Positions 1-30,172 of a DNA stretch of 30,172 bases are shown one piece after another (position 1 is the first letter of the stretch; every line of letters begins with the position of its first letter). The translations under genes and the position numbers were made by a program. The DNA lies in IMG/VR virus record IMGVR_UViG_3300046467_000952, positions 1 through 30,172 of that record; one strand, given 5' to 3'. The notes under the pieces are model-generated. The model saw only the letters and a program-made list of their open reading frames with translations, did no database searches and was not told the origin of the DNA. This DNA is from a virus.

Positions 1-496
1 CAAAATATCCTTCTATTGAAAATCCTTTAACTTTTCCTGTCTTAACATAATCATTCCAAATTTCATCATTATCAACTTTCATTGAAATCATCCAAGTTCC
101 AATGGGAACGTCCATATCATACATCCTAGTTTTATCTGTTTCACTTTCTACTATCCAACTTTCTACAACAGTTAAACCCTTTAATGGTAATTCATGTTCT
201 ATTGTACTTTTATTTTGATTTGATCTTTTAAAAAACAATTCACTTGCTTGTCTTACGGTTTTTCGAGAGAAATAAATGTAATATTCTTTGTCATCCGTTT
301 TTCTATATATCGGTTTATTAGGAATTAAAGCTGGACCAAGCAATAATCTTTTCTCTGCATCAATTTCTGCAAGTTTAAATTCTTGATTTTTTAATGCTAC
401 AAATTCTTCCTCTATTGCTGGAGCTGACACAATACTTATCGCCTCAATTCCCGATACTTCATCTTCCTCGTTTATAAATAATTCTACTATATCCAT
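1..496 (-). CDS. Prohead protease, XkdF-like (partial, runs off left edge)
   Basis: The N-terminal 165 residues are visible; the C-terminus lies beyond position 1. The protein starts MDIVEFIVNEEDEVSGIEAI and continues through IVSAPAIEEEF, YYIYFSRKTVRQ, VVESWIVE, VPIGTWMISMKV and GKVKGFSIEGYF. This order matches, from memory, the XkdF-type phage serine protease domain of Firmicutes and Bacteroidetes phages, which processes the capsid scaffold during prohead maturation. The domain is nearly complete at the edge, so the missing part is probably a scaffold-like tail. The ATG at 494-496 follows the tape measure gene by about 30 bases and is preceded by TATTATA-N5. Such proteases normally sit just before the major capsid gene, which is found at the opposite edge. 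Family call is by motif recognition only. Confidence 0.75.
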   Translation of the reverse strand, partial: MDIVELFINEEDEVSGIEAISIVSAPAIEEEFVALKNQEFKLAEIDAEKRLLLGPALIPNKPIYRKTDDKEYYIYFSRKTVRQASELFFKRSNQNKSTIEHELPLKGLTVVESWIVESETDKTRMYDMDVPIGTWMISMKVDNDEIWNDYVKTGKVKGFSIEGYF

Positions 497-501
497 ATTA
501 T

Positions 502-508
502 TATAATA
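502..508 (-). promoter_or_regulatory. TATTATA box 5 nt before the protease start
   Basis: TATTATA followed by exactly 5 nt and ATG, on the minus strand. The same arrangement occurs at 10939-10945, 26115-26121 and 28846-28852. It may be a -10-like box giving a leaderless mRNA, or simply an AT-rich translation-start context. Inference only. Confidence 0.35.
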
Positions 509-527
509 TTAATTTATTTGTTTTGTT

Positions 528-2246
528 TTATATTCCTCCTGCTCTAGTTGCTGCTCCAAGGGCTGCTTGTAGTCTAGTCTTTCTATCTAATGCTTGTTGT
601 GAACTAACATCTGTTGCTACAACAAAGGCTCTCACAGGTTTTTGCTGACTACTAGATATTGTTGATGCTAGTTGGCTCTCTGGCGTTGCCCCTACTACAT
701 TAAAAGCGGGAGGTGTTGGTGGAGCTGATGCAACTGGGGCTGAAACACTAGGTGCTGCTACTCCTGCAACTGTTGGCAACGGGGTTCCTATTATCTGTTT
801 TACATTTGCCATACCAGATACAACTGCTGCTGCTGCTGCTGCTGCTCCAAGAGCTGGACCAACAACCGGAATACCAGCTAAAGACTTATAAGAATCAGTT
901 GCGGATTGATAGGTACTAATTAAAGCTCCAGATATAGCTGCTGCCTTTCCAGCTGCTGATTCCTTCCCTAATACAGCTGCAAGATTATTTAAACCTTGTG
1001 CCATGATTTGAGTTTTCTCTCTGTCAGTTAATTTTTCCCAGAAGATTTCATTTTTAGCTTTAACCTCTGACCCTTTATTTGATAAGGCATTTACTGCTTC
1101 AATTTTTTTCTTTTCAAGCTCTACTGTTGCTAAACCAAATCTTTGTGCCTCTGCAATTAGCGTGTCATATTTTTCTTTTGTCTTTTCTATTTCTAAAGCG
1201 TCTTTTTCAGCTTTAGTTATAGCGAGCGCTTCCCTAATTGCTAACTCTGCTGTTGCTTGTTCTTTTAGAAGTGCTTCTTCTGCAGCTGCGATTGCTTTAT
1301 CATCTGCAAGTTGTTTATTCTTTGCGGCATTTTCTTCTGCTTCTGCCTCTCTTTTTTGTGCTGTCAATTCAGCTGTTAAAGCTTTCTGTATTTTTAATGC
1401 AGATGTCTCTAGGGAAATAACCTCTGCTCTTAATCTTGCTTCTTCTAATAAATCTTCTTTTGTGCTACCTGCTAAAGAGTTCTCATCTACCCTAGCTTGT
1501 AATCTCATTTTTGCAGCTGCTATCTGCTTTTTTGTAATAGCATCTTCTATTCTAGCCGCCTCTTTTATAGCTGCTGTTCTTTCTTCAAGAGATACATCCT
1601 CTTTTGCAGCTGCTATTTCTCTTGCTGCTGCAATATCTCTATTTGCTTTAGCCCTTTCCACAAGTAAATCCCTATCTATTTTATCTAGCTTGTTTCTGTT
1701 CTCTTGTAGCTTAGTAGCTTTCTTAATTTCTTCTCTTGTTTCTTTTCCAAAATTAACAACCCCATCTTTGGCAGCTGTTACACTTTCTTTAACATTATCC
1801 CATGCTTCTGCAGCTCCTTTTAAATCTCCAGTAATAAGTTTGCCTAATGCTTTACCAATATTCAGTAATGACGTTCCTAAATTAGCAAGTATATCTACTA
1901 CATTTCCCACTACAGTACCAATCTGGATCATTATGATCCTAAATTTATTTTGTCCTTCCTCTGTATTTGTAAATGCTTTTCCAACAGCAACAATGGCTAA
2001 AGCTATTGCTCCAATTCCTGTTGCTGCAATTGCCACCTTTAATATCCCCATAGACTTGATGGTAGCTTTAACTGATGTTAATAATCCTTTAAATCCTGCA
2101 ATGGCTCCCCCTGTCATTGAATCAAACTTCCCCCCTACTGCTCCGGCCTCTTTTCCTAGACCCTTAGTTGTGTCAGTTGTCTTTTTTATCTTAACATTAG
2201 CCTTATCGGTCTTTGCTACTACTTCTATTTCTACTTTCTTAGCCAT
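528..2246 (-). CDS. Tail tape measure protein
   Basis: A 572-aa protein with the usual tape-measure composition. An N-terminal KVEIEVVAKTDKA segment is followed by a Gly/Ala-rich hydrophobic stretch (about residues 60-95, GAIALAIVAVG), then a long Ala/Glu/Lys-rich coiled coil (about 175-410), a second Ala/Gly-rich hydrophobic stretch (about 465-495) and a Pro/Ala/Ser-rich tail. It would set tail length and pass through the tail tube; 572 residues is short for the family and fits a tail of roughly 80-90 nm if about 1.5 angstrom per residue applies. The ATG overlaps the 45-aa gene before it by 8 bases. The position after the tail-tip genes and before the capsid protease supports the call. Confidence 0.85.
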   Translation of the reverse strand: MAKKVEIEVVAKTDKANVKIKKTTDTTKGLGKEAGAVGGKFDSMTGGAIAGFKGLLTSVKATIKSMGILKVAIAATGIGAIALAIVAVGKAFTNTEEGQNKFRIIMIQIGTVVGNVVDILANLGTSLLNIGKALGKLITGDLKGAAEAWDNVKESVTAAKDGVVNFGKETREEIKKATKLQENRNKLDKIDRDLLVERAKANRDIAAAREIAAAKEDVSLEERTAAIKEAARIEDAITKKQIAAAKMRLQARVDENSLAGSTKEDLLEEARLRAEVISLETSALKIQKALTAELTAQKREAEAEENAAKNKQLADDKAIAAAEEALLKEQATAELAIREALAITKAEKDALEIEKTKEKYDTLIAEAQRFGLATVELEKKKIEAVNALSNKGSEVKAKNEIFWEKLTDREKTQIMAQGLNNLAAVLGKESAAGKAAAISGALISTYQSATDSYKSLAGIPVVGPALGAAAAAAAVVSGMANVKQIIGTPLPTVAGVAAPSVSAPVASAPPTPPAFNVVGATPESQLASTISSSQQKPVRAFVVATDVSSQQALDRKTRLQAALGAATRAGGI

Positions 2247-2376
2247 TCTTAATACGTTTAATTGCGTCTTTGATTGTTAAGGGTACTTTATGCTTACCAA
2301 GAGCTATATCTATGTAATAACCTCTTAATTTTGCTTGTTTAGCTATTTCTAATATTTGTAATGTTTCTTCTAACAT
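2239..2376 (-). CDS. Small hypothetical protein (45 aa) between glycosyltransferase and tape measure
   Basis: A 45-codon frame starting MLEETLQILEIAKQAKLRGY and ending IKDAIKRIKNG. Its ATG overlaps the stop of the preceding gene (ATGTTAG) and its stop overlaps the tape measure start by 8 bases, so it fills an otherwise empty 123-base gap with coupling at both ends. Predicted mostly helical and basic. I do not recognise a family; a tail-assembly cofactor is only a guess from position. Confidence 0.6.
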   Translation of the reverse strand: MLEETLQILEIAKQAKLRGYYIDIALGKHKVPLTIKDAIKRIKNG

Positions 2377-3263
2377 GTTGCTTCTTTAAATGCCCTATAG
2401 TAATAATGACTACAATGGGTTTTTGTTATATCTAAATCAATAGGGGGATAACTGGTTCTGTAATCTGTTTTTTTAAAGAAATTATCAAACTTCTCGTTAT
2501 TTGTTATTCCCGCATTATGCAGGATTGAAACTTTATCTAATCTTGCTATCTCATCTGTTGCCCATGCAAAATCTAGCTGTTCCACAATTCTTGTTTTCCT
2601 TCCTGCTTTCCAAAACTGCCAAAGTGTTGCCCACATTTCTGCTGTCCATGCTTGGATAGGATAAGTGCCTTCATAAAGTTTAATATGATTAGTATTATAT
2701 CTGCTCATTTCTGTATAGAGCTTTATGGAATTTTTATAAACCTCATTCCAAAACTTTTCATCTGTTCCAGAAAAGACAAATTGTCCTCCTCCGGAATCTT
2801 GTTGCCTTTCCTTAATTATCCTTTTATCTATCTTAACTGTATTCGTCATAATATCTAAAATTTCTTCTCCTTTAGAAATTATATAATTATATCCAATGTA
2901 ATTTTTTGTGTCAGAACAGTAAACATAATTCTTGTCAAAAATTGGTAGAGGTTTAGTTAGAACTGTATCTGCATCACAATAATAATATTGGTCAGCTGAC
3001 TTACATGCACAACTGCTAAAAAATCTAGCCATTAAATATGGTTTTATTGCTGGTAGATAATTGCTTTCTTGGATATATGGATAACTTGCAAAAGTTACTC
3101 CTTTATATTTTTTTCTTAATCTGTCAAAACTATAATCTTTTATTTTTCCAAGTAGTATTATAATATCGTTAGGGCTAACTCCATTATCTAAAAATGAGTA
3201 AATCATTGTATCTACTTGCCATTCATAATACTTGCTTTCGGGTTGGGCTGATATATATTTCAT
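2370..3263 (-). CDS. Glycosyltransferase-like protein in the tail module
   Basis: From the ATG at 3261-3263 this is 297 aa, starting MKYISAQPESKYYEWQVDTM. That ATG begins one base after the previous stop (TAGTATG); a GTG 18 bases upstream would lie inside the neighbour and is less likely. The segment YYYCDADTVL (Asp97-Ala-Asp99) looks like the DxD metal/nucleotide-sugar motif of GT-A glycosyltransferases. SGGGQFVFSG and LHNAGI further on also fit this fold. The enzyme would transfer a sugar, but substrate and acceptor cannot be read from sequence. It sits between the giant tail-tip gene and the tape measure, so a virion protein or a host surface glycan are both possible targets. Function is inference from motifs. 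Confidence 0.6.
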   Translation of the reverse strand: MKYISAQPESKYYEWQVDTMIYSFLDNGVSPNDIIILLGKIKDYSFDRLRKKYKGVTFASYPYIQESNYLPAIKPYLMARFFSSCACKSADQYYYCDADTVLTKPLPIFDKNYVYCSDTKNYIGYNYIISKGEEILDIMTNTVKIDKRIIKERQQDSGGGQFVFSGTDEKFWNEVYKNSIKLYTEMSRYNTNHIKLYEGTYPIQAWTAEMWATLWQFWKAGRKTRIVEQLDFAWATDEIARLDKVSILHNAGITNNEKFDNFFKKTDYRTSYPPIDLDITKTHCSHYYYRAFKEATC

Positions 3264-3264
3264 A

Positions 3265-6200
3265 CTAAGGTTGGTTTCCACAAGCTGGACACGATATAGC
3301 TAATCCCAATGCACTACCATTCCAAATGTAGTAATCTATTAAATCTACTGTTAAATATTTTGTTCCTGTTTGAAGGCTATTACAGTTTTTATCTGACCAT
3401 ATTTTTGTAGCTGATGTTATTGTGTTAGAATCCATGTATATAGTTTCTAAAGATAAATCACAACAAGCATTTTGTGCTGCTACAGTTGATGTATATAATC
3501 CTTGACTTCCACAAAGAACAGTTGTTGTCGTTGTTGTAGTAGTAGTACCAATACAGCTACCTGTAATTTCCCCATAAATTGTTCCATCTTCAACTGTTTC
3601 ACTTCCCGTAATGTTATAACAGTTAGAGCCATCTGTACTAATAGTAATATTTGTGTCTCCAACTAAATTGGTTTCGTTAACTTGAACATAGGTAGTAAAA
3701 CTATCACTCTGTCTTTGAACTGTAAATACATTATCTGGAGTTGGGGCATCTTCACAGCCGGACAAGCCTGTATCAACAACAGTCCCCGCTGATGTTAAAC
3801 TGTTATTATAAGTTCTAGCAATTACAATATATTTGATTGAGCCTACTGTTACCCTATCATTAGTTACTAATGTTATCTCATCTTCTGTTTGTTCAGACCT
3901 TAATTGTGTGTAATTGTCAGAACATCTTTTCAGTTGATAATATACATTACCAGTACAATCACTACATTGGTCATAATGAGGAAAATTATTTACTCCTGAT
4001 GTTGTTGCATCTATCCAATCATCAGTTTGGTCTCCACTATAAGTAGTTGGAGATGAATAACAAGCTCCTCCTGCTCCATCTTGAACTACTGCTGGAAAAG
4101 AATCTGAATCATTACCAAAAATAATAGTTATCAATCCAGTTGGACAATCTGTATATTGTCTCCAAACAGTTAGAGTTGGTTTTGATGGGTCAGATGGTGT
4201 TTCTGGAGGCTTAGGTAAACACTCTCCGTAATCTTCCCAGACCTGTAAACTTCCAGGCTCATAATATCTATAAAAAGATCCTGCTGTTAAATATCCTGTT
4301 GTGTAAAATCCTTCTGATGCATAATTCTCTGTTCCTACATCAGAGGCATTAGAATACATTTTTTCTAAAGAATTAGCAGAGGTTAAAGTAGCATTATTAT
4401 CAAAATAATAATATCCTCCAATACCTTGGTCATCATCACAATAATCATATAAAGGATTCCAGCCAATACCCATATAATATAAGTAATTAGCATCTAAACA
4501 GATAACACAAACAGAGAAAGCCGTGCCGTTCCAATATCTTCTTCTAGTATTATCGCTTACTAAAGAGTAATGTCCTGCTGGCGCATTTACAGTACAATCT
4601 GTATAAGTATATAAATTTGTTGCATCACAAAAAGCAACAGAATCATCAGCTCCATTTATATAGTAAAATAATTCAGAGGTTGCTGATTCACAAACACTAC
4701 TTGTTGAGTTATATCTTAAATTTATCTTGCTTTTTGTTGTTAAACATGGGTCTGTTGTAGTCGCCTCTGTATCTGTACATGCAGCACACCCTACATACTC
4801 TGCCTCTCCTACTGTAATACCATCATTTGACCCCCAGTTACTTGCAAATGTTGTAGCACTTGTATAATAACAATTACCATTAATTTTTAAAGAGCTTCCT
4901 GTTGTTGTTGAGCCAACAGTAAATGAAGTTCTAGACCTTATATAAACTGTCTGTCCCGCAACGGACTCTCCAGTACATCCTGTTACGATATAATAATTAT
5001 AGACGATTAATTGTACTTCTCCCTCTCCAAAAGTTGTAGTGACTGTTTGCGATGTAGTAAATGTACCTCCCGCATTACTTACTGAGGGTTTATTTCCTAT
5101 CCATTCATACCCTGTATTTAATTCTACATCTGAGGTAAAGTTAAACACAGTTCCAGAGTTTTGAGTAATCTCATCTCCAACCTGATTTCCTGTTATTGTA
5201 TAACCAGAAGATGTGCCTGAAATATTACTTGTATTTATAGCAAGAGTTAATGTAATTAGAGATACATCTGTCCAGTTAACATCGTGAGTGTCCTCTCTTT
5301 CAATTGCTTCTCCTGTTGTTGAGTTAGTACCTTCAACAGTAACCGTATAGGTAACAGTAACAGGTCTTGTTGGTTGGGTAACAGTAGTTTCTGTTATAGT
5401 TGCTGTTGAACTAGAGCTACTAGCGGCTCCTCCCGACCATGCGTAAGTTATAGCATGAGGAGTTCCAGAAATACCACTTAGAGTTGTCCCTAACGTTATT
5501 GAGCTGCCTATTGTCCTAGCGGTTGCTCCATAAATTGTAACAAAAGCATTACTCGGTTGAACCGACCCTGCTAATATAGTATTAACTGTTGCGTTTGCTG
5601 TTCCTACTATGCCAGAGGCATTTGTAATTGAAGGGCCTTGAGTAAAACCATATCCACTATTTGCAGTTACAGTCGTATTAAAGAAAAACTCTGACCCTGT
5701 TACTAAACTTTTTGTTGCCCCTGTTTGGTCTCCTCCAATAAAATAGCCTTCTGGTGGACCAGTAATATTATTAGCTACATTTAAAGTAATTGTGTATTTT
5801 TTTGGAGACCATAAAACTGTATGAATATCTGTAAAATCTTCATCATCATCATCATCTGTTGCAACACAAGTATAATCAATATATCCTGTTGCTGTTGCCT
5901 CTGTAAAAGATATAGCTGCTGTTGTTCCAGACGCACTTCCTCCACTCCAAAGATAAGTAGCTGTTCCAATAAAATTATTAGCTGTTGCTGTTAGAGTAAT
6001 ACTATCCGTATTGTCAGCAGATGTTACACCTGTAATTGTTACACTTCTTCCTACATCACAAGTTATATCTACTGTTGGTGTTGTATTATCAACAGTACAT
6101 AAAGTTGAATCAGCAGAACACTGCGTACATACGTCTGGGTCTGGTACAACTGGCGGCTCCGTTGGAGTTGAGCCTCCAATAGAAACAGTAAGCTCATTAA

Positions 6201-8265
6201 TCATCTCTATCTTGCTTATGCCAGTTTTAAAATCTGTTTCTAAGGTGTTTATTGTATAGTTCCTGTCAAATATCGCAAGAGTATCAGCAAGATTAATTTC
6301 TTGTAAAATCTTAATCGGTAAATAAGCAGTTATAGTTGTTAATCTTTTATCTAAAGCAAAGACGTCTTGGATATAACTTTTATAATATTTAAAAAATAGG
6401 GTTTCTCCAAAAGCACTTGTATTTGTATATTCGCTTATTTCGTTTTTGAAATTCATGGAAGATTCCGAAGTACTTGAATTTGTGCTTACACTATTTATTG
6501 GCATAAATGCACTTGTATCAATTTCTTGTTTAGTTGAAGTTTTATCAGCTAGGAAACTTATTGGATTTTCGCTTACAGCTATAAGCTCTGCATAAAAAAG
6601 TAAAGGCTTACCAAAATAAGGGTCTGAATTATCATCTACAAACCACCCTACTTGAATCGTTTCTGTTGTTCCTAATATATCATCTTTTAATCGTTCATAT
6701 TTCATGTGTTCAAAAGGAAGGCTAACCGTATAAGTTGAAGGACTAGCATCATAATAATCATCTCCACTATAATGTTCTGTTCCCCAAGATTGATTGCTTA
6801 ATTGATTATGTTGCTTTGCTAGTTTTGTTTCTAATCCCTCGTATTTAAATTCTACTTCTTTATAGGGGAGAGCTACATCTACTGTGCCTGCGTTTTGGTC
6901 AACATATTTTGTAATATCCCAAACAACCTCTGAGTCTGCATAATAATCTTCTAATGGTTTTACAATAATTACCCCTCCATCCTCATAGGCTGTTAAATTA
7001 AACATCTTAAATAATCCAGTTAGAAAATCTATAACTTTCATCTCTGGCATTTGTTCGGCTATTATAAATTTTCTTGTATCGCTATAACTAAAGGTTGAAT
7101 CTAAAGCATAAGTTGCTTGGTCAGTTCCATCGGTTAAATCTAACGCCCATTGTGTATCTGTGCTTAAAGTAAAACTTGTTTCTTCTGATTCTATATAAAT
7201 CTTATAGCTACCGTTTGTTAAAAATAAGTTAGTAAGAGTTATAGAGGTAGCAGTGGTCATTGTCTTTTGACCATTATCTAATACACCTGTCCCATCTTTA
7301 ATAACTCTTATTGTTGCTGTTATTGAAGTGGTAGAGGCAATTGTTAAACTAGCCCTTACCTCTCCTGTTGTTAGGCCAGAAATTATAAGCTCATTAGATT
7401 CACTTCTAACATTGCTCATTGCAACATGTCTGTCAATGGTAAATCCTGTTATCTGTTTTGAGATTTCAGCTGATTCAAATGCTGCTCCTTTTTTTCTGTG
7501 TAACCATAAATATAAATTAAAGTAAGGAGCATTGTTTGGATAGAAAAAATCTTCTGAAAAAGTGATTCCATATTTTCTTTCTATAGCTTCTATAATTGCA
7601 TGTACTCTTAATCCAAATTTTAACTCCTCAAAATAAACTCCAGCATGAACTGATTGATTATAATCTATATTTTGAGAAGTCGCTGTATCTGAATATGCAG
7701 TTCCATCAGTTGTGGACCAATAAAATCTTTGGGTGTGAGAAATCAAAGGCGCAATAATTGCATTTACATAAGGAGTTTCAGCGGATGTTTCTGGATCTGT
7801 ATAGGTATATGAAAGAGCTGTTGTTAATGCAAGCTTAACATTTGCAGCAGTATAGTCTGTATCAAAGGTAGATAACTCTAATCCGGATAGGTCTTCATCT
7901 CCTACAAGATCATTTAGAGATATAGTATTTCCAAAAAAAGTAATCCTATAAGAGTCTGGACTTCCGTCTCTCATATCAACTCCATCTAATCTTATTTTGC
8001 CATCTTTAAATGGCCTATGGTTTAATTCTAGAGTTGCTGTTTTTTTTAATCTTGCATCAAAGCCATCTATAATGCTATAATTATAGTAATGTTTAAAAAC
8101 CTTATTATTCTTTTTTGAGGCGGGTACGTCAAAGCTCCTGCTAAACTCCACAAAGATCTGTGAGATGTCCTTTATGTTTTGGATAGACTGAATTACATTA
8201 ACAGATTCATCAGTAAATAAATCCATTCTGTTTCCTTCAATATATAACTGTAAATAGGCTTTCAT
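3265..8265 (-). CDS. Large tail-tip / receptor-binding protein (1666 aa)
   Basis: The largest gene of the window. The first ~700 residues form a Cys-poor structural region, which I associate with baseplate or tail-hub proteins of Bacteroidetes phages. From about residue 715 it changes: two Ig/PKD-like units with the repeated core Y-x-W-S-G-G-x-A-S (about 775 and 942), a poly-Asp run near 805, then a Cys-rich C-terminal half (about 1095-1666) built from CxxC pairs and recurring Tyr-rich units ending in YWNGTAF or YIWNGSA. A run of nine Thr (about 1577) precedes the last unit. The layout suggests a virion anchor followed by exchangeable adhesion modules at the tail tip. It overlaps the stop of the upstream 316-aa gene by one base. 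The structural role is well supported by context; receptor binding is inferred. Confidence 0.7.
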   Translation of the reverse strand: MKAYLQLYIEGNRMDLFTDESVNVIQSIQNIKDISQIFVEFSRSFDVPASKKNNKVFKHYYNYSIIDGFDARLKKTATLELNHRPFKDGKIRLDGVDMRDGSPDSYRITFFGNTISLNDLVGDEDLSGLELSTFDTDYTAANVKLALTTALSYTYTDPETSAETPYVNAIIAPLISHTQRFYWSTTDGTAYSDTATSQNIDYNQSVHAGVYFEELKFGLRVHAIIEAIERKYGITFSEDFFYPNNAPYFNLYLWLHRKKGAAFESAEISKQITGFTIDRHVAMSNVRSESNELIISGLTTGEVRASLTIASTTSITATIRVIKDGTGVLDNGQKTMTTATSITLTNLFLTNGSYKIYIESEETSFTLSTDTQWALDLTDGTDQATYALDSTFSYSDTRKFIIAEQMPEMKVIDFLTGLFKMFNLTAYEDGGVIIVKPLEDYYADSEVVWDITKYVDQNAGTVDVALPYKEVEFKYEGLETKLAKQHNQLSNQSWGTEHYSGDDYYDASPSTYTVSLPFEHMKYERLKDDILGTTETIQVGWFVDDNSDPYFGKPLLFYAELIAVSENPISFLADKTSTKQEIDTSAFMPINSVSTNSSTSESSMNFKNEISEYTNTSAFGETLFFKYYKSYIQDVFALDKRLTTITAYLPIKILQEINLADTLAIFDRNYTINTLETDFKTGISKIEMINELTVSIGGSTPTEPPVVPDPDVCTQCSADSTLCTVDNTTPTVDITCDVGRSVTITGVTSADNTDSITLTATANNFIGTATYLWSGGSASGTTAAISFTEATATGYIDYTCVATDDDDDEDFTDIHTVLWSPKKYTITLNVANNITGPPEGYFIGGDQTGATKSLVTGSEFFFNTTVTANSGYGFTQGPSITNASGIVGTANATVNTILAGSVQPSNAFVTIYGATARTIGSSITLGTTLSGISGTPHAITYAWSGGAASSSSSTATITETTVTQPTRPVTVTYTVTVEGTNSTTGEAIEREDTHDVNWTDVSLITLTLAINTSNISGTSSGYTITGNQVGDEITQNSGTVFNFTSDVELNTGYEWIGNKPSVSNAGGTFTTSQTVTTTFGEGEVQLIVYNYYIVTGCTGESVAGQTVYIRSRTSFTVGSTTTGSSLKINGNCYYTSATTFASNWGSNDGITVGEAEYVGCAACTDTEATTTDPCLTTKSKINLRYNSTSSVCESATSELFYYINGADDSVAFCDATNLYTYTDCTVNAPAGHYSLVSDNTRRRYWNGTAFSVCVICLDANYLYYMGIGWNPLYDYCDDDQGIGGYYYFDNNATLTSANSLEKMYSNASDVGTENYASEGFYTTGYLTAGSFYRYYEPGSLQVWEDYGECLPKPPETPSDPSKPTLTVWRQYTDCPTGLITIIFGNDSDSFPAVVQDGAGGACYSSPTTYSGDQTDDWIDATTSGVNNFPHYDQCSDCTGNVYYQLKRCSDNYTQLRSEQTEDEITLVTNDRVTVGSIKYIVIARTYNNSLTSAGTVVDTGLSGCEDAPTPDNVFTVQRQSDSFTTYVQVNETNLVGDTNITISTDGSNCYNITGSETVEDGTIYGEITGSCIGTTTTTTTTTVLCGSQGLYTSTVAAQNACCDLSLETIYMDSNTITSATKIWSDKNCNSLQTGTKYLTVDLIDYYIWNGSALGLAISCPACGNQP

Positions 8266-9215
8266 TATCTTACTCTGTCAATACTTTCATGAGCATACTC
8301 TAAGCCAAGAGTGTATTGAACTAACTTGTCATTCTTACTTGTCCTAAATGTCATGTTGCTAGTTGCTACATCTACTGGATGGATAGAGTTGTCTATTGTT
8401 GCCCAGACCTGCTCCGATAACATTAGCTGTTTTATTGGCTCATTCATTCCATCATCTATATACCCTGTATTGATTATAATTCTTTCCCTGCCTCTTTTTG
8501 TTAATGTTTTAAATTGATGAGATTGACTTGAATAAGTTCCAGTTGTTGAAATATTTGAATTATTATATTTTTCTATTTCTGTAGAAATTGACTTTGAGCT
8601 TTTCATGTCAAAATACATATCTTGTAATGCTCCATATTTGTTCACAAATGTAACTTTGACTGGAGAGTTTTTTGAGCATTGAGTTCTAGTAATTGTGATT
8701 GTTTGAGCTGGACTTCCAACTGCAATAGATGTAGAGCTTGTACTAAATGCTTCATAAACAATTGCTCCAGATGAAAGAGTTGGTATAAACCCTGCTATAC
8801 TCTCTGGGACATAGACTATAGTATTGTCTTGCATTAAACAAACTCCTTCAGAACAATAATTTTTATTAGAGCTAGTATTTACATAATCCCAATATCCCCC
8901 AAAACCATTATGGGTAAAAGTAACAGTTCCTACAGAGCTTCCCCCTGCGTCAATAGCATCATACCAAGTTACATCTCCAGAAATATCTACAACAGCACTT
9001 ATATAACTTCCTGCATAAGCAATATCTAAATAGTCTCTACATAATTGAGCAATCTCAAAGGTTACACTATTTGTTGGAGTGTTTTTTACAATAGTATATC
9101 TCAATGTGCTTCCGTCCTCTGTATTGCCTTTGATTGTCAATTCTAATTTTGCTGACAACCCAGTGGCTTTAGATAGGTTAACATAATAAGGACTTCTTAA
9201 TAATATATTTGCCAT
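8265..9215 (-). CDS. Putative tail/baseplate protein (316 aa)
   Basis: A 316-aa beta-rich, Ser/Thr-rich protein starting MANILLRSPYYVNLSKATGL. It contains a middle segment with three Cys (NYCSEGVCLM, TQCSKNSP) and a C-terminal section KRGRERIIINTGYIDDGMNE. I do not recognise a named family. It lies between the connector-like gene and the 1666-aa tail-tip gene with which it shares a 1-base overlap, so the two are probably translated together and may form one distal-tail assembly. It could be a distal tail protein equivalent. Confidence 0.5.
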   Translation of the reverse strand: MANILLRSPYYVNLSKATGLSAKLELTIKGNTEDGSTLRYTIVKNTPTNSVTFEIAQLCRDYLDIAYAGSYISAVVDISGDVTWYDAIDAGGSSVGTVTFTHNGFGGYWDYVNTSSNKNYCSEGVCLMQDNTIVYVPESIAGFIPTLSSGAIVYEAFSTSSTSIAVGSPAQTITITRTQCSKNSPVKVTFVNKYGALQDMYFDMKSSKSISTEIEKYNNSNISTTGTYSSQSHQFKTLTKRGRERIIINTGYIDDGMNEPIKQLMLSEQVWATIDNSIHPVDVATSNMTFRTSKNDKLVQYTLGLEYAHESIDRVR

Positions 9216-9218
9216 TGT

Positions 9219-9731
9219 TTATTTCTTTAAACTAAAATCTAAAAACTTTTCAAAATCTAAACCATAAGCATCTATGAAATCTTTTGGCAATCTTTTAAAT
9301 GCTGCTTCAAATGGTTTTGTAAAAAACAGGCTAGGCTTTATGCCCTTCTGAAAAATACTCCTCTGGATTAGAAAGGCTAAACTGTTTTGTCCTCCCCTTA
9401 TAAATTTTCCTGTTTCTTTATCCTTTAACCTCATCCTCCTAGCATTAACCCATTTCAATATTGCCCCCCTTGGAGGCATCTTATTACTATAAGAGAAAGG
9501 GGTATTATATTTTTTTTTCTTTCCACTTACTCCTTTGTCTTGAAATATCCCATAGTCATCCATAAGAAATTGTAATGAAAATGAGTTTGGCATAACTTTA
9601 AACTTTGCTTCTAAGCTCTCATAGAGACCTTTAGAGACATTCTTTTTCTTTTTGGTCAGGTTTGACTTAGACTGTTTAATTACGTAGTCTCTAAACTTCT
9701 TTAAAACTCTTGTTTGTTCTTTCTTTAACAT
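9219..9731 (-). CDS. HK97 gp10-like head-tail connector/neck protein
   Basis: A 170-aa, strongly basic protein. The segments DYGIFQDKGVSGKKKKY, then PRGAILKWVNARR, FLIQRSIFQKGIKPSLFF and the final amphipathic helix resemble HK97-gp10-type neck proteins, in which a central Y/G-x-x-x-x-x-G motif precedes the C-terminal helices. Such proteins stabilise the head-tail joint or tail terminator. It overlaps the preceding 157-aa gene by 7 bases. No search was possible, so the family is a motif-level guess. Confidence 0.55.
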   Translation of the reverse strand: MLKKEQTRVLKKFRDYVIKQSKSNLTKKKKNVSKGLYESLEAKFKVMPNSFSLQFLMDDYGIFQDKGVSGKKKKYNTPFSYSNKMPPRGAILKWVNARRMRLKDKETGKFIRGGQNSLAFLIQRSIFQKGIKPSLFFTKPFEAAFKRLPKDFIDAYGLDFEKFLDFSLKK

Positions 9732-10198
9732 ACTGTCATATCGTTTATAGTTACTACATCAAATGTTGCTGCCCATCCTGCTAATCTATTTTTAAACCTA
9801 TCTACAAAAGGCTCACATGTTATATCTCCCTCTATTTGTAACATATTGTCTGCTTGAGAATACAGGTCTCCTCTTTGCATACTTGCTATTACTCTATTAA
9901 GTAATGCTAATTGAGTATTTAATACATCTTGTTCATTATCGTTTCCTGTATATATGTCTGTAGTCTTGTCTTTGCTTTCATCTACAATGTCCATTGCTAG
10001 AATAGATACATTCATGGTTAATGTCTTTGTGCCTATTACGCAATTGTTAACAACCACATGAGCAAGGGGAAAAATAGTCTGCTTGTCTAAATCAATCTCG
10101 TCTATACTCCCATAACTTACAGTATTAACAAAAGGCTCTGCTGATATAGTTGTTTTTATTATTTCAATAACATTGTAAAATCCTTTTGTCTTAGCCAT
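9725..10198 (-). CDS. Putative tail terminator/completion protein (157 aa)
   Basis: A 157-aa protein starting MAKTKGFYNVIEIIKTTISA with a segment of the form DLDKQTIFPLAHVVVNNC, followed by NVSILAMDIVDESKD and a C-terminal FDVVTIND. Small alpha/beta proteins with an early helix, a central strand and a late strand of this kind are common as tail terminators next to gp10-like genes. Its ATG overlaps by 8 bases the stop of the -1 frame of the tail chaperone (ATGGCTAA), which supports that extension being translated. Confidence 0.5.
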   Translation of the reverse strand: MAKTKGFYNVIEIIKTTISAEPFVNTVSYGSIDEIDLDKQTIFPLAHVVVNNCVIGTKTLTMNVSILAMDIVDESKDKTTDIYTGNDNEQDVLNTQLALLNRVIASMQRGDLYSQADNMLQIEGDITCEPFVDRFKNRLAGWAATFDVVTINDMTVC

Positions 10199-10933
10199 TT
10201 TTTATTAATCTTTTTTCTATATCCATTTTGTCTTTCTCAAATGCTAGATAAAATAAGCACGAGTGTAATTTTAGTTTTGTAATTGGCTCGATTTGCTGAA
10301 CATCTCCTCTAGCCAATCCATAGATAGACTGATACCATCCCCACTTTTTTGCGAAGGTAATTTTTCCGCTATGGTCATACCCTTCTTCTGCATCTCCAAC
10401 TTCAAATAACTCGGTATAGTATTTAGCAATTCTTTTCTTAAATTGTAAAAAAAAAAGAGTGAGCCTAGCACTACATCAAGGGGCATACCTTTTAACTCAT
10501 CTCCTCCTTCTGCTTCATATTCTTGTATTAAATACGTCTGACTTTTTTTATATGTTATAGGCCTAAATAAAACGGCCATAGCTTTGTGCATTTGCTGCCA
10601 ATCAGAAACAGAATTATCTAGGTCTATATACTCTCCTAATGTCATCTCGTCTAGGTTTGGTATAAATCCATACTCTTTCTTATTAAGAGTAAAAGTTGTA
10701 ATCAATTTATGGTCCTTTTCAAAAAGACTATTTATGCTGTTTGCAATCTTTGAAACACTAGACCACTTGATCTTTATTATATCCCTCAAATCTAGATTAC
10801 AAAATATCTCTACCAGCTTATGTAGGATAAAATTTGTATTTCTATTCTCATCGTTATCTATTTTTTCAAACTTTTGATATTGGCTTAAGGTTATCTCACT
10901 TAGAGAATCTGGGACGTCTATATTTATCTTCAT
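10191..10933 (-). CDS. Tail assembly chaperone, -1 frameshift (GT-like) product
   Basis: The reading frame one base behind the 220-aa gene is open from 10475 to a stop at 10191-10193 and has no good start of its own. It encodes protein-like sequence, including KKWGWYQSIYGLARGDV followed by KLHSCLFYLAFEKDK. Read from the 10933 start with a -1 shift, the product is 247 aa. Two slippery runs are available on the coding strand: T10 at 10447-10456 (contains U UUU UUU) and A6 at 10345-10350 (CAA AAA AGT to AAA AAG). Programmed -1 shifts in chaperone pairs upstream of the tape measure are well established for long-tailed phages. The stop overlaps the next ATG by 8 bases. A homopolymer length error in the assembly is the main alternative. 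Confidence 0.7.
10271..10933 (-). CDS. Tail assembly chaperone, unshifted (G-like) product
   Basis: A 220-aa protein starting MKINIDVPDSLSEITLSQYQ, with LDEMTLGEYIDLD in the middle and a C-terminal segment GDGISLSMDWLEEMF. The EITLSQYQKF opening and following helices are typical of proteins found upstream of tail genes in Bacteroidetes phages, as I recall them. It would bind the tape measure during tail assembly. It starts right behind a terminator and a TATTATA-N5 element, so it probably opens the tail transcription unit. See the overlapping entry for the longer frameshift product. The chaperone role rests on context and on the frameshift architecture. Confidence 0.6.
   Translation of the reverse strand: MKINIDVPDSLSEITLSQYQKFEKIDNDENRNTNFILHKLVEIFCNLDLRDIIKIKWSSVSKIANSINSLFEKDHKLITTFTLNKKEYGFIPNLDEMTLGEYIDLDNSVSDWQQMHKAMAVLFRPITYKKSQTYLIQEYEAEGGDELKGMPLDVVLGSLFFFYNLRKELLNTIPSYLKLEMQKKGMTIAEKLPSQKSGDGISLSMDWLEEMFSKSSQLQN
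10447..10456 (-). promoter_or_regulatory. Homopolymer slippery run (T10 on coding strand)
   Basis: Ten T in the coding strand, in frame CTC TTT TTT TTT TAC. A -1 slip anywhere in the run leads into the open frame that ends at 10191. It is one of two candidate frameshift sites (the other is A6 at 10345-10350) and also a place where assembly errors are likely. Confidence 0.45.
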
Positions 10934-10938
10934 ATATA

Positions 10939-10945
10939 TATAATA
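10939..10945 (-). promoter_or_regulatory. TATTATA box 5 nt before the tail chaperone start
   Basis: TATTATA-N5-ATG. Upstream is ACGTAATTAATATATAAT, similar to the sequences in front of the boxes at 28846 and 14484. It lies directly after a rho-independent terminator, as expected for a promoter of a new unit. Confidence 0.4.
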
Positions 10946-10979
10946 ATTATATATTAATTACGTATAATATATATATAAT

Positions 10980-11003
10980 AAAAAAAGCGCCATTTCTGAC
11001 GCT
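10980..11003 (-). terminator. Rho-independent terminator after the small-gene cluster
   Basis: On the minus strand AGCGTC, a six-base loop and GGCGCT (6 bp with one G-T pair) are followed by seven T. It ends transcription of the terminase/small-gene unit before the tail chaperone gene. Confidence 0.7.
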
Positions 11004-11053
11004 CTCTTAAACAAAAAACTAATTAACATGAATAAATAAGATGATGCTACACC

Positions 11054-11263
11054 CTATTTTTCTTTTGCGTTATTGTATGCCCACTCTAAAACTTCTGCCA
11101 ACTTATTTCTATATTCTAAAGATCTTTGATTATATTCTTTTTTGCCTACGCGTATTTGCTTTTTATATTCAAGTACTATTTTAACTTTCGGAAATCTTCC
11201 GCGATATAGCGCTCTTGGATATACTCTAATATTATTCTGTAGGCACCATTTGAAGATCTTCAT
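11054..11263 (-). CDS. Hypothetical protein (69 aa), basic
   Basis: Starts MKIFKWCLQNNIRVYPRALY and is rich in Lys/Arg, ending in an amphipathic helix. A TTG 48 bases upstream would extend it to 85 aa but would deepen the overlap with the preceding gene from 32 to 80 bases, so the ATG at 11261-11263 is preferred; AAGGAG lies directly in front of it. Last gene before the terminator at 10980-11003. No family recognised. Confidence 0.5.
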   Translation of the reverse strand: MKIFKWCLQNNIRVYPRALYRGRFPKVKIVLEYKKQIRVGKKEYNQRSLEYRNKLAEVLEWAYNNAKEK

Positions 11264-11435
11264 CTCCTTCTCGTGTTGAGTTTTTGTTTTTATTTCGAAT
11301 TTTCTTTTCAAGTCTCTCCCTTGTTCTTTGTAAAGGCCAAACTATCCAAATAGCCTCATTTGTTGTTAGCGCATCGTTTAGAAATAACTTTGTTTGCATT
11401 TTGTCTAGTTGTTCTGCTATTTTTTCTAATTTCAT
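11232..11435 (-). CDS. Hypothetical protein (67 aa)
   Basis: Starts MKLEKIAEQLDKMQTKLFLN; mostly helical with TNEAIWIVWPLQRTRERLEKK, probably a short coiled coil. It overlaps the following 69-aa gene. Member of the run of small genes between terminase and tail module. No family recognised. Confidence 0.5.
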   Translation of the reverse strand: MKLEKIAEQLDKMQTKLFLNDALTTNEAIWIVWPLQRTRERLEKKIRNKNKNSTREGDEDLQMVPTE

Positions 11436-11459
11436 TTTATTAATTTAATCCTTGTTAAT

Positions 11460-11630
11460 TTATGCTATGAAGTATATAATACCCCAAAATAGTTGACTCA
11501 TCTTTTCAGCTATTGCTCCTGCAAAATAAAATAGGAAATTAATTACCGCGATGAATCCTATTGTCCCAAGTCCTATAGACCATGCTATTGTTTTGAGGAT
11601 CTTCCTCTGAAACTCCTTATTGGGTTTCAT
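11460..11630 (-). CDS. Small membrane protein (56 aa)
   Basis: From the ATG at 11628-11630 (MKPNKEFQRKILKTIAWSIG). There are two hydrophobic stretches, WSIGLGTIGFIAVINFLFYF and the C-terminal LFWGIIYFIA, so it is probably an inner-membrane protein. A TTG 45 bases upstream gives a 71-aa version. It could be a superinfection or lysis-accessory factor, but nothing in the sequence decides that. Confidence 0.5.
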   Translation of the reverse strand: MKPNKEFQRKILKTIAWSIGLGTIGFIAVINFLFYFAGAIAEKMSQLFWGIIYFIA

Positions 11631-11667
11631 GCTTATGTCCGCCCTTGTTGCTTTGTATAATCCTTTA

Positions 11668-11763
11668 TTATCCAACTGTCAATATCTTTAATGACCATAA
11701 TATAAACAAAACCACGAAAGTTGTTGTAATATATTTAATAAAATCTAATATATCTTTTCTCAT
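11668..11763 (-). CDS. Very small membrane protein (31 aa)
   Basis: MRKDILDFIKYITTTFVVLF, then ILWSLKILTVG. It has one transmembrane helix with a charged N-terminus. The ATG overlaps the stop of the 71-aa gene upstream (TAATG), a strong coupling signal. Too short for any homology judgement; it could also be a chance frame. Confidence 0.4.
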   Translation of the reverse strand: MRKDILDFIKYITTTFVVLFILWSLKILTVG

Positions 11764-11978
11764 TATATAAAGTCTTTATATTTTTCTAAGTTAGTTTTAA
11801 ATGAAGATTTAGTTGTTAATACTTTTTGTCTCCATTCCCACTTGTCCTCATTATAATCTTTTAAAATTAATTCTTGGACAGTTTCATTAGACCCAAAGAA
11901 CCCTTCGGTTTCTGGTACGTTGTATTTATTTACAGCTATGTAATCTAGCGCTGCGATTGTAGAATTTTTATAATTCAT
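11763..11978 (-). CDS. Hypothetical protein (71 aa)
   Basis: Starts MNYKNSTIAALDYIAVNKYN and continues ETEGFFGSNETVQELILKDY. Soluble, acidic to neutral, probably helical. It has an A-rich leader (AAAAAACAAAGAATATG). No family recognised. Confidence 0.5.
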   Translation of the reverse strand: MNYKNSTIAALDYIAVNKYNVPETEGFFGSNETVQELILKDYNEDKWEWRQKVLTTKSSFKTNLEKYKDFI

Positions 11979-12019
11979 ATTCTTTGTTTTTTATAAAGTT
12001 ACTAATTATTTTTTAATTA

Positions 12020-12205
12020 TTATTCTTTTACCAAGTTGTCCAGTAGTTTATAACTAATTGTATCCAATTCACCAATTTGACATAATAGCTTTCCGTCTTC
12101 CTTTGATACTTCTCTTAGAGTTTTGTAGAATGTTTTATTAGAATTTATTTTATTATTTACTAATTTTAATAAGATTTGAATTTCTGTGTTAGTTAAATTT
12201 TCCAT
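12020..12205 (-). CDS. Hypothetical protein (61 aa)
   Basis: Starts MENLTNTEIQILLKLVNNKI. A short helical protein with ISYKLLDNLVKE at its end. The leader is A-rich with AAAAAACAAAAAAATG. No family recognised. Confidence 0.5.
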   Translation of the reverse strand: MENLTNTEIQILLKLVNNKINSNKTFYKTLREVSKEDGKLLCQIGELDTISYKLLDNLVKE

Positions 12206-12230
12206 TTTTTTGTTTTTTAGTTAGTTATTA

Positions 12231-12452
12231 TTACCTAGCCCAGTTAGGGTGACCTCCTATTAGCCACTCGTCGATCTCATCCCATCCTAATGATACATAT
12301 CCGTCAATTATTACGGATAATGGATATTCAACTTTATGTTGACTACAGTACTCAATCACTGTATTCCAAGTCCTTTTACCTGGTCCTAAATTAAATACAC
12401 CTACCGGTGTTTCTTGTTCTTTATCAGAGTCTTTGTAAATTTCAATTTTCAT
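12231..12452 (-). CDS. Hypothetical protein (73 aa)
   Basis: Starts MKIEIYKDSDKEQETPVGVF and ends WDEIDEWLIGGHPNWAR. An acidic, probably alpha/beta protein. Its leader AAAACAAACAACATGA is repeated exactly in front of the 57-aa gene at 12792-12965, and its first codons repeat those of the 100-aa gene at 12474-12776. No family recognised. Confidence 0.5.
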   Translation of the reverse strand: MKIEIYKDSDKEQETPVGVFNLGPGKRTWNTVIEYCSQHKVEYPLSVIIDGYVSLGWDEIDEWLIGGHPNWAR

Positions 12453-12464
12453 GTTGTTTGTTTT
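12449..12464 (-). repeat. Repeated 5' leader motif, copy 1
   Basis: AAAACAAACAACATGA on the minus strand, 16 bases including the start codon; the identical sequence is at 12962-12977. It lacks a Shine-Dalgarno core and is A/C-rich, as expected of Bacteroidetes translation starts. Confidence 0.6.
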
Positions 12465-12473
12465 TAAAGTTAT

Positions 12474-12776
12474 TTATATAGCGTAGGCTAAAGGTTTTTC
12501 AACATTTACTTTCCAACCATCTTTATCTATACACTTAAAAGTCTTATTATTAATTTTTGTTACTGTGAACTCTTGTCCAACAGTTTTTTTATGTTCGATT
12601 CTAATCTTATCTCCTACTCTAATTTGGGAGTAATGTCCTCTTTTTTTAGTTTTATTATTAAAGGTGCCAACATTATTGTTGACTCTTTCTCTGCCTATCT
12701 CTTGTATTCTTTTATCGATAGCCATTCTTAACTCTATTAACTGATCTAAATCTTCTCTATCAATTTCAATTTTCAT
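12474..12776 (-). CDS. Hypothetical protein (100 aa) with SH3/KOW-like C-terminus
   Basis: Starts MKIEIDREDLDQLIELRMAI, a helical N-terminus, then a basic linker (NKTKKRGHY). It ends with a small beta domain IRVGDKIRIEHKKTVGQEF and TVTKINNKTFKCIDKDGWKV that looks like a KOW/SH3-type nucleic-acid or protein binding barrel. Function unknown. Confidence 0.5.
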   Translation of the reverse strand: MKIEIDREDLDQLIELRMAIDKRIQEIGRERVNNNVGTFNNKTKKRGHYSQIRVGDKIRIEHKKTVGQEFTVTKINNKTFKCIDKDGWKVNVEKPLAYAI

Positions 12777-12791
12777 GTTTTTGTTTTTATG

Positions 12792-12965
12792 TTATTTTTC
12801 TGTTTGTTTGAAAGCCAACCAAAGTTTATTTTCTAAGGTTTCTTTTTCTTTACCAATAATAGTTTTATGGTCTTTTAAATGATTGCTCATTGCTGTTACC
12901 CCAAAGCAATAAAGTATTCTCATTTCTTTGTGTGTTAATTCTAATGTTAGTTTTGTTTTACTCAT
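12792..12965 (-). CDS. Hypothetical protein (57 aa)
   Basis: A 57-codon frame starting MSKTKLTLELTHKEMRILYC and ending ENKLWLAFKQTEK. It begins with ATG behind the leader AAAACAAACAAC, the same leader as the 73-aa gene at 12231-12452, which is the best argument that it is translated. Helical, mildly basic. It is the first small gene after the terminase. Confidence 0.55.
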   Translation of the reverse strand: MSKTKLTLELTHKEMRILYCFGVTAMSNHLKDHKTIIGKEKETLENKLWLAFKQTEK

Positions 12966-12977
12966 GTTGTTTGTTTT
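12962..12977 (-). repeat. Repeated 5' leader motif, copy 2
   Basis: Second copy of AAAACAAACAACATGA, at the start of the 57-aa gene. Variants of the same pattern (AAAAACAAAAACATG) precede the 100-aa gene at 12776. Confidence 0.6.
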
Positions 12978-13052
12978 AATTGTTATATGCTAATATAAAC
13001 ATTTTTTGTTAATAAACACTATTTTATTAAAATATTTTAAAAATTATTTTTT

Positions 13053-14225
13053 CTACCATATATGATATTCTCCTTTATTAGGATCCTGCAATTGTGATGT
13101 TAACGCGTATCTTGCCGCGTCTATACTATGGTCGCCGCTTAAAGGATTAGGTTTTTGTAATGTATTCCCTTGTTTGTCCTGTAACCAAATATAACCTTGT
13201 AATTCTTTTATTAAATTTTTAGATCTAAGAGTTACATATATTTTATTTTGATTTATTAAATTGATTCCATAGACTATTGAGTCTCTCCCTTTTTTAACTG
13301 GATATACTTGATGGCCGTAAGTATTTAATTCCGCTATTGATTTTGGTTCTGCCGAGTCGGCCCAGATGGTTCCTAAAATAGAATTGTTTTTTATGAATTG
13401 GCTAATATGAGAATTAAGCATACCCTTCCTATAGAGGACCTCATCAAACAGGTAAGAATCATCCAACTTATATAGTGCTATTAAAGCAGCCTCGTCCACC
13501 GAGTAACCAAAGTCAAGACCATGACATAATAATCTAGCGCTCGGCGGTATTACCTCTATTTGTTTCCAGTCAGGTATACAGGCTCCTTCTAATATACCAA
13601 TTTCACCTAGTCCATATACCTTCCACCAGTTTGACCAATAGGTACTTGTGTTTGCTTTGATCTTAGCTTTCTCAATTTCCCTTGTTATCGACGAAGCTAA
13701 TTGATTATTATCTTTATATGTTAGTGTAATAAAGTCGGTGTCTGGCGTGTTTACTAATTCCTTATCTACCCAGAACAAAGTGGTTGGATTATAGTCTAAC
13801 CAAATATCTCCACTTGTACGAATTGATAATTGCTGAAAGCTTTCAAAGGTTACATTGTTACATTCATTCATAAATAAATCAGTACGTCTCGAACCTCTCA
13901 GTTTATCGGGTTGATCTGTACTGAAGAACTCTATATAACTTCCATTAGAAAAGGTGTATTTTAAAGTACTCCTGTTGTATTTTTCTTCGTAATACCTATT
14001 AAGACCTTTAAGAATATTTAAAAAGTCCTTTAAGGCACCCCTGCGGAGATGTGGGACTGACTCAGAGACCACGCTAATCTCTAAATTTTTAGATCTTATA
14101 GCTTTATCTATTAATATAGATAAAATACAAATAGTTTTTCCTGCAGCAGTTCCTCCTCTTACTATCTTAACTCTGTTCTTTAAAGCTTGTAATTTATCTA
14201 ACGCTATAGTTCTTTTTATTCTCAT
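13053..14225 (-). CDS. terL: Terminase large subunit
   Basis: A 390-aa DNA-packaging motor. The ATPase half has a Walker A motif GGTAAGKT (24-31), a Walker B motif DLFMNE (116-121) and the segment DIWLDYNPT. The nuclease half has GLDFGYSVDEAALI (about 235), ADSAEPKSI (about 300) and GDHSIDAARYAL (about 365), which supply the acidic residues of the RNase H-like fold. The layout fits the PBSX/Terminase_3 group. It is preceded by the small subunit with overlapping stop and start (TAATG). Length is slightly short but all motifs are present. It cuts and pumps DNA into the prohead through the portal. Confidence 0.93.
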   Translation of the reverse strand: MRIKRTIALDKLQALKNRVKIVRGGTAAGKTICILSILIDKAIRSKNLEISVVSESVPHLRRGALKDFLNILKGLNRYYEEKYNRSTLKYTFSNGSYIEFFSTDQPDKLRGSRRTDLFMNECNNVTFESFQQLSIRTSGDIWLDYNPTTLFWVDKELVNTPDTDFITLTYKDNNQLASSITREIEKAKIKANTSTYWSNWWKVYGLGEIGILEGACIPDWKQIEVIPPSARLLCHGLDFGYSVDEAALIALYKLDDSYLFDEVLYRKGMLNSHISQFIKNNSILGTIWADSAEPKSIAELNTYGHQVYPVKKGRDSIVYGINLINQNKIYVTLRSKNLIKELQGYIWLQDKQGNTLQKPNPLSGDHSIDAARYALTSQLQDPNKGEYHIW

Positions 14226-14455
14226 TAGTCAACAAAGAGAGGAGTATCTTCGTTTATTGTAATATCTTTTGTTTCTTTTGGTTTACCGGCATAGTAATTA
14301 TAAAACAGCTGAACATATTTGAAGTCTCCGTTCTCTACTCCTATTTTTAATGCTTGATAAGCGGCCCCCTCTAACGGACTTAACTTTTCTATTAAATTAA
14401 GCTCATCAGCTTTGGATTTTCTACCAGAACCTGTTCTTTTTCCACCGTGTGACAT
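14225..14455 (-). CDS. terS: Terminase small subunit-like protein
   Basis: A 76-aa protein starting MSHGGKRTGSGRKSKADELN, with PLEGAAYQALKIGVENGDF and LFYNYYAGKPKETKDI. The basic Gly/Arg start, a helical core and a GKPKETKD ending directly before terL are typical of small terminase-associated proteins in Bacteroidetes phages. It would recognise phage DNA for packaging. A fuller small subunit would be longer, so DNA recognition by this protein alone is inferred. Confidence 0.65.
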   Translation of the reverse strand: MSHGGKRTGSGRKSKADELNLIEKLSPLEGAAYQALKIGVENGDFKYVQLFYNYYAGKPKETKDITINEDTPLFVD

Positions 14456-14483
14456 ATCTTGAAAAAACTTGATTAATCAATAG

Positions 14484-14490
14484 TATAATA
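14484..14490 (-). promoter_or_regulatory. TATTATA element upstream of the terminase genes
   Basis: Minus-strand AACGTATTCTATAAAATACTATTATA is near-identical to the sequence before the box at 28846 (AACATATTTAATAAAATAC then TATTATA). Here the start codon is 28 nt further on. The upstream half overlaps the end of the DnaA-like gene. Confidence 0.4.
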
Positions 14491-14507
14491 GTATTTTATA
14501 GAATACG

Positions 14508-14912
14508 TTAAACATTTTCAGATATTTTTTCTTTAAGTTTTTCATATTGTTTTTTAAGTTTAACGTAATTATCCATTAATTCTTCAATGTTATATGTTAG
14601 ATTGCCTTCCAGTTTATCTATACCCACATATTCTTTAAACTCTTTTAGTATTTTTTTATATCTCTGTTCGAGTGTTTTGTCGTATTTAACCCAATAATCA
14701 AAATTTCGTATTGCATGTAATACCGTAGCGTGGGATTTCCCCAGATCTTTACCGATATGTACTAATGAGAATTTAGTATAGTCTTTTAGTATTTTATAAT
14801 ATATACCTCTTGTCTCTACGAATTCCCTTTTTCTAGATTTAATTGTTTCTAAGTCCTTTAGATCAATACTTGTATTTCTATGTATAATTACTTTTAATTT
14901 ATTTTTTATCAT
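14508..14912 (-). CDS. Stand-alone DnaA domain IV-like DNA-binding protein
   Basis: A 134-aa protein. The segment VHIGKDLGKSHATVLHAIRN (about residues 50-70) matches the signature of DnaA domain IV, (I/V)G-x-x-x-G-x-(S/D)H-(S/A)TV-x-HA, the helix-turn-helix that contacts DnaA boxes. There is no AAA+ ATPase part; the rest is Lys-rich with a C-terminal coiled coil (YVKLKKQYEKLKEKI). It might bind a phage origin, recruit or compete with host DnaA, or act as a repressor. It sits between the replication genes and the terminase. The fold is well supported, the role is open. Confidence 0.75.
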   Translation of the reverse strand: MIKNKLKVIIHRNTSIDLKDLETIKSRKREFVETRGIYYKILKDYTKFSLVHIGKDLGKSHATVLHAIRNFDYWVKYDKTLEQRYKKILKEFKEYVGIDKLEGNLTYNIEELMDNYVKLKKQYEKLKEKISENV

Positions 14913-15120
14913 TGCTTCTGTTTTTGGTTTTTATTTTTAATTTTTTCAATAAAGTAATATATGAATTATATTCATTAATTGCTTTTTGTATTCCAATACA
15001 TGCGTCAAAGTCTTCAGTATTCGCATACATTTTCATTGCGCCTTTTATATCTAAAATACTACTTCCTTCTATTAGATCCATCCAAGCCATCGTGTAAAAA
15101 TGAAATTGCTTTTTGGTCAT
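14899..15120 (-). CDS. Hypothetical protein (73 aa)
   Basis: Starts MTKKQFHFYTMAWMDLIEGS, followed by DIKGAMKMYANTEDFDACIG and a basic C-terminus. Helical, soluble. It overlaps the RecE-like gene stop by 4 bases (ATGA) and the DnaA-like gene start by 14 bases. No family recognised. Confidence 0.55.
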   Translation of the reverse strand: MTKKQFHFYTMAWMDLIEGSSILDIKGAMKMYANTEDFDACIGIQKAINEYNSYITLLKKLKIKTKNRSNDKK

Positions 15121-16145
15121 GTTAAGGTATCTCGAACAACATACTCATTTAATTCTATTTCTTTATTTATGAAGTATTGCTCAAAAACCTTAATCCCGTA
15201 TTCTAGTTTGTTTTTTCCTGATTTATAAAAAGACTCTGCACAGTCGTAAATGCCCAAGTCTCCTGTAGATTTATCTATAACAAAAAAATAAAAATCTTTA
15301 AAATCTGTTTTAAATAAATTACAGTAAATATATAACTGTACATCGTAACTATATTTTTTTGCCGACCACTTAAATGCTTTTAAATCAGAGGTTGTTTTTA
15401 AATCTGCTAAAAAATCTACACCTAAAACATCTGCCTTAGCTCTAAATGGATAACCGTGTAATATACCGAAACCGGGTTTTTCAAACTCCGCGTCTCTTGT
15501 AAATTCTTGCCATAATTCATTTTGTTGTAAAGCGTCTACTGTATACATAGCTTTATCATATTCTTTTCTTGTAAAAACAAATTGGTCTGACCCTACTTCT
15601 TTCACCTTATCTTTATATTTTTTTGTTACTGCTGATTGTACTTCTACTATATGACATAAGGTTTCTAACTTTTTTGGTTCTAATGCGGCTAAATGGATAA
15701 GTCTTCCTGTTTTAAAAGCGGGGCTATCTGATTTAAAATTTAAACTTCTTGCATAACTTTTAGGAGACTCAATTAAATTTTTAATTGCAGAGCTACTCAA
15801 TGCGTACTTCCCTAATTCTCCATAATAAAAACTATCGTCATACATCTTTTCTATTAAAACCTTTTTATTGTATACCTCTCCATTGAGTAATTCTATTTTT
15901 TCTAATCGGTCTTTCTTTGCGTGAATACTTTTCATTTCAGGAATGGATATAAAACACGTAGTGTTTGAATTATAGCTAGGCGATAAGTTGGTTAGTAACG
16001 CTTCTATTTCATGAGGTTTAGAAAATTCAAAACTATCCCCTTCTAAAATTATTTTTACTCCATCCTTTGCCCAATTTCTAAAATTTATTTTAGGGGTCAT
16101 AAACGTTATGTTTTTCCATTTAGGATTCTTATTTACTACTTTCAT
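15117..16145 (-). CDS. RecE-like PD-(D/E)XK exonuclease
   Basis: A 342-aa protein. Residues 115-300 carry the RecE/exodeoxyribonuclease VIII-type nuclease: LSSSAIKNLIESPKSY, GRLIHLAALEP (His151), FRAKADV (Asp239), ADLKTT (Asp248-x-Lys250) and DVQLYIY (Gln270, Tyr274). These are the metal and phosphate contacts of the PD-(D/E)XK fold. It would resect duplex DNA ends for recombination or replication. The first ~110 residues look like an extra small domain (beta-strand rich, no motif recognised). No obvious single-strand annealing partner is in the window. Overlaps mazG by 17 bases. Confidence 0.8.
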   Translation of the reverse strand: MKVVNKNPKWKNITFMTPKINFRNWAKDGVKIILEGDSFEFSKPHEIEALLTNLSPSYNSNTTCFISIPEMKSIHAKKDRLEKIELLNGEVYNKKVLIEKMYDDSFYYGELGKYALSSSAIKNLIESPKSYARSLNFKSDSPAFKTGRLIHLAALEPKKLETLCHIVEVQSAVTKKYKDKVKEVGSDQFVFTRKEYDKAMYTVDALQQNELWQEFTRDAEFEKPGFGILHGYPFRAKADVLGVDFLADLKTTSDLKAFKWSAKKYSYDVQLYIYCNLFKTDFKDFYFFVIDKSTGDLGIYDCAESFYKSGKNKLEYGIKVFEQYFINKEIELNEYVVRDTLT

Positions 16146-16428
16146 CTTTTACAAATGTTTTATTTATTATTTTTCCCTTTCTATTTTTTATCTCGTTATA
16201 CGCTGATATTACACAATCCTCAACTTTTAGATCATAAAAATAGCAAAGATTTGTTAACACTATTATCATGTCTCCTACCGCATCTTTTACTTCTTCCTTG
16301 TTATCTTTTAGTATAGCTTCCGCTAATTCGCCATGTTCTTCTACAAGTTTTATTAATTGGGTTTGTGCATTCCCTTTATCTAATATTCCTTTTTCTGCTG
16401 CCCAATGTAAAATTTTATCATATATCAT
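16129..16428 (-). CDS. mazG: MazG-like nucleotide pyrophosphohydrolase
   Basis: A 99-aa all-alpha protein. KLVEEHGELAEAILK followed by EVKDAVGDMIIVLTN is the EExxE...ExxD metal-binding signature of MazG/dUTPase-2-type enzymes, which hydrolyse (d)NTPs to monophosphates. Length fits the single-domain form. It sits directly behind the thymidylate-synthase-family gene with a 4-base overlap, so both probably shape the nucleotide pool of the infected cell. Confidence 0.85.
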   Translation of the reverse strand: MIYDKILHWAAEKGILDKGNAQTQLIKLVEEHGELAEAILKDNKEEVKDAVGDMIIVLTNLCYFYDLKVEDCVISAYNEIKNRKGKIINKTFVKDESSK

Positions 16429-17201
16429 AATATTACTTCTGGTTTTAAATGTTCTACATACTTATAATTAGTCAATTGAAATTCTTCTGCATTAAAATCT
16501 GTAAAGGTTGATACATTAGTTAGACGAGGAAGACTTAGATATTTATTAGATAAATATTGTTCAATTAAATTCATGTGTTCGGTATATATATGGGTACTCG
16601 CGGCATTTATAATTACTTGGCCAGCTGGTATGTTTAATTCTTTTGCTATTGCGCTACAGATTATTGCATACATACCCATGTCATACGGGAGCCCTATAAA
16701 CAAATCAAGACTCCTCATTGTTACCACTATATTTACTTTGCTTGTAATTAAAACTTGAAATGAATAATGACAGGGGGGTAACGCCATATATTTTAAATCA
16801 TTCGGGTTCCAAAAGGTTATGACATGTCTTCTGCTGCTTCTGTTTTTTTTAATATCTCTTATTAGGTTTCTTGTTTGATTAATCCCGTTAAAATCTATCA
16901 ACTGTTTCCCGTAAACCGGCCCTAGCTCCCCGTATTTATCTGCCCATTTATCCCAGATCTTTACACCTCTTTTATTCAACCAATTAATGTTAGTTCTTCC
17001 TTCGAGCATCCACTGTGTTTCTAGGCCCATTGTTTTAGGAAAGACCTTCCTTGCTGTTATGATCGGAAATCCTTCTTCAAGATTTGCTTGAATCTGTTTA
17101 CCAATTATTTGACGGGTATCGCCGTTTCTCCCTGTTATTTTATGTCCATGATAAGCAACGTCTTTTAAATGGTTTTGATAAAAAAATTCAAACTGATTCA
17201 T
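16425..17201 (-). CDS. Thymidylate synthase family enzyme, possibly dCMP-specific
   Basis: A 258-aa protein with family motifs: Glu61 (GLETQWML), IWDKWADKYGELGPVYGKQ (82-100), catalytic Cys144 in LPPCHY, RSLDLFIGLPYD (163-174) and STHIYTEH (His204, Tyr206). It would methylate, or hydroxymethylate, a pyrimidine nucleotide with methylene-tetrahydrofolate. The residue equivalent to E. coli Asn177, which selects dUMP, is Asp174 here (LPYD instead of LPFN). Asp at this place is known in T4 dCMP hydroxymethylase and in dCMP-preferring variants, so dCMP may be the substrate. Next to DUF6378 and mazG genes. Family membership is certain; substrate is inferred. Confidence 0.9.
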   Translation of the reverse strand: MNQFEFFYQNHLKDVAYHGHKITGRNGDTRQIIGKQIQANLEEGFPIITARKVFPKTMGLETQWMLEGRTNINWLNKRGVKIWDKWADKYGELGPVYGKQLIDFNGINQTRNLIRDIKKNRSSRRHVITFWNPNDLKYMALPPCHYSFQVLITSKVNIVVTMRSLDLFIGLPYDMGMYAIICSAIAKELNIPAGQVIINAASTHIYTEHMNLIEQYLSNKYLSLPRLTNVSTFTDFNAEEFQLTNYKYVEHLKPEVIL

Positions 17202-17470
17202 TATTCCCCTTCTTCTAATTCATTTAACGAAGCAATATAAGCAGCGGCATCTAATAAGTTATCTTCTTTATGAGAATACGCTTCTCTTGCGAATTTCATT
17301 GCAATCATAACTATATGCACATCTCTACTTGTAATTTCTTTCTGGGTTATTAATGAAGCAATGTCTGCACATCTTTGCATACACTCCTGCATAGGCCCAT
17401 ACATTCTCTCTTTCTCCTGAGATCTTTCGTTAATTATCTTATTTGCTTCTAATAATATATTTTTTGACAT
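17201..17470 (-). CDS. DUF6378-like protein
   Basis: An 89-aa helical protein from the ATG at 17468-17470: MSKNILLEANKIINERSQEK, then RMYGPMQECMQRCADIASLI and DAAAYIASL. The pattern of an ILxEAxxII...R...YG opening with a late LxDAAxYxxL helix is that of DUF6378 proteins in phages, often found near nucleotide metabolism genes. A GTG start at 17509 would add 13 residues. It overlaps the thymidylate-synthase-like gene by one base. Confidence 0.65.
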   Translation of the reverse strand: MSKNILLEANKIINERSQEKERMYGPMQECMQRCADIASLITQKEITSRDVHIVMIAMKFAREAYSHKEDNLLDAAAYIASLNELEEGE

Positions 17471-17512
17471 ATTTAATTCAATTAAACATTTATTAATTAT
17501 TGCTTCCACTTA

Positions 17513-17520
17513 CAAATGTA
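17513..17520 (-). promoter_or_regulatory. Possible Bacteroidetes -7 box (TACATTTG)
   Basis: Minus-strand TACATTTG fits TAnnTTTG in a 77-base gap before the DUF6378 gene. A matching -33 TTTG at the right distance is not clear, so this is a weak candidate. Confidence 0.25.
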
Positions 17521-17547
17521 AACAATTTTTGTCAATTACAGGAAACG

Positions 17548-17880
17548 TTAACGCTTTAAATCCCTTCCAAAGTTTTCTATGACTTCTTCTCTTAATCTTT
17601 TGTTTTCCTTTTTTATTTTGTTTACATCCTCCTCTTTATCATATAAAAGATTTTGTAATTTGTCAATTCTATTTTTATAATCCAATAGAGCTTTCTTCAT
17701 AGATCTCCTATCTACTTCTAGATGACTTACATAGATCCCTATATCTGCTAAACAAGATTTGCAAACCTTTAAATTTTTATCACCCGATTTCTCCGACCAT
17801 TTTAAAAGAATGTCACCTATCTTTTCAAACCTTTCTAAAAATTCTATCTCTTGTATTAAATTTATCTTACTTATACTCAT
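17548..17880 (-). CDS. Hypothetical coiled-coil protein (110 aa)
   Basis: Starts MSISKINLIQEIEFLERFEK. It has a CKSC pair (KVCKSCLADIG) near the middle, then a charged coiled coil through KEEDVNKIKKENKRLREEVI. The two Cys could be a metal or disulphide site. Overlaps the preceding gene by 14 bases. No family recognised. Confidence 0.55.
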   Translation of the reverse strand: MSISKINLIQEIEFLERFEKIGDILLKWSEKSGDKNLKVCKSCLADIGIYVSHLEVDRRSMKKALLDYKNRIDKLQNLLYDKEEDVNKIKKENKRLREEVIENFGRDLKR

Positions 17881-18268
17881 ACCATATTTTTTTTAATTTA
17901 TTATATACTGTCCCTACAAAACAAGGACTACAGTTTGTTATTTTTTGCTTGTCACTAAAAACTCTGTTATAGATCCCTAAAATTTTTTCTGGTTGAGGAA
18001 TTTGACTTTCTTCTTTTGTAAAGACTTGATCTAAAAAAACAAATTCTTCCTCTGTTAATAGTTTGGGTTTTACGAAAGGGAAGATATCGTTTAGTCTCTT
18101 CCGCCTCTTATCACAACCGCAATCTTTGTCTAAAGCGGTTGAAACCGTATCAACCATTTTTTTTATCCCCGTTGCTTTTGTAAATTTTTCAACTGAATCC
18201 CCAAACCCTTTTGATATCATTTTTTGTTGGTACTCGAAGTTTGCTTTAAATTTCTTATAATTTGTCAT
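17867..18268 (-). CDS. Hypothetical Cys-containing protein (133 aa)
   Basis: Starts MTNYKKFKANFEYQQKMISK. A DCGCDKRRKRLNDIFPFVKP motif follows a helical N-terminus, and NCSPCFVGTVYNKL lies near the C-terminus. Two Cys pairs could bind zinc or iron-sulphur. I recall CGC-x-KR motifs of this kind in marine Bacteroidetes phages next to the sigma factor gene, but no function is known to me. Overlaps the sigma factor gene by 14 bases. Confidence 0.55.
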   Translation of the reverse strand: MTNYKKFKANFEYQQKMISKGFGDSVEKFTKATGIKKMVDTVSTALDKDCGCDKRRKRLNDIFPFVKPKLLTEEEFVFLDQVFTKEESQIPQPEKILGIYNRVFSDKQKITNCSPCFVGTVYNKLKKIWYEYK

Positions 18269-18797
18269 AATCTTCGTTTTTATAATCCTCGTAGTCTTCA
18301 GATAGTTTGTCCTTAATAATATTCTTCGCGTTCTTCAAGGAATTAAAAATACTAACCCAGCTTATGGTTGTTTCTTTTGCTATTTTTCTTATACTCATTC
18401 CAGAATCCCTGTATAATATAAATAATTTTTTATCATACCAATGCCAATTTTCTATTTCTTTATCCATTTTTTGACATATTTTGTTATAAGCCTCTTGCTC
18501 TGCGAGCTCTGATCTGTGTTTTATTTGTAGTAAACCGTCGTCTATTGATGTTTTTTTAACTTTTCTTTTAGAATTATAATACATGTAATATGTTGTACGG
18601 AGAGTAAAATACATATATCCTTTACTAATAGCCCCGTCCTTAATAACTTTTTTTGGGTTTGCGTATTTATATAAAATTAAATAACTTTCCTGAACAATGT
18701 CTTCTGCATAATCGTATTCTCCGAAACCATTTACAACCCTAATCCACTCTTTATGTTGTTTTGCTGCTATCGCTAACCAGTCCGCTCCCTCTCCCAT
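18255..18797 (-). CDS. RNA polymerase sigma-70 family factor
   Basis: A 180-aa protein. YDYAEDIVQESYLILYKYAN (about 28-47) matches sigma region 2, the helix that binds core polymerase and melts the -10 box. DSGMSIRKIAKETTISWVSI and FNSLKNAKNIIKDKL (about 130-165) match the region 4 helix-turn-helix. No region 1.1 or 3, so it resembles small ECF-type or phage sigma factors. It could redirect host polymerase to phage promoters; the repeated TATTATA elements in this window are the obvious candidates. An anti-sigma gene was not found. Overlaps both neighbours. Confidence 0.8.
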   Translation of the reverse strand: MGEGADWLAIAAKQHKEWIRVVNGFGEYDYAEDIVQESYLILYKYANPKKVIKDGAISKGYMYFTLRTTYYMYYNSKRKVKKTSIDDGLLQIKHRSELAEQEAYNKICQKMDKEIENWHWYDKKLFILYRDSGMSIRKIAKETTISWVSIFNSLKNAKNIIKDKLSEDYEDYKNEDYDKL

Positions 18798-18988
18798 TTC
18801 ACAGTTAGATTAACAATTCCTATTAACACCTGTATAGTGTACTCATTAAATCCATCATCGTATTGTTCTTTGTGATATAGGCCTCCTAGCATAAAACCTT
18901 TTATTAAAGCTAGCTGTACTTCCGCTCTTTTTTTATGTGCTATTATTAACGCTGTTACGGCTAATATTAATAAAACTTTTAAAATCAA
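18773..18988 (-). CDS. Small membrane protein (71 aa, TTG start)
   Basis: Begins at TTG overlapping the upstream stop (TTGA); in-frame stops lie just upstream, so no earlier start exists. ILKVLLILAVTALIIA is a transmembrane helix, followed by a basic stretch HKKRAEVQ and a soluble tail. Placed between the helicase and the sigma factor with overlaps at both ends. It could tether a partner to the membrane; function unknown. Confidence 0.5.
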   Translation of the reverse strand: MILKVLLILAVTALIIAHKKRAEVQLALIKGFMLGGLYHKEQYDDGFNEYTIQVLIGIVNLTVKWERERTG

Positions 18989-19893
18989 AATTCTATGTTT
19001 TTATTTTTATTTTCTCTCATAAGATTTATATCCATAAATGTAAACCCTATATTATTTTTTAACATTCTTAACTTAATTGGTTCATTAAATGGGGTGCATC
19101 TCCCGCCGGTTTCCATTTCCTTAATCTTTAATACTAAAATAAGACTATATATCCAATCAGTTGGGTGTGAGGTATATCGATGTATGCACATTAAATCATC
19201 ACACCTGTTTCCCCATTTCCCTCCTCCTTCTACACTTGCCATATTTAAAGGCATTGGTAAACCTTCATATTCGTGTCCTTTTGCGTGTGTTCTTCTTAAT
19301 GCCTCGGTAACACCGTGAGCATTTAAAAAAATGGTAATATTATTTCTTTTTGCAAATAGTCGAAATTCACTCGCTACTTGATAGTCATATTCATGACCCC
19401 CTACTTCTTTATATAATTGTCTGTCTTTTATTAAAGAATTGTAAGGGTCAATTAAAATCGCGTTATAATCCCATATATCTTTGATTTCTTTTGCTTCCTC
19501 TAGTAATTCTTTATAAGTATAAAGTTCCTCTACGTCAATAATTTTAAAAAATAGCGTAGACCAAGCAAGAGCCTCTTTGATCTCTTCGTCTTTAGCTAAA
19601 GTAATCGTTTGTTGCATTTTAAATTCAATTATTTTTCTTTGAATTGCTTGAGGCGTATTTTCAGAAGACCAAATTAAAAACTTTAATCCATGTTTGACAG
19701 CCCATGTAACGAATAGATATAACATAACCGTTGTTTTTCCCACATTCGCATGTCCAATTAACAAGTTAAAATTCCCCTGCTTATATCTTAAATATTCGTC
19801 AATTTCGGGAATATCAATTTTTAATCCTTCTTTTATACGTCCATGCTTTATATCTAATAACCGGTTATAAAGATCGTATGGATTTAAAATCAT
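18985..19893 (-). CDS. DnaB/RecA-like replicative ATPase (helicase)
   Basis: From the ATG at 19891-19893 this is 302 aa (MILNPYDLYNRLLDIKHGRI). That ATG begins one base after the stop of the ssDNA-binding gene; an upstream start at 19950 would overlap it by 56 bases. Walker A GHANVGKTT (47-55), Walker B ILIDPYNSL (about 140), the segment IFLNAHGVTEALRR and an ASVEGGGKWGNRCDDL loop match the RecA fold of DnaB/Gp4-type helicases. The N-terminal domain of DnaB is missing. It probably unwinds DNA at the phage fork together with the DUF3127 protein. RadA-like recombination activity is an alternative. Confidence 0.75.
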   Translation of the reverse strand: MILNPYDLYNRLLDIKHGRIKEGLKIDIPEIDEYLRYKQGNFNLLIGHANVGKTTVMLYLFVTWAVKHGLKFLIWSSENTPQAIQRKIIEFKMQQTITLAKDEEIKEALAWSTLFFKIIDVEELYTYKELLEEAKEIKDIWDYNAILIDPYNSLIKDRQLYKEVGGHEYDYQVASEFRLFAKRNNITIFLNAHGVTEALRRTHAKGHEYEGLPMPLNMASVEGGGKWGNRCDDLMCIHRYTSHPTDWIYSLILVLKIKEMETGGRCTPFNEPIKLRMLKNNIGFTFMDINLMRENKNKNIEF

Positions 19894-19894
19894 T

Positions 19895-20230
19895 TTAAAA
19901 AGGCAAGTCGTTTCCGTCGTTTGAATCCGGTAGTTGATCCTTTGAAACAACTGGTTCTTGTTTAAGATTTATAGCCCAAGCTACCGCATTAGTATACCAC
20001 TTACTTTGATATTCTTTTGATCTTAAATTAATTTTTACCATTACTTCATCACCAACTTTGAATTCAGTTAGTTTATCAACGTTAGCATTTAAAAAATCTA
20101 CTGCGACGCTGTTAGGATATTTACCTTCAGGGTCCGTCTTTATTATAATTTTTTTTATAGTCACTTCCTTTGGGGGTGTGCCTCTTGTTTCTGTATTTAA
20201 AATTTTCTCAATTTTACCAATTACTTCCAT
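19895..20230 (-). CDS. DUF3127 ssDNA-binding-like protein
   Basis: A 111-aa protein starting MEVIGKIEKILNTETRGTPP. The beta-rich core contains FKVGDEVMVKINLRSKEYQ and WYTNAVAWAINL, as in DUF3127, an OB-fold family of Bacteroidetes and their phages. The acidic tail ends DLPF, which resembles the C-terminal tip (DDIPF) that bacterial SSB uses to recruit partner proteins. It probably coats single-stranded DNA for the ATPase encoded one base downstream. Family call is by motif memory; the acidic tip is directly visible. Confidence 0.75.
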   Translation of the reverse strand: MEVIGKIEKILNTETRGTPPKEVTIKKIIIKTDPEGKYPNSVAVDFLNANVDKLTEFKVGDEVMVKINLRSKEYQSKWYTNAVAWAINLKQEPVVSKDQLPDSNDGNDLPF

Positions 20231-20248
20231 ATTGTTTTTTCGTAATTA

Positions 20249-20500
20249 TTATTTTTTATTTTCTTTTTCTGTTATCTGGTATAACTTTTTATAATCCTCT
20301 GATGTTGGTAGAAGATTTTTTTCAAAATACAATAGTTTGCCTAAGGCTTGTATATCACCAAGGATTTGTGTTCTTTCTTCTTGGGTAGCTTTACGCCATA
20401 CGGGATTTAACGCTATTTCTGTAGCTCTGTCTACTGCGCCTTGTTTACTAATAGAGTCCTGTGTTCGAGAGATTCTTTGTGGTTGATTATTTATTGTCAT
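20249..20500 (-). CDS. Hypothetical protein (83 aa)
   Basis: Starts MTINNQPQRISRTQDSISKQ, continues with ATEIALNPVWRKATQEERTQ and ends in a helical, acidic segment. Soluble. It overlaps the preceding 60-aa gene by 14 bases and leads into the DUF3127 gene. No family recognised. Confidence 0.5.
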   Translation of the reverse strand: MTINNQPQRISRTQDSISKQGAVDRATEIALNPVWRKATQEERTQILGDIQALGKLLYFEKNLLPTSEDYKKLYQITEKENKK

Positions 20501-20669
20501 TATCTTTCTTTTTGTAATATGTAATTATTATATCATTTAATTCTTGCGGTAAATCATGATCGTGTTTTAATATCGCATTCATTATAGATAGAAGTTCTTC
20601 TATTTCTTTTTGTTGCTTTTGCACAAGATCTAAATATGCTTGAATTAAATTTTTATAATAAGTTATCAT
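20487..20669 (-). CDS. Hypothetical helical protein (60 aa)
   Basis: Starts MITYYKNLIQAYLDLVQKQQ and forms one continuous charged helix or coiled coil. First gene after the terminator at 20700-20731, so it opens the replication unit. No family recognised. Confidence 0.45.
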   Translation of the reverse strand: MITYYKNLIQAYLDLVQKQQKEIEELLSIMNAILKHDHDLPQELNDIIITYYKKKDNDNK

Positions 20670-20699
20670 GTTGTAAAATTATAAAAAATAATTGTAAAT

Positions 20700-20731
20700 A
20701 AAAAAAAAGAGGATAAAAAATTACCCCCTTT
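20700..20731 (-). terminator. Rho-independent terminator after the NinG-like gene
   Basis: Minus-strand AAAGGGGGTAA, a four-base loop and TTATCCTCTTT pair over 11 bp (two G-T pairs) and run into nine T. It begins 28 bases after the NinG-like stop. Confidence 0.75.
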
Positions 20732-20759
20732 TTCCAAAAACAAAGAACAAATACGAAGG

Positions 20760-21158
20760 CTAAGCACCTTCAAAAGAATCCATAGATTCTATTTTGTTTT
20801 TATATATACTTATCATTTCTTCTAATTCATAACTTTCAAATTTAACTATTTCTTTTGATCTATTTGATAAGTCTAAACTTATATCATTACCTAAGTATAA
20901 AGAATATTTATATTGTTCCCCTGATTTAAAAACATTACAAGCTACACACTGTGCATTTACGTTTTCTTCATCCCACCTCGTGCTATAATATTTTCTACTA
21001 ATAAAATGACCTGCTTGAATTTTTTTCCAATGCAACCTCTCCCCACACGTAACACATCTACAGTACCCGTATTTATCGGCATCTCTTAATCTTATATATT
21101 TAGAAAAAATATTATCAAGTTTAATTATTAATTTTTTTCTAGTTAACTTCTTAGACAT
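20760..21158 (-). CDS. NinG/Rap-like recombination nuclease
   Basis: A 132-aa protein. CRCVTCGERLHWKKIQAGHF (Cys35-x-x-Cys38, His51) and NVNAQCVACNVFKSG (Cys71-x-x-Cys74-Asn75) are the zinc and HNH-type motifs of lambda NinG (Rap), which cuts branched DNA during recombination. The GHFISRKYYSTRWDEENVNA stretch is particularly diagnostic. Together with the RecE-like enzyme it gives the phage a small recombination set. It lies in the first unit behind the Bacteroidetes-type promoter. Shorter than lambda NinG (204 aa). Confidence 0.85.
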   Translation of the reverse strand: MSKKLTRKKLIIKLDNIFSKYIRLRDADKYGYCRCVTCGERLHWKKIQAGHFISRKYYSTRWDEENVNAQCVACNVFKSGEQYKYSLYLGNDISLDLSNRSKEIVKFESYELEEMISIYKNKIESMDSFEGA

Positions 21159-21414
21159 CCATGTTGCCTATTAGTTGTTTCCCGACATCGGGGTTTATGT
21201 CTTTTATCTTCTTATAGATATACTTAGAATTAGCTTTTACTCCCATCCTCTCTCCTTTTGTGCTTTCCGTTCCTAGGTTTGTATATTGTATTGCATCTAA
21301 TTGCAATAATCTATTAGTTTTATCTTCAATAGTGATATGATAGTCTAATATAATTTTATCAGCTAATTTTCTAATTTCATCCATTTTTATATTTGTTTTT
21401 AAATTGTTAAACAT
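21151..21414 (-). CDS. Hypothetical early protein (87 aa)
   Basis: Starts MFNNLKTNIKMDEIRKLADK. Contains ITIEDKTNRLLQLDAIQYTN, then a segment around KGERMGVKANSKYIYKKIKD. Soluble, basic, probably alpha/beta. First gene after the TTTG/TAAATTTG promoter and overlapping the NinG-like gene by 8 bases. A second ATG lies at residue 11. No family recognised. Confidence 0.55.
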   Translation of the reverse strand: MFNNLKTNIKMDEIRKLADKIILDYHITIEDKTNRLLQLDAIQYTNLGTESTKGERMGVKANSKYIYKKIKDINPDVGKQLIGNMDV

Positions 21415-21437
21415 CTTTTTAATTTACCACTACCCAC

Positions 21438-21468
21438 CAAATTTATCCTTTTTTTTTTAAAAAGCAAA
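21438..21468 (-). promoter_or_regulatory. Bacteroidetes-type promoter of the early operon
   Basis: On the minus strand TTTG (21465-21468), a 19-base spacer and TAAATTTG (21438-21445). This matches the Bacteroidetes housekeeping consensus TTTG-N19-21-TAnnTTTG. Transcription would begin near 21431, about 17 bases before the ATG at 21414. The spacer is an A/T tract. Likely used by the unmodified host polymerase early in infection. Confidence 0.7.
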
Positions 21469-21473
21469 CCCTT

Positions 21474-21509
21474 AAGAATAGTTTTTTATTAACAGCAAGA
21501 CATATTCTT
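21474..21509. promoter_or_regulatory. Inverted repeat next to the early promoter
   Basis: AAGAATA (21474-21480) and TATTCTT (21503-21509) form a perfect 7-base inverted repeat with a 22-base gap, just upstream of the -33 box. It could be an operator or part of a weak terminator for the lysis unit. No regulator is identified. Confidence 0.3.
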
Positions 21510-21515
21510 TTAACA

Positions 21516-21656
21516 TTATCTCTTCTTCCCTTGTCCTCTGTATTTTTTTTTATAACCAGTTTGTCCTCTACTTGCGTTTTTAGAATGGACATTTGGTCTT
21601 TTTTTTGGTCTTGGTCTTATATAAGTATAAACTCTTGGTCTTTTAACTCTTGGCAT
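21516..21656 (-). CDS. Arg/Pro-rich basic peptide (46 aa) coupled to the holin
   Basis: Starts MPRVKRPRVYTYIRPRPKKR and ends YRGQGKKR; roughly 20 of 46 residues are Lys or Arg. The ATG overlaps the holin stop (TAATG), a strong sign of translation. The RPRP/KRP pattern could bind nucleic acid. It also resembles in composition proline-rich antimicrobial peptides, which carry PRPR motifs. No family is recognised, and the resemblance is by eye. Confidence 0.6.
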   Translation of the reverse strand: MPRVKRPRVYTYIRPRPKKRPNVHSKNASRGQTGYKKKYRGQGKKR

Positions 21657-22066
21657 TACTTTCTTGTCTTCTCAAAACTTCTTCCACCAAAATATGCTCC
21701 TATTATAAGCAGCAAAATCTGATTTATATTGTCAAGCTCATATTCTAGAAAAAACCCCGCCGTGTAAACAATTGTTATAAAGATTAAAGTAAGTGGTCTA
21801 ACATTAGAACTTAACCAACTCCCACTTTTAGCATCTGCTTCCCATCTTCTTGTTACCGCTTCCATTTCTGCCATATCCATTTCGAGGAGTTTTAACGCCT
21901 GTTCTTTGTCAACAGGGGGTAATGTATTATCTTTTACTAAAATGTTCTTAACGATGCCTAAAATGCCCTTATCAGGGATAACGTCAAGCAGGTTGTTCAC
22001 CAACCCACTTTTTGCAAGGAATTGTCCTACTTTGGTTTGCCCAAATTTTTTCTTTTCTTTTCCCAT
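21656..22066 (-). CDS. Holin, 3TM (GTA-holin) family
   Basis: A 136-aa protein. A basic N-terminus is followed by an amphipathic section, TRRWEADAKSGSWLSSNVRP, then two hydrophobic helices (LTLIFITIVYTAGFF and ILLLIIGAYFGG) and RSFEKTRK. The W..D...SWLS...RP..L motif and the GAYFGGRSFEK ending are typical of the PF11351-type holins. It would permeabilise the inner membrane so that the endolysin encoded just upstream can reach the cell wall. It overlaps the 46-aa basic peptide gene. Confidence 0.8.
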   Translation of the reverse strand: MGKEKKKFGQTKVGQFLAKSGLVNNLLDVIPDKGILGIVKNILVKDNTLPPVDKEQALKLLEMDMAEMEAVTRRWEADAKSGSWLSSNVRPLTLIFITIVYTAGFFLEYELDNINQILLLIIGAYFGGRSFEKTRK

Positions 22067-22155
22067 TTAATTTTTTTTGTCTTTTTCCCGAATGGTTGTT
22101 TGTAACTGTTTAATATAAACTTTCTAACTATTTTTTCTATTCTTGTTTTTCTCAT
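22027..22155 (-). CDS. Basic peptide (42 aa) between endolysin and holin
   Basis: Starts MRKTRIEKIVRKFILNSYKQ and continues with Lys-rich sequence; about 20 of 42 residues are basic. The ATG overlaps the endolysin stop (ATGA). It also overlaps the holin start by 40 bases, more than usual here, which lowers confidence. It could be a real lysis accessory or a coupling frame. Confidence 0.4.
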   Translation of the reverse strand: MRKTRIEKIVRKFILNSYKQPFGKKTKKIKWEKKRKNLGKPK

Positions 22156-22613
22156 ACTTGAACATAATGGGTTTTACCATCTTTTTTGTATGCTTTTAAA
22201 CATCTTCCTCTGTTTTCATTCTCGTTCACATAAGAGACATGCACCCAATCTGGATTAATGTCATTTCCAAATTCCCAAATACACTGATCAAATGGCAAAT
22301 TATCTTTTATATAATAAAACATTTCTGCATTTGTTTTATGACCAAAGGTATCATCAATGTCTATTGCTCTGCCTTCACAATGTTGAGACCGAGAGCTTCC
22401 TCCAATAGCAGAATTTAATTCTTTACATCTGAAAAAGCTATTGATTTTTACAGGTCCACCAACCCACTCCCTTAATGGCTCAAATAAATTGTGAGCTATA
22501 CCAGTCATATTACCCAGCTCATAACCATCTGGAGTATTATCAATATCTAACCTTAAAGCTGTGTTTGATTTTGTTGCTTCTTTATATGATATATGCTCAC
22601 TAATAGCAACCAT
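22152..22613 (-). CDS. Endolysin, peptidase M15 (D-Ala carboxypeptidase-like)
   Basis: A 153-aa protein from the ATG at 22611-22613 (MVAISEHISYKEATKSNTAL). A TTG at 22640 would add nine residues but lies inside the 32-aa frame. Residues SFFRCKELNSAIGGSSRSQH (59-78), GRAIDIDD (81-88) and PDWVHVSY (121-128) supply the zinc ligands His78, Asp85 and His125 of the M15 family. It cleaves peptidoglycan cross-link peptides at lysis. No signal peptide, so it needs the holin downstream. Confidence 0.88.
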   Translation of the reverse strand: MVAISEHISYKEATKSNTALRLDIDNTPDGYELGNMTGIAHNLFEPLREWVGGPVKINSFFRCKELNSAIGGSSRSQHCEGRAIDIDDTFGHKTNAEMFYYIKDNLPFDQCIWEFGNDINPDWVHVSYVNENENRGRCLKAYKKDGKTHYVQV

Positions 22614-22615
22614 TA

Positions 22616-22714
22616 TTACATTTTTATTTTCTTCAACCAATCATTCCATTTAGCTGATATGTAATTGTTAAATGTTTCTATTTTATTTGCTAACCACCTT
22701 AGTATTCTTACCAT
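22616..22714 (-). CDS. Very small protein (32 aa) before the endolysin
   Basis: MVRILRWLANKIETFNNYIS, then AKWNDWLKKIKM. An amphipathic, Trp-containing helix. The stop is two bases before the endolysin ATG, so the two could be coupled. It is short enough to be a leader peptide. No homology can be judged. Confidence 0.4.
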   Translation of the reverse strand: MVRILRWLANKIETFNNYISAKWNDWLKKIKM

Positions 22715-22721
22715 TATTTTT

Positions 22722-22886
22722 TTATTTTTTTTTGTTATTCTTTTTGTTGTCCAATAACTCTATTATTCTGAACAAAGTATAAGTTATTGTTATTACCATC
22801 AAGGCTGCTTGGAGTGCCTCATTAAGTTGAGTAATACTCAAAGTCAATGTTATAATTCCTAAAATTGTAGGTTCAAAATTTGTCAT
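22722..22886 (-). CDS. Small membrane protein (54 aa), holin-like or spanin-like
   Basis: Starts MTNFEPTILGIITLTLSITQ; one hydrophobic region reaches to about residue 20 and a second (ALMVITITYTLF) follows, ending in a Lys/Asn-rich tail. It overlaps the stop of the thioredoxin-like gene by 14 bases. It lies inside the lysis region, so a pinholin or holin regulator is possible. Topology is read by eye. Confidence 0.55.
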   Translation of the reverse strand: MTNFEPTILGIITLTLSITQLNEALQAALMVITITYTLFRIIELLDNKKNNKKK

Positions 22887-23211
22887 TACTATATACCTTT
22901 ACCAATGAATCCAAATCACTTTTAGTGATGTTTAGTTTTAAGGTTAATCCTGCCTCTTTTTTCCATACTAAAGTTTGATCTTTATAAATAAGAATTGCAG
23001 GAACAGATTTTATACCTTTTTTAAAATTAGTTGATTGTTCCTCTAATAATGCGTATTGTACTTTAGCACCTTTAACGGATTTGATTTTTAAATCATTATG
23101 TTGATTCCATCCTGCATTAACTTGCAATATAGTAATGTCCTGTGCTTGTGCAAAATCTGACCACAGATGCAGTAATATAAAAAATATATATTTTGACATA
23201 ATATTTATCAT
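22873..23211 (-). CDS. Secreted thioredoxin-like protein lacking the CXXC pair
   Basis: A 112-aa protein with a signal peptide (KYIFFILLHLWSDFAQAQ, cleavage probably near residue 24). Then comes ITILQVNAGWNQHNDL, where the thioredoxin WCxxC is replaced by W-N-Q-H-N (35-39), and IKSVPAILIYKDQTLVWKKE, where the conserved cis-Pro loop (Pro71) and the following strand are kept. It is therefore probably a periplasmic, redox-inactive thioredoxin fold. It sits between a TM/coiled-coil gene and the endolysin; its ATG overlaps the previous stop (ATGA). It may bind a host envelope protein or act in lysis. Function unknown. Confidence 0.65.
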   Translation of the reverse strand: MINIMSKYIFFILLHLWSDFAQAQDITILQVNAGWNQHNDLKIKSVKGAKVQYALLEEQSTNFKKGIKSVPAILIYKDQTLVWKKEAGLTLKLNITKSDLDSLVKVYSNDKF

Positions 23212-23501
23212 TTTTTCATTATTATTTCATAAAGTTTATCATCAATAGATTTTAACTTCTCCCCATTCTCATTAACCTTCTCCTCTATATTTATTACCTT
23301 TTCCCTTATCATTTCATCCTTCATTGAGAACTCTGTTCTTGAAACCTCACTAACAGGTAATTCCTTAGCTTCATTTATATCATTTTGTAGTGCAAACCAC
23401 ATACCTATTAAACTTACCAGTCCTGCACCTAATAGAACTAAATTTTCTATTGATATATTTATCTTCTTCTTTTTAATATCTTCTATATCTAAATCTGCCA
23501 T
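23208..23501 (-). CDS. Membrane protein with coiled coil (97 aa)
   Basis: MADLDIEDIKKKKINISIEN, then a transmembrane helix LVLLGAGLVSLIGMWFAL and a heptad-rich tail ending IEEKVNENGEKLKSIDDKLY. One TM plus coiled coil is the layout of XhlA-like or spanin-like lysis accessories. It lies in the lysis region, but the exact role is not determined. Confidence 0.6.
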   Translation of the reverse strand: MADLDIEDIKKKKINISIENLVLLGAGLVSLIGMWFALQNDINEAKELPVSEVSRTEFSMKDEMIREKVINIEEKVNENGEKLKSIDDKLYEIIMKK

Positions 23502-23505
23502 AATT

Positions 23506-23769
23506 TTACCATTTACTTAATGGACATTTTGTGTGTTCTGCTAATACTTTTGCATACAACAAACAACCACATCCATTTTTTTCTTCTTTTGTAATAACAT
23601 CTATACCTTTTTTTGACATAGCACATACATTATTTACTCTTATCTCACAACCTAAACAAATACTAAATCTTTCTTTACCTTTGTTTTTAACTTCTTCACT
23701 TAGCAAATTAGTATGATGTAATAAAAAATTACTCCACCCATTTAATATATGTTTAAGTTTTACTATCAT
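23506..23769 (-). CDS. Cys-rich zinc-binding-like protein (87 aa)
   Basis: The ATG at 23767-23769 overlaps the upstream stop (TAATG) and gives MIVKLKHILNGWSNFLLHHT; an earlier Met at 23793 lies inside the neighbour. The core contains ICLGCEIRVNNVCAMSKKGI, NGCGCLLYAKVLA and a C-terminal TKCPLSKW. The CxxC...C...CGC...CP spacing suggests one or two metal-binding sites. I recall similar proteins next to tail-fibre genes of marine phages, without a known function. Confidence 0.65.
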   Translation of the reverse strand: MIVKLKHILNGWSNFLLHHTNLLSEEVKNKGKERFSICLGCEIRVNNVCAMSKKGIDVITKEEKNGCGCLLYAKVLAEHTKCPLSKW

Positions 23770-24623
23770 TAATCTGTACAGGTTATAGCACAAGCAGTAT
23801 ATGATTTTGATGTATATCCTGATTTTGAATATACTGCTGTGGTGTTAAATGTTGGACCACCTGATGCAGCTAAAACACACGTAGTAGTCAAACTAATAGA
23901 TTGCATACTCGCTGATGTAGCACTATTAGTCCTTGTGCCAGGACAACCAACAGAACCACCAATTGTATATGCAAGGCTTGTTGGTGCTGAGTGTGTTGTT
24001 ACAAAACTTCCTCCATCTGTAAAACCAGTCCAAGCATCATAATAAGTTACTTGCCAATTCCAACTAATACTTCCACCATTACAACCCCAAACGCTTGTAT
24101 CACCTGCACAACTTGTAGAACCTTGTGTTGCAGATATATAAGGAGCTAATGTTGCTATTGTTCCCATAGAAGAATATGATGTATACCCTGCTATATTTGT
24201 GAAATAAACCCAAACATAATAAGTTGTGCTACTTGCACCCCCTGTAAATGTATAATCTACATTACTATATGCACCCTTAGCATCAGTACCTCTCTCATAT
24301 TTAGTGTTATTTGTAGCACTTGAACTATCAGTACCTATATAAAAACCATAGCTATTTATATCACAACCACCATTAGTTCCTGTATATCTTCCCCTCATCC
24401 AAAAGCCAGTTGGTGTTGCACTTTGTAAATAGTTTAAATCAACTCCTGTTGGTGCTGAACAAGCTGAATACCCATAAAATTCTGACATAGCATCAGGAGG
24501 TGTATCAAAACCTGCTGTATCTGCCAATGTTCCTAAAGAAACATTTGTTCCACTTGCTGAACCATCAACTTCTAATGCGATGTCAGCTCTTAATTTTAAT
24601 TCTCCACTTGCTGGTACTGGCAT
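23769..24623 (-). CDS. Virion adhesin-like protein (284 aa)
   Basis: The start MPVPASGELKLRADIALEVD continues through NVSLGTLADTAGF to PPDAMSEFYGYSACS, an N-terminal anchor that I recognise from marine phage structural proteins. The rest is beta-rich Ser/Thr/Gly sequence with FN3-like elements (APTGVDLNYLQSATPTGFWM, and SSTTYYVWVYFTN). Eight or more Cys are present. It would be a decoration or tail-fibre protein. It overlaps the following Cys-rich gene. Confidence 0.6.
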   Translation of the reverse strand: MPVPASGELKLRADIALEVDGSASGTNVSLGTLADTAGFDTPPDAMSEFYGYSACSAPTGVDLNYLQSATPTGFWMRGRYTGTNGGCDINSYGFYIGTDSSSATNNTKYERGTDAKGAYSNVDYTFTGGASSTTYYVWVYFTNIAGYTSYSSMGTIATLAPYISATQGSTSCAGDTSVWGCNGGSISWNWQVTYYDAWTGFTDGGSFVTTHSAPTSLAYTIGGSVGCPGTRTNSATSASMQSISLTTTCVLAASGGPTFNTTAVYSKSGYTSKSYTACAITCTD

Positions 24624-24626
24624 AAT

Positions 24627-25031
24627 TTAACAATTTGATGTTTCTACAAAGGCCTCATTTTGTTTTAAAGTACCATATGCTACTTCATAAGGATTTAAAG
24701 TACAATCAAAATCATACACTTGAAATCCTGTCTGCCAAAACAACCAGTTCTCTTGGTCTAAATATTTAGTTTCTTTATCTAAATATCCTGCTATTTGAAA
24801 TGTTAATATTGCTCTTTTAACAATATTGCCATCTGAATCAACACCAAAATTATCCGTTATTATTATCTCTTTAATAGAAATATACGCATAGTCATAATCA
24901 GTAGTATCAACCATAGTTTTAGGTGCCTGATAAGTATGAGATTCTCCATCAGGAGTTGCATAAGTTTCTTCTACAGTTTCAGTTTCTGATTGACTTGTTT
25001 CTATATATATACATTTGCCCTCTATTGCCAT
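24627..25031 (-). CDS. Putative virion protein (134 aa)
   Basis: Starts MAIEGKCIYIETSQSETETV and continues with DYDYAYISIKEIIITDNFGV and FQIAGYLDKETKYLDQENWL. Acidic and beta-rich. It sits between two tail-fibre-type genes and is probably an accessory of the fibre or a chaperone. No family recognised. Confidence 0.5.
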   Translation of the reverse strand: MAIEGKCIYIETSQSETETVEETYATPDGESHTYQAPKTMVDTTDYDYAYISIKEIIITDNFGVDSDGNIVKRAILTFQIAGYLDKETKYLDQENWLFWQTGFQVYDFDCTLNPYEVAYGTLKQNEAFVETSNC

Positions 25032-25033
25032 TT

Positions 25034-25921
25034 TTATTTGTTTTTATTACATTCACAATTACTTACTCTCGCTTCAAGTTCCTTAACCGATTCAACCAAC
25101 ATAGCAATTACACCATTATAATCTACTGTCTTGTATGTTTGAGAACCATCTAAACTTGTTTTTTCTCTTACAACCTCTGGTAATACTTTTTCTAAATCTT
25201 GTGCTATAATACCTGCAGAAGTTTTACCGTTCTTTTTATATTCAAATGTTACACCTTTGATTTGCTTTAATTTGTCAATAGCATTATCAATAGTTTGAAT
25301 ATTATCTTTTAATTTTTCATCTGATGGTACTGTTGTAGAATAAGCAATTACATCTCCCTCTGTATGTAAATCTCCATCAGCTTCTAATCTCATTTCCTCT
25401 GCATTTCCTACGTGAAAGCTAATTTGGTCATCAGTTCCAAAATCAATCCAATCTCCACTTGCATCTCTACCAACCTTTAAAGCTGTGTTGTAAATAGAAG
25501 TAACAGTTGTTAATCCTGCATCCAAATCAAACTCCAATGTATTTAAGGTAATTCCATCCCCTGCTGTATATGTACTTCCTGCTGCACCCCAAGAGAAAGT
25601 TCCATCGGCATCCGACAACAATGCCTGACCTGCCACACCATCCCCTGATACATTTAACTCATCAGCACCAACCGAATTATCTACTATCTCTGCTGCTCCA
25701 ACTGAATCATCTGCCATCATAGCTTGTTCAACAGCATTAGTAGCTATTGTTGCAGCACCTGCTGACATGGTAATATCTCCACTAATAGATAGCGTAGTTC
25801 CATTACCAAATTGGGTATATAACTCATTGAAGTTTGAGTTCGTTGAAGTAAAGGCTGTTCGTATTGGATCACCTGTACCATCATTTGGAGAACTACCTAC
25901 TCCTATTACTGTTTTTGCCAT
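25034..25921 (-). CDS. Tail fibre with S74 intramolecular chaperone domain
   Basis: A 295-aa protein. The N-terminus (GVGSSPNDGTGDPIRTAFTS, then NFNELYTQF) is a common fibre attachment segment. A repeated Gly/Asp/Ala-rich shaft follows. The last ~95 residues carry the peptidase S74 domain: VPSDEKLKDNI (Ser200-Asp201...Lys205), TFEYKKNGKTSAGIIAQDLE, and KTVDYNGVIAMLVESVKELE. S74 domains help the trimer fold and then cut themselves off before the conserved Ser. This is a short receptor fibre. It starts the group of fibre genes downstream of the portal and connector. Confidence 0.85.
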   Translation of the reverse strand: MAKTVIGVGSSPNDGTGDPIRTAFTSTNSNFNELYTQFGNGTTLSISGDITMSAGAATIATNAVEQAMMADDSVGAAEIVDNSVGADELNVSGDGVAGQALLSDADGTFSWGAAGSTYTAGDGITLNTLEFDLDAGLTTVTSIYNTALKVGRDASGDWIDFGTDDQISFHVGNAEEMRLEADGDLHTEGDVIAYSTTVPSDEKLKDNIQTIDNAIDKLKQIKGVTFEYKKNGKTSAGIIAQDLEKVLPEVVREKTSLDGSQTYKTVDYNGVIAMLVESVKELEARVSNCECNKNK

Positions 25922-25944
25922 AATCTTTTTATTTTTTTATTTAC

Positions 25945-26109
25945 TTAATATAATGTTTGGTCTGCTGTATAAACTGTTGTATCTGCAAAAACCAAAGTTG
26001 TGTCTGCTCTAAAATATGACCCATCTGCATCAAAAGGATAAATTGACCCCCATCCATTTGAGGCATTTACATCTCCCCACCAACTAACATCATATATATC
26101 TTCAGCCAT
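25945..26109 (-). CDS. Small virion-like repeat protein (54 aa)
   Basis: Starts MAEDIYDVSWWGDVNASNGW. It ends with three imperfect repeats ADTTLVF, ADTTVYT, ADQTLY, which suggests a short beta-solenoid or fibre-like element. The ATG is preceded by TATTATA-N5 and the gene sits just before the S74 fibre gene. A tail-associated or fibre-nucleating role is likely but inferred. Confidence 0.6.
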   Translation of the reverse strand: MAEDIYDVSWWGDVNASNGWGSIYPFDADGSYFRADTTLVFADTTVYTADQTLY

Positions 26110-26114
26110 ATTAT

Positions 26115-26121
26115 TATAATA
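26115..26121 (-). promoter_or_regulatory. TATTATA box 5 nt before the 54-aa gene
   Basis: TATTATA-ATAAT-ATGG, identical over 16 bases to the site in front of the protease gene at 502-508. It lies in a 102-base AT-rich gap after the DUF6712-like gene. Confidence 0.4.
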
Positions 26122-26211
26122 AATTTTTTAAGTTTTTGTTATTCTTTGTTAAACTTAAAATAAAAGTTTTTAATCTTTTAATATTATAAACCTTTGGCTT
26201 GTATCTTTTTT

Positions 26212-26712
26212 TTATAATACCCATCCTTCAAAGCTTGCATCTTTATCAGGATATACATCGTCGTTTGTATTAGAATTATATTCCGTAAAACTAGAACTAT
26301 TATAACTCATGTAATCGATAAATCTATCCGTATAATATTGTGCTAAATTTCTCTCCTTCTCAATAAGAAAATCGATCTCATTTTTATTTACATTTTCCGC
26401 ATTTTCACTAGAACCTTTATAAACCCCTTTATTTGAAATCGTGTAGGCCGCAAAAGGGAGATATTCCACCATTGCCCAATGGATAAGCATGGGCTTTATA
26501 TGATCCGTTACCAGAGAAAGATAATCCCCCGTTAAAGTATCAGCTATTATATCCGCCTCTATTTTATCAAGCAATTTACTTCCTAAATAATTTTGAATAT
26601 GTATGTCTTGAGCAATTTTAATAAACTGAATAAATTTATCCGTATCAACGTTTCCGTTCATTGCTGTAAATTTTACTATGTCTTTTCTTGAAATTAATAA
26701 TGCTTGTGCCAT
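26212..26712 (-). CDS. DUF6712-like head completion/adaptor protein
   Basis: A 166-aa helical protein. The opening ALLISRKDIVKFTAMNGNVD, then DKFIQFIKIAQDIHIQNYLG and MVEYLPFAAYTISNKGVYKG, follows the pattern of proteins placed directly after the portal gene in Bacteroidetes phages (DUF6712, from memory). These probably act as head-tail adaptors. It starts three bases after the portal stop. The role is deduced from position. Confidence 0.6.
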   Translation of the reverse strand: MAQALLISRKDIVKFTAMNGNVDTDKFIQFIKIAQDIHIQNYLGSKLLDKIEADIIADTLTGDYLSLVTDHIKPMLIHWAMVEYLPFAAYTISNKGVYKGSSENAENVNKNEIDFLIEKERNLAQYYTDRFIDYMSYNSSSFTEYNSNTNDDVYPDKDASFEGWVL

Positions 26713-26714
26713 AA

Positions 26715-28460
26715 TTATCTTGGTTTATAATATCCTTTATTTGGCATGTCAATAGGTCTTGTTGCCACCTCTTTGTCATTTGTCTCTGGCGAAAATCCAT
26801 CCTTTCTTGCCCTGTTTACAGAAATTTCTGACTTTGGATTTTTAGGGTCTGGGTTTATGTCTTTTTTAGATGCTTTATAAGTTTTCCTCATCCAAAAGTG
26901 ATGACAATTTGGGCCACCCTTGTAGTACCAGATGTCGTATGTTGCAGCACCATATTTTCCAAAGCCCTCATTTACTGTTTGGTCTGCCATTGCTTCAATA
27001 TCCTCTTTTCTATATATTTTTTTAGCACCTACCATCTTAATACAAAATTGTCGTGAATCTTTATTTGTTAATGGAGCATATTGATACCTTACTCTAAATC
27101 TGAAACCTTCTTGATTCTCTCCATCTTGTTCTGATTTTGCATTTGGATAAGCAGAACCAGTTTTTACAAGTCCAATCATTTTATCTAATCCTTCTTCTTG
27201 GTCATAATCTACCGGTCTTTCATCAACTAATTCCCAACCTTCATCTAACATTTCTTGTTCATCTTGTCCTTTCTCAACCAACAGATCTGCTATTTCTTCA
27301 TGAGTATCTGGAATATCTTCTGAAAGTTTTACTCCTGTTTCTTCTTCTCTTGATTCATCTGTAATAGCGTTATCTGTATCAATAAAAGATAGAGGTTGTA
27401 AAGTTTTGAAATATAATTTTAAACTGATTTCATTTACAGCTAAAATATCATCTATATTCTCCACTATTAAATCTTGATAAGGCTTAATTGTTACGTTGTC
27501 AAATAATAAACTTGCAGTTTTTATCTCATCTGAGTTAGATCCCAACCCAGTGTTCTCTGTTCTTATCCCCAGAAGCAAAGGGGACGTTATCCGATGTCCT
27601 ATAATTAGCTTTCTTTGACATTCATTAGATAAGTACTCATAATGAGCAGGAGCGTCGTTTAAAGACACATCGTCAATGGTTGTTTTTGATTCTGCATTAT
27701 TGTTAAATGCAATAATTACTTTCTCCCCTTTTGATCCTGATAGTTTATTCATTACATCGCTTTTAACTTCAAATTGTTTCTCCCTATCGGGAACACCATT
27801 ATTAAAGTTTACAACTTTTGTTCCTGAAAAACCGTTTTGAACATCATTAATTAAATAGTCGGATATCTCAGATTCTAATTCAGCATAAGCTAAAGCCCCT
27901 TGATAATCTACTGGACAGTAATAGTCATATCCACTAACATATCTTTTTACTATTTTAATCTCTGGTTCCTTCCCATTGCCAAAACCAAAAGCCACTATTC
28001 TCTTTGGTCTACTACTGGGTTTTAACTTTGACCAATCATAAAAATAATAATACGCTTCTATTTCCCCTTCTTCATTACATTTTTCAGCTCTTAGGGTTTG
28101 CCTTGGGAAGTGTTCCGCTTTTATAACTCTATTATCACTGTATAAAATTTGGAAAGATCCCTCCCCTAATAGTTTTAAATCTAGAGCAACCTTTTGGAGG
28201 TCCTTGTCGCGGAAAATAGATCTCATTGCTGCATACTCATCTGGTTTTGTTGAGCTATCTAATGCATCTAATCCCTTCCCGTAGATCATTTGAGATACCC
28301 CATTTATAATTGCATTATTAGTTGTTGAATTAATGAATAACTTGATTAAATATGAATAATAATCATTGTCTTCCCCATAATTCACCCATTTTCTGTTTTT
28401 TTCTTCAGTTATTTTTGGTCTATTGTATTCGGATAAGTTAATTATATGTAAATTTTCCAT
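26715..28460 (-). CDS. Portal protein fused to a MuF-like C-terminal domain
   Basis: A 581-aa protein. The first ~375 residues resemble portal proteins: YYSYLIKLFINSTTNNAIIN, GLDALDSSTKPDEY, DLKLLGEGSFQILYSDN, and HRITSPLLLGIRTENTGLGS. The C-terminal ~200 residues hold KDSRQFCIKMVGAKKIYRKE (Asp468, Cys473) and GGPNCHHFWMRKTY (515-528), in the order DSR..C...gpnCxHfW seen at the end of MuF-type minor head proteins. The portal ring sits at the capsid vertex and is the packaging and tail-attachment channel. Fused portal-MuF proteins save one gene. Unusually, it lies after the capsid gene. The portal call is firm; the MuF link is inferred. Confidence 0.82.
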   Translation of the reverse strand: MENLHIINLSEYNRPKITEEKNRKWVNYGEDNDYYSYLIKLFINSTTNNAIINGVSQMIYGKGLDALDSSTKPDEYAAMRSIFRDKDLQKVALDLKLLGEGSFQILYSDNRVIKAEHFPRQTLRAEKCNEEGEIEAYYYFYDWSKLKPSSRPKRIVAFGFGNGKEPEIKIVKRYVSGYDYYCPVDYQGALAYAELESEISDYLINDVQNGFSGTKVVNFNNGVPDREKQFEVKSDVMNKLSGSKGEKVIIAFNNNAESKTTIDDVSLNDAPAHYEYLSNECQRKLIIGHRITSPLLLGIRTENTGLGSNSDEIKTASLLFDNVTIKPYQDLIVENIDDILAVNEISLKLYFKTLQPLSFIDTDNAITDESREEETGVKLSEDIPDTHEEIADLLVEKGQDEQEMLDEGWELVDERPVDYDQEEGLDKMIGLVKTGSAYPNAKSEQDGENQEGFRFRVRYQYAPLTNKDSRQFCIKMVGAKKIYRKEDIEAMADQTVNEGFGKYGAATYDIWYYKGGPNCHHFWMRKTYKASKKDINPDPKNPKSEISVNRARKDGFSPETNDKEVATRPIDMPNKGYYKPR

Positions 28461-28462
28461 TT

Positions 28463-28840
28463 TTATAAAACTATAAATTCGTTTGTTGATTCCTCTGGCG
28501 TATATTGATTATAATTAACAGAGTAATCAGAAATTGTTTGATTCGTACAAAATATTTTACCTTTATATATCTCGCTTCCGCTTTTTTTAATAGTCAATAT
28601 ATAAAAAGTGTCTTCAACAAAACTAGATACTGTAGCTAAATCTACCACCCTTGTAAAAGCGGCTGAATATTGATAGTAATAATCAACAGCGGTAAAAGAA
28701 TTTGTATCAACATTATAAACTTCCGTGTTCTCTGATTCATTCACAATAGTTATATTGTAAATATTACTCACCGAAGATTCATATTCTCTTGGTATAAAAT
28801 TTATTGTTTGAGAACTAGTTGTGCTTTGTAGTATTATCAT
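28463..28840 (-). CDS. Putative virion protein (125 aa)
   Basis: Starts MIILQSTTSSQTINFIPREY; a beta-rich, Ser/Tyr-rich protein with YILTIKKSGSEIYKGKIFCT. It lies right after a terminator and a TATTATA-N5 element, and just before the portal gene, so it heads that unit. I recall similar proteins in Bacteroidetes phages without a known function. Confidence 0.5.
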   Translation of the reverse strand: MIILQSTTSSQTINFIPREYESSVSNIYNITIVNESENTEVYNVDTNSFTAVDYYYQYSAAFTRVVDLATVSSFVEDTFYILTIKKSGSEIYKGKIFCTNQTISDYSVNYNQYTPEESTNEFIVL

Positions 28841-28845
28841 ATTTA

Positions 28846-28852
28846 TATAATA
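28846..28852 (-). promoter_or_regulatory. TATTATA box 5 nt before the portal-unit start
   Basis: Minus-strand GTTAACATATTTAATAAAATAC, then TATTATA, TAAAT and ATG. The upstream part matches the element at 14484. Together with the terminator at 28882-28913 this is the best candidate for a phage promoter with a leaderless transcript. Confidence 0.45.
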
Positions 28853-28881
28853 GTATTTTATTAAATATGTTAACTTTACTT

Positions 28882-28913
28882 AAAAAAAAAAGAGAGCCAG
28901 AATTGACCCTCTT
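28882..28913 (-). terminator. Rho-independent terminator after the tail-tube-like gene
   Basis: Minus-strand AAGAGGGTC, a six-base loop and GGCTCTCTT pair over 9 bp (two G-T pairs), followed by about ten T. Confidence 0.75.
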
Positions 28914-28939
28914 TATTAATTTTAAAAGAATTAAACTAA

Positions 28940-29488
28940 TTACGAATTAGTACCTTGTGTTATCGTTACAGTTCCCGTTAATCCTGCAAATGGATCTGCT
29001 GCTGTAGCACCTTCTAAAAAGTTTGCTGGAGTAATTTCTTGACCAGCTAACGTCAAAGTATATCCAGATAAATCTCCCATTGCTGCGCCAGTTACGATTG
29101 TTCCTCCAGATACGTCTGCTCCGTTTATAGCTCCCATTAAAAAAGCATTATTATTATAATCCTGAACTATTACATGCGGCCTACCGTAAGCTAATAATTT
29201 CAGTTCTTTATTATCCTGTACTGTTAGTTTGTGTAAAGTTAAATTTAGTGTTTGCTCGAAAAAAGTTGTTCCATTTTCTCTTGAACTATTAATTGTTTGT
29301 TCAAAAGAAGAGTTACCTTTCACTTCGTATTCAAAAACTTCAACTGTTCCTAAATCATCAACTACATCTCCGTCTGTTGAATCATAAGCAATAGTTATAT
29401 CCCCAAAGTCTGCGAAATAGACAGCTTTTATACCACCTACCACATCCTTACAGGGTTCTTTTCTTCCTTTTGTTAAATTACATGCCAT
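28940..29488 (-). CDS. Tail-tube-like / major virion protein (182 aa)
   Basis: Starts MACNLTKGRKEPCKDVVGGI; a beta-rich protein with KAVYFADFGDITIAYDSTDG and a repeated NSSFEQTI/GTTFFEQTL pattern. Its own terminator on each side suggests strong separate expression, as expected of an abundant virion protein. Tail tube protein is the most likely reading, but a head decoration protein is possible. The N-terminal Cys pair (Cys3, Cys13) is notable. Confidence 0.55.
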   Translation of the reverse strand: MACNLTKGRKEPCKDVVGGIKAVYFADFGDITIAYDSTDGDVVDDLGTVEVFEYEVKGNSSFEQTINSSRENGTTFFEQTLNLTLHKLTVQDNKELKLLAYGRPHVIVQDYNNNAFLMGAINGADVSGGTIVTGAAMGDLSGYTLTLAGQEITPANFLEGATAADPFAGLTGTVTITQGTNS

Positions 29489-29505
29489 ATCTTTTTATTT
29501 ATTAT

Positions 29506-29539
29506 AAAAAAAGGCAGATGAGTAAAACTCGCCCACCTT
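29506..29539 (-). terminator. Rho-independent terminator after the major capsid gene
   Basis: Minus-strand AAGGTGGGCGAG, a five-base loop and CTCATCTGCCTT pair over 12 positions (one mismatch, three G-T pairs) and end in seven T. It lies 22 bases after the capsid stop. Confidence 0.8.
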
Positions 29540-29561
29540 CTTTATGTTATACAATTACTTA

Positions 29562-30172
29562 TTATGCGTACCAAACTATGTCGCTACCGATTCCATACTG
29601 AATACCAGCAGTAAATCTCATAACGATTCTCACATTTTGCGAACCGTCTAAATCAGCCATATCAATAACTTTCACTTCGTTTTGATCGCTCATTAGACCT
29701 GTGCCGAACCATAAGTTAGATTTTTCAGCAGCTATTGCTTGTTCATTAACTAATCCTTGTGCCATAACAATATTAACTCCTTCAAACTGTAAGCCTTGAC
29801 CTGTTGAATATCCTAAAGGACCTTTATTGTCTATACCTGCTGCACCTAAACCAGATGCTCCAAATCCACCTAAAGCTCTAATGTAAGCCTTATAGATATT
29901 TGGTGCTGCATAGATAGTTAGGTCATCTGCTCCGTAAACTGCTGATGGAACTGCATCTACGATTTTTCCTAGCTCTGTAACTACATTTGATGATGTAACT
30001 GGAGAGCCACTTACATCTACTACGTCTGAATCTGCTGCTAATAAAACATTAAAGCCATCAAATTCTCCTGTAGTAGCGTTAGCACCATTCCAAATGTTGC
30101 CTTCTATTTTAGCTGCTACTTTAGCTGCTACGTGACCAATTAAAAAGTCCGAAAAGTTTTTAGGTAAGTCTG
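29562..30172 (-). CDS. Major capsid protein (partial, N-terminus beyond right edge)
   Basis: The frame is open to the right edge and gives the last ~203 residues: DLPKNFSDFLIGHVAAKVAA, then KIEGNIWNGA, VVTELGKIVDAVPSAVYG, DDLTIYAAPNIYKAYIRALG and QNVRIVMRFTAGIQYGIGSD. This reads as the C-terminal two-thirds of an HK97-fold capsid protein: spine-helix region, then the P and A domain strands. A Met inside (29765) is not the true start. It forms the icosahedral shell. A strong terminator follows. The protease expected just upstream is the gene cut by the opposite edge. Confidence 0.85.
   Translation of the reverse strand, partial: DLPKNFSDFLIGHVAAKVAAKIEGNIWNGANATTGEFDGFNVLLAADSDVVDVSGSPVTSSNVVTELGKIVDAVPSAVYGADDLTIYAAPNIYKAYIRALGGFGASGLGAAGIDNKGPLGYSTGQGLQFEGVNIVMAQGLVNEQAIAAEKSNLWFGTGLMSDQNEVKVIDMADLDGSQNVRIVMRFTAGIQYGIGSDIVWYA

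Follow-up and report, generated by a model that had tools for sequence, protein, structure and literature searches.

A predicted dCMP C5-methyltransferase in a conserved viral gene cassette with DUF6378 and MazG

Introduction

Which pyrimidine nucleotide does a phage enzyme of the thymidylate synthase (TS) family use when the asparagine that recognizes uracil is replaced by aspartate, and what does it make? The question is raised by a gene in a 30,172-nucleotide viral sequence (IMG/VR record IMGVR_UViG_3300046467_000952; hereafter the window, i.e. the whole stretch of DNA analysed). The original prediction was that this enzyme prefers dCMP and that, with the adjacent MazG and DUF6378 genes, it could make methyl- or hydroxymethyl-dCMP for a modified phage genome. 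To our knowledge, full replacement of cytosine by 5-methylcytosine (5mC) is documented in few phages, XP12 being the standard case. We conclude that the gene is quite probably a dCMP C5-methyltransferase which, together with MazG, would supply 5-methyl-dCTP for phage DNA containing 5mC and so protect it from restriction. The earlier interpretation appears right in outline and is sharpened here to dCMP methylation.

Results

A thymidylate synthase fold with aspartate at the selector position

The TS-family ORF encodes 258 amino acids and matches the Pfam Thymidylat_synt family (PF00303, E = 1.1e-70); NCBIfam labels the protein as a thymidylate synthase, and no second TS gene was found in the 30-kb virus record. 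It is encoded on the minus strand, which the original prediction left unsaid. MazG and DUF6378 flank it directly, as originally noted, with start and stop codons overlapping at both junctions (Table 1).

Table 1. Positions of the genes and diagnostic residues in the window
Feature	Coordinates	Strand	Evidence
TS-family gene with Asp177 (E. coli numbering), predicted dCMP C5-methyltransferase	16425..17201	-	PF00303, model, residues
Asp174 codon, counterpart of E. coli Asn177	16680..16682	-	Alignments; GAC here, GAT/GAC in relatives
Leu141-Pro-Pro-Cys144, Leu three before the catalytic Cys (Asp in T4/SPO1 hydroxymethylases)	16770..16781	-	
DUF6378 gene, conserved upstream partner	17201..17509	-	PF19905 E=1.9e-14, alignment, four-helix model, linkage
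MazG-like nucleotide pyrophosphohydrolase gene	16129..16428	-	PF03819 E=2.9e-6, alignment, linkage

The protein includes RSLDLFIGLPYD, and the alignments agree in placing its Asp174 at the position of Asn177 in E. coli ThyA. The six other catalytic residues named in the original prediction all align with their E. coli counterparts (Glu61 with Glu58, Cys144 with Cys146, Arg163 with Arg166, Asp166 with Asp169, His204 with His207 and Tyr206 with Tyr209). Trp80, Trp83, Tyr94, Arg126/127, His147 and Ser167 (E. coli numbers, as used from here on) are also conserved, while in the alignment to ThyA Gln165 is replaced by Met and Asp205 by Ser. An AlphaFold model built with 36 relatives has a pLDDT of 95.9, and Foldseek superimposes it on E. 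coli TS with TM 0.93–0.95. The PF00303 fold and the catalytic Glu, Cys, Arg, His and Tyr of a thymidylate synthase are present; Asn177 is not. Comparison with T4 gp42, proposed alongside that with ThyA as a check, showed that Asp177 is shared with gp42.

The aspartate is conserved throughout a clade

Most of the 41 loci of the clade to which the window gene belongs were recovered with peptide patterns that leave out the Asp position. Every clade member found by this Asp-blind search has Asp177, and the next nearest TS genes have no more than 41% identity. Asp177, His147, Met165, Leu143, Pro92 and Trp83 are each present in 41/41 clade loci. The two nearest relatives (86% identity) both retain the Asp, and dN/dS values of ∼0.07 and ∼0.13 against them indicate purifying selection. 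Across relatives, the selector codon is either GAC or GAT, a synonymous change. Since Asp is found at all 41 loci, with synonymous codon changes and a dN/dS as low as ∼0.07, its presence is not due to chance: Asp177 is a genuine and not an isolated substitution.

A maximum-likelihood tree places the window gene inside an Asp-only clade of 39 rows with a support of 98. Mapping the Asp label onto this tree requires five changes, at least three of which are forced by well-supported branches; Asp177 arose more than once. Asp at the selector position is common in viruses, with at least 120 pattern-scan matches. Within the genome contigs collection, none of 19 pattern hits encodes a close homologue, and a clade-specific DNA pattern gave no exact match.

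DUF6378, TS and MazG form a fixed cassette

DUF6378 lies directly upstream of the TS gene in 40/40 testable clade loci and MazG directly downstream in 40/40; in the two loci that seem to deviate, the contig stops 2 bases from the gene, which leaves 40 testable loci on each side. The surroundings of the cassette vary, with Terminase_3 in some clade phages, Terminase_6N in others, and differing recombination genes. Such variation around a constant core hints at joint movement of the three genes, and the cassette occurs in many uncultured viruses. We found no prior description of the cassette in the open-access literature on DUF6378 or on MazG with modified cytosine.

The MazG protein of the window matches PF01503 as well as PF03819 and carries the metal-binding EExxE...ExxD motif, which is invariant in the alignment. 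For DUF6378, comparison with relatives points to the ATG at 17470 as the likely start, and a four-helix structure was predicted with moderate confidence (one of five models was good). The idea that DUF6378 is a second MazG-like all-alpha pyrophosphatase gained no support: hhalign gave no match between DUF6378 and the MazG profile, and a comparison with the PDB, with one of the five models good, gave no confident fold match. NCBIfam has no model for DUF6378, and the PHROG families that match it carry the name ‘phosphofructokinase’, apparently a misannotation.

Asp177 is associated with MazG among viral TS genes

IMG/VR was scanned with one motif ending in Asp or Asn, and the resulting genes were pooled with the loci from the Asp-blind search and dereplicated at 70% identity. 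Among the matches listed, 44/61 Asp177 genes have MazG at a distance of up to 1 kb, as against 0/85 Asn177 genes (Fisher p = 1e-23); for DUF6378 the corresponding counts are 27/61 and 0/85. The MazG profile behind these 1-kb counts was built from the clade described above, and neighbours were scored on the strand of the TS gene only. Pfam assignments are independent of the clade-built profile and so remove the concern about it, the loci still being those among the matches listed. By this measure, the next gene downstream of an Asp177 TS is most often MazG (36/59), with 26 matches to PRA-PH, 8/59 to dCMP deaminase and 3 to dUTPase. Downstream of Asn177 TS genes, DHFR comes first (6/60), and MazG is absent from the 25 commonest Pfam families of the 60 neighbours listed.

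A separate Asp clade of 11 tree rows also has MazG downstream, and the recurrence of MazG beside separate Asp lineages would be difficult to account for if the two genes did not work together. A functional link between Asp177 TS and MazG is therefore supported. Together with the cassette, this association among the matches listed bears out the proposed link to MazG and DUF6378, and it lends weight to a putative role in DNA modification.

In phage Phi NF-1 (L329:2699-3801), a TS gene with Asn177 directly follows one for a MazG-like pyrophosphatase (PF03819, E = 0.0011), so the Asp177–MazG rule is not absolute.

Active-site residues point to methylation rather than hydroxymethylation

The published signature of the T4 hydroxymethylase consists of an acidic residue (Asp or Glu) three positions ahead of the catalytic Cys, Ser or Thr two positions ahead of Tyr94, and absence of the C-terminal tail (PMC6400193). 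The window enzyme shares with this type the Asp at the pyrimidine selector, but in place of the published Asp145 and Ser94 it has Leu143 and Pro92 (41/41 clade loci each), and it retains the TS tail (...KPEVIL). Among the matches listed, Leu143 is found in 34/36 Asp177 genes with MazG outside the clade, as in 41/41 inside it, and Asn or Asp is frequent at this position in Asp177 genes without MazG. As cited in PMC8670742, N177D/N229D mutants of true TS make 5-methyl-dCMP (Hardy and Nalivaika 1992; Liu and Santi 1992), and engineered TS with this change comes to prefer dCMP over dUMP. These mutants lend support to the predicted preference for dCMP and, with the absence of the hydroxymethylase signature, favour methylation. 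Of the two products originally envisaged, methyl-dCMP is thus strengthened by the retained tail, Leu and Pro, and hydroxymethyl-dCMP is weakened.

The alternative that the gene encodes a dCMP hydroxymethylase like T4 gp42, leading to 5-hydroxymethylcytosine DNA, is unlikely, but several observations fit it. The window protein and gp42 share Asp177, Met165, Ser205 and the catalytic residues, and the common Met165 and Ser205 would count against a methylase. Methylation makes dihydrofolate, which DHFR recycles; a hydroxymethylase needs no DHFR. Among the matches listed, DHFR was found near 2/62 Asp177 and 27/96 Asn177 loci, a scarcity that counts against methylation and that a hydroxymethylase would explain more simply. 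This comparison is confounded, as host DHFR could serve and the Asn177 phages are larger; relatives of XP12 do carry DHFR. Against a hydroxymethylase, gp42 has Asp143, Ser92, Val83 and no tail where the window enzyme has Leu, Pro, Trp and a tail, and SPO1 gp29, like gp42, has Asp three residues before the Cys and lacks the tail. No glycosyl- or carbamoyltransferase family occurs among the listed Pfam matches of the clade loci (15 single-member families not shown), and the window ORFs scanned yielded no sugar- or group-transfer enzyme, which is what one would expect were 5mC the final product.

Retention of the tail and of all other catalytic residues, and the NCBIfam name, would also suit a conventional thymidylate synthase that continues to use dUMP despite its Asp177. 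Such an enzyme is decidedly improbable, as the clade is invariant for Asp177, this residue is linked to MazG, and the same Asn177Asp change flips the preference of engineered TS to dCMP (PMC8670742). E. coli ThyA and the TS of Rhizobium phage RHph_Y68 resemble the window protein in fold (TM ∼0.94), in 32–39% identity and in the other catalytic residues. The window protein differs from them in having Asp for Asn177 and Met for Gln165, and its partner is MazG instead of DHFR. Rhizobium phages were the best named matches, and the resulting RL38JI lead was dropped because those TS genes carry Asn177.

Comparison with phages containing modified cytosine

In XP12 DNA, 5mC stands for all cytosines (PMC7653180, PMC9206674). 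Likeness to XP12 was judged via its relatives AXL1 and AAT-1; a short probe from pieces of L089 was used solely for locating Pamexvirus-type records, and the residues given here were read from the records themselves. Like the window, AXL1 and AAT-1 combine the TS fold, Asp177, a TS-like tail (...EVIE in theirs) and a position 143 other than Asp with an adjoining pyrophosphohydrolase, so that the window has the features of the XP12 type: Asp177, a TS tail without the hydroxymethylase signature and a neighbouring pyrophosphohydrolase. In both phages an annotated nucleotide pyrophosphohydrolase gene directly precedes the TS gene, and that of AXL1 matches PF01503, as does the window MazG. The two phages differ from the window in carrying dCMP deaminase and DHFR within ∼1 kb after the TS gene and in lacking DUF6378; neither dCMP deaminase nor DHFR gave a Pfam match in the window ORFs scanned. 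Their TS genes belong to a distant lineage with Asn143, Pro147, Phe83 and insertions, and their genomes are ∼57–64 kb. Judged from these records, an Asp177 TS and a MazG-superfamily pyrophosphohydrolase are also paired in the known 5mC lineage, on a distant TS branch. The window gene is predicted to bring the chemistry of XP12 to a different branch of the TS tree, within an invariable DUF6378–TS–MazG cassette.

The TS genes of Stenotrophomonas phage AXL1 (L336:1616-4276) and Pseudomonas phage AAT-1 (L335:2695-5795) are annotated as ordinary thymidylate synthases and are probably dCMP methylases. The DNA of AXL1 is refractory to most restriction enzymes whose sites contain G/C (PMC9206674).

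In extracts of the MetaGPA study (PMC8670742), Asp177 and the co-occurrence of TS with PF01503 were already tied to modified cytosine; the TS of the modified contigs resembles that of the window in both respects. The same extracts flag position 147 as differing in modified contigs, whereas the window clade keeps His147, and they make no mention of DUF6378. Uncultured Votkovvirus MedDCM-OCT-S28-C10 (AP013540) likewise encodes an Asp177 TS and a PF01503 pyrophosphohydrolase in one operon, but its TS belongs to another subclade with Phe165 and Tyr147, and the adjoining genes are annotated as dTMP kinase and dCMP deaminase.

A cytosine-first route in which 5-methyl-dCMP is deaminated to dTMP, leaving DNA unmodified, would account for the dCMP deaminase beside other Asp177 TS genes (8/59 among the matches listed) and in XP12 relatives, but it is very improbable here: a scan for dCMP deaminase gave none among the window ORFs covered and one among 108 clade-neighbour ORFs, and XP12 keeps 5mC in its DNA although its relatives carry the deaminase (PMC7653180).

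Roseobacter phages RDJL Phi 1 and 2, together with the locus L062, have an Asp177 TS with Pro at 147 beside a deoxycytidylate deaminase. Modified cytosine is likely in RDJL Phi 1 and 2.

Discussion

A proposed route to 5-methylcytosine

In the dCMP methylation that we favour, Asp177 would make the TS-fold enzyme use dCMP, and the retained residues suggest that the one-carbon unit of methylene-THF and then the folate hydride would be transferred to it, giving 5-methyl-dCMP and dihydrofolate. MazG, from its linkage to the TS gene, probably hydrolyses dCTP to dCMP, which would supply the substrate and lower the competing unmodified dCTP; human DCTPP1 is a dCTPase of the MazG superfamily (PMC4491611). 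Kinases, probably those of the host, would raise 5-methyl-dCMP to 5-methyl-dCTP; none was found in the window. Replacement of dCTP by 5-methyl-dCTP in phage DNA would then protect it from restriction, with DUF6378 acting as a conserved partner. Human DCTPP1 also hydrolyses 5-methyl-dCTP, and MazG would therefore need to discriminate between the two nucleotides.

More tentatively, with the chances slightly against it, a mobile DUF6378–dCMP methyltransferase–MazG module might have given small phages of several unrelated backbones 5mC genomes independently of the XP12 lineage, DUF6378 being a new factor controlling the dCTP/5-methyl-dCTP pool. If the cassette does serve dCMP methylation, 5mC genomes would be common among uncultured viruses, and a sequence rule would separate dCMP methylases, hydroxymethylases and thymidylate synthases. 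Routine ‘thymidylate synthase’ labels could then be corrected, and DUF6378 would gain a testable role.

The phage carrying the cassette

The virus contig may be incomplete. Its portal resembles that of Nonlabens phages P12024S/L (36% identity) and its terminase those of Flavobacterium phages; these two similarities give hints of the host.

Three further minus-strand genes were noted. A small protein (14508-14912) contains the C-terminal DNA-binding domain of bacterial DnaA (PF08299, E = 4.6e-11), and the neighbour ORFs scanned at seven clade loci include another six such proteins; it could be a replication initiator of the phage, binding to DnaA boxes. A sigma-70-like protein (18255-18797), a candidate phage sigma factor, weakly matches the Bacteroidetes sigma family TIGR02985 at a score below the cut-off. 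A NinG-type recombination protein is encoded at 20760-21158 (PF05766, E = 8.5e-14), and several clade loci encode NinG too.
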